A DNA stretch of 64,000 nt from assembly GCF_000385135.1 (NCBI RefSeq), contig NZ_ARQM01000010.1:1426001-1490000 (forward strand), read 5' to 3'. This document shows positions 1 to 64,000 of the stretch, one piece after another (within the stretch, counting starts at the first letter, position 1; the number at the start of each line of letters is the position of its first letter). The stretch is from Promicromonospora sukumoe 327MFSha3.1. Lineage in GTDB: Bacteria; Actinomycetota; Actinomycetes; Actinomycetales; Cellulomonadaceae. The translations under genes were made by a program, and so were the position numbers. The notes under the pieces were generated by a model. It saw only the letters and a program-made list of their open reading frames with translations. It had not been told where the DNA came from and did not search any database.

Positions 1-63
1 CTCGCCGGCTGGATCGCGCAGAAGCAGCTCGTCCGCGGCCTCGCGATGGGAGCGATCAAGTGA
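1..63 (+). CDS. Carbohydrate ABC transporter permease (MalG-type), C-terminal end only
   Basis: Only the last 20 residues and the stop are in the window. They read ...GWIAQKQLVRGLAMGAIK, which resembles the conserved C-terminus of MalG-type sugar permeases (QRYFVRGLxAGAVK-like ends). In that family the protein is an inner-membrane subunit of a sugar importer. Its TGA overlaps the GTG start of the following polyol dehydrogenase by four bases, so the two are translationally coupled and the transporter probably imports the sugar alcohol or a related sugar used by that enzyme. The identification rests on a short tail, so it is moderate. Confidence 0.6.
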   Translation, partial: LAGWIAQKQLVRGLAMGAIK

Positions 64-1496
64 CGATGCTCGACCTCGCCGCCCCGCCGTACGACCGCAC
101 CGGCATCCGCGTCGGCATCGTGCACCTCGGCGTCGGCGGGTTCCACCGCGCGCACCAGGCGCTCGCGGTCGACGAGCTGCTGCGCCGCGGCGAGGCCCGC
201 GACTGGGGCATCTGCGGTGTGGGCCTGCTGCCCGGCGACGCGGCGATGCGCGACGCCCTGCTGCCGCAGGACGGCCTGTACACGCTGGTGACCAAGCACG
301 CCGACGGCGACCTCGACGCCCGGGTGGTCGGCAGCATCGTGGAGTACCTGTTCGCGCCCGACGACCCGGAGGCCGTGCTGGAGCGCATGGCCCACCCGGA
401 CACCCGCATCGTGTCGCTCACCATCACCGAGGGCGGCTACAACTTCAACCAGGTCACCGGCGCGTTCGACGCGAGCGCGCCCGACGTCGTCGCCGACGCC
501 CGGCCCGGGGCCGTCCCGGCCACCGTGTTCGGTTACGTGGTCGAGGCCCTGGCCCGGCGCAGGGCGCGCGGCCTGCCGCCGTTCACCGTGATGTCCTGCG
601 ACAACGTGCAGGGCAACGGCGAGATGGCGCGCGCCGTCTTCGCGGCCTTCGCCGGGCTGCGCGACCCGGAGCTGGGCCGGTGGGTGCACGACGCCGTCGC
701 GTTCCCCAGCTCGATGGTCGACCGCATCACGCCCGTCACCACCGAGGCGGACCGGGCCCTGGTGGCCGAGCGGTTCGGCGTCCAGGACCGCTGGCCCGTG
801 GTGGCCGAGCCGTTCTTCCAGTGGGTGCTGGAGGACCGGTTCCCGCTCGGCCGGCCGCCGCTGGAGGACGCGGGCGTGCAGCTCGTCGCCGACGTCGAGC
901 CGTACGAGCTGATGAAGCTGCGGCTCCTGAACGCCAGCCACCAGGCCATGGCGTACTTCGGCCGCCTGGCCGGGTACGAGTACGCCCACGAGGCGATGGC
1001 CGACCCGGACCTGGCGCGGTTCGTGCGCGGGTTCATGGACCGTGAGGCGACGCCGACCCTGGCGCCGGTGCCCGGCGTCGACCTGGAGGAGTACAAGGCG
1101 ACGCTGATCGAGCGGTTCGGCAACCCCGCCGTCCGCGACACGCTTGCCCGGCTCGGCGCCGAGACGTCGGACCGCATCCCCAAGTTCCTCGTGCCGCTGG
1201 TGCGCGAGCAGCTCCGCACAGGCGGCGAGGTCACGCTGTCGGCGGCGGTCGTGGCGAGCTGGGCGCGGTACGCCGAGGGGGTCGACGAGCGGGGCGAGCC
1301 GATCGAGGTGGTCGACCGGCTCGCGGACCGGCTGGTCCCGCTGGCCCGGTCCCAGCGCGCCGACCCGCTGGCGTTCCTGCGCGCCCCCGCATTGTTCGGC
1401 TCGCTCGTCCAGGAGCCGCGCTTCGTCGAGCCGTACCTCGACGCGCTCGACTCCCTGCACCGGGCGGGGGCGCGCGCGACGCTGGCCGGGCTATGA
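60..1496 (+). CDS. Mannitol dehydrogenase family protein (polyol or fructuronate-type long-chain dehydrogenase)
   Basis: 478 residues, normal for the polyol-specific long-chain dehydrogenase family, which oxidises sugar alcohols or reduces ketoses/uronates with NAD(P). Near the N-terminus is the nucleotide-binding GIVHLGVGGFHRAHQA segment. The catalytic signature K-x5-N-x2-H is intact at K286, N291 and H294 (KLRLLNASHQA). The GTG start overlaps the stop of the upstream sugar permease (GTGA), which sets the start and implies one operon for uptake and oxidation. The family includes mannitol 2-, arabinitol and sorbitol dehydrogenases and fructuronate/tagaturonate reductases; the exact substrate cannot be read from the sequence. 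Confidence 0.9.
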   Translation: MTMLDLAAPPYDRTGIRVGIVHLGVGGFHRAHQALAVDELLRRGEARDWGICGVGLLPGDAAMRDALLPQDGLYTLVTKHADGDLDARVVGSIVEYLFAPDDPEAVLERMAHPDTRIVSLTITEGGYNFNQVTGAFDASAPDVVADARPGAVPATVFGYVVEALARRRARGLPPFTVMSCDNVQGNGEMARAVFAAFAGLRDPELGRWVHDAVAFPSSMVDRITPVTTEADRALVAERFGVQDRWPVVAEPFFQWVLEDRFPLGRPPLEDAGVQLVADVEPYELMKLRLLNASHQAMAYFGRLAGYEYAHEAMADPDLARFVRGFMDREATPTLAPVPGVDLEEYKATLIERFGNPAVRDTLARLGAETSDRIPKFLVPLVREQLRTGGEVTLSAAVVASWARYAEGVDERGEPIEVVDRLADRLVPLARSQRADPLAFLRAPALFGSLVQEPRFVEPYLDALDSLHRAGARATLAGL

Positions 1497-1565
1497 CTTT
1501 CGTCAGGGGTGCTCCGGCAACCTGACCGATGTGCCGGGGCCGCGGTGCTCCATAGCGTGCGGCAC

Positions 1566-3017
1566 ATGGAGAAGACACCCCTGACCAGGCATCTCGCCGC
1601 CGCGCTGCTCACGCTCGGCCTCGCGGCGGCGGGCGCCGGCCCCGCCGCCGCGGCATCCGTGGCATCCGCAGCCGGACCCACCCCCGAGGCGATCGACGCC
1701 TACCTCGTCGACCTCCACGAGGCCTCGGGGGTGCCCGGCCTGTCCGCCGTGGTGACGCACGGCGACCGGGTGGTCCACGCCGCCGGGTACGGCCACGACT
1801 CCACCGGCGCCCCGGTCACCGCGCAGACCCCGATGCGGATCGCGTCCGTCAGCAAGTCGTTCACCGCCATGGCCGTGCTGGTCCTGGCGGAGGACGGCGC
1901 GATCGACCTCGACGCCCCGGTCACCCGCCAGCTCCCCGAGCTGGAGCTGGCCGACCCCCGCGTCGACGAGATCACCGTCCGGCAGCTCCTCGACCAGACC
2001 TCCGGGTTCTCCGACACCACGGTCGACGTCGCCGACCTCGCCGAGGCCACGTCCCGGACCGACTACGTCGCCCGCCTGCACGACGACGCCCTGGCCACCG
2101 ACCCCGGCACGGCCTACCACTACTGCAACGTGAACTTCGACGTCGCCGCCCGCCTCGTCGAGGTGGCCTCGGGGCAGCCGTTCGGCGACTTCCTGGCCGA
2201 GCGGGTGCTCCAGCCGCTCGGCATGACGGGCACCGCCACCCGCGACGACGTCGTGCGGCCCGCCGACGGCTACACCTCGCTGTTCGGCGCGTGGGTGCCG
2301 CGCCAGGAGCCCGCGTGGTTCGACGACACCGGCAGCGCCGGCGTCATCACCACCGCCGACGACCTGGGGCGCTGGCTGATCGCCCAGACCGGGAACGGTC
2401 CCCGGCTCGTCGCGCCCGCCACGCTCGACGCCGCCCACACGCCGTCCGCCGTCGGCCCCTACGGCCTGGGCTGGCACACCGAGGACGACGGCACCGCCTG
2501 GCACTCCGGCTTCGTCATGACCTACCGCGCCGTCGAGTGGATCGACCCGGCGACCGGGTACGGCATCGCCGTCATGACCAACGGCGCCGGCCTCACCGAT
2601 GTGACCCGCACCGCCCTGGACGGGCTCGTCGCGCTGACCCGCGGCGAGACCCCCGACGCCGCTGATGGCACGCGCACCGCCGACCTGGTGCTCGGCGCCC
2701 TGCTGCTCGCCTCCGCCGCGCTCGGCGTCGTGGGCGTCCGGCGCGCACCGCGCTGGGCCACCCGGCAGGCGGGCCGCGCGCGGTGGCGTACCGGGCTCCG
2801 GCTGGCCTGGCTCCTGCTCCCCGCCCTGCTGCTCGCGTACCTGCCGGCGCTCGCGGGCGCCCTCAGCGGCGGCCGGACGTTCCCGTGGTCCTCGCTGGCC
2901 TACTTCGCGCTGCCGGTGGTGCTGACGCTGCTGGTCGCGGCGCTGGCGGGCCTCGGCGTGCTGGGGGTGCGGATCGGGCACCTGGCCCGACGCCGCCCGG
3001 TAGGGTCGCCGACGTGA
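1566..3017 (+). CDS. Serine hydrolase of the beta-lactamase/class C PBP fold with C-terminal membrane segments
   Basis: 483 residues from the ATG at 1566. The N-terminus is a typical secretion signal (METKTP-like basic start, then an Ala/Leu-rich core ending near AAAASVASA). The three active-site motifs of the serine beta-lactamase/DD-peptidase fold are present: SxxK at S94-V-S-K97, YxN at Y186-C-N188, and HxG at H313-S-G315. After the catalytic domain (to about residue 365) come about three hydrophobic helices, so the enzyme is probably anchored with its active site outside the cell. Its stop overlaps the GTG of a histidine kinase gene. The family covers esterases, DD-carboxypeptidases and beta-lactamases; no substrate is assigned. 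Confidence 0.88.
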   Translation: MEKTPLTRHLAAALLTLGLAAAGAGPAAAASVASAAGPTPEAIDAYLVDLHEASGVPGLSAVVTHGDRVVHAAGYGHDSTGAPVTAQTPMRIASVSKSFTAMAVLVLAEDGAIDLDAPVTRQLPELELADPRVDEITVRQLLDQTSGFSDTTVDVADLAEATSRTDYVARLHDDALATDPGTAYHYCNVNFDVAARLVEVASGQPFGDFLAERVLQPLGMTGTATRDDVVRPADGYTSLFGAWVPRQEPAWFDDTGSAGVITTADDLGRWLIAQTGNGPRLVAPATLDAAHTPSAVGPYGLGWHTEDDGTAWHSGFVMTYRAVEWIDPATGYGIAVMTNGAGLTDVTRTALDGLVALTRGETPDAADGTRTADLVLGALLLASAALGVVGVRRAPRWATRQAGRARWRTGLRLAWLLLPALLLAYLPALAGALSGGRTFPWSSLAYFALPVVLTLLVAALAGLGVLGVRIGHLARRRPVGSPT

Positions 3018-3991
3018 CCGACCGCCGCCCGCACCGCGCCGACGTGGCCGGCGGCATCGGTCTGGCGGCCCTGGTCCTGCTGGCGCTCCTGAACAGCGTC
3101 GGCGCCGACGACCTCCCGCTCTGGCGCCAGCTCGTGTTCCCGGTGCTCGCCTCGCTCGCGTACCTGCACGGCCGGCGCCTGCGGGCCCGCGGCGCCAAGT
3201 GGGTGCTGGCCGGCGCGGCGGTGCTGACCGCGGCGCTGCTGCTGGTGGATTTCGGCACGGCCGCCACGGGTGCGATGCTGCTGGCCCTGTTCGTGGTCGC
3301 GCCGTGGCTGGCCGGCCGCAACCGGCGGCAGCAGGCCGAGCTCGCCCGGCTGGTCGCCCGGAGCGCCCGCGCCGAGGAGCGGACCCGGATCGCGACCGAG
3401 CTGCACGACCTCGTCGGTCACGACCTCGCGCTCATCGCGGTGCGCGCCGGCGCCCTGGAGGTCTCCCCGGGCCTGGCGCCCGCCGACCGCGCCGGGGACC
3501 GTGCGGCGGTCGCCGGGATCCGCGAGACCGCCGTGGAGGCCACCGACCGGCTGCGCGCCGTGCTGGGCGCGCTCCGGGACGGCGCGGACGGCGGCCCGCT
3601 CGCGCCGCCGGACGAGACGATCGCGGCCCTGGTCACGCGGGCGGCGTCGGCCGGGCTGGACGTGCGGCTGGAGGGCGGGCCGGAGGCGCCGTCGGCGGGG
3701 AGCCTGGCCGAGCAGGCCGCGCACCGGGTGGTGCAGGAGGCCCTGACCAACGCGGCCCGGCACGCGCCGGGCGCGGCGGTGACCGTCCGCGTGCTCCGGG
3801 AGGACGGGACGGTCCAGGTCGAGGTGGCGAACGACGGCGGTGCCGCGCAGCCGGTCCCGGCGAGCCGCGGTAGCGGCCTCCTCGGTCTCGCCGAGCGCGT
3901 GCGGGTCGTGGGCGGCACGTTCGCCGCCGGTCCCACGGGCGAGGGCTTCGCCGTGCGCGCCCGCATCCCGGCCGCGGGGGAGGAGTCGTGA
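3014..3991 (+). CDS. NarL-type sensor histidine kinase
   Basis: 325 residues from the GTG at 3014, chosen because it gives a four-base overlap with the preceding stop and is followed at once by hydrophobic helices. Four to five membrane segments occupy roughly residues 10-100. Then comes the HisKA_3 dimerisation domain with phospho-acceptor H131 in TELHDLVGHDLALI, and a C-terminal HATPase domain with an N-box near HRVVQEALTNAARHA and glycine box around GSGLLGLAERV. There is no large extracellular domain, so the signal is probably sensed in or near the membrane, or through the coupled serine hydrolase. The partner regulator overlaps its 3' end. Confidence 0.92.
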   Translation: MTDRRPHRADVAGGIGLAALVLLALLNSVGADDLPLWRQLVFPVLASLAYLHGRRLRARGAKWVLAGAAVLTAALLLVDFGTAATGAMLLALFVVAPWLAGRNRRQQAELARLVARSARAEERTRIATELHDLVGHDLALIAVRAGALEVSPGLAPADRAGDRAAVAGIRETAVEATDRLRAVLGALRDGADGGPLAPPDETIAALVTRAASAGLDVRLEGGPEAPSAGSLAEQAAHRVVQEALTNAARHAPGAAVTVRVLREDGTVQVEVANDGGAAQPVPASRGSGLLGLAERVRVVGGTFAAGPTGEGFAVRARIPAAGEES

Positions 3992-4644
3992 TCAGGGTCC
4001 TGCTGGCCGACGACGACGCCATGCTGCGGGTCGGCGTCGCGGCGATCCTCGGCAGCGACCCGGAGATCGAGGTCGTCGCCGAGGCCGGGGACGGCGCGGA
4101 GGCGGTCGAGCTCGCCCGGCTGCACCGCCCCGACGTCGTGCTGCTGGACATCCGGATGCCCACGATGGACGGGCTCGACGCGGCCGCCGAGCTCCGGCGC
4201 GCCGTCCCGGAGGTCGCGGTGGTGGTGCTGACCACGTTCGACGAGGACGACTACGTCACGCGCGCGATGGACGAGGGCGCGGTCGGGTTCCTGCTCAAGG
4301 CCGCCGACCCGCGCGAGCTGATCATCGCCGTGCGCGCGGTGGCCGGGGGAGCGGCGTACCTGTCCCCGCGCATCGCGCACCGGATGATCACGCGGTTCCG
4401 CACGGGGCAGCCCGCCCGGCGGCGCACGGCAGCCGAGCGGGTGGGCGTGCTGACCCCGCGCGAGACCGAGGTGCTCGGCCTGGTCGGCCAGGGACTGGCC
4501 AACCAGGCCGTCGCGACGCGCCTGCACCTGTCCGAGGGGACGGTCAAGGCGCACGTGAGCGCGATCCTGACGCGGCTCGGGGTCCGCAACCGGGTGCAGG
4601 CGGCGATCCTCGCCCACGAGGCGGGGCTCGTCGAGGACGGCTGA
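3988..4644 (+). CDS. NarL/LuxR-family response regulator
   Basis: 218 residues. The N-terminal receiver domain has the acidic pair DDD near residue 10, phospho-acceptor D54 in VVLLDIRMP, and the conserved T/K region (VVLTTFDEDDY, then LLKAADPREL). The C-terminal LuxR-type helix-turn-helix includes LTPRETEVLGLVGQGLANQ and the recognition region SEGTVKAHVSAILTRLGVRNR. The GTG start overlaps the kinase stop by four bases, so kinase and regulator are a cognate pair. Its targets are unknown; the operon itself, including the serine hydrolase gene, is the natural first candidate. Confidence 0.93.
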   Translation: MIRVLLADDDAMLRVGVAAILGSDPEIEVVAEAGDGAEAVELARLHRPDVVLLDIRMPTMDGLDAAAELRRAVPEVAVVVLTTFDEDDYVTRAMDEGAVGFLLKAADPRELIIAVRAVAGGAAYLSPRIAHRMITRFRTGQPARRRTAAERVGVLTPRETEVLGLVGQGLANQAVATRLHLSEGTVKAHVSAILTRLGVRNRVQAAILAHEAGLVEDG

Positions 4645-4669
4645 GCGCTCCGTCAGGCCTTGGCCCGGA

Positions 4670-4849
4670 TCACTCCTCGTTCTTGAAGGCGTCCTTGACG
4701 TTCTCGCCGGCCTTCTTGAGCGAGGCCTTGGTCTGGTCGGCCTGGCCCTCGGCCTCCAGCGACTCGTTGTCGGTGACCTTGCCGGCGGCCTCCTTGGCCT
4801 TGCCGGCGGCGTCCTCGGCGGCGTTCTTGAGCTTGTCGTCGATGCCCAT
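4670..4849 (-). CDS. CsbD family stress protein
   Basis: A short 59-residue protein, highly charged with no membrane segment: it begins MGIDDKLKNAAEDAAGKAKE and continues with another GKV unit and a KASLKKAGENVKDAFKN tail. This is the classic CsbD composition (Lys/Glu/Ala-rich, repeated KxxAxGKxKE units). CsbD proteins are general-stress proteins of unknown biochemical role, often under stress sigma factors. A strong AAGGAG lies just upstream of the ATG. It is divergent from the DUF4383 gene, another protein common in actinobacterial stress regulons. Confidence 0.88.
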   Translation of the reverse strand: MGIDDKLKNAAEDAAGKAKEAAGKVTDNESLEAEGQADQTKASLKKAGENVKDAFKNEE

Positions 4850-5011
4850 GACGTCTCTCCTTCGGTCGGTGAACGTGCCCGATCACCTTCACCCGGGCGT
4901 GCGGGACTCGCCACGGGAGCGGGGTACCGCCTCCCGAAACCGGACCCATCCGGACATGACGTCGCTCCGAACCGTCGGTGAGGCACACGCCGAACAGAAC
5001 GGAGAAAAGCC

Positions 5012-5443
5012 ATGACCCAGTCCATGTCCCCGACGCGTACGCGCGGGGTGTCCCAGTGGCTCGCCCTCATCATCGGCGCGGTCTACCTGCTCGTCGGAGC
5101 CGCGGGGTTCCTCGTGACGGGGTTCAGCGGGTTCGCCGAGCACGACCACAGCCAGACGCTGCTCGGGTTCGCCATCAACCCGCTGCACAACATCGTGCAC
5201 CTGCTGATCGGGATCGTCGGCGTGAGCCTGTCGTCCACGCTCGGCCGGGCGCGCACGTTCGGCTGGCTGCTCGTGGCCGGCTACGGCGCCGCGTTCGTCT
5301 ACGGCCTGTTCGCCGTGGGCAACCCGGACATCAACGTCCTGAACATCAACGCGGCCGACAACGGGCTGCACGCCCTGAGCGTCCTGGCCGGCCTGGCCAT
5401 CGCGCTCTGGCCGCAGCGGAAGGCCGCGACGTCGTCGTACTAG
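5012..5443 (+). CDS. DUF4383 domain-containing membrane protein
   Basis: 143 residues with four predicted membrane helices (about 15-35, 58-80, 88-108, 118-135). The conserved loop FAINPLHNIVHLLIG matches the DUF4383 family, which always carries an N-P-x-H-N-x-x-H motif between the first helices. Its function is unknown. The start is preceded by GGAGAAAAGCC. It is followed by a strong hairpin (5469-5500). Its partner across the promoter region is the CsbD gene, which suggests shared stress control, but I do not see a convincing sigma-factor promoter. Confidence 0.85.
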   Translation: MTQSMSPTRTRGVSQWLALIIGAVYLLVGAAGFLVTGFSGFAEHDHSQTLLGFAINPLHNIVHLLIGIVGVSLSSTLGRARTFGWLLVAGYGAAFVYGLFAVGNPDINVLNINAADNGLHALSVLAGLAIALWPQRKAATSSY

Positions 5444-5468
5444 GTTCACAGGTCCTCCTGCTGAAGGA

Positions 5469-5500
5469 GACGGCGCCCGGCCGATTGGCCGGGCGCCGTC
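5469..5500 (+). terminator. Hairpin terminator after the DUF4383 gene
   Basis: A perfect 14-bp stem (GACGGCGCCCGGCC, loop GATT, then its complement) lies 26 bases after the DUF4383 stop. There is no long T tract, as is usual in high-GC actinobacteria. It also lies just before the next gene at 5523. Confidence 0.75.
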
Positions 5501-5522
5501 GCCGGTACCAGAGTGGTGACCC

Positions 5523-6068
5523 ATGGGCGCACCGGCGGCGGGAGGCGGCGGGCGGCGTCGGCTGCTGGTCGAGACCGCGTTCGTGCTGGGCGTGCTGCTC
5601 AAGGGCCTGGACGGCCTGGTCGAGCTGGTGGCCGGGACCGCGCTGCTCGTGCTGCACCAGGACCGGATCCTCGCGCTGACCCGCGCCGCCGTCGCCGAGG
5701 AGCTGCGCGAGGACCCGCACGACCTGGTGGCCAACCTATTGCTGAACCAGGCCGCCGGGCTGGACCACGGGGCCGCCGTCGCGGGCGGGCTGTTCCTGCT
5801 GCTGCACGGCGTGGTCAAGGTGGCGATCGTCGCCGCGCTCCTGGCGGGCTCGACCCGGGTGTACCCGTGGGCCGTCGGCGCGCTGAGCGTGCTCCTGGCC
5901 GTCCAGCTCGGGCAGCTCGTGCTCAGCCCCGGCATCGGCGTCGTGGCGCTGGTGCTGCTCGACGCCGCGATCCTGGCGCTGACCTGGCACGAGTGGCGCA
6001 TCGGGCGGTCCTTCCACGAGGCGTGGCGCAGCGTGGTGCACGGCTGGTTCCCGCGCGCCGACGCCTAG
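5523..6068 (+). CDS. DUF2127 domain-containing membrane protein
   Basis: 181 residues with about four hydrophobic helices. The N-terminal ETAFVLGVLLKGLDGLVEL segment and the central HGVVKVAIVAALL segment match the DUF2127 family (GxxLKGxxGxxEL and HGxxKxxLxxxL patterns). Function unknown; family members are small integral membrane proteins. The gene converges on the TetR gene and the two stop codons share the palindrome CTAG at 6065-6068. Confidence 0.85.
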   Translation: MGAPAAGGGGRRRLLVETAFVLGVLLKGLDGLVELVAGTALLVLHQDRILALTRAAVAEELREDPHDLVANLLLNQAAGLDHGAAVAGGLFLLLHGVVKVAIVAALLAGSTRVYPWAVGALSVLLAVQLGQLVLSPGIGVVALVLLDAAILALTWHEWRIGRSFHEAWRSVVHGWFPRADA

Positions 6069-6655
6069 CCCGCGGGCGGCGCGGTGGTGAACAGGCCGCG
6101 GTGCAGGACGGCGCGCGTGATGCCCACCCGAGACGGCGCGCCGCCAGCCGCCGTGGCGGCCTGGACGGCCATCACCATGGGCAGGGTGAGCAGCACGTCC
6201 TCGGTGGTGACGCCGGGGTGCACGCGGCCCTGCGCTCGGGCCCGCTCGAGCAGCGGCGCGAGGGCCGCCGCCGTCCGCTCGCCGAGGTCGGCGGTGCCGG
6301 GGACGCGGCCGTCCGCCACGACGCGCCCGAGCCACGGGACCTCGAACTGCACGTCCAGCAGGTGGTGGAACAGCCGCTCGGCGCCGTCGTCGGCGTCGGA
6401 CAGGGTGGCGGCGCGGGCCTCGATGTCGGCGACGTTGTGCTCCAGCACGGCCGAGGCGAGCGCCTCCCGGTGCGCGAAGTGGCGGTGCAGCGTGGTGCGG
6501 CTGACGCCGGCCTCGCTCGCGATCTCCTCCAGCGGCACGTCCGGCCCCTGGCGCGCGAAGGCGCGGCGGGCGGCCGCCACGAGGAGCTCGCGGTTGCGCG
6601 CCGCGTCGCGCCGGGTCGGTTCGCCGGTCCGCTCGACTGCTCGTTCGACCGCCAT
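6065..6655 (-). CDS. TetR/AcrR family transcriptional regulator
   Basis: 196 residues. The ATG at 6655 was chosen because the family domain begins soon after it (RRDAARNRELLVAAARRAF). The N-terminal helix-turn-helix is clear: PLEEIASEAGVSRTTLHRHF. The C-terminal ligand-binding part is variable and gives no ligand. It is divergent from a flavin monooxygenase gene, and a perfect 28-base inverted repeat (6706-6733) lies between them. The usual TetR arrangement would be repression of the monooxygenase, and probably of itself, relieved by a ketone substrate or related compound; this is inference. Confidence 0.92.
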   Translation of the reverse strand: MAVERAVERTGEPTRRDAARNRELLVAAARRAFARQGPDVPLEEIASEAGVSRTTLHRHFAHREALASAVLEHNVADIEARAATLSDADDGAERLFHHLLDVQFEVPWLGRVVADGRVPGTADLGERTAAALAPLLERARAQGRVHPGVTTEDVLLTLPMVMAVQAATAAGGAPSRVGITRAVLHRGLFTTAPPAG

Positions 6656-6705
6656 GCGCCGAGGGTAACGGGAGGCGGCGTGCGGGACGCCACAGGAGCA
6701 GGGGT

Positions 6706-6733
6706 TGAAAACGTACATCCATGTACGTTTTCA
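6706..6733. promoter_or_regulatory. Putative TetR operator between tetR and the monooxygenase gene
   Basis: A perfect inverted repeat: arm TGAAAACGTACAT (6706-6718), spacer CC, and the exact complement at 6721-6733. It lies 51 bases before the TetR start and 49 bases before the monooxygenase start, and is AT-rich relative to its surroundings, so it probably overlaps both promoters. Palindromes of this size and position are typical TetR operators. Confidence 0.75.
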
Positions 6734-6781
6734 TGTGGTCGGCGGGGGAAACCCGCCGACCGGCTGACGAGAGGCTCTGCC

Positions 6782-8602
<1,821 letters not shown>

Positions 8603-8644
8603 GTCGCGCCGCACGCCAAAGGGGCATTTCCGTATATTGGGGAC

Positions 8645-11497
8645 GTGCCTGACGGTGGTTACGACGCGTTCGTCTCCTACAGCCACGACGCGGACGGGCC
8701 GGTCGGCCCGGCCCTGCGCGACGCGCTGCACCTGTTCGCGCGGCCGTGGAACCGGCTGCGGGCGCTGCGGGTCTTCTGCGACCGGCGCGCCCTGGACCCG
8801 GCCGACGGGCTGTGGAGCACGATCCGGCGGGCGCTGGACGCCTCGCGCTTCCTGATCCTCGTCGCCTCACCCGGCGCGGCCGGTTCCCGCTGGGTGAGGC
8901 GCGAGGTGGAGCAGTGGCGGAGCGTCACGCCGCGACGTCCGGTGCTGATCGTGCGCACCGGTGGGCAGATCGTCTGGGACGACGTCGCCGGCGACTTCGA
9001 CTGGGACCGGACCACCGCCCTGCCCCGCGCGCTGAGCGGCTGGTTCACCGAGGAGCCGCAGTGGGTCGACCTGGAGCTGCCGCCCGAGCGGCTGAGCCTG
9101 CGGGACCCGCCCTTCCAGGACGCGGTCGCCACGCTCGCGGCGCCGCTGCACGGCCGCAGCAAGGACGACCTGCTGGGGGTGGACGTGGCCCAGCACCGCC
9201 GGTCCCAGGGCTTCCGCCGGGCGATGTGGGCGGGACTGTCCCTCGTCGCGGCGCTCGCGGTGGCGGCCGCGGGCTGGGCGCTGACCGAGCGGTCCGGCGC
9301 TGTCGAGCAGCGCGACCGGGCCCTGGCCGGGTCCCTGGTCGCCGAGGCCGGCACGGTGCGGGACACCCAGCCTGGGCTGGCGCGCCAGCTCCTCGCCGCC
9401 GCCTACCGGCTCGCGCCCACGCCGCAGGCGCGGTCCGCGGTGATCGCGGGGGACGAGATCCCGCGCGAGCTCACCGTGCAGGCGAGCGCGCTCGCCTACT
9501 CGGACGACGGGTCGCTGCTCGTCGTGGCTCGCTCCGGCAACAGCGGGACGGCGTTGTACCCCGAGATCGTCGCGCATGTGTGGCTCTACGACGCGCACAC
9601 CCTGGAAGTCCTGGCCGAGTGGGCTCCGGAGGAGCACGAGTCCATCTCGTCCGCGCGCTTCGTGGGCCCCGGGCTGCTGGTCCTGGGGCACGAGGAAGAG
9701 CTCGTGGTGACGGACGTGACCGACCCGCGCGCGCCAGCCGAACGGGCCCGGCTTGCGGCGCCCTCTCTCACCGAGGCACTCGACCTCGCCCCGGACGGTC
9801 GGACCCTGGCCGCCGGGTCGGACGACGGGACCGTGCGACTGTGGGCGGTGGACGTCCTCGCCGGCGAGCCCGCGGCCGGGCGGGGTCCCGAGCCTGTCGC
9901 GACCTGGCGGCCGTGCACCGCCGAGGAAGGCGCGCACGAGATCGGCTTCGTGCGCTCGGGAGGCCTGCTCGCGGTTCGGTGCGGCCTGGGGCCCGGCGCC
10001 ATGCTGGCCGTCTGGGACGTTGCAGACCCGGCGGCGGTCGCGCCGGTGGGGGAGCAGTCCGTCGAGGCACGCAGGCTCGACGTCGCGCCGGACGGCCGGT
10101 ACCTGGTCGCCGAGGAGGACGGCGCGCTGGTGCGCTGGGACGTCTCGTCGTCGGGCGAGCTGCGCGACCGCACGCCGCTGCCGCTTCCGCTGGACTACCA
10201 CGGCTACGTCTCGGTCCTGGACTACGGCGACCACGGGCGCGTCGCCGTCGTCGGCGAGGGTGGTTACGCCCGGGTGTGGGACGCGGCCGCGGACGAGCCG
10301 GCGCTGCTCGTCGAGCTCCGCCTGCCGGCCTGGGACGCCCTGAACGCGGACGACGTCGCCTTCGCCCCCGGTACCACAGCGCTGGCAGTCGCTACCCCGG
10401 GGTCAAACGCCGGGCCCGACGCCGCTCCCGAGGACGGGACGATCCGCATCTGGAACCTGGCTGACCCGCTGGAGCGGCGGGCCCGGGCGTCGGTCCCGGC
10501 GGCCCGTGCGGACCTGGACGTCAGCGCGGACGGCCGTACCTTGGCTGGTCTGGTCGACGGCGACCTCTACGTTGCCGACCTGACCGATCCCCTGCGCCCG
10601 GAGGCCCTGGCGCTCGTGCCCGCCGACATCGCCGCCGGGCCCGACGAGGACACGTTCTTCGGCGAGGTCGTGCCCCGGATCAGCCCGGACGGAGACACTC
10701 TGGCGATCGGGAGCGAGGGCGCGATCGACGTCTTCGACCTCACCGACCGTGCTCGGCCCCGGCACCTGGCCACGTGGCCGGTCGGTATGCCGCTGGCCCT
10801 GTCGTTCCGTTCGGACGGCGACCTGCTGGCAGTCGGGCAGTTCGACGGATCGGTCGCCCTCTACGACCTGACCACCTCGGGCGTCCCGCAGCCCGTCGGT
10901 GAGGTGCCGACAGCGGGGTCGTCGCTCGTGTTCCTGCCCGGCCGGCCCGTCCTCGCGGTCGCGGGCACCCTGTCCTCGGTCATCGAGCTCTGGGACCTGG
11001 CCGACCCCCGTGCGCCGGTGCGGCTCACCGCTGACCAGAGTCACACCTACCAGCTCGCTGAGCTCGCCGTGACCGGCGACGGCATGCTGGCCAGCGTCGC
11101 CCGGGACAGCACCGTGCGCACCTGGCGGGTGCTCGGCGACGAGTTCCTCGCCCGGACGGTGATCAACGACTCCGGCGACGTCAACGACCTCGCGGTCAGC
11201 ACGAGCGGCGGGCGGCTGGCCACCCTCGGCCGCGACCGGACCCTGCGGGTGTACCGGGTCGCGGACGACACCCCGGTCCTCGACCTGAGCATCCCCGTAG
11301 GTGACACGACGCAGGACCTGGTCGGGTTCGTGGGCGAGGACGTGCTCGCCGTCCGGACCGAGCACGGCGCCGTCGACCTGTGGGACCTCGACGCGGACAC
11401 GGCGCTGGAGCGGATCTGCTCCGGGACCGGGCACCCGATCACGGAGGAGCAGTGGGCGCGCGTGCTGCCGGACATCGGGTACGACCCGCCCTGCTGA
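8645..11497 (+). CDS. TIR-domain/transmembrane/WD40-repeat protein
   Basis: 950 residues. Residues 1-170 form a TIR domain (YDAFVSYSHDAD at the start; the S-x-W-x3-E motif is S81, W83, E87, and E87 is at the position of the NADase glutamate of catalytic TIRs). A single membrane helix follows at about 194-214, then a conserved linker (REQRDRALAGSLVAEA, GLARQLLAAAYRLAP). From about 280 to the end are WD40-type beta-propeller repeats with WD-like endings (VRLWAV, IRIWNL, VRTWRV, VDLWDL). The tail ITEEQWARVLPDIGYDPPC is the standard end of actinobacterial WD40 signalling proteins. Role unknown: an NAD-consuming defence or signalling sensor is possible. The GTG start is set by the start of the TIR fold. 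Confidence 0.85.
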   Translation: MPDGGYDAFVSYSHDADGPVGPALRDALHLFARPWNRLRALRVFCDRRALDPADGLWSTIRRALDASRFLILVASPGAAGSRWVRREVEQWRSVTPRRPVLIVRTGGQIVWDDVAGDFDWDRTTALPRALSGWFTEEPQWVDLELPPERLSLRDPPFQDAVATLAAPLHGRSKDDLLGVDVAQHRRSQGFRRAMWAGLSLVAALAVAAAGWALTERSGAVEQRDRALAGSLVAEAGTVRDTQPGLARQLLAAAYRLAPTPQARSAVIAGDEIPRELTVQASALAYSDDGSLLVVARSGNSGTALYPEIVAHVWLYDAHTLEVLAEWAPEEHESISSARFVGPGLLVLGHEEELVVTDVTDPRAPAERARLAAPSLTEALDLAPDGRTLAAGSDDGTVRLWAVDVLAGEPAAGRGPEPVATWRPCTAEEGAHEIGFVRSGGLLAVRCGLGPGAMLAVWDVADPAAVAPVGEQSVEARRLDVAPDGRYLVAEEDGALVRWDVSSSGELRDRTPLPLPLDYHGYVSVLDYGDHGRVAVVGEGGYARVWDAAADEPALLVELRLPAWDALNADDVAFAPGTTALAVATPGSNAGPDAAPEDGTIRIWNLADPLERRARASVPAARADLDVSADGRTLAGLVDGDLYVADLTDPLRPEALALVPADIAAGPDEDTFFGEVVPRISPDGDTLAIGSEGAIDVFDLTDRARPRHLATWPVGMPLALSFRSDGDLLAVGQFDGSVALYDLTTSGVPQPVGEVPTAGSSLVFLPGRPVLAVAGTLSSVIELWDLADPRAPVRLTADQSHTYQLAELAVTGDGMLASVARDSTVRTWRVLGDEFLARTVINDSGDVNDLAVSTSGGRLATLGRDRTLRVYRVADDTPVLDLSIPVGDTTQDLVGFVGEDVLAVRTEHGAVDLWDLDADTALERICSGTGHPITEEQWARVLPDIGYDPPC

Positions 11498-11510
11498 GTC
11501 ATGATCGACT

Positions 11511-14333
11511 GTGGCCCCCGACCAGCAGCGCACCCCGCCGCCGTCCGTCCCGCTGCCCGCCCCGGACCCGTCGGTGCGGGCAGCGGCCGACGTCGCCGCC
11601 GACCTCGACGTCGACCCGGCCACCGGGCTGACCGACGCCGAGGCGGCGCGCCGCCTGGCCGCCGACGGTCCCAACGAGCTGCGGTCCAAGCCGCCCGTGC
11701 CGGTGTGGCGCAAGGTGCTGGACCAGTTCCGGGACCCGCTGGTGGCGCTGCTCCTGGTGGCCGTGGTCATCTCGCTCGTCGTGTGGTGGGTCGAGGGGGC
11801 GCACGGCCTGCCCGTGGACGCCGTTGTGATCGCCGCGATCGTCGTGCTCAACGCCGTGCTCGGCCTGGTCCAGGAGAGCAAGGCCGAGAGCGCCGTCGCG
11901 GCGCTGCGGTCCATGACCGAGGCCATGTCCACCGTGCTGCGCGACGGGCGGCGCGTCACCGTGCGTTCGGCCGAGCTCGTGCGCGGCGACGTGCTCGTGC
12001 TCGCCGAGGGGGACGCCGTCGGCGCCGACGCCCGCCTGCTGACCGCGACCGCCCTGCGGGTGCAGGAGTCCTCGCTGACCGGCGAGAGCGAGGCCGTGCT
12101 CAAGGACGCCGCCGTGCTGAGCGCGCCGGCGCCGCTGGGGGACCGGTTCGACATGGTCTACAAGGGCACCGCCGTGGCCCAGGGCGTGGGGCGCGCCGTG
12201 GTCGTGGCCACCGGCATGGACACCCAGATGGGCGCCATCGCGCGGCTGCTCGACTCCACAGAGGAGGAGGTCACGCCGCTCCAGCGGGAGATCGCGCACG
12301 TCAGCAAGGTGCTCGGCCTCACCGTGATCGGCATCGCCGTCGTCGTGATGGTGCTGGCCGCCGTCGTCAACGACGTCCGAACGCCCGCCGACCTCGTGAC
12401 CGTGCTGCTGCTCGGCGTCTCCCTCGCCGTCGCCGCCGTGCCCGAGGGGCTGCCGGCCATCCTGTCGGTTGTCCTCGCCGTCGGCGTGCAGGCCATGGCG
12501 CGGCGCAACGCCGTCGTCAAGAAGCTGCACTCCGCCGAGACGCTGGGGTCGGCGTCCGTCATCGCCTCCGACAAGACCGGCACGCTGACCAAGAACGAGA
12601 TGACCATCCAGCGGGTCGTCACGGCGTCGGGGGAGGTCACGCTGACCGGCGTCGGCTACCGGCCCGAGGGTGAGGCGGTGGCCGGTGGTGTCCCGCTGAC
12701 TGATGAAGGACTCGTCCGCGAGGCGGTCATGGTGCTCGGCGGCGGCTCCCTGGCCAACGACGCCCAGCTCACGCAGGCCGACGGCGGGTGGACCGTCCAG
12801 GGCGACCCCACCGAGGCCGCCTTCCTCGTGGCCGCGCACAAGCTCGCCGGGACCGTCGACCGCGTCGCCGGGTTCGAACGGCGCGGCGAGGTGCCCTTCA
12901 CCTCCGAGCGCAAGCTCATGTCGGCGCTCGTGGACCCGCCCGGCGACGGCGCCTGGGCCCTGGTCACCAAGGGCGCCCCCGACGTCCTGCTGCCCCGGTG
13001 CACCGACGTGCAGGTGGGCGACGGCACCGTCCCGCTCGACGACGAACGGCGGGCCGCTGCGCTCGACGCCGTCGAGCGGCTGTCCCGGCAGGCGTACCGC
13101 ACGCTCGGCGTGGCCTACCGGCGGGTGCCCGAGGACACCGGGCCCGAGGGGCTGGAGGAACACGAGTCCGACCTGGTGTACCTGGGCGTGGTCGGCATCA
13201 TCGACCCGCCCCGGCCCGAGGTCGCCACCGCCGTGGCCGAGGCCCGCCGGGCGGGCATCCGGATCATGATGATCACCGGCGACCACCCCGTCACCGCCAC
13301 CCGGATCGCGAGCGACCTGGGCATCGTCGAGCCGGGTGCGCGGGCGGTCACCGGGACCGAGCTCGACGGGCTGGACGCCGCGCGGCTGCGTGAGACGACG
13401 CGCGGTGTCTCGGTCTACGCGCGGGTGGCCCCGCAGAACAAGCTGCAGATCGTGGACGCCCTCCAGGCCGACGGGCACGTGGTGGCCATGACCGGCGACG
13501 GCGTGAACGACGCGCCCGCGCTGAAGACGGCCGACATCGGCGTGGCCACGGGGATCACCGGGACGGAGGTGACGAAGGAGTCGGCCAAGATGATCCTGGG
13601 CGACGACAACTTCGCGACCATCGTCGCCGCGGTGCGCCAGGGCCGGATCATCTTCGACAACATCAAGAAGTTCCTGCGCTACCTGCTCTCCTCCAACATG
13701 GGAGAGGTCTGCACGGTGCTGTTCGGGGTCGTGTTCGCCGGGGTCCTGGGCCTGGAGGGGGCGGCCGGCGGGGAGGCCGTCGTCGTGCCGCTGCTGGCCA
13801 CGCAGATCCTGTGGATCAACCTGGTCACCGACTCGGGTCCCGCCCTGGCCATGGGCGTGGACCCCGAGACCGACGACGTCATGGCCCGGCCCCCGCGCAG
13901 CCTGCACGAGCGGATCATCGACGCCCGGATGTGGACCGGGGTGCTGAGCATCGGCCTGGTCATGGGGCTGGCCACGCTGCTGACCATCGACATCTTCCTG
14001 CCCGGCGGCCTGGTCGAGGGCAGCGACGACCTCACCGTCGCCCGCACCGCGGGGTTCACCACGCTCGTGCTGGCGCAGCTGTTCAACGTGCTCAACTCGC
14101 GGTCGGAGACGACGAGCGCGTTCCACCGGATGTTCGCCGGGCGGTGGCTGTGGGCGGCGATCGGGCTGGGTGTGGTGCTCCAGGTGGCGGTCGTGGAAGT
14201 GCCGTTCCTGCAGGTGGCGTTCGGTACCGCGGGGCTGGACCTGGCGCACTGGGCCGTGGCGGTGGGGATGGCGTCGGCCGTGCTGTGGTTCGACGAGGTG
14301 CGCAAGCTGCTGTGGCGGGTGCGGCAGCGGTGA
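11511..14333 (+). CDS. P-type cation-transporting ATPase (PacL/SERCA-like, P2 type)
   Basis: 940 residues, normal for P2-type ATPases that pump Ca2+ or related cations out of the cytoplasm. Order of parts: N-terminal cation-ATPase domain (TDAEAARRLAADGPNEL), actuator domain with TGES (SSLTGESEAV), membrane motif PEGLPA, phosphorylation site D354 in SDKTGTLTKNE, nucleotide-binding domain with the KGAPD motif, and the hinge TGDGVNDAPALK. The C-terminal half has further helices including NLVTDSGPALAMG. The motif PEGLPA rather than CPC argues against a heavy-metal P1B pump. GTG start at 11511, 13 bases after the TIR gene, so the two may be co-transcribed. Confidence 0.93.
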   Translation: MAPDQQRTPPPSVPLPAPDPSVRAAADVAADLDVDPATGLTDAEAARRLAADGPNELRSKPPVPVWRKVLDQFRDPLVALLLVAVVISLVVWWVEGAHGLPVDAVVIAAIVVLNAVLGLVQESKAESAVAALRSMTEAMSTVLRDGRRVTVRSAELVRGDVLVLAEGDAVGADARLLTATALRVQESSLTGESEAVLKDAAVLSAPAPLGDRFDMVYKGTAVAQGVGRAVVVATGMDTQMGAIARLLDSTEEEVTPLQREIAHVSKVLGLTVIGIAVVVMVLAAVVNDVRTPADLVTVLLLGVSLAVAAVPEGLPAILSVVLAVGVQAMARRNAVVKKLHSAETLGSASVIASDKTGTLTKNEMTIQRVVTASGEVTLTGVGYRPEGEAVAGGVPLTDEGLVREAVMVLGGGSLANDAQLTQADGGWTVQGDPTEAAFLVAAHKLAGTVDRVAGFERRGEVPFTSERKLMSALVDPPGDGAWALVTKGAPDVLLPRCTDVQVGDGTVPLDDERRAAALDAVERLSRQAYRTLGVAYRRVPEDTGPEGLEEHESDLVYLGVVGIIDPPRPEVATAVAEARRAGIRIMMITGDHPVTATRIASDLGIVEPGARAVTGTELDGLDAARLRETTRGVSVYARVAPQNKLQIVDALQADGHVVAMTGDGVNDAPALKTADIGVATGITGTEVTKESAKMILGDDNFATIVAAVRQGRIIFDNIKKFLRYLLSSNMGEVCTVLFGVVFAGVLGLEGAAGGEAVVVPLLATQILWINLVTDSGPALAMGVDPETDDVMARPPRSLHERIIDARMWTGVLSIGLVMGLATLLTIDIFLPGGLVEGSDDLTVARTAGFTTLVLAQLFNVLNSRSETTSAFHRMFAGRWLWAAIGLGVVLQVAVVEVPFLQVAFGTAGLDLAHWAVAVGMASAVLWFDEVRKLLWRVRQR

Positions 14334-14499
14334 TTTGTCGTTCCGGTAGCAGCGGGACGGGTGGTTGCGCGCGCTCGGGGAGCGGGGTTACGCGGCGGGC
14401 GGAAGAACGCGCGGGTGTGGGTGGCTTGGCCTAGGGTCGAACAAAAGTCCGCTGGAATGGTGTTGTTGGGCTGCTATTCGGGTTCGAGGAGGTGTTGGC

Positions 14500-16356
14500 A
14501 TGGTTAGGCAGTGGTCGGACGGCTGGGAGGGCTCGGTATCCGCCGTGCGTGAGGATCCGTTCGTGGGCGGCACCATGCCCGACGACGCCTGGCTCGCCGC
14601 GCTGTACGCCGAGTGCGAGGCGCTGTTCGGCGATGATGACGGGCGGCACGGGCTGGACGCACCGCCGGAGCCGGAATGGTGTGAGGCCGTGCCCGGCGGC
14701 CTGTCGGATTCTGCTGCGGATCTCGGGCCGGTGGAGTTGTGGCCGGTCGAGGTGCTGCGCGAGGCGCTGACCGAGGCGCCGGGCGCCGAGCTGGCGCGGG
14801 TGGTGGCCGAGTACACCGGGCTGGGCGGTTCTGCGGCAGTCGAGGACGGGGCTGCTCCGCTCGCTGCGCTGTCCGACGACATGTTGGGTGAGCTCGTGGG
14901 CGCGTGTGCGCGGTTGCAGTCGTGGGCGGCCGGTGTGCAGGCGCATGCGGTCGCGGAGCGGGCTTCGCGGGAGTCGAGCCCGTTGGCCCATAACTCGTTG
15001 GTCGGTCAGGTCACGGCGGAGCTGGTGGTGACCCAGGCGGAGGGTTCCGAGGTGGTGGTGCGGGCGGAGTCCGGTGCTGAGCACCCCACGGTGATCGAGG
15101 CGTTGGTCGCGGGCCGGATCGACGTGAAGAAGGCGCACACCCTGCTCCGGGCGGCTGCGCAGCTGACGGTGGTGGAGCGTGCCGAGGCGATTGCCCGGTA
15201 CCTGCCGCAGGCCCCGTTCCGGACGTGGCGGTGGTTGCGGAACAAGATGCTGGCGTTCGCGAAGGCCCGCCATGGCGCGGAGGAGACGGCTCGGGCCGCG
15301 GCGCTGGATCGGAACGTTCAGCTGGACCGTGCGGAGAACGACATGGGCTGGCTGTCGGCGTATCTGCCGGCCGTGGATGCGGCGGCGGTGTGGGGTGTCG
15401 TGGACGACATGGCGCACCAGCTGCGGTACACGGCGGGTGAGGAGCGGACGTTGGGTCAGCTGCGTGCGGACTGCCTGACTGGCATCGTGACCGGCCGGCT
15501 GGTTCCGGGCGACCGCTTCACGACCACCTACCAGGCGGAGGGGGCCACGACCACGAGCGACGGCATGGGTAACGGCGCAGGCCTTGAGGGCGGCGCGAGC
15601 GCCGAAGGTGACGACGCCGGTCCCATCTGTACGTGTGGTGGCCGGGCGCCCGTCGTTCACGAGACGGTCGTGCGGGTGGCGCCGTCGCGCCCCGTCGTCC
15701 GGGTGACCGTGCCGGCGAGCACGCTCCTGGGACTGGACGACGCTCCCGCTGACCTGGACGGCTTCGGCCCGGTCCCGGCGGAGGTGGCACGGCTCCTGGC
15801 CGAGGATGCCACCTGGCAGCGGCTGCTCACCGACCCGGTTACCGGCGTCCTCACCGACTACTCCACGACCACGTACAAGCCGGGCCGGGTGCTCCGGTCA
15901 GCGGTGGAGGCCAGGGACGGGACGTGCACCTTCGTCGGCTGCGACGCGGTAGCGGTGTCGTGCGACCTGGACCATATCGAGCCCTTCGATTATGAGCAGG
16001 ACGTCCGGCACAGTGGTGAGGCCGGGGCTGTTCGTGGGCAGACCCGTGCCGACAACCTCCACGCGCTCTGCCGACGCCACCACCTACTGAAGACGCACGC
16101 GGGCTGGGGCGTCGTGCGCGACCCGAACACCGGGATCACGACCTGGACCACGCCATCGGGCGGAACGCACACCCGGCCGTCGACGATCCTCGACACCCGG
16201 GTCGACCTCGGCAACATCGACCCGGCCACGAGCGGGGACCTGACGCTGCGCGCCCTGACCGGACGTCGGCTGCCACGTGCCTACGTCACGGCCGCACCGA
16301 CGGCCGGCCCCTCCGAACCCATCGCCCCATCCGGACCCGGCGAACCGCCGTTCTGA
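14500..16356 (+). CDS. DUF222 and HNH endonuclease domain protein (13E12-like)
   Basis: 618 residues from the ATG at 14500, supported by GAGGAGG seven bases upstream. The central part is a DUF222 domain (LQSWAAGVQAHAVAERASR and following). The C-terminal HNH nuclease core reads CTFVGCD, then DLDHIEPF with D491-H492, then NLHALCRRHHLLKTH, giving two CxxC-like metal ligands and the HNH histidines. This family is very abundant in actinobacterial genomes, often in many copies, and its biological role is unknown; the repeated REP13E12 genes of mycobacteria belong to it. Codon use is slightly less GC-biased than its neighbours in the first 400 bases, which might reflect mobility. Confidence 0.88.
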   Translation: MVRQWSDGWEGSVSAVREDPFVGGTMPDDAWLAALYAECEALFGDDDGRHGLDAPPEPEWCEAVPGGLSDSAADLGPVELWPVEVLREALTEAPGAELARVVAEYTGLGGSAAVEDGAAPLAALSDDMLGELVGACARLQSWAAGVQAHAVAERASRESSPLAHNSLVGQVTAELVVTQAEGSEVVVRAESGAEHPTVIEALVAGRIDVKKAHTLLRAAAQLTVVERAEAIARYLPQAPFRTWRWLRNKMLAFAKARHGAEETARAAALDRNVQLDRAENDMGWLSAYLPAVDAAAVWGVVDDMAHQLRYTAGEERTLGQLRADCLTGIVTGRLVPGDRFTTTYQAEGATTTSDGMGNGAGLEGGASAEGDDAGPICTCGGRAPVVHETVVRVAPSRPVVRVTVPASTLLGLDDAPADLDGFGPVPAEVARLLAEDATWQRLLTDPVTGVLTDYSTTTYKPGRVLRSAVEARDGTCTFVGCDAVAVSCDLDHIEPFDYEQDVRHSGEAGAVRGQTRADNLHALCRRHHLLKTHAGWGVVRDPNTGITTWTTPSGGTHTRPSTILDTRVDLGNIDPATSGDLTLRALTGRRLPRAYVTAAPTAGPSEPIAPSGPGEPPF

Positions 16357-16463
16357 CCGAGGACCAACAACAATGACGAACCGATGACGAGCTGTGCCGT
16401 CCGGGTGGATGCCCCTGCTCCGAAGCCCACCCGGATGGACCGCAAAGCGATGTGCGCGCGGCG

Positions 16464-16500
16464 GCCGGACGCCGCCCCATGATCCGGGACGGCGTCCGGC
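16464..16500. terminator. Hairpin between the convergent DUF222 and MerR genes
   Basis: GCCGGACGCCG at 16464-16474 pairs perfectly with CGGCGTCCGGC at 16490-16500, an 11-bp stem with a 15-base loop. A second weaker stem (TCCGGGTGG 16400-16408 with CCACCCGGA 16427-16435) precedes it. Position between convergent genes supports a bidirectional terminator. Confidence 0.6.
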
Positions 16501-16545
16501 ACTCTGTCAGGCAGCGCGGTCAGCCCGCCTGATCAGGCCACGTCG

Positions 16546-17286
16546 TCAGGCCGCGTCCCGGTACGACTCGGCGGCGTGGAGCAGGTAGTACGCCAGGCCG
16601 GTCTGCTGCTGCTCGAGCATCTGCCGGTGGAAGTCGTCCGTGACGAAGAAGCGCGCCTGCGCGGCGAAGCCCGCGGCGTCCGTCGGGTGCGTGACGGCGA
16701 GGGCACCGATGTGCTCCTCGATCGCCACGGCCACGACCGGGTCGTCGGCCCGCAGCCCGGCCCACAGCGCGTCGGCCATGGTGGTCATGAACGCGGTCGC
16801 CTCGGCGGCAGCCGCGTTCATCCCGTCGGCGTCGACCTCCGCGGTGTCGAGCTCGACGCCGTAGGTCTCCCGCAGGTGCGCGTTCTGGTCCGCGAGGGCG
16901 TCCTGCCACCCGGCCTGGTCCAGGCCCGTGAACATGCTGTCGGCGGTCATGGGTTCTCCCCTTCTCTCGTGTGCGATGGCCTGCTCGAGCGTCGCCAGCA
17001 CCTGGGCGAGCCGTGCCCCGCGGGAGCGGAGCAGGGTGCGCTGGTCCAGCAGGCACTCGAGCCGGGAGGTGCGGTCCGTGAGGGCCTCCGCGATCGTGTC
17101 CAGCGGCATGTCGAGCTCCCGGAAGAACAGGATCTGCTGGAGACGTTCGAGATCGCCGTCCGCGTACGTCCGGTAGTCGTTGCGCTCGTCCCTCGCGGGC
17201 ACGAGCAGACCGATCCGGTCGTAGTGGTAGAGCGTCTTGAGCGTCACCCCCGACAGCCGGGAGACGTGCGTGATCGTGTAGGCCAT
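16546..17286 (-). CDS. MerR family regulator with TipAS effector domain
   Basis: 246 residues from the ATG at 17286 (AGGAGG eight bases upstream). Residues 1-70 are a MerR winged helix-turn-helix: ITHVSRLSGVTLKTLYHYDR and then NDYRTYADGDLERLQQI. A coiled-coil linker follows, and from about 105 to the end is a TipAS-type globin-like domain (GLDQAGWQDALADQNAH, then FVTDDFHRQMLEQQ). In Streptomyces, TipAL binds thiopeptide-like drugs through this domain. Such regulators usually activate their own promoter by twisting a long spacer, and a matching operator is seen at 17315-17335. No drug-efflux gene adjoins it, so it may act only on itself or on distant targets. Confidence 0.9.
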   Translation of the reverse strand: MAYTITHVSRLSGVTLKTLYHYDRIGLLVPARDERNDYRTYADGDLERLQQILFFRELDMPLDTIAEALTDRTSRLECLLDQRTLLRSRGARLAQVLATLEQAIAHERRGEPMTADSMFTGLDQAGWQDALADQNAHLRETYGVELDTAEVDADGMNAAAAEATAFMTTMADALWAGLRADDPVVAVAIEEHIGALAVTHPTDAAGFAAQARFFVTDDFHRQMLEQQQTGLAYYLLHAAESYRDAA

Positions 17287-17314
17287 GGGCCGCACCTCCT
17301 GGGAAGAACCATCA

Positions 17315-17335
17315 ACCCTCCCCTAAGGGTAGGGT
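17315..17335 (-). promoter_or_regulatory. MerR-type operator/promoter of the TipAS regulator
   Basis: A 21-base near-perfect palindrome centred at 17325 (nine of ten pairs match) has outer arms ACCCT/AGGGT and inner arms CCCT/AGGG. On the minus strand a TTGACC -35-like box (17333-17338) overlaps it. The -10 box is not obvious. This is the typical MerR layout, where the operator sits inside an over-long spacer. Confidence 0.6.
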
Positions 17336-17365
17336 CAAGCGCCGGCCACCCGATCTTCATCCCAG

Positions 17366-17479
17366 GTGCTCGTCTCCGCGCCGACGGCCCAGCTCGACGC
17401 CTCGGCACTCGAGGTGCTCTACGACCACGGCCACGAGAACGACCACGAGGAGGCGGCCCGTGTCGACGATCACGCCTGA
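17366..17479 (+). pseudogene. Probable C-terminal remnant of a phosphonate ABC transporter ATPase gene
   Basis: Open reading in the frame of 17366 gives VLVSAPTAQLDASALEVLY and then a His/Glu-rich tail ending at the TGA at 17479. The pattern (V-x-x-P-x-x-x-L-D-x-x-x-L-x-x-x-Y) resembles the end of PhnC-type ATPases (FDGPTAELDxxALRxLYG). The frame closes at a stop at 17330-17332, so nothing of the ATPase core remains. It overlaps the start of phnE by 20 bases, the coupling expected if a phnC gene once preceded phnE. I infer that the phnC/phnD region was deleted or replaced by the MerR gene. The evidence is a short similarity, so this is tentative. Confidence 0.45.
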
Positions 17480-18269
17480 CCAGCGCACCCGTGCCCGCCT
17501 CGAGCGCGCGGTCAACGTGCCCCGGGCGCGGTTCCTGCTCGGCCTGCCCGTCGTCGGCGTCCTGCTGGTGTGGTCCTTCGTCGGCGCGGAGTTCGACTTC
17601 GCGAAGCTCGGCGAGGGCACCGTCAACATGGGCGACTTCCTGCTGCGGCTCTTCCCGCCCACCTGGGACAAGTTCGGCACGATCGTCGAGCTGCTGGTCG
17701 AGACGCTGCAGATGGCGATCGTCGGCACCGTGCTCGGCGCCGTCCTGTCCCTGGTCGTCGCGTTCGGCGCTGCCTCGAACATCGCCCCACGCTGGCTGTA
17801 CTACCCCACGCGCTGGGTCATGAACGTCATCCGCTCCCTGCCCGACCTCGTCTTCGCGCTCATGTTCGTCTCCGCCGTGGGGCTGGGCCCGTTCGCCGGC
17901 ATCCTCGCGATGACGATCGGCTCGATCGGCTCCATCGGCAAGGTCTTCGCCGAGGCCATGGAGGCCGTCGACGCCGGCCCGGTCACCGCCATGCAGGCCG
18001 TCGGTGCCTCCCGCCGCCAGGTCGTGCAGTACGGCGTGCTGCCGCAGGCCGGGCCGCTCCTCGTGTCGTACACGCTGCTGCTCTTCGAGGGCAACGTGCG
18101 TGGTGCGACCATCCTGGGCATGGTCGGTGCCGGCGGCATCGGCCTGGAGCTCACCACCGCCATGCGAATGTACGACTACGGGCACTTGTCCGCGATCGTC
18201 ATCTGCATCATCGTGCTGGTCACGGTCATCGACCAGGCCAGCGCCGTCATCCGAAGGAAGATCACGTGA
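17460..18269 (+). CDS. phnE: Phosphonate-type ABC transporter permease
   Basis: 269 residues with about six membrane helices. It carries PhnE hallmarks: LLVETLQMAIVGTVLGAVLSLVVA, the segment WVMNVIRSLPDLVFALMFVS, and the EAA loop that contacts the ATPase (EAMEAVDAGPVTAMQAVGAS, then RRQVVQYGVLPQ). PhnE forms the membrane pore of importers for phosphonates or phosphate-like anions. The GTG at 17460 is chosen because it overlaps the preceding remnant. The usual PhnC ATPase and PhnD binding protein are not in the window; only the remnant is. Its stop overlaps the start of the phosphatase gene, so transcription of the rest of the operon is intact. Confidence 0.88.
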   Translation: MSTITPDQRTRARLERAVNVPRARFLLGLPVVGVLLVWSFVGAEFDFAKLGEGTVNMGDFLLRLFPPTWDKFGTIVELLVETLQMAIVGTVLGAVLSLVVAFGAASNIAPRWLYYPTRWVMNVIRSLPDLVFALMFVSAVGLGPFAGILAMTIGSIGSIGKVFAEAMEAVDAGPVTAMQAVGASRRQVVQYGVLPQAGPLLVSYTLLLFEGNVRGATILGMVGAGGIGLELTTAMRMYDYGHLSAIVICIIVLVTVIDQASAVIRRKIT

Positions 18270-19069
18270 CCAGTACCCCCGCGCTCACCCTCAGCGCCCC
18301 CGTCAACCTCCGCGACCTGGGCGGCATCGCCGTCGACGGCGGCGTCGTCCGCCCGGGCTTCGCCCTCCGCGCCGACGACCTCGCCCTGGTGACGGACGAC
18401 GTCGCCCGGGCGCTGGTCGACGGCGGCGTGCGGGCCATCATCGACCTGCGCTCCACCGACGAGCTCGGCGTCACCGGCCGCGGCCCGCTCGGCACTCACT
18501 CGAACGTCAGCTACCACCACGTGCCGCTGCTCGCCGACATCGGCCAGGCCGCCGACGGCACCGGGACGCACCCGGCAGGGCCGGCCGGGATGGCCGCCGA
18601 GATGATGGACCAGACCCGGTTCGGCCGCATGTACCTGCGGATGTACGAGGGCGCCGCCCCGCAGATCGTGACGGCGCTCGCGATCATCGCGCACGCGCCC
18701 GGAGCGGTCGCGTTCCACTGCGCCGCCGGGCAGGACCGCACCGGCGTGCTCGCCGCGTCGCTGCTGCTGGCGCTCGGCGCCGACCGCGACGACATCGTGG
18801 CCGACTACGTGCGCACCGGTGAGAACTCCGCCGCCATCATGGCGCGCATCGCGCCCGTCATGCGGCCGCTGATGAGCCGGTTCGGGATCGAGCTCGACGC
18901 CGCCGCCCTGGCCGCCGTCAGCACGGAGTTCTCGGACGCCCCGATGCGCGAGCTGTTCGCGATGCTCACCGAGCGGCACGGCGACCCCCTGGCGCCCCTG
19001 CGCGCGGCCGGGCTCACGGACGGCCTGGTCGCGCAGCTGCGGGCCCGGGCGCTGACCCCGGCCGAGTGA
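18266..19069 (+). CDS. Tyrosine-protein phosphatase (PTP/DSP-like, DUF-type Y_phosphatase3)
   Basis: 267 residues. It opens with NLRDLGGIAVDGGVVRPGF, the signature of the Y_phosphatase3 family (N-x-R-D-x-G-G), and has the catalytic P-loop HCAAGQDRTG with C152 and R158 of the C-x5-R motif. A general-acid region lies in the DIGQAADG loop. The family acts on phosphotyrosine, phosphoinositides or nucleotides. GTGA overlap with phnE and with the TetR gene downstream indicates a phnE-phosphatase-tetR operon; in such a context the phosphatase might process a phosphorylated substrate imported by the transporter, but that is inference. Confidence 0.9.
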   Translation: MTSTPALTLSAPVNLRDLGGIAVDGGVVRPGFALRADDLALVTDDVARALVDGGVRAIIDLRSTDELGVTGRGPLGTHSNVSYHHVPLLADIGQAADGTGTHPAGPAGMAAEMMDQTRFGRMYLRMYEGAAPQIVTALAIIAHAPGAVAFHCAAGQDRTGVLAASLLLALGADRDDIVADYVRTGENSAAIMARIAPVMRPLMSRFGIELDAAALAAVSTEFSDAPMRELFAMLTERHGDPLAPLRAAGLTDGLVAQLRARALTPAE

Positions 19070-19662
19070 CCGCCGGTACGACGCGCGGCCCCGGCCGCCC
19101 GCGCTCGCACGGGCACGACGAGCGGATCGTCGACGCCGCCGTCGAGCTCCTGGAGCGCGGCGAGGAGATCACCGTCAGCAGGGTGGTGGAGCGCAGCGGC
19201 GTGAGCCGCGCCGCGATCTACCGGCGGTGGCCCAGCATGACCGACCTGGTCGCCACGGCGCTCGACCGGGGCCGCGCGCCGCACACCATCCCGCTGGACG
19301 GCGACCTGCTGCAGAACGTCCTGGACGCGTACACCACGGCGCCGTCCGCGACGCGCGAGACGTACTCGGAGGAGCGGTTCCGGCTGCGCATGCGGCTGGC
19401 GATGACGGACCGCAAGCTCGCCCAGGCGTACTGGCGGTCGCACGTGTCGCGCCGCCGGGCCGGCATGGTCGCGGTGCTGCGGGCGGGGGTCGAGCGGGGC
19501 GAGCTGCGCCCCGACATCGACGTCGACGCCTGCATCGACCTGGTCAACGGCGTCTTCTACTACCAGTTCGTGGTGCGCGGCGTGACCCTCGACGACCCGG
19601 AGGCACTGGCGCGCTGCCGCGAGGGCATCCGGGTCGCGTGGCGGGGCATGGCCGCTCCCTAG
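19066..19662 (+). CDS. TetR family transcriptional regulator
   Basis: 198 residues with the GTG start overlapping the phosphatase stop. The helix-turn-helix is ITVSRVVERSGVSRAAIYRRW, preceded by the common basic start GPGRPRSHG. The C-terminal ligand domain is of the TetR_C type and gives no ligand. As the last gene of the phnE operon it probably controls that operon, sensing an imported or dephosphorylated compound. No palindrome is seen before phnE other than the MerR site. Confidence 0.88.
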   Translation: MTAGTTRGPGRPRSHGHDERIVDAAVELLERGEEITVSRVVERSGVSRAAIYRRWPSMTDLVATALDRGRAPHTIPLDGDLLQNVLDAYTTAPSATRETYSEERFRLRMRLAMTDRKLAQAYWRSHVSRRRAGMVAVLRAGVERGELRPDIDVDACIDLVNGVFYYQFVVRGVTLDDPEALARCREGIRVAWRGMAAP

Positions 19663-19672
19663 ACTGCGCCGT

Positions 19673-20527
19673 ATGCCAGCCACCACCCGTCCCGGCGACG
19701 CGCGCGGCTCCTGGCGGCGCGACCCCCGGGCGTCGGTCGGTCGCACCTACCCCGTCCCGGCGGACGCCCCGGCCGGGTTCGCCATCGTCGTCGAGTCCCA
19801 CTCCGTGGCCGTCGCCACGGAGTGGGAACCGCACACGCACACCGCGCACGAGCTGGTGTGGGTGCGGCACGGCACCCTGACCGCCCGGGTGGGCGCTCAG
19901 GTCTTCACCGTCTCGGAGGGTTTCGGCCTCTGGCTCCCGGCCGGGCAGGAGCACGCGGGCCGGCTCACGGCGGGGGTCGAGCTGTACGACGCGTTCTTCG
20001 CGCCGGGCACGCCCGAGCTGACCCCGGCCGGACCGGACAGCGCACCGCAAGGCCTCGACACCACGACTGTCGTGGCGATGGTCCCCGTGCTCCAGGCGCT
20101 CCTGGTCCACCTCGCGCGCCCCGACCTGGACCCCTCCGCCCGGGCCCGGGCGGAGGCCGTGGTGCTCGACGTCCTGGAGCCCTCGGACCGGCAGCTCGCC
20201 GTGCGGCTGCCCGCCGACGACCGCGTCGACACCATCGTCGAGGCGCTGCTCGCCGACCCGGCCGACGAACGGTCCCTGGACGAGTGGGCGCGCGCCTCCG
20301 GGACCAGCGCGCGGACCATCACGCGCGTGTTCCGCGCCACGACGGGGCTCTCGTTCGCGCAGTGGCGGCAGGCCGTGCGCGTGCACCGCTCCCTGGAGCT
20401 GCTCGGCGCGGGCCACCCCGTGCAGGACGTCGCCGACGAGCTCGGCTACGCGCACCCGAGCACGTTCATCGACGCGTTCCGGCGCGTCATGGGCACGACG
20501 CCGGGCGTGTTCGCCGCCGACCGCTGA
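19673..20527 (+). CDS. AraC family transcriptional regulator with N-terminal cupin
   Basis: 284 residues. The N-terminal half is a cupin sensor (WEPHTHTAHELVWVRHG, then GLWLPAGQEH), whose histidines often bind a metal or small ligand. The C-terminal half has two helix-turn-helices: SLDEWARASGTSARTITRVF and VQDVADELGYAHPSTFIDAF, followed by the AraC-family F-R-x3-G-x-x-P motif (RRVMGTTPGVF). It begins 10 bases after the TetR gene and just upstream of the iron-box-controlled siderophore genes, so it could regulate either side. Its end is followed by three 15-base tandem repeats. Confidence 0.9.
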   Translation: MPATTRPGDARGSWRRDPRASVGRTYPVPADAPAGFAIVVESHSVAVATEWEPHTHTAHELVWVRHGTLTARVGAQVFTVSEGFGLWLPAGQEHAGRLTAGVELYDAFFAPGTPELTPAGPDSAPQGLDTTTVVAMVPVLQALLVHLARPDLDPSARARAEAVVLDVLEPSDRQLAVRLPADDRVDTIVEALLADPADERSLDEWARASGTSARTITRVFRATTGLSFAQWRQAVRVHRSLELLGAGHPVQDVADELGYAHPSTFIDAFRRVMGTTPGVFAADR

Positions 20528-20535
20528 CCCGCGAC

Positions 20536-20580
20536 GCGGTGGCCGGAAACGCGATGGCCGAAAACCCCGTGGCCGAAAAC
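20536..20580 (+). repeat. Three imperfect 15-base tandem repeats after the AraC gene
   Basis: Units GCGGTGGCCGGAAAC, GCGATGGCCGAAAAC and CCCGTGGCCGAAAAC follow each other without gaps, nine bases past the AraC stop. In the frame one base off they encode a pentapeptide-like repeat (AVAGN, AMAEN, PVAEN), which hints that a longer C-terminus once existed or that slippage made the array. Confidence 0.8.
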
Positions 20581-20614
20581 CCTGATCTGCTGTCGGATGT
20601 GCGGCATTGCGGAC

Positions 20615-20643
20615 TGAGGTAAGCCTTACTTAGGCTCACCTCA
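20615..20643. promoter_or_regulatory. Iron box (DtxR/IdeR-type operator) upstream of the siderophore-binding protein gene
   Basis: A 29-base interrupted palindrome starts TGAGGTAAGCC and ends GGCTCACCTCA, with 12 of 14 pairs matching. The core AGGTAAGCC..TAGGCTCACCT is the standard DtxR/IdeR iron-box shape (TTAGGTTAGGCTAACCTAA-like). It lies 70 bases before the start of a siderophore-binding lipoprotein gene, so iron-loaded DtxR/IdeR should repress that gene and the coupled peptidase gene. Confidence 0.8.
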
Positions 20644-20712
20644 GTGGACGCGCCGGCTGGAGCCGGCCCGGGCGCCAGTGCCCCCGTCCCGCACCACAGC
20701 AGAAAGAGGAAA

Positions 20713-21771
20713 ATGCTCATGGTCGTGCCCCCGAAGAGCTCCGCCGCCGCAGCCGCGGCGTTCGCGCTCGCGCTCGTCGTCACCGGATGCGGGACCACCG
20801 AGGTGGACGCCGCCGCCCCGGAGCCGTCGGCCCCCGTCTCCGGGAGCTGCGCCGAGGACACGACGGAGACGGCCACCGGCCCCGTCTCGCTGGTGGACGG
20901 CGTCGGCCGCACCGTCGAGCTGGACCGCCCCGCCGAGCGCATCGCCGTGCTGGAGTGGCAGGAGGTGGAGGACGCGCTCACGCTGTGCGTCACACCCGTC
21001 GCCGTCGCCGACCCCGAGGGCTACTCGACCTGGGTCTCGGCGGAGGAGCTCCCCGAGGGCGTGGCCGACGTCGGCACGCGCGAGGAGCCCGACGCGACCG
21101 CCCTGTTCGCCGCCGACCCGGACCTGGTGATCATCGAGGGCTTCACCGACGACGACGAGGCGATCGCGCAGTTCGAGCGCCAGGGCGTCCCCGTGCTGGT
21201 GGCGCGCGGCAACGACCCGGAGGACCCGGTCGGCAACATGAAGGACGTGTTCTCCCTGATCGCCGAGGCGACGGGCCACACCGAGCGGGCCGAGCAGGTG
21301 CTCGCCGAGTTCGACGCGCACCTCGCGGAGCGCAAGGCGGAGGTGGCGGCGCTCGACCTGCCCACCACCGACTTCCTCTTCTTCGACGGCTGGATCCAGG
21401 GCGGCAACCTGAGCCTGCGCCCCTACACCGAGGGCTCCCTGTTCACTGAGCTCGGCAAGGAGCTCGGGCTGAACCCCGTCTGGGACGCGGACGTGAACGA
21501 CTCCCACGGCACCGGTGGTCTCAACGCCGAGTACGGCCTCGCCCAGACCGACATCGAGGGGCTGACCGCCGTCGGCGACGCCAACCTGTTCTTCTCCAAC
21601 GGCGACACCACGGGCTACGTGGACGCCCTCGAGGAGAGCAAGCTCTGGACCTCGATGCCGGCCGTCGAGGAGGGGCGTGCCTACGAGTTCCCGCTGGTCT
21701 GGGGCGCGGGCGGCCCCCGCTCCACGCTCCAGGCGGTCGACGCCTTCGCGGACGCCCTGACCGGTGAGTGA
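20713..21771 (+). CDS. Iron-siderophore ABC transporter substrate-binding lipoprotein
   Basis: 352 residues from the ATG at 20713 (AAGAGGA just upstream). A lipoprotein signal ends at ALALVVTGC with C26 as the acylated cysteine. The mature part is a FepB/FecB-type periplasmic-binding fold: VSLVDGVGRTVELDRPAERI at its start, DPDLVIIEGF in the middle and a C-terminal lobe ending near TLQAVDAFADAL. It would bind a ferric siderophore outside the cell and pass it to a FecCD-type permease, which is not in this window. An iron box precedes it and its 3' end overlaps the C39-peptidase gene by eight bases. Confidence 0.9.
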   Translation: MLMVVPPKSSAAAAAAFALALVVTGCGTTEVDAAAPEPSAPVSGSCAEDTTETATGPVSLVDGVGRTVELDRPAERIAVLEWQEVEDALTLCVTPVAVADPEGYSTWVSAEELPEGVADVGTREEPDATALFAADPDLVIIEGFTDDDEAIAQFERQGVPVLVARGNDPEDPVGNMKDVFSLIAEATGHTERAEQVLAEFDAHLAERKAEVAALDLPTTDFLFFDGWIQGGNLSLRPYTEGSLFTELGKELGLNPVWDADVNDSHGTGGLNAEYGLAQTDIEGLTAVGDANLFFSNGDTTGYVDALEESKLWTSMPAVEEGRAYEFPLVWGAGGPRSTLQAVDAFADALTGE

Positions 21772-22822
21772 CGCCGCGGGCGGGCCCGCCGTCGTCGTCC
21801 CGTACGACCCGGCGGGCCTGCCCGCGGGGCTGGACCGCATCGCGCCGCGCGAGGTGCTCGACCGGTGGGGCGCGGTCGACCGGTCGGCGCACGACCCGCG
21901 GCTGGTCCTCGTCGGCGACGAGGACCAGCCGCGCGGCGCAGCCCTGGTCACGGCCCGGCCGGGCACCGCGTACCTCAAGATCGTCGATGCCGTGGGCGAC
22001 GCCGGACGCGCGGCCCGAGCCGTCGTCGGGCATGCCCGCGATCGCGGCCTGGTCCAGGTCAAGTGGGAGGGGTGGACGGCGGGCTCGGCGCCCGCCGTCG
22101 CGGGATTCCGACCGATGCGCACCCCCGCGGCGCCCGACGACGCCCAGCCGGCCGCCGGGTACGTCCGCTGGCTCGCCGACGTCGACCTGGACGAGCCCGC
22201 GCACTACCGCCAGACCACCCACTTCACGTGCGGCGCCGCCGGTGCGGCGATGGCCCAGGCGCACCTGGGTGCGCTCGGCGGCGAGGTGCTCGACCGGCGC
22301 CTGGAGCTGTCGCTCTGGCGGGAAGCCACAAACTTTCCTGCGTGCGACCCGGTGCGCCTCGGCCTCGCGGTGCACCGGCGGTGGCCGGAATCGGGCGTCG
22401 TCGTCGCGCTGGACACCGACGGGCCGGTGATCGTCGAGGCCTACCCCGAGGGCGACCGCGACTGGCGTGCCCTGCTCCAGGAGCTCTCGCGCGAGGACGC
22501 CGCCGCGGCCGGCCTCCCGGTCGACGGGCGCCGCCTCACGCTGCCCGCCCTGCGGGCGGCGCTGGACGACGGCGAGCGCGTGCTGCTGCTGGTCTCGCTC
22601 ACGGCGATGCTCGGCGTCGACGTGCCGCACTGGGTGCTGTGCCACGCCGTCGTGCCCGGCGCGGTGGTGGTCGAGGACCCGTGGGTCGGCACCACGGTGG
22701 GGGAGACCTGGGTCGACGCGCACCTGCTCCCCGTGGCGGACGCCGCGCTCGACGCGATGTCCACGATGGAGGCCGCCGGGTACCGGGCCGCCGTGCGGAT
22801 CAGCCCGCCGTCGTACGGGTAG
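21764..22822 (+). CDS. C39-family-like cysteine peptidase coupled to the siderophore-binding protein
   Basis: 352 residues, GTG start inside the end of the lipoprotein gene. The C-terminal part (from about 140) has the C39/papain-like catalytic set: oxyanion Q150, C156 in HFTCGAAGAAM, H289 in PHWVLCHAVV and D305 in VEDPW. The N-terminal 120 residues look like a separate mixed alpha/beta domain (VLVGDEDQPRGAALV, YLKIVDAVGDAGRAAR) and may be acetyltransferase-like, though I see no clear cofactor motif. Unlike bacteriocin C39 domains there is no ABC-transporter fusion and no double-glycine leader gene nearby. Co-expression with an iron-siderophore binder suggests it acts on a peptide siderophore, its carrier or a surface protein; this is inference. 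Confidence 0.78.
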   Translation: MSDAAGGPAVVVPYDPAGLPAGLDRIAPREVLDRWGAVDRSAHDPRLVLVGDEDQPRGAALVTARPGTAYLKIVDAVGDAGRAARAVVGHARDRGLVQVKWEGWTAGSAPAVAGFRPMRTPAAPDDAQPAAGYVRWLADVDLDEPAHYRQTTHFTCGAAGAAMAQAHLGALGGEVLDRRLELSLWREATNFPACDPVRLGLAVHRRWPESGVVVALDTDGPVIVEAYPEGDRDWRALLQELSREDAAAAGLPVDGRRLTLPALRAALDDGERVLLLVSLTAMLGVDVPHWVLCHAVVPGAVVVEDPWVGTTVGETWVDAHLLPVADAALDAMSTMEAAGYRAAVRISPPSYG

Positions 22823-22891
22823 CTGGCAGCCTCGACCACCGGCCGGTTCGCCGTTCCGGCGGGCCGAGCCCCGCACCGGCGCCTTCCCGGG

Positions 22892-25144
22892 CTACGTCGG
22901 CTGACGGCCGCCGAGCCCCGCGAGCTGCTCCCGTGCGGCGTCGGCCCGCCGGCGGTCGCCCAGCGTCTCGCGGATGTCGACGACCCGCGCCAGGTCGGCG
23001 GCCGCCTCGGCCGTGCGGCCGGACGCGGCGAGCGCCAGCGCCCGCGCGCGCAGGTGCACGGCGCGGTGCGACGGCACGCCGAGCACGTCCACGGCGGGTG
23101 CGGCGGCGTCGGCGACGGCGAGCGCCCCCGCGCCGTCGCCGAGCTCGACGAGGTTCTTCACGATGGCGGACGTGGCGGCGATCCGGGTGGTCAGCGCGAG
23201 GTCGCGGGGGAACCGGCCGGGTTGCTGCTCCAGGAGGTCGATCGCCGCCCGGTCGGCGCCGATGGCGTCGGCGCGCCGCCCGAGCAGCGTGTACGCCTCG
23301 GCGAGCATGCGGTGCGTCTGCAGCAGGCCGGCCGCGTCGTCGGCGTCCGTGAAGCACCGGCGGGCCGCCAGGGCGTCGCGGACGACGTCGTCGGGCGCGC
23401 CGAGCAGCAGCTCGCACCAGCCGGTGTAGTAGTGGGCCCAGCCCTCCTGGGCGCGGTTGCCGGCGCGCCGGGCGACGTCCCGGGCGCGGTGCGCGTGTGC
23501 CAGGCCGGTGGCCGGGTCGTCCCGGGTGTAGAGCTCGGCCCAGCTCAGGTAGCCGAGCTGGGTGGCCAGCAGGTCGTCGTCGGCGAGGCGCTCGGCGGAT
23601 CCGACGGCGTCCGCGTAGACCTCGTGCCACTGGCCCCACTGCGCCCACAGGTCGGAGAACCAGTGCAGGGACTCGGCCACGCGCACAACGGTGGCGTCGT
23701 CCTGGTCGGCGGCGGCCGCGCGCAGGGCGGCGAACCAGTGGTCCGACTCGGCGTGCAGCCAGGCGCTCGCGGCCTCGCGGGTGGACAGGTCGGCCAGTCC
23801 GGGCAGGGCGGGGGCGCGGCCGTGCGCGGGCTCGAACCAGCGCCCGGCGTCGACGGTGGTGCGCAGGAGCCACCGCCGCAGGCGCAGGGCGTGCTCGGCC
23901 TGGGCGCCGGGTCCCTCGTCCTCGCGGAGCCGGGCCCGGGCGAAGATACGGAGCAGGTCGTGCAGGTGGTACCGGTCGTGCGTGGCGGCCTCCAGCAGGC
24001 CGAGGTCGACGAGCTCGTCGAGCAGGTCCTCGGCGGTGTGTCGGCCGGTCCCGGCGAGCACGGCGCCGAGCTCGGCGGTGAAGGTCGGCCCGGTCAGGGC
24101 GCCGAGGCGCCGGAAGAGCGTGCGGGCGGCGTCGGACAGCTGGTCGTAGGACATGCCGAAGGCCTTGCGCAGCTCCAGGTCGCCGGCGCGGAACCCGTCG
24201 AGGCGGTGGTCCTCGGAGGCGAGCCGGTCGGCGAGCCCGCCGGCGGTCCAGCCGCGGTGGCTCGCCACGCGGTTGCCGGCGATGCGCAGGGCGAGCGGGC
24301 AGCCGTCGCAGAGGTCGGCGAGCCGGTGCAGGTCGGCCTCGGGCGCCTGCGCGGCCGGGATGATGCGGCGCAGGAGCTCCACGGCGTCGTCGTGCGCGAG
24401 CCGGTCCAGCTCGACACGGAGCGAGGCGTCGAGCCCGGCGAGCGGGCGGCGGGCGGTGACGATCACGGCGGAGGGCCCGGTGGCGGGAAGCACGGGACGC
24501 ACCTGCTCCTCGCCGGCCGCGTCGTCGAGCACCACCAGGATCCGGCGGTCGGCCAGGAGCGAGCGCCACAGCGCGGCGGCGTCGTCCAGGTCGTGCGGGA
24601 CGGCCTGGACGGCCGGCTCGCAGGTCTGGATCAGGCGGCGGAGCACCAGGAGCGGGTCGAGCGGGCTGCCGCCGAACCCGCCGAGGTCGAGGTACCGGAC
24701 GGCGTCGAACCGCCCGCGGACGTCGCCGGCGGCGCGTACCGCGAGCGAGGTCTTGCCGAGCACCGCGGGACCGGAGAGCACCACGAGCGGTGAGGGCGCC
24801 CCGTCGGCGCCCGACGCGACGTGCGCCCCGATCGCTGCCAGCTCGGCGTCCCGCCCCACGAGGTCGGCCACGGCGCGGGGGAGCGGCAGCGGGGCGGCGG
24901 CCCCCGCCGGGGGCCGGTGCCGGCCCGCCCGGGCGGCCGCGCGGAGCGCCTCCCGGGCGGCGGGCGCGAGGCCCAGGCCCTCGGCCAGGAGGTCGACCGT
25001 GCGCCGCTGCGGACCCTGGCTGGCGCCCCGCTCGATGTCGCTGATCGTGCGGTCGCTCACGCCGGACAGCTCCGCGAGCCGTTCGATCGTCAGGTCGGCC
25101 TCGTGCCGGTGCCGACGGAGCAGCGGGCCCAGCGCCTCGGTCAT
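22892..25144 (-). CDS. XRE-HTH/NB-ARC/TPR signalling regulator
   Basis: 750 residues from the ATG at 25144 (GGGGAGAG upstream); earlier in-frame starts give non-conserved sequence. Residues 1-65 form an XRE-type helix-turn-helix (LTIERLAELSGVSDRTISDIERG). An NB-ARC ATPase follows with P-loop GPAVLGKTS near 122-131, Walker B RRILVVLDDAAG, and GLPLAL-like GCPLALRIAGNRVA. From about 400 onward are helical TPR-like repeats. This is the STAND architecture of AfsR-like actinobacterial regulators but with XRE instead of a SARP DNA-binding domain. It is divergent from an alpha/beta hydrolase gene, a common setting in which the regulator controls the neighbouring enzyme. The inducer is unknown. Confidence 0.87.
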   Translation of the reverse strand: MTEALGPLLRRHRHEADLTIERLAELSGVSDRTISDIERGASQGPQRRTVDLLAEGLGLAPAAREALRAAARAGRHRPPAGAAAPLPLPRAVADLVGRDAELAAIGAHVASGADGAPSPLVVLSGPAVLGKTSLAVRAAGDVRGRFDAVRYLDLGGFGGSPLDPLLVLRRLIQTCEPAVQAVPHDLDDAAALWRSLLADRRILVVLDDAAGEEQVRPVLPATGPSAVIVTARRPLAGLDASLRVELDRLAHDDAVELLRRIIPAAQAPEADLHRLADLCDGCPLALRIAGNRVASHRGWTAGGLADRLASEDHRLDGFRAGDLELRKAFGMSYDQLSDAARTLFRRLGALTGPTFTAELGAVLAGTGRHTAEDLLDELVDLGLLEAATHDRYHLHDLLRIFARARLREDEGPGAQAEHALRLRRWLLRTTVDAGRWFEPAHGRAPALPGLADLSTREAASAWLHAESDHWFAALRAAAADQDDATVVRVAESLHWFSDLWAQWGQWHEVYADAVGSAERLADDDLLATQLGYLSWAELYTRDDPATGLAHAHRARDVARRAGNRAQEGWAHYYTGWCELLLGAPDDVVRDALAARRCFTDADDAAGLLQTHRMLAEAYTLLGRRADAIGADRAAIDLLEQQPGRFPRDLALTTRIAATSAIVKNLVELGDGAGALAVADAAAPAVDVLGVPSHRAVHLRARALALAASGRTAEAAADLARVVDIRETLGDRRRADAAREQLAGLGGRQPT

Positions 25145-25259
25145 CTCTCCCCATTCCTGCGTGCTTCCTTCGTGGACGCAGTCACCGGTGACGGCCTTGG
25201 ATCGAAGTGTCTCATCGTGACGGCCGTGCTCCCTCGGTCGTCCCGCGGAAAGGAACCAC

Positions 25260-25976
25260 ATGTCATCCACTCCCACCGTCGTCCTGGTGCACGGCGCGTT
25301 CGCCGACGCCGGCAGCTGGGCCCCGGTCACGCGCGCCCTGCTCGACCAGGGCTTCCGGGTCGTCGTCCCGCCGGTGCTCAACCGGTCGCTGACCGGTGAC
25401 GCCGCGTACGTGCGCTCCGTCGTCGAGTCGATCGACGGCCCCGTGCTCCTCGCGGGCCACTCCTACGGCGGCGCCGTGATCACGGTCGCCGGCGCGGCCG
25501 AGAACGTCGTGGGCCTGGTCTTCGTGGCGGGCTACGCCCTGGCCGAGGGCGAGAGCCTGGGCGAGCTGCAGGGCGGGTTCCCGGACTCCGACCTGGCGGC
25601 GCACCTGGTCTACACCCCGTACCCGGTGGACGGCGCCGAGCCCGGCACCGACGTGTCCGTCGACGTCGCGGCGTTCCCCGCCGTCTTCGCCGCCGGGGTG
25701 CCGGACGACGTCGCGACCGTGCTCGCGGTCTCCCAGCGGCCCCTGTCGGCCGTGGCGTTCGGTGAGGCAGCGCCGGTCGCCGCCTGGCGGACCAAGCCGT
25801 CCTGGGGGATCGTCTCGGCCGCGGACCACACGATCAACCCCGACGTCGAGCGCTTCGGCTACGAGCGCGCGGGCGTCCGCGAGAGCGTCGAGCTCGACGC
25901 GCCGCACCTCGTCATGCTCACCCACCCCACCGAGGTCGCCGACCTGATCGCCCGGGCCGCGGCGCAGACCGCCTGA
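25260..25976 (+). CDS. Alpha/beta hydrolase (small esterase, EstC-like)
   Basis: 238 residues. The fold starts with the oxyanion motif LVHGAFADAGSW, has the nucleophile S68 in LAGHSYGGAV, and ends with a catalytic histidine region DAPHLVMLTHP. This compact type (about 230-240 residues, VHGAFADxSSW) includes esterases and putative signal-hydrolysing enzymes that are often next to XRE/NB-ARC regulators. It has AAAGGAACCAC before its ATG and is divergent from the STAND regulator. Substrate unknown. Confidence 0.88.
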   Translation: MSSTPTVVLVHGAFADAGSWAPVTRALLDQGFRVVVPPVLNRSLTGDAAYVRSVVESIDGPVLLAGHSYGGAVITVAGAAENVVGLVFVAGYALAEGESLGELQGGFPDSDLAAHLVYTPYPVDGAEPGTDVSVDVAAFPAVFAAGVPDDVATVLAVSQRPLSAVAFGEAAPVAAWRTKPSWGIVSAADHTINPDVERFGYERAGVRESVELDAPHLVMLTHPTEVADLIARAAAQTA

Positions 25977-26026
25977 CCCGCCCCCCTCGTACCATCCCGC
26001 ACCCCAGCACCGGAAGAAGAATCACC

Positions 26027-26989
26027 ATGACCGCAAACCCCCACGGCCTGTCCCTCGAGCCCGCCGCCCAGGCGTTCGCCGAGGCCACCGACAACCCGCC
26101 GTACCTGTACCAGCTCGCGCCCGAGGACGGCCGCAAGGCCGTCGACGACGTGCAGTCGAGCGAGATCTTCAAGCCCGAGGTCGACGACGTCTGGGTCACC
26201 GTCGAGGGCGGGCCCACCGGCACGGTGCCGGTCCGGGTCGTCCGGCCGGCCGGCGTCGAGGGACCGCTGCCCGTGGTGCTCTACGTGCACGGCGCCGGCT
26301 GGGTGTTCGGCGACGCGCACACGCACGACCGCCTGGTGCGCGACCTGGCGATCGGCGCACGGGCCGCCGTCGTCTTCCCCGAGTACGACCGGTCGCCCGA
26401 GGTGCGCTACCCCGTCGCCGTCGAGCAGGCGTACGCCGTGGCGCAGTGGGTCACCAAGGAGGGCGCCGACCAGGGGCTCGACGGCAGCCGCCTGGCCGTG
26501 GCGGGCGACTCCGTGGGCGGCAACATGTCCGCCGCCCTCACGCTGCTGGCCAAGGAGCGCGGCGACGTCACCTTCCGGCAGCAGGTGCTGTTCTACCCGG
26601 TCACCGACGCCGCGTTCGACACGGCGTCCTACCAGGAGTTCGCCACCGGCTACTTCCTCACGCTGGAGGGCATGCGCTGGTTCTGGGACCAGTACACGAC
26701 GGACCCGCAGGAGCGCGACCTGATCACGGTGTCCCCGCTGCGGGCCACCGAGGAGCAGCTCACCGGCCTGCCGCCCGCCCTGGTCATCACGGCCGAGGCC
26801 GATGTGCTGCGCGACGAGGGCGAGGCCTACGCGGCCAAGCTCCGCCGCGCCGGGGTCGAGGTGACCAGCGTCCGCTACGGCGGGGTCATCCACGACTTCG
26901 TCATGTTGAACGCCCTGCACGACACGCACGCCGCCCGTGCCGCCGTCGCCCAGGCGTCGGCCACGCTGCGGTCCGCCCTCCAGGGCTGA
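26027..26989 (+). CDS. Alpha/beta hydrolase of the hormone-sensitive-lipase (HSL) family
   Basis: 320 residues. Family motif HGAGW at H88 (the HGGGW oxyanion motif with one substitution), nucleophile S162 in AGDSVGGNMSAAL, acidic residue in the EADVLRDEGEAY segment, and histidine in VIHDFVML. HSL-family esterases hydrolyse short acyl esters in the cytoplasm. The gene lies 50 bases after the smaller hydrolase and probably shares its transcript; a 12-bp hairpin follows it. Two unrelated esterases in a row suggest ester detoxification or use. Confidence 0.9.
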   Translation: MTANPHGLSLEPAAQAFAEATDNPPYLYQLAPEDGRKAVDDVQSSEIFKPEVDDVWVTVEGGPTGTVPVRVVRPAGVEGPLPVVLYVHGAGWVFGDAHTHDRLVRDLAIGARAAVVFPEYDRSPEVRYPVAVEQAYAVAQWVTKEGADQGLDGSRLAVAGDSVGGNMSAALTLLAKERGDVTFRQQVLFYPVTDAAFDTASYQEFATGYFLTLEGMRWFWDQYTTDPQERDLITVSPLRATEEQLTGLPPALVITAEADVLRDEGEAYAAKLRRAGVEVTSVRYGGVIHDFVMLNALHDTHAARAAVAQASATLRSALQG

Positions 26990-26996
26990 CGGGCAC

Positions 26997-27025
26997 CGGC
27001 GCGGGGAGCGACCCTCCCCGCGCCG
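26997..27025 (+). terminator. Hairpin terminator after the HSL-type hydrolase gene
   Basis: CGGCGCGGGGAG (26997-27008) pairs perfectly with CTCCCCGCGCCG (27014-27025) around a CGACC loop, eight bases after the stop. It separates the hydrolase pair from the MFS gene. Confidence 0.75.
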
Positions 27026-27054
27026 ACCCGCGCGGGCCGTGACAGTCTGCCCGC

Positions 27055-29076
27055 ATGACCGCACCGAGCGCAGAGGCGGAACCGCAGGCCCTGCCGCAGG
27101 CCAGGGTCTGGGCCATCTTCGGCGGGCTGATGCTCGCGATGCTGCTCGCCGCCCTCGACCAGACCATCGTCGCCACCGCGCTGCCCACGATCGTCTCCGA
27201 GCTCGGCGGCGCCGAGCACCTGTCCTGGGTCGTGACGTCCTACATGCTCGCGAGCACCGCGACCACGGTGCTCTGGGGCAAGCTCGGCGACCTGTTCGGG
27301 CGCAAGTCCCTGTTCATCGCCTGCATCCTGATCTTCCTGGTCGGGTCGGTCCTGTCCGGCACGTCGCAGACGATGGGCCAGCTCATCGCCTGGCGCGCCG
27401 TGCAGGGCGTGGGCGGCGGCGGGCTCATGGTGCTCTCCCAGGCGATCATCGGCGACGTCGTGCCGCCCCGGGACCGCGGCCGCTACCAGGGGCTGTTCGG
27501 CGCGGTCTTCGGCGTCTCCTCGGTCGCCGGCCCGCTGCTCGGCGGGTTCTTCGTCGACAACCTCGACTGGCGCTGGGTCTTCTACGTCAACATCCCCGTC
27601 GGGATCATCGCGCTCGCCGTCGTCGGCTCCGTGCTGCCCCGCATCACCACGGCCACCCGGCCCCGCATCGACTACGCCGGCATCGTCCTGCTCGCCACCA
27701 TCTCGACGGCCGTCGTGCTGCTCACCAGCCTGGGCGGCACCACCTGGGCGTGGAGCTCCGTGCAGGTGTGGGCGATGGCGGCGCTCGCGGTCGTGGGGCT
27801 GGTCGCGTTCGTCGCGGTCGAGCGGCGCGCCCCCGAGCCGGTGCTGCCGCTGCACCTGTTCCGCAACAAGGTCTTCTCCGTCGCCGCGGTCATCGGGTTC
27901 GCCGTCGGCTTCGCGATGTTCGGCGCCATCACCTACCTCCCGCTGTACCTGCAGACGGTCAAGGGCTCCACGCCGACCGAGTCCGGGCTGGAGATGACGC
28001 CGATGATGCTCGGCCTGCTCATCACGTCCATCGGTTCCGGCCAGCTCATCTCCCGCACGGGGCGCTACAAGGTCTTTCCCATCACCGGCACGGCCGTGAC
28101 CGCCGTGGGGCTCTACCTGCTCTCGCTCATGGACCAGGGCACCACCACGCTCCAGGCGGGCCTGAGCATGTTCGTGTTCGGCGCCGGGCTCGGCATGGTC
28201 ACCCAGGTGCTCGTCATCGCGGTGCAGAACGCCGTGAGCTACCGCGACCTGGGCACCGCGACGTCCGGCACCACGTACTTCCGCACCATCGGCTCGTCCG
28301 TGGGCGTCGCGGTGTTCGGCACGATCTTCGCCAACCGCCTCGCGGCCGAGGCCGCGACCTCCGTGCCCGACGCCGCCCAGGGCGCCTGCGGACCCGCGGC
28401 CCTGACCGCGTCCACCCAGGCGCTCGCGCAGTGCCCGCCCGACGTGCAGACCTGGTTCCTCGACGCCTACACGACCGCGCTGCACATCGTCTTCCTCGGG
28501 GCGGTGCCGGTGGCCGCCCTCGCGTTCCTCCTGACGTGGCTGCTGCCCGAGGTGGAGCTGCGCACCGCCACGCGCGGTGGCGGCGACGGCGAGGTGGGCC
28601 ACGCGACGGGCGCCACCTTCGCCCTCCCGTCGTCGCGCACGTCGCTCGAGGAGCTGCGCCTGATCCTGTGGCGCCGCGTGGGCAAGCGCGACCCCCTGCG
28701 GGTCTACGACCTCGTGGCGCCCGACGTCGGGCTGACGCCCGGCCAGGCGTGGATGCTCACCCGCGTCTCCCTCAAGCGCACCCGGTCGGTGCGGCACATG
28801 GCCGAGCGCACCGGCCGCACCGAGGACGTCGTGCGTGACGTCGCGGACACCCTCGCGACCCGCGGGCTCGTCGCGGTCGACGGCGACACCGTCCGGGCGC
28901 TGCCCGCCGGCGACGTCGTCGCGGAGGCGATCCGGGCGGCCGAACGGGAGCGGCTGCGGCAGTACGTGGAGCAGTGGCCCGGCGGCGACGAGCCGGAGGT
29001 CGCGCAGCTCGTCGACCAGCTCACGCGCCAGATCCTGGCCGACCGCACCGACCGGACCGGAACGCCCGCCGGCTGA
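27055..29076 (+). CDS. MFS drug-efflux transporter (DHA2/EmrB type) with extra C-terminal domain
   Basis: 673 residues, about 150 longer than ordinary 14-helix DHA2 exporters. Hallmarks: motif in helix 1 LDQTIVATALPTIVSELGG, the helix 2-3 loop GKLGDLFGRKSLF, and motif C GVSSVAGPLLGGFF. Membrane helices end near residue 505. The remaining 160 residues are soluble and helical; part of it (LTPGQAWMLTRVSLKRTRSV, MAERTGRTEDVVRDVADTL) looks like a winged-helix or MarR-like fold. Function: proton-driven export of drugs or metabolites. No regulator gene is adjacent, so the soluble domain might sense or regulate. The same long form occurs in other actinobacteria, so it is not a local fusion artefact. 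Confidence 0.9.
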   Translation: MTAPSAEAEPQALPQARVWAIFGGLMLAMLLAALDQTIVATALPTIVSELGGAEHLSWVVTSYMLASTATTVLWGKLGDLFGRKSLFIACILIFLVGSVLSGTSQTMGQLIAWRAVQGVGGGGLMVLSQAIIGDVVPPRDRGRYQGLFGAVFGVSSVAGPLLGGFFVDNLDWRWVFYVNIPVGIIALAVVGSVLPRITTATRPRIDYAGIVLLATISTAVVLLTSLGGTTWAWSSVQVWAMAALAVVGLVAFVAVERRAPEPVLPLHLFRNKVFSVAAVIGFAVGFAMFGAITYLPLYLQTVKGSTPTESGLEMTPMMLGLLITSIGSGQLISRTGRYKVFPITGTAVTAVGLYLLSLMDQGTTTLQAGLSMFVFGAGLGMVTQVLVIAVQNAVSYRDLGTATSGTTYFRTIGSSVGVAVFGTIFANRLAAEAATSVPDAAQGACGPAALTASTQALAQCPPDVQTWFLDAYTTALHIVFLGAVPVAALAFLLTWLLPEVELRTATRGGGDGEVGHATGATFALPSSRTSLEELRLILWRRVGKRDPLRVYDLVAPDVGLTPGQAWMLTRVSLKRTRSVRHMAERTGRTEDVVRDVADTLATRGLVAVDGDTVRALPAGDVVAEAIRAAERERLRQYVEQWPGGDEPEVAQLVDQLTRQILADRTDRTGTPAG

Positions 29077-29098
29077 TCCGCACCTCAGCCCCCGGGCG

Positions 29099-29986
29099 TC
29101 AGCCGCGGGGCGGCGGGACCACGGCCACCGGGCAGGGGGAGTGGTAGATCAGCGCCTGGCTCGTCGACCCCAGCAGCAGGCCGCGGAACCCGCCGCGCCC
29201 GCGCGACCCGGCGACCACGAGCTGGGCGCTCGCTGCCTCCTCCAGCAGCGCGCGGGTCGGGGCGTCGCGGACCAGCGCCTGCTTCACCTCGACGCCGGGG
29301 TAGCGGGCCTCGAAGTCCGCCAGGTTCGCCTCCAGCAGCTCCGCCTGCTGCTGCTCGATCTCCGGCCACGGCCCGAGCTCCATCTCCCAGCCGCTCGGCA
29401 CGGGCAGGTCGCTCCAGGCGTGCACGGCCACCAGGGGCACGTGCCGCGCGGCCGCGGCCGCGAAGGCGAACTCGATCGCCGACCGGCTGGTCGGCGACCC
29501 GTCCACGCCGACGACGACGGGCGCGTCCGGCGCGGGCGACTCCGCCCGCTCGCCGCGCACGACGACGACCGGGCTGAGCCCGTGCGTCGCGAGCGCCACC
29601 GCGATCGAGCCGATCACCAGCCCGCTGAACCCGCCGAGGCCGCGCGAGCCGACCACCATCAGGTCGGCCGCCGCGGACTGCCCGATCAGGCGTGCGGCGG
29701 GGGAGCCGGTCGCCTGCAGCAGGTTGGTGCGCACGCCGGGCGCGGCCTCCTCCGCCGTCGCCACGGCGGCCTCCAGCCAGCGGTGGCCCTGCTTGATCAG
29801 CTCGTCCTCGTAGGGGGTCAAGGCCGGCGCGTGGGGCACGGCCGCGGGGATCGGCGTCCACACGCTCAGCAGCACCAGGGGCACGTCGCGGCGCACGGCC
29901 TCCTGCGCCGCCCACCGGACGGCCTGCGTGCTCGACGCCGAACCGTCCACCCCCACCACGACCGGCTTGCTCGGTGCTTCCGTCAT
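29099..29986 (-). CDS. Universal stress protein with two Usp domains
   Basis: 295 residues made of two tandem Usp domains of about 145. Each opens with V-V-V-G-V-D-G-S and each carries the ATP-binding loop: [15 protein letters not shown] in the first and [15 protein letters not shown] in the second, that is G-x2-G-x9-G-S. Such proteins bind ATP and aid survival under hypoxia or stationary phase; the mechanism is not settled. It is a close paralogue of the protein at 46428-47321. It sits alone between the MFS gene and the two-component genes. Confidence 0.93.
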   Translation of the reverse strand: MTEAPSKPVVVGVDGSASSTQAVRWAAQEAVRRDVPLVLLSVWTPIPAAVPHAPALTPYEDELIKQGHRWLEAAVATAEEAAPGVRTNLLQATGSPAARLIGQSAAADLMVVGSRGLGGFSGLVIGSIAVALATHGLSPVVVVRGERAESPAPDAPVVVGVDGSPTSRSAIEFAFAAAAARHVPLVAVHAWSDLPVPSGWEMELGPWPEIEQQQAELLEANLADFEARYPGVEVKQALVRDAPTRALLEEAASAQLVVAGSRGRGGFRGLLLGSTSQALIYHSPCPVAVVPPPRG

Positions 29987-30048
29987 CGGGACTCCTCACG
30001 GACCTTCGCTGACCACGGGACCGTTCCTTCTTAGCACCGGCGGGGCGT

Positions 30049-31549
30049 TCACGCCGCGTGCGGCAGGCGGACCGTGAACGTGGTGCCCGGCGAGCCGTCC
30101 TCGTCCGCCGTGGCCGACCGCACGGAGATCGTCCCGTGGTGCTCGGTCACGATGGCCTCCGCGATCGCGAGCCCCAGGCCGGTCGAGCCGCCGGTGCGGT
30201 TGCGGGCCACGTCGCCGCGCGTGAACCGGTGGAACAGCGCGGGCCGCAGCCCGGCGGGGATGCCCGGGCCGTCGTCGGCGACGTCGAGCACCACGGCGTC
30301 CCCGTCGCGCCCGAGCCGCACGTTCACGCGCGTGCCGGGCGGCGTGTGGGTGCGGGCGTTGGCCAGCAGGTTGGCCATGACCTGGCGCAGGCCGGCCTCG
30401 TCGCCGGTGACGACGAGGTCGTCGGCGTCGTCGGGCAGGTCGAGCGTCCAGGTGCGGTCCGGGCTGGCCGCGTGGGCGTCCATGACGCCGTCGACGGCGA
30501 GCGCCGCCAGGTCGACGGGGGAGCGGTCGAGCTGGCGTCCGGCGTCGAGCCGGGCCAGGAGCAGCAGGTCCTCGACGAGGCCGGTCATGCGGATGGCCTC
30601 GGACTCGATGCGGTCGAGCGACCGCTCGGCGGTGGGCCCGAGGTCCTCGGGGGCGCGGTGCACGAGCTCGGCGTAGCCGCGGATCGAGGCCAGGGGCGTG
30701 CGCAGCTCGTGGCTGGCGTCGGCGACGAAGCTGCGTACCTGGGTCTCGGAGTCGTGCCGGGCCTTGAGCGACACCTCGACGTTCTCCAGCATGCGGTTGA
30801 GCGCCGCGCCGACCTGGCCCACCTCGGTGCGCTCGTCGGTGAGGTCGGCGCGGACGCGCGGGATGGCGGCGATCGCGCCGCGGGACAGCTCGAGCTCGGA
30901 GACGCGGCTGGCGGCGGCGGTCACGTCGTCGAGCGGGCGCAGGGAGCGCCGCACGAGCCAGGCGCCGACGCCGACGGCGGCGAGCAGCGCGACGGCGCCG
31001 AGCGCGGCCTCCACGAGGATGTACCGCTGCACGGTGGTGTCGACGGTCGCGGTGCTGGTCGCGAAGACGGACGCCTGGCCGTCGTCGGTGGTGCGGTGCA
31101 CGGCGCGGAACGAGCCGAGGCCGGTGAGCCGGACGTCGTGGGGCTGCCCGTCGGCGGGGACGGCGGTGAGCTCGGCGACCTGCTGGTCGTCGAGGCTCAC
31201 GCGGTCGAGCGAGGTGGTGATGCGGTCGGCCCACACGAGCTTGCCGTCGTCGTAGCGCACGACGGCGCTGCCGGGGCCGATGCCGGCCGGGAAGGTGGGC
31301 GTCCCGGCGGAGCCGTCCTGGCCCGGCTGGGGCGCGGGCGGCCCGCCGTCCGCGCCGGGCGGCGGGCCGTCCGTGACGCGCTCGCTGGCCTGGTCGAGCG
31401 CGCGGTCCAGCTCGGCGACGAGCTGGGAGCGCAGCACCGCCGTGGAGGCCACGGCCAGGCCCACGGTCACGACCAGCACGACGGCGGCGAGCACGCCCAC
31501 CAGCCGCCGGCGCAGCGTCATGGGCGGGCGGGCGGCGGGTCGCCGGGTC

Positions 31550-31557
<8 letters not shown>
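30049..31557 (-). CDS. Sensor histidine kinase, OmpR-partner type
   Basis: 502 residues. First membrane helix about 15-40 (LVGVLAAVVLVVTVGLAVAS), an extracytoplasmic sensor to about 170 with a Pro/Gly-rich stretch, a second helix about 178-200, then HAMP, HisKA with H283 in DASHELRTPLASIRGY, and HATPase with N, G1 (DDGPGIP) and G2 (GSTGLGLAIAEAI) boxes. The ATG start is inside the end of the regulator gene, giving an eight-base overlap. Kinases of this type with the divergent glycosyltransferase pair resemble the B. subtilis YkoG-YkoH system, suggesting control of cell-envelope glycosylation; the signal is unknown. Confidence 0.92.
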
Positions 31558-32320
<763 letters not shown>

Positions 32321-32352
32321 GTTCCCAGGGTGACCCCGGACCCGGGGTTCTT

Positions 32353-32370
32353 CCTGTGCTGAACCTGTGC
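32353..32370 (+). promoter_or_regulatory. Direct repeat CCTGTGC, possible response-regulator site
   Basis: CCTGTGC occurs at 32353-32359 and again at 32364-32370, an 11-base period (one helical turn), in the only divergent region between the two-component genes and the glycosylation pair. OmpR/PhoB-type regulators typically bind such direct repeats. An 8-base inverted repeat (GGCTATGC at 32374-32381 and GCATAGCC at 32424-32431) lies beside it. Confidence 0.45.
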
Positions 32371-32475
32371 GTCGGCTATGCGTCCGCGGGCCCGTCGCCC
32401 CACGGCGTCGGGTCACATGAGATGCATAGCCTCGCCACAGTTTCACCCCGGGGTCGGCCGCCCACGATCGCCGGT

Positions 32476-33771
32476 ATGGACACATCGCTCACCTCCGACG
32501 CCGGTCCCCGGCCGGCACCCGACGACCCCGGGCGCGCCACCGTGGCGCCCGTGCTCGACCTCGTCATCCCCGTCTACAACGAGGAGCACGGTCTCGAGCG
32601 TGCGGTGCGGGCCGCCCACTCCTACCTGACCACCCGCTTCCCCTACCCGGCGCGGATCACCGTGGTCGACAACGCGTCGACCGACGGCACCCTCGACGTC
32701 GCCCGCCGCCTGCCGGCCGAGCTCGACGGCGTCCAGGTGCTGCACCTGGACGCCAAGGGCCGCGGCCGCGCCCTGCACACCGCCTGGCTCGCGTCCGACG
32801 CGCAGGTGCTCGCCTACATGGACGTCGACCTGTCGACCGACCTGTCGGCCCTGCTGCCCCTGGTCGCGCCGCTGGTCTCCGGCCACTCGCACCTCGCGAT
32901 CGGCACCCGGCTGGCCCGCGGCTCCCGCATCGTGCGCGGCCCCAAGCGCGAGCTCATCTCCCGCGGCTACAACCTGCTGCTGCGCGGCACCCTGGCCGCC
33001 CGGTTCTCCGACGCGCAGTGCGGCTTCAAGGCCATCCGGGCCGACGCCGCCCGCGAGCTGCTGCCCCTGGTGGCCGACACGCAGTGGTTCTTCGACACCG
33101 AGCTGCTCGTGCTGGCCGAGCGCGCGGGCCTGCGCATCCACGAGGTGCCGGTGGACTGGGTCGACGACCCCGACAGCCGCGTCGACATCGCCCGGACCGC
33201 CCTGGCCGACGTGCGCGGCATCGCGCGCCTGGGCCGCGACCTGGTCTCCGGCCGCCTGCCGCTAAACGAGGTCCGCGCGCACCTCCCGGGCGCCGTCTGG
33301 GCCCACGGGGCCGACGACGCCGGCCCGCCCGCCCTCGAACCCCGCCGCGCCCTGCTGCTGCACCAGCTCGTGCGGTTCGGCCTGGTCGGCGCCGCGAGCA
33401 CCGTGGCCTACGTGCTGCTCTACCTGCTGCTCGCGCCGGTCACCGGGGCGCAGGCCGCCAACTTCACCGCGCTCGTGCTCACCGCGGTCGCCAACACCGC
33501 GGCCAACCGCCGCCTGACCTTCGGCGTGCGCGGCCCCGCGCGGCTCGGCACGCACCACGGCCAGGGGCTCGTCGTGTTCGCCCTGGCCTGGGCCCTGACC
33601 GCCGGTTCGCTGGGCGTGCTGCACACCGCGGCCCCCGACGCCGGCCGCGGCGTCGAGCTCGGAGTGCTTGTCGCCGCCAACCTGGTCGCGACCCTGCTGC
33701 GGTTCGTGCTGCTGCGGGTCTGGGTGTTCCGCCCCGCTCCCGCAACCTTCTCCGAGAGGAACCCGTCATGA
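32476..33771 (+). CDS. GT2 glycosyltransferase (dolichyl/polyprenyl-phosphate hexose synthase) fused to a GtrA domain
   Basis: 431 residues from the ATG at 32476. Residues 30-270 are a GT2 domain of the polyprenyl-phosphate mannose/glucose synthase type: VIPVYNEEHGLERAV, VDNASTDGT, the metal-binding DVDLSTD (D116, D118) and CGFKAIRADAA. Residues 300-425 form a four-helix GtrA domain, thought to help flip the lipid-linked sugar. The product would be a polyprenyl-phosphate sugar made on the inner face of the membrane. Its stop overlaps the ATG of the GT39-like gene, which would use that lipid-linked sugar. The pair matches the YkcC/YkcB arrangement of Bacillus. Confidence 0.88.
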   Translation: MDTSLTSDAGPRPAPDDPGRATVAPVLDLVIPVYNEEHGLERAVRAAHSYLTTRFPYPARITVVDNASTDGTLDVARRLPAELDGVQVLHLDAKGRGRALHTAWLASDAQVLAYMDVDLSTDLSALLPLVAPLVSGHSHLAIGTRLARGSRIVRGPKRELISRGYNLLLRGTLAARFSDAQCGFKAIRADAARELLPLVADTQWFFDTELLVLAERAGLRIHEVPVDWVDDPDSRVDIARTALADVRGIARLGRDLVSGRLPLNEVRAHLPGAVWAHGADDAGPPALEPRRALLLHQLVRFGLVGAASTVAYVLLYLLLAPVTGAQAANFTALVLTAVANTAANRRLTFGVRGPARLGTHHGQGLVVFALAWALTAGSLGVLHTAAPDAGRGVELGVLVAANLVATLLRFVLLRVWVFRPAPATFSERNPS

Positions 33772-35939
33772 CCGCCGTCTCCGCCCACCCCGGCTCGGGC
33801 GTGCCCGTCGTCGTGCAGCCGCCCGCCGACGCCGCCCCTGAAACCGCCCCCGTGGCGGCCCGCGCCCGCTGGGAGCGCCCTGCGCTCGCCGGCCTGCTGA
33901 TCGTCACCGCGGTCCTGTACCTGTGGGGCCTGTCCGCCTCCGGCTGGGCCAACTCGTTCTACTCCGCGGCCGTGCAGGCCGGCTCCGAGTCGTGGACCGC
34001 GTTCCTCTACGGCGCGTCCGACGCCGCCGGATCCATCACCGTGGACAAGCCGCCCGCCTCGCTGTGGGTCATGGCGCTGTCCGTGCGGCTGTTCGGCCTG
34101 TCGTCGTGGTCGATCCTCGTGCCGCAGGCGCTGATGGGCGTGGCCACGGTCGGCGTCCTGTACGCCAGCGTGCGCCGCGCCTTCTCCGCGCAGGCCGCCC
34201 TGCTCGCCGGCGCCGCCCTGGCCCTGACGCCGGTCGCGGCCCTGATGTTCCGGTTCAACAACCCCGACGCGCTCCTGCTGCTCCTGCTCACCGGGGCCGT
34301 GGCCGCCGTGCTGCGTGCGGTCGAGGGGCCCCGCACCACCCGGTGGATGGTGCTCGCCGGCGCCCTGGTCGGCGTCGCGTTCCTGACCAAGCAGCTCCAG
34401 GCGTTCCTCGTGCTGCCGAGCCTCGCGCTCATGTTCCTGTGGGCCGCGCCCGTCGGGATCGGCCGCCGCGTCCGCGACAGCCTGCTCGGCCTGGCCGCCA
34501 TGGTCGTGGCCGGCGGCTGGTGGGTCGCGCTCGTCGAGCTCGTGCCCGCCTCGCTGCGCCCCTACGTCGGCGGCTCCCAGACCAACTCGTTCCTCGAGCT
34601 GACCTTCGGCTACAACGGCCTCGGCCGCATCACCGGCGACGAGGAGGGCTCCGTCGGCGGGGGTGGCGGCATGGGCGGCGGGTTCGGCGGCTCCACCGGC
34701 CTCACCCGCCTGTTCGACGCCGAGAACGGCGGCCAGATCACGTGGCTCGTCCCCGCCGCGCTCATCCTCGCGGCAGGCGCCCTGTGGGCCCGCGGCCGGG
34801 CACCCCGCACCGACGTGCGCCGCGCCGCCGTCGTCGGCTGGCTGTCGCTGCTGCTGGTCACCGCCGTGACCTTCTCCTTCATGGCCGGCATCTTCCACGC
34901 CTACTACACGGTGGCGCTCGCGGCGCCCGTCGCGGCCCTGGTCGGCATCGGCGGCTGGACCCTCTGGTCCGAGCGGCACCGGCCGTGGGCGCTGTGGGTG
35001 CTCGCGGCGGCGTCGGGCACGACGACGGCGTGGACCGTCGTGCTGCTCGGCCGCAGCGCCGACTGGCTGCCCTGGCTGCGCTGGACCGTCCTGGCCGTGG
35101 GCGTGCTCGGCACGCTCGCGCTGGCCGCGGCGGCCCTGCGGCCGCAGCTCGGCGCGCTGGCGAGGGCGGGCGCGGTGCTCGCGCTGGTGGCCGGGCTCGC
35201 CGGCCCGACGGCGTACACGCTGCAGACCGTCGCGACCGCGCACACCGGGTCGATCGTGACCGCGGGGCCGACCGTGTCGTCGGGGTTCGGCGGCATGGGC
35301 GGGGGCGGGATGCCCGGCGGCGGGCAGATGGGCCAGCCGCCCACGGGTGGTCAGGGAGGCCAGACCGGCGGCGGCCAGACGGGCCAGCCGCCCACGGGCG
35401 GGCAGGGTGGCCAGGGTGGTCAGATGCAGCCGCCGACCGGGACCCAGGGCACCATGCCCGGCGGTCAGGGCCAGACCGGCCAGGACGGCGGCATGGGCGG
35501 TGGTGGTGGCGCGGGCGGCGGCATGGGCGGCCTGCTCGACGGCGCCGACGTGTCCGACGAGGTCGCGCAGCTCCTGCTGCAGGACGCCGACAGCTACACC
35601 TGGGCCGCGGCCGCCGTCGGCTCGCAGAACGCGGCGTCCTACCAGCTGGAGACCGAGGAGCCGGTGATGGCGATCGGCGGCTTCAACGGGTCCGACCCGT
35701 CACCCACGCTGGAGCAGTTCCAGGAGTACGTCGCGGCCGGTGAGATCCACTGGTTCATCGGCGGCGGCGGGTTCGGCGGCCAGAACGGCGGCTCGTCGGC
35801 CTCCAGCGAGATCGCCGCGTGGGTGGAGGAGAACTTCACCGCCACGACGGTCGACGGCGTCACGCTCTACGACCTGACGGGCGCCACGACCCAGACCCAG
35901 ACGTCGACCGTGACGTCCGGCGGCACGGCGGACGTCTGA
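33768..35939 (+). CDS. GT39-type membrane glycosyltransferase (YkcB-like)
   Basis: 723 residues, ATG overlapping the preceding stop. The N-terminal region has a membrane helix followed by NSFYSAAVQAG and the motif SITVDKPPASLWV, conserved in YkcB-like GT39/ArnT relatives. About 10-12 helices run to residue 500. A low-complexity Gly/Gln/Pro/Met tract (about 505-590, including MGQPPTGGQGGQ twice) links to a soluble external domain (DADSYTWAAAAVGSQNAASY, then EIHWFIGGGGF). Such enzymes transfer a sugar from a polyprenyl phosphate to an acceptor outside the membrane, for example teichoic acid, a glycolipid or protein. Acceptor unknown. A perfect 28-bp hairpin follows the gene. Confidence 0.87.
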   Translation: MTAVSAHPGSGVPVVVQPPADAAPETAPVAARARWERPALAGLLIVTAVLYLWGLSASGWANSFYSAAVQAGSESWTAFLYGASDAAGSITVDKPPASLWVMALSVRLFGLSSWSILVPQALMGVATVGVLYASVRRAFSAQAALLAGAALALTPVAALMFRFNNPDALLLLLLTGAVAAVLRAVEGPRTTRWMVLAGALVGVAFLTKQLQAFLVLPSLALMFLWAAPVGIGRRVRDSLLGLAAMVVAGGWWVALVELVPASLRPYVGGSQTNSFLELTFGYNGLGRITGDEEGSVGGGGGMGGGFGGSTGLTRLFDAENGGQITWLVPAALILAAGALWARGRAPRTDVRRAAVVGWLSLLLVTAVTFSFMAGIFHAYYTVALAAPVAALVGIGGWTLWSERHRPWALWVLAAASGTTTAWTVVLLGRSADWLPWLRWTVLAVGVLGTLALAAAALRPQLGALARAGAVLALVAGLAGPTAYTLQTVATAHTGSIVTAGPTVSSGFGGMGGGGMPGGGQMGQPPTGGQGGQTGGGQTGQPPTGGQGGQGGQMQPPTGTQGTMPGGQGQTGQDGGMGGGGGAGGGMGGLLDGADVSDEVAQLLLQDADSYTWAAAAVGSQNAASYQLETEEPVMAIGGFNGSDPSPTLEQFQEYVAAGEIHWFIGGGGFGGQNGGSSASSEIAAWVEENFTATTVDGVTLYDLTGATTQTQTSTVTSGGTADV

Positions 35940-35956
35940 CAGGTCGGGACAGTGAG

Positions 35957-36016
35957 GTCGGCAGTCGGCATCGAGATCGGTCCAAGCCTGGACCGATCTC
36001 GATGCCGACTGCCGAC
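35957..36016. terminator. Perfect 28-bp hairpin between convergent genes
   Basis: The 28 bases at 35957-35984 are the exact reverse complement of 35989-36016, with loop AGCC. It is 17 bases after the GT39 stop and 36 bases after the stop of the convergent small membrane protein, so it can terminate both. The stem itself contains a repeated GTCGGCAGTCGGC unit. No T tract is present. Confidence 0.85.
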
Positions 36017-36051
36017 TACCGACGCCACGGTGACGCGCTGTCCGGCCGGCG

Positions 36052-36336
36052 TCAGTGCCCGCCCGACACCACCACGAACAGCCCCGTGGCGACCGCCCCG
36101 ACCACGACCACGAGGCACAGGACCGCCCCGGCCAGCCGCAGCGGCGTGGGCCGCGGCGTCGCCGTCGCGGCCCCTGGCTCGGGCGCGGCGCCCGGATCGG
36201 CAGCGGGCGCGGCGTCCGCCGTCGTCCCCGCCAGCAGGCGCAGCCCCAGCGCGAACAGCGCGGGGATCCCGGCGCCGACCAGCACGCCCGCCACGAGCAC
36301 CTGGCCCAGCGCGCCCCACTCGATGAAGTCGCTCAT
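36052..36336 (-). CDS. Small membrane protein co-encoded with the phosphate transporter
   Basis: 94 residues with two membrane helices: about 10-33 (VLVAGVLVGAGIPALFALGL) and about 67-91 (LAGAVLCLVVVVGAVATGLF), joined by an Ala/Pro-rich linker. The ATG overlaps the transporter stop (ATGA), so it is translated with it. Similar small two-helix proteins follow PiT transporter genes in many actinobacteria; function unknown, possibly an accessory subunit. Confidence 0.75.
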   Translation of the reverse strand: MSDFIEWGALGQVLVAGVLVGAGIPALFALGLRLLAGTTADAAPAADPGAAPEPGAATATPRPTPLRLAGAVLCLVVVVGAVATGLFVVVSGGH

Positions 36337-37628
36337 CGCACGTCTCCCTTCGGTGCGGCGTCCGTTCCCGGGCCGCTGATCGTCCCCACGGACTCGATGG
36401 CCGGGCCCACGGAGGACGCGGTCGCGACGGCGGGCACGGGGGCGATGCGCTCGCCGCCTGCCTCGCCCGTCGTGGCGGCGACGGCCTCGATGTCGGCGCC
36501 CTTGGCCTCGTCCCACTCCTCGTTGACGTTGGTGTGGTCGACCGGCTTGCGGCGCGACACGACCCAGATGGCCGCCGACGAGATCACGAGCACGCCGAAC
36601 ACGGCGAGGAAGCCGGCGGTCCCGCCGATCGCGGACTCGATCCAGTGGCACAGCGCGCCGACCAGGCCCGCGGCCGGGAGGGTGAGCGCCCAGGCCACGA
36701 ACATGCGCCCGGCCACGCTCCAGCGCACCTTCGCGCCGGGCATGCCCACGCCCGAGCCGAGCACGGAGCCGGTGGCCACGTGCGTCGTCGACAGGGAGAA
36801 CCCGAAGTGGCTGGACAGCAGGATGACGGCGGCCGACGACGTCTCGGCGGCCATGCCCTGCCGGGTGTCGATCTCGACGAGCCCCTTGCCGAGCGTGCGG
36901 ATGACGCGCCAGCCGCCCAGGTAGGTGCCGAGCGCCATGGCGATGGCGCAGCTCAGGATCACCCAGAGCGGCACACCGGCGTCGGCGGGCACGGCGCCGC
37001 CCGCGATGAGCGCGAGCAGGATGATGCCCATCGACTTCTGCGCGTCGTTGGTGCCGTGCGCCAGCGAGACGAGCGAGGCGGAGCCGATCTGGCCCCAGCG
37101 GAACCCGCGGTTGGTCAGGTCCTGCGGCACGCCGCGGGTCAGCTTGGCGACGCACCAGGTGCCGAGGCCGGCCACGGCGATCGCGATGAGCGGGGCCAGC
37201 AGGGCGGGCACCAGCACCTTGGACACCACGCCGGTCCACAGCACGCCTGAGGTGCCGACGGCGGCCAGCACGGCGCCGACCATGCCGCCCACCAGTGCGT
37301 GCGAGGAGCTGGAGGGGATGCCGAGCAGCCAGGTGAGCAGGTTCCAGATGATGCCGCCCACCAGGCCGGCGAGCACCACCGGCAGCGTGATCACCTGGGC
37401 GTCGACGATGCCCTTGGCGATCGTCGCGGCCACGGCGAGCGAGAGGAACGCGCCGACGAGGTTGAGGACGGCGGACAGCGCGACGGCCGTCTTGGGCTTG
37501 AGGGCTCGGGTCGCGATGGAGGTGGCCATCGCGTTGCCCGTGTCGTGAAATCCGTTCGTGAAGTCGAAGGCGAGCGCGGTCACGACGACGAGCGCGAGCA
37601 GGAGCATTTCTGTCACGGCCTCGATCAT
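36333..37628 (-). CDS. pit: Low-affinity inorganic phosphate transporter (PiT family)
   Basis: 431 residues if started at the ATG at 37628; an ATG at 37694 would add 22 non-conserved residues and run through the putative PHO box, so I prefer the internal start, although no good ribosome-binding site is seen at either. The two PiT signature repeats are clear: FDFTNGFHDTGNAMATSIAT near the N-terminus with GIPSSSSHALVGG after it, and the second copy around LAHGTNDAQKSMG and SLSTTHVATGSVLG. These proteins import metal-phosphate with protons or sodium. The gene is followed by the small membrane protein. Confidence 0.9.
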   Translation of the reverse strand: MIEAVTEMLLLALVVVTALAFDFTNGFHDTGNAMATSIATRALKPKTAVALSAVLNLVGAFLSLAVAATIAKGIVDAQVITLPVVLAGLVGGIIWNLLTWLLGIPSSSSHALVGGMVGAVLAAVGTSGVLWTGVVSKVLVPALLAPLIAIAVAGLGTWCVAKLTRGVPQDLTNRGFRWGQIGSASLVSLAHGTNDAQKSMGIILLALIAGGAVPADAGVPLWVILSCAIAMALGTYLGGWRVIRTLGKGLVEIDTRQGMAAETSSAAVILLSSHFGFSLSTTHVATGSVLGSGVGMPGAKVRWSVAGRMFVAWALTLPAAGLVGALCHWIESAIGGTAGFLAVFGVLVISSAAIWVVSRRKPVDHTNVNEEWDEAKGADIEAVAATTGEAGGERIAPVPAVATASSVGPAIESVGTISGPGTDAAPKGDVR

Positions 37629-37677
37629 GCGAGGGGAAACTGGGCGGATCCGCGTTTTTCCCGGCTGGCCGGTGACT

Positions 37678-37710
37678 GTTCGTCGAGCGTTCATCTGTTG
37701 TTAACCTGGC
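37678..37710 (+). promoter_or_regulatory. PHO-box-like triple repeat upstream of pit
   Basis: Three consecutive 11-base units all start with GTT: GTTCGTCGAGC, GTTCATCTGTT and GTTAACCTGGC. Actinobacterial PhoP boxes are 11-base direct repeats starting GTTCA. They lie 50-82 bases upstream of the chosen pit start, on the opposite strand. The match is partial, so this is a candidate only. Confidence 0.4.
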
Positions 37711-37766
37711 GACCACCCCGGTGCGCTGGGGCGGTCGCCAGGTGTCGGCGGTGCCGGACGGCGGCG

Positions 37767-38234
37767 TCAGGCCGGGCTGTACTCCGCGGCGACGTCGAGC
37801 ACCCAGGTGACCCCGAAGCGGTCGGTCAGCATGCCGAACGCGGGCGCCCACTGCGCCGGCGCGTACGGCTCGACGACGGTGGCGCCCTCGGCCAGCCGCT
37901 CCCACAGGGCGCCGACCTCCTCGACGCTGTCGCCGCGCACGGACAGGAAGAACGGCTCCGACGTGATGGTGGCGCCGTTCTCGCGGCGGGTGGTCGGGGC
38001 TGCGGGCGTCGCCGGGGTGGTCGTCCCGGGCACGTCGTAGGCCATGACCCGGAAGCCGTCGTCGGCGACGACCTGGCCGAACACCACCTTGGCGGCGTCG
38101 GGCTGGTCGGCCGGCAGGCCCAGGTCGCCGTAGGTGGTGACGAGCAGCTGCCCGCCGAACACGGACTGGTAGAACTCCAGGGCGGCGCGGGCCTGGCCGT
38201 GGAAGTTCAGGTGGGCGACGGTGGCGATCGACAT
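37767..38234 (-). CDS. VOC-superfamily protein, PhnB-like (glyoxalase fold)
   Basis: 155 residues from the ATG at 38234 (AAGGA upstream). It is a single PhnB-type VOC module: VAHLNFHGQARAALEFYQSVFGG at the start and WAPAFGMLTDRFGVTWVLDV at the end. Members of this subgroup often lack the metal ligands of true glyoxalases and have unknown substrates. It is divergent from a WYL-domain regulator gene, a frequent pairing in actinobacteria, so the regulator probably controls it. Confidence 0.9.
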   Translation of the reverse strand: MSIATVAHLNFHGQARAALEFYQSVFGGQLLVTTYGDLGLPADQPDAAKVVFGQVVADDGFRVMAYDVPGTTTPATPAAPTTRRENGATITSEPFFLSVRGDSVEEVGALWERLAEGATVVEPYAPAQWAPAFGMLTDRFGVTWVLDVAAEYSPA

Positions 38235-38344
38235 GGTGCGGTCCTTACGCGGTGGGCTCACCGCCGGAGGTCTCCGACGGCAAGCACCAATCTCGCAGCG
38301 GTACCGGACAGGGAACGTCCGGTACTCGTGGCACCGTGGGAGTC

Positions 38345-39355
38345 ATGCCCACGGCCCCCTCCACCGCCACCTCCACGCGGCTGCTCTCGCTGCTCTCCCT
38401 GCTGCAGGTCCGGCGCGACTGGCCGGCCGAGCAGCTCGCGTACCGGCTCGGCGTCAGCGACCGCACCGTGCGCCGCGACGTCGACCGCCTGCGCGAGCTC
38501 GGCTACCCCGTCCGCACGGCCCGCGGGCCCGACGGCGGCTACCGGCTCGGCGCCGGCACCGACCTGCCGCCCCTGCTGTTCGACGACGAGCAGGCGGTCG
38601 CCCTGGCCGTCGCGCTGCGCACCGCCGTCGCGACCGGGGCAGGCGTCGAGGAGGCCGCCGCCCGCGCCCTGACCACGGTGCGCCAGGTGCTGCCCGCGCG
38701 GCTGCGGCAGCGGGTCGACGCCCTGGAGGTGACGGCCGCGGGGCCGCCCGGGGCCGGGGACGGCGTCGACACCGGGGTGCTGCTCGCGCTCAGCGCCGCC
38801 GTCCGCTCCCGCGAGGAGGTGCGGTTCGACTACGCCGTGCCCGGGAGCCCCGCCGACCCCGCGGAGACGGCGACACCGCCCCGGCGGGTGCAGCCGCACC
38901 ACCTCGTGGTCCGCTCCGGCCGCTGGTACCTCGTCGGCTGGGCGCCGGAGCCGGGTCAGTGGCGCACCTACCGCGTGGACCGGATGACACCGCGCGTCCC
39001 GAACGGGCCGCGGTTCAGCCCGCGGCCCGTGCCGGGCGGCGACGTCGGCGCGTTCCTCGAGGCCCGGTTCAAGGGCTCCGCGAGCGGCGACGCCTGGCCG
39101 TGCGCCGGCGAGGTGATCCTCGGCCTGCCCGCCGCGCGGGTGGCGGCGTTCGCGGGCGACGGCCTGGCCGAGGCGCTGGGCCCGGACCGCACCCGGCTGC
39201 GCACCGGCTCGTGGTCGTGGGCGGGCCTGGCGGCCGGTCTGGCCCGGTTCGACGCGGAGATCGAGGTGGTGGGACCGCCCGCCCTGCGCGCAGCCTTCGC
39301 CGACCTGTCCCGGCGCGCCGCGCGGGCCGCCGAGCCGTTGCCTGCAGAGCCCTAG
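38345..39355 (+). CDS. WYL-domain transcriptional regulator (YafY/DeoR-type HTH)
   Basis: 336 residues from the ATG at 38345, with GGGAG six bases upstream. N-terminal HTH_11 helix-turn-helix: PAEQLAYRLGVSDRTVRRDV. Then the WYL domain (HHLVVRSGRWYLVGWAPEPGQ and WRTYRVDRM), which binds nucleotide or other ligands, and a WCX-type C-terminal extension. WYL regulators usually repress or activate the divergent gene, here a VOC protein. Its TAG stop shares the CTAG palindrome with the stop of the convergent zinc-finger gene. Confidence 0.9.
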   Translation: MPTAPSTATSTRLLSLLSLLQVRRDWPAEQLAYRLGVSDRTVRRDVDRLRELGYPVRTARGPDGGYRLGAGTDLPPLLFDDEQAVALAVALRTAVATGAGVEEAAARALTTVRQVLPARLRQRVDALEVTAAGPPGAGDGVDTGVLLALSAAVRSREEVRFDYAVPGSPADPAETATPPRRVQPHHLVVRSGRWYLVGWAPEPGQWRTYRVDRMTPRVPNGPRFSPRPVPGGDVGAFLEARFKGSASGDAWPCAGEVILGLPAARVAAFAGDGLAEALGPDRTRLRTGSWSWAGLAAGLARFDAEIEVVGPPALRAAFADLSRRAARAAEPLPAEP

Positions 39356-39612
39356 TCGAGCCAGGACCGGGCGCCGCTCGCGCTGCGCCGCGCCCAGCCC
39401 ACCTGGCGCACGTCGATGAACGCGCGGATGCACCCGGCGCACCTGTCGATGTGCGCCTCGAAGCGGCGCTGGTGGCGGGCGTCGAGCCGCCGGTCGAGGT
39501 AGCCGGGGATGGCCGCGCGGGCGGACCGGCACTCCGGCTGCTCGGCCCGCGCGGGGCCGAAGTCTGCCCCGGCCCCGGGCTCGTCTGTACACAGTGCACT
39601 CTTGAACGTCAC
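39352..39612 (-). CDS. Small zinc-finger (zf-HC2) protein, anti-sigma-factor-like
   Basis: 86 residues from the GTG at 39612 (AGGGGG with nine-base spacing). The centre carries the zinc-binding HxxxCxxC motif HIDRCAGC after an earlier cysteine and histidine (QPECRSARAAIPGYLDRRLD, then HQRRF), the layout of ZAS-type anti-sigma factors. There is no membrane helix and no adjacent sigma-factor gene, so it would be a stand-alone soluble member. It may act on a sigma factor encoded elsewhere. Confidence 0.7.
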   Translation of the reverse strand: MTFKSALCTDEPGAGADFGPARAEQPECRSARAAIPGYLDRRLDARHQRRFEAHIDRCAGCIRAFIDVRQVGWARRSASGARSWLD

Positions 39613-39801
39613 GCGAACCTGCCCCCTGCGCACGCTGCCCGGTGTCGACCGGCTGACAGCAGTCTCACCTTGGATGAGGAAGCATCGAAATTTTGCTGTG
39701 ATATGACCCCCTTCTCCCGAGCGCGGGTGGTATCAGCGTTTCGTCGGCCGCCCTCTTCTCACGTACCGGTGGTTCCCTCAGCAGTACGCAGGTGATGTCC
39801 C

Positions 39802-40779
39802 ATGACCACGACCATCGCCCCGCCACCCGGGCCGGTGCCCGGCGCGGTCACCGACGACGCCGCCCGGGTGGGCGCCGCGCTGGCCGCCCAGGTCCCCGCC
39901 AAGGCCACCGCCGACCTCCTGATCGGCACGTGGAACATCCGTGCCTTCGGCGACCTGACGCACAAGTGGCGCTCCACGCAGGACGACAGCCCCCGGCGCG
40001 ACTGGCACGCGCTGACCTGCATCGCCGAGGTGGTCCGCCGGTTCGACGTGACGGCCGTCCAGGAGACCCGGCGCGACACGACCGCCCTGTTCGCGCTGCT
40101 GAGCCTGCTGGGCCCGCGGTACAAGGTCATCGCCTCGGACGTCACCGAGGGCGGCCCCGGCAACGGCGAGCGCCTCGCCTACGTCTACGACTCCGAGCGG
40201 GTCCAGGCCTCCGGCCTGGTCGGGGAGCTGGTGCTGCCCGCGGACGCGCGGAACGACGTCGAGCAGTTCGCCCGCACCCCGTACGCCGCCGGGTTCGTGC
40301 GCGGGGGCACCGAGTTCATCCTGACCACCGTGCACGTGCTGTGGGGTGAGAGGCCGGCCGACCGGATCGGCGAGCTGACGGCGTTCGCCACCTGGATGCG
40401 GGGCTGGGCCGACCGGCCCGGCGACTGGAACCACAACCTCCTGGTGCTCGGCGACTTCAACCTCGACCGGCTCGACGACCCGCTGTTCGCCGCGTTCGCC
40501 TCGACCGGCCTGTGGCCGCCCGCCGAGCTGAACGAGGTGCCGCGCACGATCTTCGACGACGACAAGGACCGGCACCAGTACGACCAGATCGCCTGGTTCA
40601 GCGACCCCGCCCGGCCCGGCGCGCCCTCCCTCCTCGACGGGCTCACGTACACGGGCCGGGGCGGCAGCTTCGACTTCGTCCCGCACGCGCTGCGCGACCT
40701 CACGCGGACCCAGGTGTCCTGGCGGCTGAGCGACCACTACCCGCTGTGGCTGGAGTTCAGTGCCCCACCGACGCCGTGA
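39802..40779 (+). CDS. Endonuclease/exonuclease/phosphatase (DNase I-fold) family protein
   Basis: 325 residues with an AGGTGAT ribosome-binding site. The DNase I-fold motifs are in order: GTWNIRAFG (start strand), VQETRRD (metal-binding Glu), GDFNLDRLDDP (catalytic Asp/Asn pair) and LSDHYPLWLEF (catalytic Asp-His). No signal peptide is visible, so it is probably intracellular. The family spans nucleases, sphingomyelinases and inositol phosphatases; the substrate cannot be read from the sequence. The 3' end overlaps the convergent copper gene by 23 bases. Confidence 0.85.
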   Translation: MTTTIAPPPGPVPGAVTDDAARVGAALAAQVPAKATADLLIGTWNIRAFGDLTHKWRSTQDDSPRRDWHALTCIAEVVRRFDVTAVQETRRDTTALFALLSLLGPRYKVIASDVTEGGPGNGERLAYVYDSERVQASGLVGELVLPADARNDVEQFARTPYAAGFVRGGTEFILTTVHVLWGERPADRIGELTAFATWMRGWADRPGDWNHNLLVLGDFNLDRLDDPLFAAFASTGLWPPAELNEVPRTIFDDDKDRHQYDQIAWFSDPARPGAPSLLDGLTYTGRGGSFDFVPHALRDLTRTQVSWRLSDHYPLWLEFSAPPTP

Positions 40780-42211
40780 CCAGCCAGGCCGTGAGCAGCA
40801 CGATCACCACCATGAGCGCCGTCTCCCGGCCGGTGCTGCGCCGCAGGACGCCGCCCGCGGTGGCCGAGCGCCCCGCGTGCCGCACCACGCCGCGGCGTCG
40901 GGCGGTGAGCCGGGGGACCACCTGGAAGTGGTTGTGCGCGCCGACGGCCGCGACCAGCACCACGAGGGCGACCTTGGCCAGCAGGAACAGGCCCCACTCG
41001 CTCTCCCGGAGCTGCGCCGGGTGGTCGAGGATGCCGACGGTGAGCGCCACCCCGGCCACGCCGACCACGGCGGCGGCCACGGCCGCCACGACGGAGAACC
41101 GGGCGCCCAGCAGCGCGGCGTCGAGGTCGCGGCCGTGCCGGCGGCGGGCCCGCAGCAGCAGCGCGAGCGAGACGACGCCGCCCACCCAGACGGCGGCGGC
41201 CGCGAGGTGCGCGACGTCGGCGGTGATGACGAGCCAGCGCGGCTCGACGGTGTTGCTGTGCCCGGCGAGCACCTGCCCGGCGCCGGCCAGCCCGGTGCCG
41301 AGCGCGGCGGCCCAGGACCCCGGCAGCGAGCGCCAGGCGCCCGCGGTGATCGCGACGCCGCCCGCGGCCTGCAGACCCACGTCCCATCGCGTGGTGCCGG
41401 TGAGCGAGTCGGCGATCGCGGCCGGGGACACGGCGGCCGCGAGGTCGCCGTGCGCCACGAGCACCGACCCCGCGAGCACGCGCACCATGAGGCCCGCGAG
41501 CAGCACCGCGCCCGACCAGCGGACCAGGCGCAGCACGGTGGGCACGTCGGCCTCGTCCCGGCCGCGTAGCACCAGGGCCGCGAAGGCCAGCCCACCGCCC
41601 GCGACCAGGACGCCCCAGAGCGCGCCCGCGCCCCCGATCCGGGCGACCGCGCCTGCGGCGTCCGTCGCGGGGGAGTCCATGTCGGCCGCGTCGTGGCCCA
41701 TGTCGTGGTCCATGCCGCTCATCCCGCTCGTGTCGTGGCCCGAGGGCGACGGCGAGGGGGTCGCGGAGGGGGTCGCGGACGGCGTCGCCGTGGGTGCGGC
41801 GGCCGCGACCGCGAACCCGAACGTGCCCTCCAGCGGGTGGCCGTCCTGGGCGGCGGCGGTCCAGGTCACGGTGTAGCGGCCCGCGGGCAGCGCCGCGGCC
41901 GGCGTCGCGACGAGGACCACGCCGTCCTGGGCCGCGGCGACGTCGGCCGGGACCGCGCCGTCGGGGCCCTCGATGACCATGCCGTCGCCGAGCGGGCTCA
42001 CGGGCAGGGTGAACCGCAGCGTGACCTCGGTGACCGGGGCCCGCGCGGTGGAGCCGTCGGCGGGCGCCGTCGACTCCAGGCGGGTGTGCGCGGCGGCGGG
42101 CGGCGCCCACGGCGTCAGCAGCGGGGCCGTGAGCAGCAGGGCCGCGAGCAGGCCGGCGGCCGTGCGGGTCAGGGCCGTGCCGGGGCGCGCCCCGGCGAGC
42201 GTTCTGCGCAT
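40757..42211 (-). CDS. Copper resistance CopC-CopD fusion protein
   Basis: 484 residues from the ATG at 42211 (AAGGAG upstream). Signal peptide to about 43 ending in PPAAAHTRL; the mature N-terminal His begins a CopC domain (HTRLESTAPADGSTA, EVTLRFTLPVSPLGD), a copper-binding beta barrel. A Met/His/Asp-rich linker (HDTSGMSGMDHDMGHDAAD) likely adds copper ligands. Then eight or so helices form CopD (LRLVRWSGAVLLAGLMV, VEPRWLVITADVAHLAAAAVWVGG, SEWGLFLLAKVALVVLVA). Fusions of this kind move copper across the membrane, for import or homeostasis. It lies downstream of the DUF305 gene. Confidence 0.9.
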   Translation of the reverse strand: MRRTLAGARPGTALTRTAAGLLAALLLTAPLLTPWAPPAAAHTRLESTAPADGSTARAPVTEVTLRFTLPVSPLGDGMVIEGPDGAVPADVAAAQDGVVLVATPAAALPAGRYTVTWTAAAQDGHPLEGTFGFAVAAAAPTATPSATPSATPSPSPSGHDTSGMSGMDHDMGHDAADMDSPATDAAGAVARIGGAGALWGVLVAGGGLAFAALVLRGRDEADVPTVLRLVRWSGAVLLAGLMVRVLAGSVLVAHGDLAAAVSPAAIADSLTGTTRWDVGLQAAGGVAITAGAWRSLPGSWAAALGTGLAGAGQVLAGHSNTVEPRWLVITADVAHLAAAAVWVGGVVSLALLLRARRRHGRDLDAALLGARFSVVAAVAAAVVGVAGVALTVGILDHPAQLRESEWGLFLLAKVALVVLVAAVGAHNHFQVVPRLTARRRGVVRHAGRSATAGGVLRRSTGRETALMVVIVLLTAWLVTASVGH

Positions 42212-42270
42212 GTGCGCGCTCCTTCGGGAGGGGGTGGTGCGCCGGCTCGTGCCGGCGCACCACCGGTCGG

Positions 42271-42807
42271 TCACATCGAGGCGAGGAGCTGCTTCATCGT
42301 CTCGATCTCGGCCGCCTGCGTGTCGACGATGGTCTGCGCCATCTCGACCGCGCCCGCGTCCTCGCCCGACTCCACCTGGGCCTGCGCCATCTCCACGGCG
42401 CCCTCGTGGTGGGCCACCATCTGCTCCAGGAACAGGCGGTCGCCGTCGGGGCCGGTGGCGGCGCCCAGCGCCTGGAGGTCCTCCTCGGTCACCATGCCGT
42501 CCATCCCGGCGTGGCCGTCGTGCTCCGCGGTGCGCTCGGCGCCCCACGTGTCGAGCCAGCCGTCGAGCTCCTCGATCTCGGGGGCCTGCGCCGCCTTGAT
42601 CTGCGTGGCCAGCTCGGCCACCTGCGGGTCGGCGTCCGGCCGCGCCAGAACGACGTCCGACATCTCGATCGCCTGCTCGTGGTGCGGGATCATCATCTGC
42701 GCGAACATGACGTCCGCGTCGTTGTGGCCGGCCTGCTCGGAACCTGAGCACGCGGCCAGGGCCAGGGCCCCGGCCAGGGCGATCGCGGACATGAGGGTGC
42801 GCTTCAT
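42271..42807 (-). CDS. DUF305 family lipoprotein
   Basis: 178 residues from the ATG at 42807. Lipoprotein signal ends at LALAAC with C20 acylated. Two copies of the DUF305 ferritin-like motif follow: FAQMMIPHHEQAIEMSD and LEQMVAHHEGAVEMAQ, each with paired His and a Met/Glu that probably bind metal. DUF305 proteins are usually found beside copper genes, as here (CopC-CopD is 60 bases downstream). It is probably an outside-facing metal binder. Confidence 0.9.
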   Translation of the reverse strand: MKRTLMSAIALAGALALAACSGSEQAGHNDADVMFAQMMIPHHEQAIEMSDVVLARPDADPQVAELATQIKAAQAPEIEELDGWLDTWGAERTAEHDGHAGMDGMVTEEDLQALGAATGPDGDRLFLEQMVAHHEGAVEMAQAQVESGEDAGAVEMAQTIVDTQAAEIETMKQLLASM

Positions 42808-42888
42808 GGTCTTTCCTCTGCTTCTGCTTCGGTCTCGGGTAGCACTCATCGGCGCGACCGCGCTGGGGCACGGTCACGCTCGTCGGGT

Positions 42889-42907
42889 CGGCGCGCGGTG
42901 CGCGCCG
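42889..42907 (-). terminator. Hairpin after the first DUF6153-like gene
   Basis: CGGCGCGC (42889-42896) pairs with GCGCGCCG (42900-42907) with a three-base loop, ten bases beyond the stop of the DUF6153-like gene on the minus strand. The DUF305 gene starts 80 bases further on. Confidence 0.55.
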
Positions 42908-42916
42908 GCCCCGGGT

Positions 42917-43411
42917 CTACGTCCGGGAGATGCAGAGGTCGTGCAGGCTGGGCGCGGCGAGGTCGCGGACGACGGCGAGCGCCGGCGTCAGGGACATCGC
43001 GAGCTCCAGCGGGGCCCGCCACAGGAGGCGGCGCACGGGCGCCACGAGGCCCAGCAGCGCGACGAGGATCATCAGGCACATCGCCATGGCGGCGTCGTGC
43101 CCGCCGCAGCCCTCGCAGCAGGAGCCCTCGTCGTCGGCGTGGCCGTCGGGCGCCTGGGGCAGGACCTGGGTCTGGCCCTGGGCCAGGACCGGTCCCGCGG
43201 TGGCCTGCGCGGCGCCGGCCTGCGCGGTGCCGGCCTGCTCGACGGCGGCCACGGAGGTCTCGTGCGGCACGGCGTGCCCGTGCGACGTCGGCGACCCGCT
43301 CATCGAGTGCATCGTGACCACGCCGACGATGACCGTCAGGATCGCCAGCGCCCCGACGGGACCCCGGCGGGGACCGGCGAAGGCCGAACGAAGGAGCGAG
43401 ATCACGCGCAC
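42917..43411 (-). CDS. DUF6153-like His-rich membrane protein (copy 1)
   Basis: 164 residues from the GTG at 43411; that start aligns exactly with the ATG start of a paralogue at 62833-63261 (both have LRS, then RRGPV at the same spacing). One helix (about 18-38, VGALAILTVIVGVVTMHSM), a His/Met/Cys-bearing external segment (SHGHAVPHE and DDEGSCCEGCGGHDAAMAM), a second helix, and the tail SLHDLCISRT. The Cys/His/Met content suggests metal binding, as does the location beside DUF305 and CopC-CopD. Its start overlaps the end of the upstream membrane protein gene. Confidence 0.7.
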   Translation of the reverse strand: MRVISLLRSAFAGPRRGPVGALAILTVIVGVVTMHSMSGSPTSHGHAVPHETSVAAVEQAGTAQAGAAQATAGPVLAQGQTQVLPQAPDGHADDEGSCCEGCGGHDAAMAMCLMILVALLGLVAPVRRLLWRAPLELAMSLTPALAVVRDLAAPSLHDLCISRT

Positions 43412-44376
43412 GGCACGGAGGCTACCGGATCGCGGCCGGTCGACGAGGGGCTCAGGTGGTCCAGGCGGACGCCGTCGGTCACGGGGACCGAGACGACGCT
43501 CGCGGTCTCGGGCGTCCAGGCCCGGGGGACCAGCACGTACTGGCCGCCCGCGACGACCATGAGCACGAGGCCGTCGTACCGGTGGCGGAACCCCTCCTCG
43601 TCCGCCGGGCACCGGGTGGCCGTGACGCCCGGCTCGACGATCCGCAGGTCCGTGGTGGAGTGCAGCACCACCGACGAGTACGCCGGCAGGTCCTGGGCGA
43701 ACTCCTGGGCCCGCGCGTGGCCGACGGCGGCGGAGTAGTCGGCCACCGCCCAGAACAGGGCGACCGCCACGAGCACGAACATCGCGCCCCACTCGACCAG
43801 CCGGGCGGCCTGCGACGGCGGCACCCACGCCGGGTCCTCGGCCCGCAGCAGCATCCGACGCCTGCGGATGGCGAGGCCGAGCAGCAGGACGCCGCCCGCC
43901 AGGCACAGCGGCGCCAGCCAGGTCGGCACCCAGCCCGCCAGGCCCAGCCCGGGCCAGAACACCTGGACCAGTCCGAACAGCAGGCCGGCCAGACCGACGC
44001 CGCCGGCCACCCGCAGGACCCGCAGCTCGACGTCGGGCCGGGGTGGGTGCGCGACGGACCCGCCCCGCACCCACAGGGCCACCAGCACCCCCGTGGCCAC
44101 GACCGCGAGCGGCACCAGCAGGCCGTCCTGCGCCAGGAACAGGTAGTCGGTCGTGGTGAGCTGGAGCGAGGAGACCTCCACGCCGAAGTAGTCGTAGAAG
44201 AATGTGGTCTGCTTGCGGCCGAAGAAGTACAGCAGCGCGGTCACGAGGGTGGCGGGCGCGACGATCTCGGTCGCGATGCGGGCCACCCGGCCGACGTCGA
44301 CGGAGGTGCTCTCCCCGGGCTGCTCCGCGGGCTGTTCCTCCGGCGCGGGCTGAACCTGGTCGGGCACGGCGGTCAC
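43402..44376 (-). CDS. Uncharacterised multi-pass membrane protein
   Basis: 324 residues with about six helices. After a charged N-terminus (PEEQPAEQPGESTSVD) come ATEIVAPATLVTALLYFFG, the conserved-looking KQTTFFYDYFGVEVSSLQL, and helices around 70-90, 118-140, 145-165 and 205-225. The last 90 residues are soluble. I do not recognise a family. Its GTG overlaps the stop of the Gly-rich protein and its end overlaps the DUF6153-like start, so three envelope proteins are co-translated. Confidence 0.75.
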   Translation of the reverse strand: MTAVPDQVQPAPEEQPAEQPGESTSVDVGRVARIATEIVAPATLVTALLYFFGRKQTTFFYDYFGVEVSSLQLTTTDYLFLAQDGLLVPLAVVATGVLVALWVRGGSVAHPPRPDVELRVLRVAGGVGLAGLLFGLVQVFWPGLGLAGWVPTWLAPLCLAGGVLLLGLAIRRRRMLLRAEDPAWVPPSQAARLVEWGAMFVLVAVALFWAVADYSAAVGHARAQEFAQDLPAYSSVVLHSTTDLRIVEPGVTATRCPADEEGFRHRYDGLVLMVVAGGQYVLVPRAWTPETASVVSVPVTDGVRLDHLSPSSTGRDPVASVPCA

Positions 44377-44900
44377 CCGTCGCCGGTGGCGCCGGTGTCG
44401 TCCTCGGTCGGCTCGCCGTCCTCCTCGGGGCTGGGGTCCGGGGTCTCGTCGCAGACGCCGAAGAGGGTGAGCGTGGCACCGACCTCGATCAGCTCACCGG
44501 CCGCGGGGTCCGAGCCGGAGTAGTCGCAGTCGCCGACCTCCGGCTTGAAGTAGATGGTGACGCACAGCTCCCCGCCGGGGCACTCGGCCGCCATCTCGCG
44601 CGCCGTCTGCTCCGCGACCGCCGCCACGCTCGCGCCGCTGCCGCTCTGCTCCGTGGCGCGGCTCACCCGGATCGGGGAGGGCTGCCCGCCACCGCCGCCG
44701 CCTCCGCCGTTGTCCCCGCCTCCGCCACCGCCGGTCCCGCCGCCGCCGTCATCGGTGCTGTCCGTCTGCTCGGTGTCCCCGCCGGAGGTGTCCTCGCCAC
44801 CACCCCAGGCGCAGGACGTCCCGGCGCAGAGCACGAGGGCCAGGAGCAGGGCCGCCGGCGCGTGCCGCCGGACGGGCCGGGAGTGGGTCGGGTGTCGCAT
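44373..44900 (-). CDS. Secreted Gly-rich protein, probable lipoprotein
   Basis: 175 residues from the ATG at 44900, set by AGGAGG eight bases upstream. Signal segment LLLALVLCAGTSC; the cysteines at 25 and 30 are candidate acylation sites but neither gives a standard lipobox. A long Asp/Gly-rich spacer (residues 31-75) is followed by a compact domain with Cys pairs (AECPGGELCVTIYFKPEVGDC, quoted in part: ECPGGELCV and GDCDYSG, then FGVCDE) likely forming disulphides. No family recognised. First gene of the overlapping set with the membrane protein. Confidence 0.7.
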   Translation of the reverse strand: MRHPTHSRPVRRHAPAALLLALVLCAGTSCAWGGGEDTSGGDTEQTDSTDDGGGGTGGGGGGDNGGGGGGGGQPSPIRVSRATEQSGSGASVAAVAEQTAREMAAECPGGELCVTIYFKPEVGDCDYSGSDPAAGELIEVGATLTLFGVCDETPDPSPEEDGEPTEDDTGATGDG

Positions 44901-45088
44901 CAGGCGCACCTCCTCGTCCGCCTACCCGGAGGGAGGCGCGCCGGCCACGACGTGATACGGCCCGCGCCGCGCACCACGGGTGATCCTGGCCCGGATCCTT
45001 GCCCGGGTCCGTGCCAGGGGCCGGCCGATGAGTTCCGCGCCCGGCCGGCGTCAGCCGTGGGTACCGATCCCGACGAGAGGAACCCACC

Positions 45089-45475
45089 ATGGTCACCACC
45101 CTGCGCAGCTTCAGCGGCTTCTCCGTGGACGACGCCGACAAGGCCCTGACCTTCTACCGCGACACCCTCGGCCTGCCCGCCCGGCCCAACGACATGGGCG
45201 GCCTGGAGATCGAGCTGACCGAGGGCTCGACCGTGTTCGTCTACCCCAAGGGCGAGGCGCACGTCCCGGCGTCGTACACGGTGCTCAACCTCGTGGTGCC
45301 GGACATCGACGCGGCGGTGGCGGAGCTCGAGGCCGCCGGGCTGAGCCTGCTGCGGTACCCGGGGTTCGAGCAGGACGAGCACGGCGTGGCCCGCAGCACC
45401 GACCCCGCCGAGGGCCCCACGATCGGGTGGATCGCCGACCCGGCCGGCAACGTCATCGGCCTGATCCAGGACTGA
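45089..45475 (+). CDS. VOC family protein (glyoxalase/bleomycin-resistance fold)
   Basis: 128 residues, single VOC module: FSVDDADKALTFYRDTLGL at the start, VLNLVVPDIDAAVAELEAAG in the middle and IGWIADPAGNVIGLIQD at the end, the last a standard glyoxalase C-terminus. The first metal-ligand position is occupied by Ser rather than His, so activity as a metalloenzyme is uncertain. GAGAGGAACC precedes the ATG. It is upstream of the chloroperoxidase-like gene. Confidence 0.9.
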   Translation: MVTTLRSFSGFSVDDADKALTFYRDTLGLPARPNDMGGLEIELTEGSTVFVYPKGEAHVPASYTVLNLVVPDIDAAVAELEAAGLSLLRYPGFEQDEHGVARSTDPAEGPTIGWIADPAGNVIGLIQD

Positions 45476-45616
45476 TCCCGGCCTGATCCAGGCCCGGAAA
45501 TCACCCGGGAAAGTCAGTCGTGGGGCCGATCCTGGCCTGCGAGCGCCGCCGGGTCGGTGGATGCTGGCAGGACGGCTCGGGCAGCCGGGCCCCAGCACCA
45601 GCGAACGGAGCGAGAC

Positions 45617-46441
45617 GTGCCGAAGATTGTGACTGACGAGGGCATCGAGATCTTCTACAAGGACTGGGGGACGGGGCAGCCCATCGTCTTCAGCCACGGC
45701 TGGCCCCTGTCGTCGGACGACTGGGACGCCCAGATGCTGTTCTTCCTGCAGCAGGGCTACCGCGTCATCGCCCACGACCGCAGGGGCCACGGCCGGTCGA
45801 CCCAGGTGGGCGACGGCCACGACATGGACCACTACGCGGACGACCTGGCCGCGGTGACCGCCCACCTGGACCTCCGCGACGCCGTCCACGTGGGGCACTC
45901 CACCGGCGGCGGCGAGGTGGTGCACTACATCGCGCGGCACGGCGAGGACCGGGTGGCCAAGGCCGCGATCATCGCGGCCGTGCCGCCGCTGATGGTGCAG
46001 ACCGACGCCAACCCCGGCGGCCTGCCCAAGAGCGTGTTCGACGACCTGCGCGCCCAGCTCGCCGCGAGCCGCAGCGAGTTCTACCACGCGCTGCCGGCGG
46101 GCCCGTTCTACGGGTTCAACCGGCCCGGCGTCGAGACCCGTGAGCCGCTGGTGCGCAACTGGTGGCGGCAGGGCATGCAGGGCGGCGCCAAGGCCCACTA
46201 CGATGGCATCGCGGCGTTCTCGGAGACCGACTTCACCGACGACCTGCGCAAGATCACGGTCCCGGTGCTGGTCATGCACGGCGACGACGACCAGATCGTC
46301 CCGTACGCGAACGCCGGCCCGATGTCGGCCGAGCTGCTGCAGAACGGCACGCTGAAGACGTACGCGGGCTTCCCGCACGGCATGCCGACGACGCACGCGG
46401 ACGTGATCAACGCCGACCTGCTGGAGTTCATCCGCTCCTGA
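45617..46441 (+). CDS. Alpha/beta hydrolase, non-haem chloroperoxidase/esterase type
   Basis: 274 residues from the GTG at 45617 (GGAG six bases upstream). Family motifs: [16 protein letters not shown] (oxyanion), [10 protein letters not shown], nucleophile S95 in VGHSTGGGE, acidic residue in [10 protein letters not shown] and histidine in [12 protein letters not shown]. These cofactor-free enzymes are perhydrolases/esterases that can make peracids, and are often stress-induced. Expression next to two Usp genes and a nitroreductase fits a stress role. Confidence 0.9.
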
Positions 46442-47321
46442 CGCCGGCGGGCACCACCGCCACGGGGCAGGCCGAGTGGTAGACCAGGGCCTGGCTCGTG
46501 GATCCCAGCAGCAGGCCGCGGAACCCGCCGCGGCCACGGGAGCCCACCACGACGAGCTGGGCGGTGGTGCTGTGGTCGAGCAGGGCGTGGACCGGGCCGT
46601 CCCGGACCACGACCTGCTCGACCCGCACCTCCGGGTACTCCGCCCGGTACACCGCGAGCCGGTCGCTCAGGGCCTCGGCCTCGGCCAGCCGGATCGTCTG
46701 CCAGTACGTGGTCAGCTCCCACGCGGCGGTCAGGGGCAGGTCGCTCCAGGCGTGCACGGCGACCAGCGGCACGTTCCGCAGGGCGGCCGCCCGGCACGCG
46801 AACCGGATCGGGTCGCCGTCGGTCGACGGCCCGTCCACGCCGACCACGACCGGCCCGTCCTGCCGGCTCAGGCCGTTCAGCGTCGCGCCCCGGACGACGA
46901 CGACCGGGCAGTGCCCGTAGGCCGTGACGGCCACCGCCGTCGAGCCGACCAGCAGCCCGGTGAAGCCGCCCAGGCCGCGTGAGCCGAGCACCAGCAGGCC
47001 CGCCGACGCCGACCGCCCGATGAGCTGCCCGGCCACCGAGCCGCTCGACATCCGGGTGCCCGTGGTCAGGCCCGGCGCCGCGTCCTGCGCCACCACCGAC
47101 GCCTCCGCCAGCCACTGGTTGCCGCGCGCGACCAGCCCGTCCTCGTAGTGCCCGAGCGTCGCGGCGTGCGGCACGGACACGGGCAGGGGCGTCCACACGT
47201 GCACGAGCACCAGCGGTACGCCGCGCCGGGCGGCCTCCAGCGCGGACCAGTGCACGGCCTGGGTCGACGAGGCGGACCCGTCCACGCCGACCACCACCGG
47301 GCCGGCGTTCGTATCCGCCAT
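46428..47321 (-). CDS. Universal stress protein with two Usp domains (paralogue)
   Basis: 297 residues with two Usp domains; ATP-loop motifs [15 protein letters not shown] and [15 protein letters not shown] are as in the protein at 29099-29986, and the two share the same segments throughout ([20 protein letters not shown]). It overlaps the end of the convergent hydrolase gene by 14 bases and is followed upstream by the Acg-like gene. Likely a hypoxia or stationary-phase protein. Confidence 0.93.
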
Positions 47322-47374
47322 CGGGACCGACTCCTCGTCTCCTCAGGACGCCGGGCTGTCCCCGGGCGCCTCCG

Positions 47375-48334
47375 TCATCCGTCGCGGGGCACGGTGAGCT
47401 GCTCCGTGGTGCGTCGGGGAGTGCGCAGGGGCACCGAGCTGTACCCCAGCCGCATGAGCATCTGCGGCGCCGCGTCCAGGGCCAGGGCCTGGCGCAGGTC
47501 GTGCCGCGTCGTCGGGTTCTCCAGCACGGTGGTCGCGAACGACGCGTGCACGAAGTAGGTGGTGGCCACCAGCAGCGCGTGCTCCAGCGCCTGGCCCGCC
47601 GTGATCCAGTCCCGCGGCGAGTCGCCCGGGGTGGAGAGCAGCGCCATCGTCGTCCGCTGCTCGAACGGGACCGTCCCCGTGCTGGCGAGGAACCGCCGGA
47701 CCGGTGCGCCGTCGTCGTCGGGTGCGTGGCCCAGCAGGTCGCGGGGGATGCCGTCCGTGCGGTCCGCGTCCGTGGCCGTCCACGCCAGCTCCTCGTCCCG
47801 GGCCACCGGGTCCTCGGCGGCGAGCGACTCCGCCCGCCGCACCAGCCCCAGGACCTCCGCGCGCACCGGCTCCGACGGCTGGATCGGCCGCAGGTCCCCG
47901 CGCTCGTCCCGGGCGGCCTGCTGGATGGCCAGCATCACGTCCGTGAACAGCGGCTGGTCGTCGAACGGCACCCGCGACGTCGTGCGCCGCGCGATCGCCA
48001 CCGACAGCTCCAGCTCGTCCGTGTTCGGGACCGGGCCCGGCTCCAGGTCCACCTCCGCCACCAGCAGGTCGTCGTGCGGGTCCGGCAGCAGGCGGACGAC
48101 GGCGGTCAGCGACTCGCGGCGCGCCGCGGTCCGCGCGTTGAACAGGAACGCCCCGCAGCTGATCAGCATCTCGCGGCCGTGCGGGTCGCAGTGCCGCAGC
48201 TGCCGGGCCGGGTCGGCCCGCAGGGACATCGTGCGGCCGGCGAAGCTCACCTTCCACGGCTGCGTGTTGTACACGCTCGGGGCGCTCGCACCGGCCCGCA
48301 GGATCCGCTCCACCCGTGCGTCGACGACGTCCAT
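47375..48334 (-). CDS. Acg-family nitroreductase-like protein
   Basis: 319 residues from the ATG at 48334 (GGGAGCAAGGAC upstream). The N-terminus ILRAGASAPSVYNTQPWKV is the Acg-family nitroreductase signature, with partial FMN-site motifs later (ARRTTSRVPFDDQPL). In mycobacteria the acg-type genes belong to the DosR/DevR hypoxia regulon and the proteins are thought to store or bind FMN rather than reduce nitro compounds. It is divergent from a flavodoxin-Usp operon, and a DevR-like palindrome sits between them. Confidence 0.87.
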   Translation of the reverse strand: MDVVDARVERILRAGASAPSVYNTQPWKVSFAGRTMSLRADPARQLRHCDPHGREMLISCGAFLFNARTAARRESLTAVVRLLPDPHDDLLVAEVDLEPGPVPNTDELELSVAIARRTTSRVPFDDQPLFTDVMLAIQQAARDERGDLRPIQPSEPVRAEVLGLVRRAESLAAEDPVARDEELAWTATDADRTDGIPRDLLGHAPDDDGAPVRRFLASTGTVPFEQRTTMALLSTPGDSPRDWITAGQALEHALLVATTYFVHASFATTVLENPTTRHDLRQALALDAAPQMLMRLGYSSVPLRTPRRTTEQLTVPRDG

Positions 48335-48439
48335 GTCCTTGCTCCCGTCACGTGCTCGCCACCGGGTCCGGACGCCGGCCCCGCGTACGAGTGCTGCACC
48401 GTCTCGCCCAGTCTTCGCGTGAGCCCCCGGGCCAGGCAC

Positions 48440-48453
48440 GGGCCAAAGGTCCC
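48440..48453. promoter_or_regulatory. DevR/DosR-like box between the nitroreductase and flavodoxin genes
   Basis: GGGCCAAAGGTCCC fits the core pattern GGGnC-n4-GnCCC of DosR/DevR sites. It lies 106 bases before the nitroreductase start and 81 bases before the flavodoxin start. A single site with GC-rich background is weak evidence, but the flanking genes are the kind DevR controls. Confidence 0.4.
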
Positions 48454-48533
48454 GACGACCGGGGCCGGACGGCCCTGCCGGGCGGCGGCCCCCGGAACGG
48501 AGCGTGGAGACAGGAAGCAAGGAGTTGATGACG

Positions 48534-49061
48534 ATGCGTGCCCTGGTGGTCTACGAGTCGATGTTCGGCAACACCCAGGCGGTCGCGCGGGCGGTCGCGG
48601 AAGGGATCGAGGCTTCGATGCACGCCGACGTCGTCGAGGTGGGGGCGGCGCCCCGCACGGTCCCGGCCGACGTCACCCTGCTGGTCGTAGGCGGGCCGAC
48701 GCACGCCTTCAGCATGTCCTGGCCGTCGACTCGGCGCGACGCCGCGGGCCGGGCCACAGCCGTCATCTCCCGCGACGAGGGCATCCGCGAGTGGCTCGGC
48801 GGGCTGCCGGGCGTGTGCACGCCGACGGCGGCCACGGCGTTCGACACGCGCGCCACGTCCCGCCTGACGGGTTCCGCGGCACGGGCGGCCGGGCGGCGGC
48901 TGGACCGGCTGGGCTACGCCCTGGTCACGGCCCCCGCGAGCTTCCGCGTCGCCGACATCACGGGGCCGCTGGCCGACGGCGAGCTCGACCGCGCCCACGC
49001 CTGGGGCAAGACGGTGGGTGCCGAGGTCGTGGAGCACCGGCCCGCCAGGCGGCCCTCGTGA
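48534..49061 (+). CDS. Flavodoxin-domain protein
   Basis: 175 residues from the ATG at 48534, which has AAGGAG nine bases upstream; the ATG at 48528 would be too close. The FMN phosphate loop is YESMFGNTQAVARAV (S/T-x-x-G-N-T), with VVGGPTHAFSMSW as the second FMN loop. It would carry electrons through bound FMN; possible partner for the nitroreductase. It overlaps the following Usp gene by four bases. Confidence 0.88.
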   Translation: MRALVVYESMFGNTQAVARAVAEGIEASMHADVVEVGAAPRTVPADVTLLVVGGPTHAFSMSWPSTRRDAAGRATAVISRDEGIREWLGGLPGVCTPTAATAFDTRATSRLTGSAARAAGRRLDRLGYALVTAPASFRVADITGPLADGELDRAHAWGKTVGAEVVEHRPARRPS

Positions 49062-50035
49062 TCCGCGCCTGGGCCCGGACCACGGAGGAGTCGAGTCCCG
49101 CGGACGCCGAGCAGCGGCCCGCCCCGGTCGTCGTCGCCGTCGACGGGAGCGACCGCAGCGCGGGCGCCGTCCGGTACGCGATCAACGAGGCCCGGCTGCG
49201 TGGCAGCGGCATGCGCATGGTGCACGTGGTGCCGGCGCCGCTGCCCGAGAGCGGGCTGTGGCCCGCCGAGGCCGGCGACGTCGACTACCTGGAGCGCGCG
49301 GGCCGCGGCACCGTGAACCGCGAGGCGGCCAGGGCCCGGGCCGCCGCCCCGGACCTCGAGATCGAGCCGGTGCTCGCCCTCGGCCCGCGCGTGGCGCAGC
49401 TGGTGACGGCGTCGTCCTCCGGGGACCTGATGGTGCTCGGCCGGGAGACGCGGCGCGGGGCCGAGCGCCTGGTCGCGCGGGCGACGACGGCCGAGGTCGT
49501 CGGGCGGGTGGACCTGCCCGTGACCGTGGTCCCCGCACGCTGGCAGGAGACCCGGATCGGCCGCATCGTGGTGGGCATCAAGACGTTCACCAGCGCCGGC
49601 GAGCTGCTCAGCCACGCGCTGTCGACGGCGGCCGCGCGGCACGCCGCGGTGCGGGTGGTGCACGCCGTGGAGGTCCCTGACCTCGCCGTGGACCTGGGCG
49701 TCGCGGACGCCTACTCCGACGACTCGGTCGCGGTCGCCGACCGGCTCCTGGAACAGGTCGTGGGCGAGTGGTCCGCCGTCTACCCGACCGTGTCCGTCGA
49801 GACGGCGGTGGTCCCGGGACGACCCGACGCGGTGCTGGTCGCCGCGGCCTCCGACGCCGACGTGCTCATGGTCGCGCGCCACCACCGCGGGATGCGGCAC
49901 CCGGCCCGCCTGGGGCGCACGCCGCGCGCGATCCTGACCGCCTGCGACACCCCGGTCGAGGTGCTCCCGCTGCGCTGGACGGGCGACGGCGTCCCGCTGG
50001 TCCTGGAGAGCGCGGGCGAGATCCTGAAGAACTGA
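49058..50035 (+). CDS. Universal stress protein, two divergent Usp domains
   Basis: 325 residues, GTG overlapping the flavodoxin stop. Domain 1 starts VVVAVDGSDRSAGAVRYAI and has a modified ATP loop (LGRETRRGAERLVARATT), domain 2 starts IVVGIKTFTSAGEL and ends VARHHRGMRHPARLGRTPRA. Both lack the standard G-x2-G-x9-G-S motif of the other two Usp proteins here, so it may not bind ATP in the usual way. Co-translation with flavodoxin implies a redox-stress role. Confidence 0.87.
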   Translation: MIRAWARTTEESSPADAEQRPAPVVVAVDGSDRSAGAVRYAINEARLRGSGMRMVHVVPAPLPESGLWPAEAGDVDYLERAGRGTVNREAARARAAAPDLEIEPVLALGPRVAQLVTASSSGDLMVLGRETRRGAERLVARATTAEVVGRVDLPVTVVPARWQETRIGRIVVGIKTFTSAGELLSHALSTAAARHAAVRVVHAVEVPDLAVDLGVADAYSDDSVAVADRLLEQVVGEWSAVYPTVSVETAVVPGRPDAVLVAAASDADVLMVARHHRGMRHPARLGRTPRAILTACDTPVEVLPLRWTGDGVPLVLESAGEILKN

Positions 50036-50110
50036 CGCCCGCCGCGCCGGGCCGGGCCAGACCTGCGAAGGTGGGAGAGGCCCAGGACCCGGCGCTAAGG
50101 ACGGTCAGCG

Positions 50111-50608
50111 ATGGACGACTACCTGTGGGTGCTCAAGGACGACGAGCTCGCGCTGGTGCGCGAGCTCGAACCCAAGCGGCTCAAGGCACTCGACGAGGAC
50201 GAGCTGCTCGACCTGCACCGGCGGGTGCGCCGGGCACGCAACAAGCACGTCAAGAACTACCGGCGCAAGGCGGCGCAGGACGTGAAGGCCGCCGGCGGCC
50301 GGGGCAAGGCCGCGCCCAAGGGCGGCAAGGCCCGCTGGCGCGCCGCCGCGTTCGAGGAGGCGCTGGCGATCGTCAGCGGGCGGCTGGCGCACGTCGCGCA
50401 CCTCCAGGCCGAGGCCCTCAAGGAGGAGCGGCTGGCCCAGGCGAAGACGGGCAGGTCGTCCGGCCCGAAGACGTCGGCCAACCCCAAGGCGGACAAGGTC
50501 GGGCCCGGCCGTGCCCGCAGCCACCAGAAGACGACCGGCGGCAAGAAGCGCGACGCGTCGACCAAGGCGCAGGGCGCGCGGCGGCAGGGCAAGAAGGACA
50601 GCAGGTAA
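50111..50608 (+). CDS. Conserved basic protein of unknown function
   Basis: 165 residues, Lys/Arg/Ala-rich. The N-terminal half has a defined helical pattern (LWVLKDDELALVRELEPKRL, then LHRRVRRARNKHVKNYRRKA), and the C-terminal third is low-complexity Lys/Gly/Ser (QKTTGGKKRDASTKAQG). The composition suggests nucleic-acid binding. I do not recognise a family, though similar short basic proteins occur in other actinobacteria. It stands alone between Usp and the terminator. Confidence 0.75.
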   Translation: MDDYLWVLKDDELALVRELEPKRLKALDEDELLDLHRRVRRARNKHVKNYRRKAAQDVKAAGGRGKAAPKGGKARWRAAAFEEALAIVSGRLAHVAHLQAEALKEERLAQAKTGRSSGPKTSANPKADKVGPGRARSHQKTTGGKKRDASTKAQGARRQGKKDSR

Positions 50609-50613
50609 GGGCA

Positions 50614-50652
50614 GCAGGCAGGGACGGCAGGCAGGGACGGCAGTCAGGGACC
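50614..50652 (+). repeat. Three 13-base tandem repeats after the basic protein gene
   Basis: GCAGGCAGGGACG at 50614-50626 and 50627-50639 is identical; a third copy (50640-50652) differs at two or three bases. They directly follow the stop and abut the terminator hairpin. Probably slippage-derived. Confidence 0.8.
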
Positions 50653-50684
50653 AGGGCCGGCACCGGGTGGTGCCGGCCCTGGTC
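50649..50684. terminator. Hairpin between the basic protein and acetylesterase genes
   Basis: GACCAGGGCCGGCACC (50649-50664) pairs perfectly with 50669-50684 around GGGT: a 16-bp stem between two convergent genes, 40 bases past the first stop and 16 bases before the stop of the other. Confidence 0.8.
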
Positions 50685-50699
50685 GCGCGGTGACCCGGC

Positions 50700-51809
50700 T
50701 CAGTCGGCCGGCACCCAGACACGTTCGGGCACCAGCCGCAGCGAGCGCAGCGCGTCCGCGACCAGCCCGGCGTAGACCGTGGCGCCGTACTCGGACGTGT
50801 GGGTGCGGTCGCCGTTGACCCGGTTGAGGTAGATCGGCTCGGAGTCGACCGGGCCGAGCCCCTCCACCAGGTGCTGACTCATCGCGGTGAGGTCGATGAG
50901 CGGCACGTCGAGCCCGGCGGCCACACCGCGCATCTCGGCGGGCAGGTCGGCCTCGGCGGTGACGATCAGGCCGGTGGGGTTGAGCCGGTCGCCGTCGAAC
51001 CGGTGCCGCACGATCGGGGTCACCAGCACGGGCGTCGCCCCGGTCGCGCGGACTCGTTCGACGATCTCGGTCAGGTTGGCGCGGTACTGCGCCGCGGTGG
51101 TGGTCTTGTCGTTGTGCGCGAGCTGCACCAGCGCGACGTCACCGGACCGCAGCTGCGGCACGAGGGCGTCGAACATCTCGGGCTCGGCCAGCACCGAGAC
51201 GGTGCTCTCCCCGGAGCCGGAGTGGTTGACCACGCTGACGCCGTGGCGCAGGTGCGCCGGCAGGCGCTGGCCCCAGCCGGTGTACGGCGCGCTGCCCTGG
51301 TCGGTGACGGTCGAGTCGCCGAGCAGGGCGATCCGCGGGGTGCGCTCCGGCGCGCGGCGGATGCCGATGCCCGCCACGGCCGGGGCGGCCCCGGCGAACG
51401 TCAGCGTGAGGCCCGGCGTGCCCTCGCCCGGCGGCTGGTTCTGCTGGCTCTCCGGGTCGCGCACGTTCACGGTGAACGTGCGGCGCACCAGCTCGCCGGC
51501 CGAGGTCTCGACCTCGTCCGCCATCAGCCGGCGGGCCTCCGCCTGCACCTCGGTGCCGGCGGCGGCGCGCCGGTCGCCGAGCCGGACCGTGACGTCGTAG
51601 TGCCCGGGCGCCAGGTCCGGGTAGGTGCACACGACCGGGTCGGTCCCGGCGCAGTGCTCCAGCAGGGCGGGGTCGGGCCGGGGAGCGCCGCGCGGACCGC
51701 CCGCGGTGTCCCGCGGCAGGGCGCCCACGCCCGTCGTCGTGCCCGCCACCAGGGCCAGGGCCAGCGCGACCGCGCCGACCGTCGCGCGCACGGACCGACC
51801 CGTCCTCAT
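50700..51809 (-). CDS. SGNH/GDSL hydrolase, probable rhamnogalacturonan acetylesterase
   Basis: 369 residues, ATG overlapping the lyase stop (ATGA). Signal peptide to about 30 (VALALALVAGTTTGVGA). An N-terminal beta-sandwich (HYDVTVRLGDRRAAAG) precedes the catalytic domain with SGNH blocks: IALLGDSTVTDQG (Ser), SGSGES (Gly), VQLAHNDK (Asn) and the D-x-x-H pair in NGDRTHTSEYGA. This layout matches secreted CE12 rhamnogalacturonan acetylesterases, which remove acetyl groups from pectin before lyase attack. Co-translation with a PL26-like lyase supports that. Confidence 0.87.
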   Translation of the reverse strand: MRTGRSVRATVGAVALALALVAGTTTGVGALPRDTAGGPRGAPRPDPALLEHCAGTDPVVCTYPDLAPGHYDVTVRLGDRRAAAGTEVQAEARRLMADEVETSAGELVRRTFTVNVRDPESQQNQPPGEGTPGLTLTFAGAAPAVAGIGIRRAPERTPRIALLGDSTVTDQGSAPYTGWGQRLPAHLRHGVSVVNHSGSGESTVSVLAEPEMFDALVPQLRSGDVALVQLAHNDKTTTAAQYRANLTEIVERVRATGATPVLVTPIVRHRFDGDRLNPTGLIVTAEADLPAEMRGVAAGLDVPLIDLTAMSQHLVEGLGPVDSEPIYLNRVNGDRTHTSEYGATVYAGLVADALRSLRLVPERVWVPAD

Positions 51810-54532
51810 GACAGCTCCTGGCCGACCAGCGCCAGGCACTGGATGGCCGCCAGGCCGTACTGCGCGCTGGCGTTGGTCGAGAAGCGGCCCTCGTCCACCG
51901 TGTTGAGCACCCGCGGCGGCTCGACGCGGACCGTCTCGAAGGGGTGGTCGGCCGGGTACCCGGCGTGGCCGGTGCGGAACTCGGTCCACGCCCGGCGCGC
52001 CAGCGTCGTGTCGTCCAGGCGCGCCGCCGCGTAGGCGGTGGCCCGCGAGTACGACTGGCGCAGGTTGAGGCTGCCCCACGACGCACCCGTCGCCGCCACC
52101 TGCTCGGCGGCCGTGCCGTTGTACAGGCGGCAGAACTCGACCCACGCCGCCTCGACCTCCGGCTCGTCGACCAGGTCGATCAGCTCCGTCATCACCTCGA
52201 TGAGCCCGAACACGCTGCTCAGGCTACCGATCGACACCGACGGCTCGGCGGGGCCGGTGAACGTGCCGTCGGCCAGGTCGTAGCGCACCGACCCCTGCAC
52301 CCAGTGGTTCGGCAGCGCCGCGATGGACCGCGCGCCGTTGAGCAGCTTGGTCCGCGCGATCGGGTCGCCGTTCCGCTCCCACTCGGTGAGCCACGCACCC
52401 GCCAGGGCGCCCCAGTCGGTGGTCTGCCCCACGCCCAGCGCCGAGGGGTCCGGGTCGAACGGGCCGCCCCCGTTGATCTTGCGGCCCGGGTCCAGCACCA
52501 GGAACGTCCGGTCCGAGTCCACGAGCTCGTGCAGGGTGTCGCCCACCCGCTCGTCCGCCGTCAGGAAGTAGTAGAACCGCCGGTAGTTCGCGTTCGAGAT
52601 GCGCACCTGCTTCGCGCTGTCGCCCCAGTGCATCACGCCGTGCCGCGTGCCCAGCCCTTTCCACGTGCCCAGGTGGTACTGGTCCACCTCGCCCGTGTGC
52701 CGGGTCATCGCCTCGGCGAGCCGGAACGCCGTCGCGTCACCCGTGCGCAGGTAGTGGTACCAGAGCCACAGGTCCGTGGACAGCTCCGAGTTGTCCCACG
52801 CGTACCCGCCGACGTCGTAGCGCCACTGGTGCCGGTCGCCGTCGTACTCGTGCATCACGTCGCCGTGGTCCCAGAACCCGTACCAGGACCGCTGGTCCAC
52901 CTGGTCCACGTAGTACGCGTGCATCCGGTCCAGGTTGTCCTCGATGGCCGCCCGCGCCGGGGTCGACCGGTCCGCGGGCGCCCACGAGCCGAACACCCCG
53001 GCCGAGTGCACGTGCCCCGGCCCGGCGACCAGCAGCGGCGGCGTGGCGCTCGCGGCGGCCAGCTCGGTGAACCGCTCGGCGGTCGGCGTGGCGGCCAGCG
53101 CCCAGAACATCAGCTCGGTGGTGCGGGCCACGCCGTAGGGCGTGCCGAACTCGGGCTCGTAGTCCTCGTAGGTGATCTCCAGGGCGTCGAGCTGCTCGGG
53201 GTAGGTGTCCTGGCCCAGGCCGTCGTGGTAGAACCGCAGGTCCATGGCCTCGGCCCGCGGCGACCACAGCCAGACCGTCGCCTCGGCCTCGTCGCTCGCG
53301 GCGCCCGAGATCTCCAGCTCGGTGGGGTGCAGCTGCCAGAAGTCGCGCATGCCGAACGCCAGGCCGCCCGACGGCGTGCCGACGTACCCGAGCCCCGCCG
53401 CACGGGTGCCGCCGTCGACCCGGATCCACGAGTGGCCCGGGCCGGTGCGCTTGCGGATCTCGAACCCGTGGGCCGTGAGCTGGGACAGGCTGTAGTCGCC
53501 CCACTGCGGGATCCAGCGCAGGCGGGAGGTGACGCGCTGGTCCCACGTGGCCGGGTCGGGCAGGGCACGGCCCTCGACCTGGGCGGTGCGGACAGCGGCC
53601 CCGGGGTCCCGGCGCAGGCCGGTGATCCCGCGCACCGCCTCGGACAGGACGCCGCCGTCGGCCCCCGCGAACCGCACGTGGCGGTCGTACGCCTCGCCGC
53701 GCATCGGCACCGAGAACGTGACACCGATGCCGGTGATGAAGTCGCGGTTCTCGTCTCCGTCGAACACGAAGGTGTGCACCAGCCGGACGCCGTCCGAACC
53801 GGCGTACAGGTAGAACCGCAGCACGAACGGGAGCCAGGAACGGTGGCCCTTGCGGTGCTTTCCTTCGACCTTGACGACGGCGCGCACCGGCCCGGACTGC
53901 TCGACGGTCACGCGGTCCACGGCGCCCGTGAACGACTCGTGCCGCACGCTTCCGCCCCGGTCGGTGTCCGGCACGTCCTGCCGCGAGACGACGAGCCGGC
54001 CGTTCCGGGCGACGTCCTGCCCGCCCCGGCGGATCGCGCGGACCACCTGGTTGCCGTTGCGGGCGAAGACCACCTGGACCGTGCCGGTGTCGACGGTGAT
54101 CTCGCCCGGCGTCTCCCGGACCGTGACCCGCTTGCCGGGCGCGCTCGGCCGCCCGGCGGCCAGGCGGTACGACTCGGCCCGCGGCGCGTCCGCGCTGACG
54201 GCGTGCGCGGTCCACTTCACACTGCCGTCCGGCCACCAGCCCGTGGGCCAGGTCTGCACCGGCACCGGCTCGCCGGCCGCCGTCGTGAGCGCGAGCTGCT
54301 GGTCGGGGGCGAACGCGCCCCGCGGCCAGGGCACGCCCCAGGTGGTGCCCGCGGCCAGGGCGGCGGGGGAGCCGCCCTCCAGCCAGTGCAGGTCGACCGG
54401 GTCGTGCCCGGCGGGGACCAGGGCGGGGACGCCTTGGGCCGCGCGCGCCGTGGCGAGGCGCGGCCCGAGGGCCACCCCCGCGCCCGCGGCCAGCGCCGAG
54501 GTCAGGACGGTACGCCGACTGATGTGAACCAC
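51806..54532 (-). CDS. Exo-rhamnogalacturonan lyase-like protein (PL26, PcRGLX/YetA family)
   Basis: 908 residues from the GTG at 54532 (GGAG nine bases upstream). Twin-arginine signal ISRRTVLTSALAAGAG, so it is exported folded through Tat. The N-terminal RIFT-barrel domain is diagnostic: TTWGVPWPRGAFAPDQQ, then WPTGWWPDGSVKW. The central part is an (alpha/alpha) toroid (YYVDQVDQRSWYGFWDHGD, YDVGGYAWDNSEL). PL26 enzymes cleave rhamnogalacturonan I from the chain end. Heads the lyase-acetylesterase operon; a shared 17-base motif lies 83 bases upstream. Confidence 0.85.
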   Translation of the reverse strand: MVHISRRTVLTSALAAGAGVALGPRLATARAAQGVPALVPAGHDPVDLHWLEGGSPAALAAGTTWGVPWPRGAFAPDQQLALTTAAGEPVPVQTWPTGWWPDGSVKWTAHAVSADAPRAESYRLAAGRPSAPGKRVTVRETPGEITVDTGTVQVVFARNGNQVVRAIRRGGQDVARNGRLVVSRQDVPDTDRGGSVRHESFTGAVDRVTVEQSGPVRAVVKVEGKHRKGHRSWLPFVLRFYLYAGSDGVRLVHTFVFDGDENRDFITGIGVTFSVPMRGEAYDRHVRFAGADGGVLSEAVRGITGLRRDPGAAVRTAQVEGRALPDPATWDQRVTSRLRWIPQWGDYSLSQLTAHGFEIRKRTGPGHSWIRVDGGTRAAGLGYVGTPSGGLAFGMRDFWQLHPTELEISGAASDEAEATVWLWSPRAEAMDLRFYHDGLGQDTYPEQLDALEITYEDYEPEFGTPYGVARTTELMFWALAATPTAERFTELAAASATPPLLVAGPGHVHSAGVFGSWAPADRSTPARAAIEDNLDRMHAYYVDQVDQRSWYGFWDHGDVMHEYDGDRHQWRYDVGGYAWDNSELSTDLWLWYHYLRTGDATAFRLAEAMTRHTGEVDQYHLGTWKGLGTRHGVMHWGDSAKQVRISNANYRRFYYFLTADERVGDTLHELVDSDRTFLVLDPGRKINGGGPFDPDPSALGVGQTTDWGALAGAWLTEWERNGDPIARTKLLNGARSIAALPNHWVQGSVRYDLADGTFTGPAEPSVSIGSLSSVFGLIEVMTELIDLVDEPEVEAAWVEFCRLYNGTAAEQVAATGASWGSLNLRQSYSRATAYAAARLDDTTLARRAWTEFRTGHAGYPADHPFETVRVEPPRVLNTVDEGRFSTNASAQYGLAAIQCLALVGQELS

Positions 54533-54614
54533 GATGTTCAGCTCCTTCGCGCGAAGTGAGGTCGCCCGTCGTCGGGCGTCAGACATCCTGGGTCGGCGGC
54601 CCGCGGACCGCGGA

Positions 54615-54631
54615 CGAACGGACAAATGCGG
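54615..54631 (-). promoter_or_regulatory. Pectin-locus motif, site A (upstream of the lyase operon)
   Basis: CCGCATTTGTCCGTTCG read on the minus strand, 83 bases before the lyase start. It matches site C (58982-58998) at 16 of 17 positions and site B (57788-57804) at 14 of 17. CGGAC is repeated at 7-8 base steps next to it. Confidence 0.65.
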
Positions 54632-54658
54632 TCAGAGGGCTTGGGTGCGGCCCGGGGC

Positions 54659-55669
54659 TCAGGCCGTCGTGGCGAGCTGGCCGGGCAGTACCTCGTGCCG
54701 CAGGGCCTGGCCGGCCGCGAGCCGTTCCACCTCCGCGACGGCGGACGCGCCGAGCCGCCGCAGCTCGTTGCCCAGCGAGCCCGCCACGTGCGGGGTGAGC
54801 AGCGCGCCGGGCGCCTCGAACAGGGGATGGTCGCGGGGCAGCGGCTCCGGGTCGGTCACGTCGAGGACGGCGCGGAGCCGGCCCGCCACGACCTCACGGG
54901 TCAGCGCCTCGGTGTCCACGAGCTGCCCGCGCGCGGTGTTGACCAGCGTCGTCGCGTCGCGCATCCGGGCCAGCTCCCGCACCCCGAGCATCCGGTAGGT
55001 CTCGGGCAGGGCGGGCGCGTGCACCGTCACGACGTCGGACCGGGTCAGCAGCTCGTCCAGGCTCACGGCGGTGGCGCCGAGGGCGCGCGCGGCCGCGGCG
55101 TCCACCCACGGGTCGTGCAGGAGCGCGTCCACGTCGAACGGGGCCAGCAGGCCCAGCACCTGGCGCCCGATCCGGGAGGCGCCGATCACGCCGACCGTCA
55201 GCCCGTTGTTGCCGAGCGGCGCGGGCGGCGACCAGCCCCGCAGCGTGCGGTCCCGGCCGTAGGCCGCGGCCGACTCCAGCACCCGCTTGCCCGCCAGCAG
55301 CACCATGGCCAGGGTGTACTCCGCGACCGGCCGGGCGTTCGCCTCGGCCGCCGTCGAGACGCGGACGCCCCGCTCCCAGAGGGCGGGCGTGACGAACGAC
55401 TTGACCGTGCCCGCCGTGTGCACCACGGCCCGCAGCCGCGGCGCGCGGCGCAGGAACGCCTCGTCCAGGTACGGCGCGCCCCAGCCGGTGACGAGGACGT
55501 CTGCCGTGGCCAGATCGTCGCGGACCGGGTCGTCCTCGGTCGCCCCCGGCGTCAGCACCCCGTCGGCGACGTCGGCGACCGCCCGCAGGCGGGCGAGCGC
55601 CGCGTCGTCGAACAGGTCGGGCAGCAGCGCCGGGTCGCGGAGCGCGAAGAGCACGCGCGGCCGGGTCAC
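54659..55669 (-). CDS. D-isomer-specific 2-hydroxyacid dehydrogenase
   Basis: 336 residues. Rossmann motif VGVIGASRIGRQVLG, and the catalytic triad of the family: Arg in NTARGQLVD, Glu in DVTDPEPLP and His in LLTPHVAGS. NAD-linked oxidation or reduction of a 2-hydroxy/2-keto acid in the cytoplasm. Its GTG overlaps the DUF2264 gene stop by four bases, so it is part of the pectin-locus operon and probably acts on a uronate- or rhamnose-derived acid. Exact substrate unknown. Confidence 0.9.
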   Translation of the reverse strand: MTRPRVLFALRDPALLPDLFDDAALARLRAVADVADGVLTPGATEDDPVRDDLATADVLVTGWGAPYLDEAFLRRAPRLRAVVHTAGTVKSFVTPALWERGVRVSTAAEANARPVAEYTLAMVLLAGKRVLESAAAYGRDRTLRGWSPPAPLGNNGLTVGVIGASRIGRQVLGLLAPFDVDALLHDPWVDAAAARALGATAVSLDELLTRSDVVTVHAPALPETYRMLGVRELARMRDATTLVNTARGQLVDTEALTREVVAGRLRAVLDVTDPEPLPRDHPLFEAPGALLTPHVAGSLGNELRRLGASAVAEVERLAAGQALRHEVLPGQLATTA

Positions 55670-57750
55670 GCCGCGCCTCCGTCCGTCGCGTGGTCCGCCG
55701 GTCCGGTGGGGACGACGTCGACCACGCCGTCCCGCCAGCGCACCTCGACGACGCCGCGGCCGGGCGCCGGCACCACGGCCTCGACGGCGTCCAGGTCCGC
55801 GGCGGCGGCGTCCCCGGTCAGCACCACGAGCGCGGCCACGACGTCGCCGGGCCCCGCCGGGACGTCGCCGGTCAGCGACGGGACCACCGAGGCCGCGCCG
55901 AGCGGGTCGGCGCCGGTCCGGCGGTCCACGGCCGCCCGGGGCAGGCCGCGCAGTCCCCGCAGCGCCGAGGTCGTCCCGTCGGCCCGGGTCACGCGCACGG
56001 CGCCGCCCGCGCTGTCAGCGCTGTCGGCGGCGTCCGCGGCGTCCGCGGCCAGCTCCTGCTCGGACCCCGCCGCGAGCGGCCACCCGCCCAGCCGGAACGT
56101 CCACGGCCCGGGGTCGGCGGGCCAGGCGACGTCGGCGTCCAGGTCGGAGCCCGGCGGCGGGGCGACCGGCCCGCCTGCGGCGGCCCCGGCCTCGGCCGGC
56201 GGCGTCCACCAGGCCAGGCGCACCTCCAGCGGGCCGCGCACCACGCTCGCCGTGGTGACCACGGGGCCCCGGCGCGCCGCCGCCCAGCCCGCGTGGTCGC
56301 CGTCCGGTCCGCCGCCCGGCACGTCCAGCCAGTGCACGCGCGACCGCGAGACGGCCACCCGCTCGCCCAGGTGCACGCGCTCGATGCCGTCGCGGTGCGA
56401 CGGCCGGCCCGCGCCGTCGAGCAGCGCCACGTGCGAGTCCGACGGCGCCGCGACGTCCGCGGGCGCGAGCTGCGGCGAGACCACGTTGGCGTACCCGACC
56501 CGGCGGTAGAACGGGTCGTCGGCGTGCGCCTGCGCCTGCGGCTCCAGCAGCCGGTCCGAGCCGTGGTTGAGCACCCGCACGATCCCGTCCGACGGCGTCC
56601 CCACGACCAGCCAACCCGGCTCGCGCAGCGGCACCACGTGCTCCTGCCGCCAAGGCGCGGGCACGTCGTCGGGCGCCGTCCACACCGGGTGGTCCGGGGG
56701 CAGCAGCAGGCCCGCGAAACCCTTGCTCGCCCAGTACGGCGACGCCCCGCCCGAGTAGAGCTGCCGCAGCCGGTCGAACCGGCCGTGCCACCCGACCGGC
56801 AGCAGGCCGTGCTCGTCCACGGCGCCGTGCTCGAAGAAGTGCTCCGCGACCGCCGACGTGAGCGCGCCCGTGGCACCCGGCGACAGCGGCGTCGCCCCCG
56901 CCAGCGCCCCGGCCCAGAACGGGGCCAGCACCGCGAACCGGTAGGTGACCGACCGACCCTGCAGCAGCGGCGCCCCGTTCGGCCCGACCAGGTGCTGCGC
57001 CTGCTCCAGGTAGGCCCGCAGCCGCTCCGCGTGCCGCTCGGCGAGCGGGCGGCCCTCGATGCGCGCGTGCAGCACCGGGTACAGGTGCCACGCCCACCCG
57101 GCGTACCAGTCGAACGTCTGCCGCCGCCCGTCGCGGCCGCGCCCGTCCGAGTACCAGCCGTCGCCCACGTACAGGCCCTCGGCCAGCTCCTCGTTGCGGT
57201 CCAGGTCGGCCTGGTCCCACGGCCCGCCCACCGACACGAGGAACGCCTCGATCACGTTCTGGAACCAGACCCAGTTGTTGCGGTACCCGCTGGTGCCGAC
57301 CACCCCGGCGAGCCACGCGACCACGCGCTCGCGGACGTCGTGGTCCAGCCGGTCCCACAGCCAGGGCCGCGTCTCGGCCAGCCCCACGGCGACCGACGCC
57401 GCCTCCACGACGGCCTGCCGGCGCTCGTCGATGCGCGGCCAGCGCTCGGGGCTCGCGGGGTCGGTGCCGTTCCGCAGCCCCTCGGCGTACCGCTCCAGCA
57501 GGCCGTCGGGGTCGGCGCCGTCCTGCCCCCGCACCCGGAAGGCCGCCAGGAGGAAGGTCCGGGCGAAGCCCTCCAGCCCGTCGCTCCACGCGCCCGAGGC
57601 GCTGACCGGCCCGGGCAGCGGCAGCAGGGCGCGGCCGGGGGAGGCGTAGGGCTCGGTGGCACGCAGCAGGTCGTCGGCGGTCGCCAGCCAGCGGTCGCGG
57701 CTCCAGCGCGGGGCGGGCTCGGGCACGGGGGAGGTGGGTGCGGTCGTCAC
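55666..57750 (-). CDS. DUF2264 family protein, probable glycoside-acting enzyme
   Basis: 694 residues from the GTG at 57750 (GAGGA upstream). No signal peptide, so it is cytoplasmic. The N-terminal 380 residues form an (alpha/alpha) barrel-type region typical of DUF2264: GLEGFARTFLLAAFR, SGYRNNWVWFQNVIEAFLVSV and DWYAGWAWHLYPVL; a beta-rich C-terminal half follows. DUF2264 genes recur in pectin and uronic-acid loci and are thought to be glycosidases acting on oligosaccharides after import. It heads the operon with the 2-hydroxyacid dehydrogenase, and site B lies 38 bases upstream. Confidence 0.83.
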   Translation of the reverse strand: MTTAPTSPVPEPAPRWSRDRWLATADDLLRATEPYASPGRALLPLPGPVSASGAWSDGLEGFARTFLLAAFRVRGQDGADPDGLLERYAEGLRNGTDPASPERWPRIDERRQAVVEAASVAVGLAETRPWLWDRLDHDVRERVVAWLAGVVGTSGYRNNWVWFQNVIEAFLVSVGGPWDQADLDRNEELAEGLYVGDGWYSDGRGRDGRRQTFDWYAGWAWHLYPVLHARIEGRPLAERHAERLRAYLEQAQHLVGPNGAPLLQGRSVTYRFAVLAPFWAGALAGATPLSPGATGALTSAVAEHFFEHGAVDEHGLLPVGWHGRFDRLRQLYSGGASPYWASKGFAGLLLPPDHPVWTAPDDVPAPWRQEHVVPLREPGWLVVGTPSDGIVRVLNHGSDRLLEPQAQAHADDPFYRRVGYANVVSPQLAPADVAAPSDSHVALLDGAGRPSHRDGIERVHLGERVAVSRSRVHWLDVPGGGPDGDHAGWAAARRGPVVTTASVVRGPLEVRLAWWTPPAEAGAAAGGPVAPPPGSDLDADVAWPADPGPWTFRLGGWPLAAGSEQELAADAADAADSADSAGGAVRVTRADGTTSALRGLRGLPRAAVDRRTGADPLGAASVVPSLTGDVPAGPGDVVAALVVLTGDAAAADLDAVEAVVPAPGRGVVEVRWRDGVVDVVPTGPADHATDGGAA

Positions 57751-57787
57751 GCGCGCATCCTCACCCGCCGCACCGCCCGGACCTGTC

Positions 57788-57804
57788 CGACCGGACAATT
57801 CCGG
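57788..57804 (-). promoter_or_regulatory. Pectin-locus motif, site B (between DUF2264 and regulator genes)
   Basis: CCGGAATTGTCCGGTCG on the minus strand, 38 bases before the DUF2264 start and 65 bases before the divergent regulator start. It also forms part of a small palindrome TGTCCG-AC-CGGACA (57784-57797). Confidence 0.6.
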
Positions 57805-57868
57805 TCATCGGCTGGCTACAGTGTCCTCCGGCGTCGACGGGGACGCCGCCGGGCACGAGGAGAGAGAC

Positions 57869-58981
57869 ATGCACCTGCCGAGGAGCCGGCACGAGTACCT
57901 GCTGCGTGAGGTCGAGCTGCGGGGGAGCGTGCGCTCGGCCGAGGTCGCGGCGCGGCTGGAGGTCTCCGAGGTGACCATCCGCCGCGACATCCGGGAGCTG
58001 GAGCGGGCGGGCAAGCTCGGGCGCGTGCACGGCGGGGCCATCGCGCTGCGCTCCGACCGGGGCCCGCAGGCCGCCCAGGCCCTGGTGGGCGTGGTGGTGC
58101 CGAGCGCCGTGGCGCACTTCCTGGACACCGTCCGGGGCATGGAGGCGCTGGCGCCGTCCCTGCGCGTGCGGCTGGTGCTCGGCGTCTCGCACTACCGGTC
58201 CGAGCTGGAGGTGCAGCAGGTCGAGCGGCTCCTCGCGCTGGGCGCGACGGGCCTGGTGCTCGCCCCCACCACGCGCGACCGCAGCCCGGAGGACCTCGCG
58301 GCGTGGCTCGGCTCCATCCCCGTGCCGCTGGTGCTCGTCGAGCGGCGCATCGACGCGCTGACGAGCCTCAGCGAGCTCGACGTGGCCCGCACCGACCACG
58401 CGCACGGTGCCGTGCTCGCCGTCGAGCACCTGGCCCGGCTGGGGCACCGCCGCGTGGGGCTCGGCGTCTACGACCGGACCCCCACCGCGCCCCGCGTGCG
58501 GGAGGGCCACGCCACGGCCGTGGCCCGGCTGGGCCTCGAACCGGGTCCGGACGTCGCCCTGTCCAAGGGTGACGAGGACCCGCCGCGGCTGCGGCGCGAG
58601 CTCGCCGACCTGCTCGACCGGTGCCTCGCGACCGGCACCCGGGCGGTGCTCGTGCACACCGACGACCACGCCGCGCGCCTCGTGGAGACCGCCCTGGACC
58701 GCGGCCTGCGCGTGCCCGACGACCTCGCCGTCGTGGCCTACGACGACGAGAACGCCGAGCTCGCCGCCGTGCCGCTGACCACCGTGACGACACCCCGCCG
58801 CGAGCTCGGCCGGGAGGCGCTGCAGCTCCTGGTCGACCGCATCGCCCACGACACCGGCGAGCGCGACACCGACGTGCGCGACGCCGCCGAGCACCGCCCG
58901 CCGCGGCACATCGAGCTGCTGCCCCGGCTGACCGTGCGCGCCTCCTGCGGGGCGGCGGCCGGGCCCACGTCCCGGCCGTGA
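57869..58981 (+). CDS. Hybrid regulator: DeoR-type HTH fused to a LacI-type sugar-binding domain
   Basis: 370 residues from the ATG at 57869 (GAGGAG seven bases upstream). The first 60 residues are a DeoR winged helix-turn-helix (VRSAEVAARLEVSEVTIRRDI, then GRVHGGAI), not a LacI HTH. From about 72 on is a periplasmic-binding-protein-type sensor (VGVVVPSAVAHFLDTVRGME, RLGHRRVGLGVYDRTPTAPR, VPDDLAVVAYDDENAELAAV). Such hybrids sense sugars or oligosaccharides. It lies in the centre of the pectin locus between divergent units, and three copies of a shared motif precede those units, so it is the likely local regulator. Confidence 0.87.
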   Translation: MHLPRSRHEYLLREVELRGSVRSAEVAARLEVSEVTIRRDIRELERAGKLGRVHGGAIALRSDRGPQAAQALVGVVVPSAVAHFLDTVRGMEALAPSLRVRLVLGVSHYRSELEVQQVERLLALGATGLVLAPTTRDRSPEDLAAWLGSIPVPLVLVERRIDALTSLSELDVARTDHAHGAVLAVEHLARLGHRRVGLGVYDRTPTAPRVREGHATAVARLGLEPGPDVALSKGDEDPPRLRRELADLLDRCLATGTRAVLVHTDDHAARLVETALDRGLRVPDDLAVVAYDDENAELAAVPLTTVTTPRRELGREALQLLVDRIAHDTGERDTDVRDAAEHRPPRHIELLPRLTVRASCGAAAGPTSRP

Positions 58982-58998
58982 CCGCTTTTGTCCGTTCG
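58982..58998 (+). promoter_or_regulatory. Pectin-locus motif, site C (upstream of the sugar-binding lipoprotein)
   Basis: CCGCTTTTGTCCGTTCG on the plus strand, immediately after the regulator stop and 85 bases before the lipoprotein start. It differs from site A at a single base, with almost the same distance to the start codon (83 and 85 bases). Confidence 0.65.
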
Positions 58999-59082
58999 CG
59001 CGGCGGGGTGCGCGCGGCGCTGCACGCTGTGCGCGGGTCAGGGCGTCTCCGTCCTGCGACGAACACGAGCAAGGAGGCTCAC

Positions 59083-60411
59083 ATGTTTCTGCACGCGAGG
59101 AGCGACCGCGGCACGGCCCGCGGTCGCGGCCGCCGGAGGATGGTCCGCGCCGGGGTGGCCGTGGCGGCCGTGCTGGCCGTGGCCGCGTGCTCGTCCGGCG
59201 GCTCGGGGTCGGGCGGCTCGGGCGAGGACGTGTCGCTGACGTTCTCCTGGTGGGGCGACGCCAGCCGCGCCGAGCGGTACGAGCAGGCGCTGGAGATCTT
59301 CGAGGAGGACAACCCGGGGATCACCGTCCAGACCAACTACGCGGGCTTCACCGACTACTGGACCGCGCGCAACACCGAGGCCGCCAGCCGCACCCTGCCC
59401 GACGTGCTCCAGATGGACCTCGCCTACCTCACCGAGTACACCGAGTTCGGGCACGTGATCCCGCTCGACGAGTACTTCGGCGACACGATCGACGTCGACA
59501 CCATCGCCGAGCCCCTGCTCGCCTCGGGGCAGCTGGACGGCCAGACCTATGGCCTGGCCAGCAGCGCGAGCACGCTCGGCACGTTCGTCAACACCGACCT
59601 GCTCGACGAGCTCGGCGTCGACGTGCCCGAGGAGGGCCTGACCTGGGACGAGTACGACGCCCTGCTCGCCGAGATCTCCGCCGCCGGGGCCGAGCACGAC
59701 CCCGCCGTCTACGGCTCCGTCGACTACACCCAGTTCTTCTGGCTGTTCCAGATCTGGCTGCAGCAGAACGGCAGGTCGCTGTTCGACGGCGACCAGCTCG
59801 GCTTCACGGAGGACGACCTCGCCACCTGGTGGGGCAAGAGCGCCGCGATCCACGAGCAGGACGGGTTCCTGCCGACCAAGCGCCAGGAGCAGCTCTCCGG
59901 CGCGGACGCCGTCGGCGTGGGCGAGACCGCCGCCGAGATCAGCTGGGACAACTTCCTGGTCCGGTTCAGCGAGGGTCAGGCGGAGCCGAACCTGACGCTG
60001 CTGCCCGTGCCGGCCGACGACTTCGAGAACAACAGCGGCATGTTCCTCAAGCCCGGCCTGCAGCTCTCGGTCGCGGCCAACAGCGAGCACCCCGACGAGG
60101 CCGCGAAGCTGGTCGACTTCCTGGTCAACGACCCCCGCGTCGGCGAGATCTTCGGCATGTCCCGCGGCGTGCCGGCGTCGAGCGCCACGCTGGAGGGCGT
60201 CGAGCTGGACGAGCTCGACCAGCAGATCCTCGACTACGAGGGCGCGCTCGAACCCCACCTCGTGGGGTCGGCGCCGCCGCCCGTGGCCGGTCTCAGCAAC
60301 CTGGAGGCCAGCTTCACGACCATCGCCCTGGAGGTCGCCTACGGGACGCTGACCGCGGACGAGGCGGCCGACCGGTGGTTCGCCGAGGCGGAGACCTCGC
60401 TCGCGGGGTAG
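59083..60411 (+). CDS. Extracellular sugar-binding lipoprotein of an ABC importer
   Basis: 442 residues from the ATG at 59083 (AAGGAGG upstream). Lipoprotein signal ends AVLAVAAC with C36, followed by a Gly/Ser-rich linker. The mature protein is a family-1 solute-binding protein: SLTFSWWGDASRAERYEQAL, TLPDVLQMDLAYLTEY, and the late segment SEHPDEAAKLVDFLVNDPRV. It would capture pectin-derived oligosaccharides. No permease or ATPase genes follow; a terminator hairpin comes next. The transporter must use permeases from elsewhere. Confidence 0.9.
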   Translation: MFLHARSDRGTARGRGRRRMVRAGVAVAAVLAVAACSSGGSGSGGSGEDVSLTFSWWGDASRAERYEQALEIFEEDNPGITVQTNYAGFTDYWTARNTEAASRTLPDVLQMDLAYLTEYTEFGHVIPLDEYFGDTIDVDTIAEPLLASGQLDGQTYGLASSASTLGTFVNTDLLDELGVDVPEEGLTWDEYDALLAEISAAGAEHDPAVYGSVDYTQFFWLFQIWLQQNGRSLFDGDQLGFTEDDLATWWGKSAAIHEQDGFLPTKRQEQLSGADAVGVGETAAEISWDNFLVRFSEGQAEPNLTLLPVPADDFENNSGMFLKPGLQLSVAANSEHPDEAAKLVDFLVNDPRVGEIFGMSRGVPASSATLEGVELDELDQQILDYEGALEPHLVGSAPPPVAGLSNLEASFTTIALEVAYGTLTADEAADRWFAEAETSLAG

Positions 60412-60420
60412 GTCTCACCA

Positions 60421-60466
60421 CGCCCGCGGGGCCGCGCCGGCCAGCTTCGGTGCGGCTCCGCGGGCG
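60421..60466 (+). terminator. Hairpin terminator after the sugar-binding lipoprotein gene
   Basis: CGCCCGCGGGGCCGC (60421-60435) pairs with GCGGCTCCGCGGGCG (60452-60466), 15 bp including one G-T pair, loop of 16 bases, nine bases after the stop, followed by GCGTTGTTAC. It closes the gene as a single-gene transcript. Confidence 0.7.
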
Positions 60467-60485
60467 CGTTGTTACGGTGTCGGGC

Positions 60486-61151
60486 ATGTTCTCGGACCGG
60501 AGTCGCCGTCGTGCTGACCAGCGGGTACGGCCAGGAGACGGCAGCCCGCTCCAACGCTTCCGGTGGTGGCAGCCGCTCTCGCGCTCGCTGTTCCACCTGG
60601 AGCTGACCACCGCGGACGGCCGCCCCGAGACCTGGTCGGTGGACATCCGGCACGGTGGCGACGACAACGGCACGGTCCGCGCGAAGCTCTACCTCGACGG
60701 CCGGCTGCACGCGGTCTCGAAGCTCCCGGCCCGGTTCCCGGTCACGGGCGGCGTCATCGAGGTGGTCACCAGCGGTTTCGGCCTGCGCCGCTGCCACTAC
60801 GTGTCCGACGACGGCGCGGAGCGCCAGCTCGCGCCCGACGTCGCCTCGGCCGAGGGCCGCCGCGCCCGCCTGGAGAACGCGCATCCGGTCGCGGGCCGGC
60901 TCATCGGGCTCGTCTCCGTCGTCGTCCTGCTGATCGGCCTGGTCCTCGGGGTGCCGCAGATCATCGAGGAGGTCTCCCAGTTCCCGCCGCTCGCCGAGCG
61001 GATCGGCTCCACCTTCACCTCGCCGATCCAGCTGCCCGCGTGGCTCAACCTCTCGATCCTGGCCGCCACCCTGGTGGCCAGCACCGAGCGCGCCCTGCGC
61101 CTGCGCTACAACTGGCTGCTCGACGGCGGCCTGTTCGACGGCGACGGCTGA
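60486..61151 (+). CDS. Conserved hypothetical membrane protein
   Basis: 221 residues from the ATG at 60486. The N-terminal 130 residues are soluble and beta-rich (FRWWQPLSRSLFHLELTTAD, WSVDIRHGGDDNGTVRAKLY). Two helices follow (IGLVSVVVLLIGLVLGVPQII and WLNLSILAATLVASTERALR), and the end is RLRYNWLLDGGLFDGDG. I do not know a characterised family. Similar lengths and the RYNWLLDG ending suggest an actinobacterial conserved family. It is monocistronic. Confidence 0.78.
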   Translation: MFSDRSRRRADQRVRPGDGSPLQRFRWWQPLSRSLFHLELTTADGRPETWSVDIRHGGDDNGTVRAKLYLDGRLHAVSKLPARFPVTGGVIEVVTSGFGLRRCHYVSDDGAERQLAPDVASAEGRRARLENAHPVAGRLIGLVSVVVLLIGLVLGVPQIIEEVSQFPPLAERIGSTFTSPIQLPAWLNLSILAATLVASTERALRLRYNWLLDGGLFDGDG

Positions 61152-61234
61152 GCGCCGCCCCCGGGGACGCCGGCGCCGGACTCGCCGGTCCGCCCTTCTG
61201 CGCGCACAGTGGGAAGGAGCGCACGGGAGGCGTC

Positions 61235-61834
61235 ATGACCTACAAGATCGGCTACCTCGTCGGCAGCCTGGCCAAGGGATCCATCAACCGCACGCTGTCG
61301 AGGGCGCTGATCGCGTCGGCGCCCGACGACCTGTCGTTCACCGAGATCCCCATCGGCGACCTGCCGCTGTACAGCTGGGACTACGACGCCGACTTCCCGC
61401 CCGCGGGCCGGGCGTTCAAGGCGGCGCTCGAGGCCTCGGACGGGCTGCTGTTCGTGTCGCCGGAGTACAACCGTTCCATCCCGGGCGCTCTGAAGAACGC
61501 CATCGACTGGGGCTCGCGGCCCTGGGGCCAGAACTCGTTCGCCCGCAAGCCGACCGGCATCATCGGGGCCTCGCCGGGCGGCATCGGCACGGCCGTGATG
61601 CAGTCGTCGATGCGCGGCGTGCTGAGCTTCCTCGACGCGCCCCAGCTCAACGCCCCCGAGGCCTACATCACCTACGACGCCGCGGACTTCGGCCCGGACG
61701 GCACCGTGGTCAACGAGGCCACGGCCACGTTCCTGCGGCACTACATGTCGGAGTACTGCGCCTTCGTCCAGCGGGTCCTGGCCGCCAACGCGCCGGGGCA
61801 CATCGGCGACGAGGACCCGGCCTCGACCAAGTAA
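61235..61834 (+). CDS. NADPH-dependent FMN reductase
   Basis: 199 residues (GGGAGG four bases upstream of the ATG). FMN-reductase-family motifs: IGYLVGSLAKGSINRTLSRA at the start (phosphate-binding loop), SPEYNRSIPGALKNAIDW in the middle and GASPGGIGTAVMQSSM later. These enzymes reduce flavin or quinones with NAD(P)H; many protect against quinones or oxidative stress. Substrate not determined. Confidence 0.9.
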   Translation: MTYKIGYLVGSLAKGSINRTLSRALIASAPDDLSFTEIPIGDLPLYSWDYDADFPPAGRAFKAALEASDGLLFVSPEYNRSIPGALKNAIDWGSRPWGQNSFARKPTGIIGASPGGIGTAVMQSSMRGVLSFLDAPQLNAPEAYITYDAADFGPDGTVVNEATATFLRHYMSEYCAFVQRVLAANAPGHIGDEDPASTK

Positions 61835-61892
61835 CCGGGTCGCCGGGCAGGGCGTGGGCGGCGAGTCGCGCACCCACACCCCGCCCCCGGTG

Positions 61893-62729
61893 TCAGCCGA
61901 CGCGGATGAACGTCGGGTTGGACTGCCAGATGCTGGTGTACCGGACGCTCTTGCCCGGGACCGGCGCCTCGATCTGCATGCCGTCACCGGCGTAGATCGC
62001 GATGTGCCCGGGCGACCAGATCATGTCGCCCGGCTGCGCCTGTGACGCCGGCACCACGGTGCCGGCGTACCGCTGCTCCGACGACGTGCGCGGCAGGTCG
62101 ATGCCGACCTGCGCGTACACGTACGACGTGAAGCCGGAGCAGTCGAAGCCGGCCGGGGTGTTGCCGCCCCACACGTAGGGCACCCCGAGGTACCGCATCG
62201 CGACGGAGACGACGGCGGAGCCCGCCGCGGACGCCGGGATGTCGACCGCGGCGGCCTGTTCCGCCGCCGCGGCCGCTGCCTCGGCGGCCTCCTCGGCAGC
62301 CTCGGCCTCCGCCTCGGCGGCGAGCTGGGCCTGGTACTCCTCGTTGTCCGCGGCGGAGACCACGGACACCGCCGCGCTCTCGACCTTCAGCTCGGCGTCC
62401 GTGGCGACGGTGACCACCGGCGCGGCGGCGACGGACGTCTTGGCCTGGGTGGCCAGGGCGTCCAGGGCCGCGGCGTCGAGCGCGCCCTGCACCGGGCTGC
62501 CGGCCAGCTCGGCGTTGACCGCCGCCGGGGCGGGCGCGGCCTGGGCGGGCGGGGCGATCAGCGACAGCAGCACGCCGCCGCCGGCGGCCGCGACCACCGC
62601 GCCGCGGCCGGTCAGCGCGCTGACCTGCTCGGTCGCGGACCGGGCGACGTCGGACAGCAGGGGGCGGCGTACCGCCCGGTGCCGGCCGCGGGCGCGCGGG
62701 GTGGAGGCCGGCTGGTTCTGGGGATCCAT
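61893..62729 (-). CDS. NlpC/P60 (C40) family cell-wall peptidase
   Basis: 278 residues from the ATG at 62729; the TTG one codon earlier is less likely. An unusually long basic N-terminus (about 40 residues) precedes the export helix (GAVVAAAGGGVLLSLIAPPA, ends AQAAPAPA). A long Ala/Glu-rich coiled-coil-like stretch (about 120-160) is followed by the C40 domain: PYVWGGNTPAGFDCSGFTSY with C197, then the histidine in SPGHIAIYAGDG, and IEAPVPGKSVRYTSIW. It should cleave peptidoglycan stem peptides outside the cell. A riboswitch-sized leader is not available: only about 100 bases separate it from the upstream gene. Confidence 0.9.
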   Translation of the reverse strand: MDPQNQPASTPRARGRHRAVRRPLLSDVARSATEQVSALTGRGAVVAAAGGGVLLSLIAPPAQAAPAPAAVNAELAGSPVQGALDAAALDALATQAKTSVAAAPVVTVATDAELKVESAAVSVVSAADNEEYQAQLAAEAEAEAAEEAAEAAAAAAEQAAAVDIPASAAGSAVVSVAMRYLGVPYVWGGNTPAGFDCSGFTSYVYAQVGIDLPRTSSEQRYAGTVVPASQAQPGDMIWSPGHIAIYAGDGMQIEAPVPGKSVRYTSIWQSNPTFIRVG

Positions 62730-62798
62730 CAAGGCTCAAGACCTTTCGTTCGGAGGTGGACCACGCGCGCGACCCGGGTGCGGGCGCGCGAGAGACGC

Positions 62799-62818
62799 CC
62801 GGCACCGTGCGGTGCCGG
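62799..62818 (-). terminator. Hairpin terminator after the second DUF6153-like gene
   Basis: CCGGCACC (62799-62806) pairs with GGTGCCGG (62811-62818) around GTGC, 14 bases beyond the DUF6153-like stop on the minus strand, and upstream of the NlpC/P60 gene. Confidence 0.6.
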
Positions 62819-62832
62819 AGCGTGGTGGTGGT

Positions 62833-63261
62833 CTACGTCCGGGAGATCCCCAGGGCGTGCAACGACGGCGGGACCGGGGTGGCCACGCCGTCGGGGGTGC
62901 GGTGGTCCAGGTAGGCAGCGGCGGGCGTCGTCCGCTGCACGGTGCGCTCGGGCAGCACGGCCGAGACGACGGGGGAGGGCACCAGCGGGTCGCACTGCGC
63001 CGACGCCGAGTGGTGGTCGCCGCAGCCGTGCGACTCGTCGCCCAGCGGTTCGGACTCCGTCCCGGGGACGACGGCGGCAGCGGCCGCCGTGGCGGCCGAG
63101 ACCTCGCCGTGCCCGTGGCCGGCGCCGCCCTGGTCGAGGTGGACGCTGCACAGCACGTGCACGCTGACCAGCGCGAGCGCGACGAACATGACCGACAGCA
63201 CGCTCACCGGACCACGCCGGGTACCGGCGAGGAGGGAGCGGAGGCGGCGGGTCGGGCTCAT
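62833..63261 (-). CDS. DUF6153-like His-rich membrane protein (copy 2)
   Basis: 142 residues from the ATG at 63261. Paralogue of the protein at 42917-43411: same start spacing (LRSLLAGTRRGPVS against LRSAFAGPRRGPVG), an N-terminal helix (SVLSVMFVALALVSVHVL), a His/Cys-bearing middle (GGAGHGHGEV, ESHGCGDHHSASAQCD) and the same tail (SLHALGISRT against SLHDLCISRT). Unlike copy 1 its second helix is weak. It may be a metal-binding envelope protein. Upstream is a NarL-type two-component system, possibly its regulator. Confidence 0.68.
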   Translation of the reverse strand: MSPTRRLRSLLAGTRRGPVSVLSVMFVALALVSVHVLCSVHLDQGGAGHGHGEVSAATAAAAAVVPGTESEPLGDESHGCGDHHSASAQCDPLVPSPVVSAVLPERTVQRTTPAAAYLDHRTPDGVATPVPPSLHALGISRT

Positions 63262-63320
63262 GGCGCGACAACAGTAACCGACCCGGCCCGACGCCGGGCA
63301 CCACCCGCCGCCCGTGCCTG

Positions 63321-63923
63321 TCAGATCCAGCCGCGCTCCTGCGCGAGGAGCACGGCCTGCTGCCGGGTCTCGACCGCGAGCTTGCCCAGCACGGTGGAGA
63401 CGTGGTTGCGCACGGTGCCCGGGGCGAGCGAGAGGGTGCGCGCGATCTGGCGCGTCGTCTCGCCGTTCCGGCCCGCGCGCAGCACGTCCAGCTCGCGGTC
63501 GGTCAGGGGCGAGCGCTCGTCGCTCAGCGCGTCCGCGGCGACCTCCGGGTCGACGTACCGCCCGCCGGCCGCGACCCGGCGGATCACCGCAGCGACCTCG
63601 TCGGCGCCACGCGACTTGGGCAGGAACCCGGCCGCGCCCGAGGCCAGCGCCCGCCGCAGGACGCCGGGCCGGGCGTGCCGCGTGACGATCACGCAGCGGG
63701 TGGCCGTCGTGCGGTTCAGGCGCTCGGCGACCTCCACGCCGTCGAGGCGCGGCATCTCGAGGTCCAGCAGGCACACGTCCGGCTTGAGGCGCGCGGCCTC
63801 GGCGACGGCCTCGGCGCCGTCGGCGCACTCCGCGACGACCTCGATGTCCGGTTCCAGGCGCAGCAGCGCGGCCAGGGCCGACCGGATCATCCCCTCGTCG
63901 TCGGCCAGCAGCACTCGAATCAT
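63321..63923 (-). CDS. NarL/LuxR-family response regulator
   Basis: 200 residues. Receiver with DDEG acidic pocket, phospho-acceptor D54 in VCLLDLEMPRLDG and K in GFLPKSRGADEV. LuxR-type HTH: LTDRELDVLRAGRNGETTRQ and LAPGTVRNHVSTVLGKL. Its ATG overlaps the TGA of the partial histidine kinase gene upstream, so it is the kinase's partner. Resembles DesR-type regulators. Confidence 0.93.
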   Translation of the reverse strand: MIRVLLADDEGMIRSALAALLRLEPDIEVVAECADGAEAVAEAARLKPDVCLLDLEMPRLDGVEVAERLNRTTATRCVIVTRHARPGVLRRALASGAAGFLPKSRGADEVAAVIRRVAAGGRYVDPEVAADALSDERSPLTDRELDVLRAGRNGETTRQIARTLSLAPGTVRNHVSTVLGKLAVETRQQAVLLAQERGWI

Positions 63924-64000
63924 CCTGCGTTCTCTCCTTCGCTGGGAACGGTGACGGTCACGGTGAACGAGCCGTCCTCGCGCCGCACGTCCAGGTGCCC
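63920..64000 (-). CDS. Histidine kinase, C-terminal end only
   Basis: The last 26 codons, beginning HLDVRREDGSFTVTVTVP and ending in SEGENAG before a TGA that overlaps the response-regulator ATG. The DGSFTVTVTVP strand is the usual end of a HATPase domain in NarL-type kinases. The rest lies beyond the window edge. Confidence 0.7.
   Translation of the reverse strand, partial: GHLDVRREDGSFTVTVTVPSEGENAG

Follow-up and report, generated by a model that had tools for sequence, protein, structure and literature searches.

A 20-bp directional element, TGAyCGttTTTGTCCGTTCG, stands in front of three transcription units of a rhamnogalacturonan locus in Promicromonospora sukumoe and is very probably bound by the hybrid regulator whose gene lies beside them. 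Positions are those of the window, that is, the whole stretch of 64,000 nucleotides that was analysed. Judged from its surroundings, the element is part of the promoter, a feature missed by the initial annotation of this DNA, and its geometry suggests activation rather than repression of the three units. On balance, I favour a reading in which the regulator would bind the element, activate the three target promoters and restrain its own divergent promoter. Autorepression is probably the likelier effect at the regulator gene, but it is the weaker-supported part of this reading.

The initial annotation described a 17-base motif at 54615-54631 (minus strand), 58982-58998 (plus strand) and 57788-57804 (minus strand), with one mismatch between the first two sites and three in the last. 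Positions, strands and mismatch counts were all recovered, and the 83, 38 and 85 bases reported between the motifs and the start codons are the 82, 37 and 84 intervening bases found here, counted differently. The motif is real, but its length was set too short: the element begins three bases earlier (TGAcCG...) and comprises a tandem direct repeat, TGayCG / TGTCCG, with a 10-bp period. In site 3, the first three bases double as the stop codon of the regulator gene.

Table 1. Sites, -10-like hexamers and genes of the locus (positions in the window; the 31-site model is described in the text)
Feature	Position	Strand	Remarks
Site 1, TGACCGCATTTGTCCGTTCG	54615..54634	-	5' of the PL26-type rhamnogalacturonan lyase gene; one of three own-genome matches of the 31-site model
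Site 2, TGACCGGAATTGTCCGGTCG	57788..57807	-	Divergent DUF2264/regulator intergenic region; also faces the regulator gene
Site 3, TGACCGCTTTTGTCCGTTCG	58979..58998	+	5' of the sugar-binding lipoprotein gene; own-genome match of the 31-site model
-10-like hexamer CAGGAT	54585..54590	-	24 bp 3' of site 1
-10-like hexamer GAGGAT	57757..57762	-	25 bp 3' of site 2; 6 nt before the DUF2264 GTG start
-10-like hexamer CACGCT	59023..59028	+	24 bp 3' of site 3
-10-like TACAGT of the regulator gene	57817..57822	+	9 bp from the outer edge of site 2
SGNH/GDSL esterase	50700..51809	-	Next same-strand gene after the lyase; Pfam Lipase_GDSL_2
PcRGLX-like (PL26-type) rhamnogalacturonan lyase	51806..54532	-	Putative target; domain search
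D-2-hydroxyacid dehydrogenase	54659..55669	-	Second gene of the DUF2264 unit
DUF2264 protein	55666..57750	-	Putative target; GTG start codon
Regulator	57869..58981	+	DeoR-type HTH (residues 7-61) and LacI/periplasmic-binding-type sensor (Pfam); sensor also matches LacI-type PDB chains
Extracellular sugar-binding lipoprotein (SBP_bac_1)	59083..60411	+	Putative target

That the locus encodes a DeoR/LacI hybrid regulator, as had been proposed, is borne out by the Pfam matches of its DNA-binding domain (PF08220, 4.7e-15) and sensor (Peripla_BP_3, 7.6e-28). Beyond residue 61 no DeoR-type C-terminal sugar-phosphate sensor was matched, just periplasmic-binding/LacI-type domains (Pfam, E <= 0.001), so the protein is a hybrid and not a full DeoR-family member; a LacI-type HTH is absent from its five Pfam matches. 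The best solved relative by sequence is 3tb6, an arabinose repressor chain, matched in the sensor part. Among the neighbours, I take the lyase to belong to family PL26. The GDSL esterase that follows it is probably a pectin or rhamnogalacturonan acetylesterase, and its match to the pectin acetylesterase PaeY is weak, far under the model cut-off. No recognised permease gene lies directly 3' of the lipoprotein gene, where Pfam recognises nothing in the next frame (60411-61151). At another locus, L043, a permease (PF00528) comes after a paralogous lipoprotein in a different part of the locus; the regulated lipoprotein may therefore borrow permeases.

The architecture of the element was characterized by comparing it with itself. 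Self-match at a lag of 10 reached 0.544, against 0.258 in column shuffles (0 of 500 as high), and at a lag of 14 it also exceeded most shuffles (1.8% as high). The profile correlated with itself at 0.73 for offset 10 and 0.62 for offset 14, and at 0.47 with its reverse complement. A dyad centred at 9.5 (0.438, against 0.223 in shuffles; 1% of shuffles as high) was weaker than the direct repeat, and a purely palindromic operator fared less well than a direct repeat in both the profile correlation and the self-match shuffles. The earlier description of the motif as directional and not fully palindromic thus stands, with the addition of a secondary dyad character; the proposed CGGAC-type repeats hold as repeats, their unit being TGNNCG at a 10-bp period and not just CGGAC. 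Because of the secondary dyad, the regulator could conceivably bind in an inverted arrangement as well. Site 2 contains the dyad GACCGGA-ATTG-TCCGGTC, whose 7-bp arms are perfect, and its second repeat also takes part in an inverted pair, TGTCCG-GT-CGGACA (57784-57797, minus strand). A CGGAC half lies 3' of the box in 9 of 16 DUF2264 rows (manual count). In the divergent regions of loci L040, L051 and L053, three TGNNCG units follow one another, each 10 bp from the last, so that more than one dimer may be bound at some sites.

Conservation was examined at orthologous loci and is strong, as judged by motif discovery, orientation, the split between orthologues and paralogues, and occurrence in other families. 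A regulator match at <=1e-40 is present in 62 of 200 genomes of the family; close orthologues (at least 70% identity) are confined to the window's genome and 14 others, the remaining matches lying below 50%. A scan of named genomes yielded 16 loci from Promicromonospora, Isoptericola, Krasilnikoviella, Myceligenerans, Cellulomonas, Microbacterium and Nonomuraea, with P. kroppenstedtii nearly identical to the window (95-99.5% between the protein pieces of regulator, DUF2264 and lipoprotein). EM was run on 42 upstream regions, not seeded with the motif, with starts drawn from these regions, five of which belong to paralogous sugar-binding-protein (SBP) genes; the 12 best of 400 starts were refined, and 12 of 12 reached TGAcCGtTtTTGTCCGTTCG. 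L046 and L049, near copies of the window, were excluded from training, and L044, a near copy of L043, from the 34-site counts below and from the model.

In all 39 regions 5' of orthologous DUF2264, lyase and lipoprotein genes, 37 of them training data, the best match is oriented toward the gene. The five paralogous lipoprotein regions, which were in the EM set and outside these 39, gave weak best matches of at most 13.1 bits, against 14.1 bits for the lowest orthologous site (PL26 gene of L040). Among the loci scored, the element precedes 11 of 11 PL26 orthologues versus 0 of 7 paralogues (19 of 19 matches scored) and 15 of 15 lipoprotein orthologues versus 0 of 15 paralogues (30 of 61 matches scored), counts that leave out L105, which lacks its 5' end, and that are not independent, as orthologous sites share descent. 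At L048 the DUF2264 gene lies 4 kb from the regulator yet has its own site; in this broken gene order, the site travels with the gene. Sequence comparison sees the element co-inherited with the regulator.

The element stands at a set distance from a -10-like hexamer. NANNNT occurs 24 or 25 bp downstream of all 34 non-redundant sites, at 24 bp in 26 of them (about 1.8% expected per offset), and 20 of the 34 hexamers read CASSAT (manual count). These sites were chosen without the hexamer, which was first noticed on that same alignment, so the fair test is provided by out-of-sample loci. Ten such loci come from other families of the order, and their regulators are 49-65% identical. Nine of them contained 12 matches of at least 14 bits, and the hexamer was found at 24 or 25 bp in 12 of 12 (background 3.9%). 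L069, one of the ten, had no site within the 4 kb read, the regulator upstream region included. Site and hexamer are also both present, outside training, at lipoprotein orthologues on other contigs of genomes G110 and G152 and at the PL26 genes of G155 and G152. In a tree, a single branch of 25 rows, fully supported, unites the loci of 24/25 geometry with L069 and L075; these two are outside the labelled tree group, and L075 has a site with the 24/25 spacing.

The start codons of the DUF2264 genes agree with this -10 assignment. Of 16 genes, 15 have their start exactly 6 nt past the hexamer and one (L054) has it at 7 nt, the 16 rows including the near copies L044 and L046; among four order-level DUF2264 loci, L066 and L075 have 6 nt, and in L068 and L070 the start-like codons are found at 5 or 7. 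This would look like a leaderless layout, with transcription of the DUF2264 mRNAs beginning on or beside the start codon, and it thereby supports the hexamer as a -10. At the place of the -35 box, no TTGACA-like consensus was seen by eye among the hexamers listed at spacers 17 and 18; good -35 boxes are often absent from actinobacterial promoters. TTGTCC, within the element, was considered as a -35 and rejected, since it precedes the -10 hexamer by 29 bp, more than a normal sigma-70 spacer allows.

On the other side, toward the regulator, 13 of 17 rows have a TANNNT hexamer, whose distance from the site is 18 or 19 bp in eight of the 13 and 8, 9, 9, 20 and 31 bp in the others; the 8-9 and 18-19 spacings are one helical turn apart. 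None occurs within 70 bp in L043, L044, L051 and the DUF2264 row of L048; in L048 it is the lyase that the regulator faces, with TANNNT at 18. In the window, the short distance between TACAGT and site 2 means that the site would cover the -35 region of the regulator. By this comparison the spacing on the regulator side appears looser than on the target side, though not random. That the placement of the regulator -10 is itself not free narrows the contrast with the targets and slightly lowers the odds of the favoured reading.

Activator-dependent promoters are marked by a common orientation of the sites, a fixed spacing to the -10, a position upstream of the promoter core and the lack of an evident -35. 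The first three are seen here, and by eye the fourth as well, which favours activation, and the fixed 24/25 bp together with the apparent lack of a -35 consensus describes an activator box better than a conventional repressor operator. A class-II-like position, just upstream of or overlapping the -35 region and fixed to the -10, was found for 34 of 34 sites and, out of sample, for 12 of 12. The predicted sequence of events is as follows. A regulator dimer would set its two DeoR-type HTH domains on TGayCG and TGTCCG, on successive turns of one DNA face, and would lie at about -56 to -37 from the transcription start, immediately upstream of the place of the missing -35 box. With a ligand in the LacI-type sensor, presumably a rhamnogalacturonan oligosaccharide, the bound protein would touch RNA polymerase and recruit it to the lyase, DUF2264 and sugar-binding-protein promoters, whose -10 is weak, in a class-II-like activation. 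At site 2, the same complex would cover the -35 region of the promoter that diverges toward the regulator gene and would limit regulator synthesis.

The strongest alternative keeps the same site and regulator and makes the protein a classical repressor, which at -56 to -37 would hinder polymerase until released by a pectin oligosaccharide, the spacing being a conserved promoter layout. I consider this reading rather unlikely, yet it deserves serious attention. The majority of characterised LacI- and DeoR-type sugar regulators repress; in the accessible part of a study of Caldicellulosiruptor, all 12 LacI and DeoR regulators were judged repressors from site position, and AraC types activators (PMC8579813). 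Site 2 covering the regulator's own -35 region also suits a repressor, as do some related hybrids of at most 48% identity, which have similar repeats nearby without the fixed spacing. Against it, the 24/25 bp are kept at three unrelated promoters in many genera, the site is upstream of the promoter core, all 39 of 39 regions share one orientation, and a -35 consensus is not apparent.

These distant hybrids were surveyed further. Beside 32 regulators of at most 48% identity, 11 of the loci gave 16 matches of at least 14 bits in all, where block shuffles gave 0.6, and one of the 16 had the hexamer at 24/25; 21 of the 32 loci had no match of at least 14 bits. Tandem repeats such as TGATCGnnnnTGATCG or TGAGCGnnnnTGAGCG lie beside the regulator gene in L022, L024, L027, L029 and L033 and 5' of a dehydrogenase-DUF2264 pair in L062 and L063; they have the 10-bp period, and the 24/25-bp spacing is absent. 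An unbiased lag scan of the distant paralogues gave lag 10 in 4 of 64 regions versus 0.7 in shuffles, and lags 12 and 15 in nine each, an excess that probably comes from codon periodicity; beside the ten nearer regulators, lag 10 appeared in just 1 of 20 regions. As the scan is not clean, the idea of a family-wide direct repeat rests on the specific matches only. A broader version of the activation hypothesis, which I would put at close to an even chance, is that a hybrid clade spanning several families of one actinobacterial order consists of activators that replace the -35 through a 10-bp tandem repeat 24/25 bp before the -10, with leaderless DUF2264 mRNA and restraint of their own gene. If this were true, the change from one mode of control to the other, repressor or activator, could be followed inside a single protein family, given that some more distant relatives have the TGNNCG repeat without the spacing.

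Genome-wide searches bear on the identity of the bound protein. The motif is not evenly spread, the matches of the own genome being concentrated at this locus. This result and the conservation at orthologous loci both favour the initial annotation, which had named an equal genome-wide frequency and a lack of conservation as refuting outcomes. In 6.25 Mb on 18 contigs, the 18-base pattern GAMCGNANTTGTCCGKTC has four places at <=1 mismatch, three of which are the window's sites; the fourth adjoins a palindrome on contig 11. A sequence-only model of 31 sites was also built, with the window's sites and those of the near-identical P. kroppenstedtii left out; at most 150 candidates were scored per genome, so that weak sites were possibly overlooked. 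Among the scored candidates of the own genome, its three matches at E <= 10 (14.4-15.6 bits) were exactly the three sites of the window. Matches were present in 14 of 14 genomes with a close regulator orthologue, 29 in all: 24 before orthologous targets (17 being training sites), two before paralogous dehydrogenase-DUF2264 operons (L062 and L063, where the box match is present and the 24/25 spacing is not) and three at no related gene (G021:C2, G077:C10 and G128:C58, the last adjoining a palindrome like that of locus L001). At L001 (about 4820-4980) and near 3035 in L059, a near-perfect palindrome, with an CCGCCAAATTGGCGG core in L001, is followed by a look-alike of the box; L001 has a second, diverged copy about 100 bp farther along, and at <=3 mismatches the palindrome has a single place in the own genome.

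The box might instead be bound by another transcription factor encoded elsewhere, with the hybrid regulator a mere neighbour. This is improbable. It could appeal to the fact that binding by the hybrid is something I infer from sequence, and that the SBP target can sit on a contig other than the regulator's, as two of the 24 orthologous-target matches do (lipoprotein orthologues of G110 and of the 440-contig draft G152). However, the box accompanies the close regulator orthologues in every one of the 14 genomes, and 26 of the 29 matches (17 of the 26 being training sites) are at DUF2264, PL26 or SBP genes or the paralogous operon. By comparison, 14 hand-picked control genomes without a regulator match at 1e-40 gave just seven matches, in five of them, the best at 12.2 bits. 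TGNNCG tandem repeats also occur beside some of the less closely related hybrids, and direct repeats of 10-11 bp suit a DeoR HTH. Coincidence or a dispersed repeat is a negligible prospect: the window alone offers modest evidence, with three matches at <=3 mismatches versus 0.60 expected and two of 100 shuffles giving three, but genome-wide specificity and conservation across genera and families refute it.

Activation by the hybrid, as predicted here, runs counter to what is usually expected of LacI- and DeoR-type sugar regulators. For a hybrid type without a described operator in the literature found, the analysis predicts the DNA code, the targets and the promoter geometry; it also links DUF2264 to rhamnogalacturonan use and offers a compact, possibly inducible promoter for actinobacteria. 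In a literature search whose coverage mostly excludes subscription journals, no plain description of such hybrids, their operators or this locus was found, although two papers on hybrid or chimeric regulators came up (PMC6079105, PMC10766802), and the term DUF2264 was absent; the words DeoR and hybrid are both absent from the accessible part of a paper on LacI-family regulons (PMC4052901).

The regulator can be compared with several known systems. With LacI/GalR-family sugar regulators it shares the LacI-type sensor, but it has no LacI HTH, its site is a direct repeat with a secondary dyad, and it is likely an activator. AraR carries a GntR-type HTH. Its structure 3tb6, presumably of the Bacillus subtilis protein, exemplifies a LacI-type sensor on a foreign HTH, as here, where the HTH is DeoR-type; AraR is a repressor by name. 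The PhoB box is an activator box with tandem repeats upstream of the promoter. AraC-family activator boxes are likewise directional direct repeats upstream of the promoter, in the accessible part of PMC8579813, but belong to an unrelated DNA-binding domain, and in the present case the 10-bp repeats lie 24/25 bp before the -10. Similar in operator form are the RhaR regulons of rhamnose catabolism (PMC3870299, accessible part), in which a DeoR-family regulator recognises motifs of two imperfect direct repeats with a 10-11 bp period, an arrangement that fits the DeoR-type HTH of the hybrid. Both systems combine a direct-repeat operator, a DeoR-type HTH and plant-sugar catabolism; RhaR proteins are DeoR-family members with group-specific motifs, whereas the regulator described here has a LacI-type sensor, lyase, DUF2264 and sugar-binding-protein targets, and a fixed spacing to the -10.
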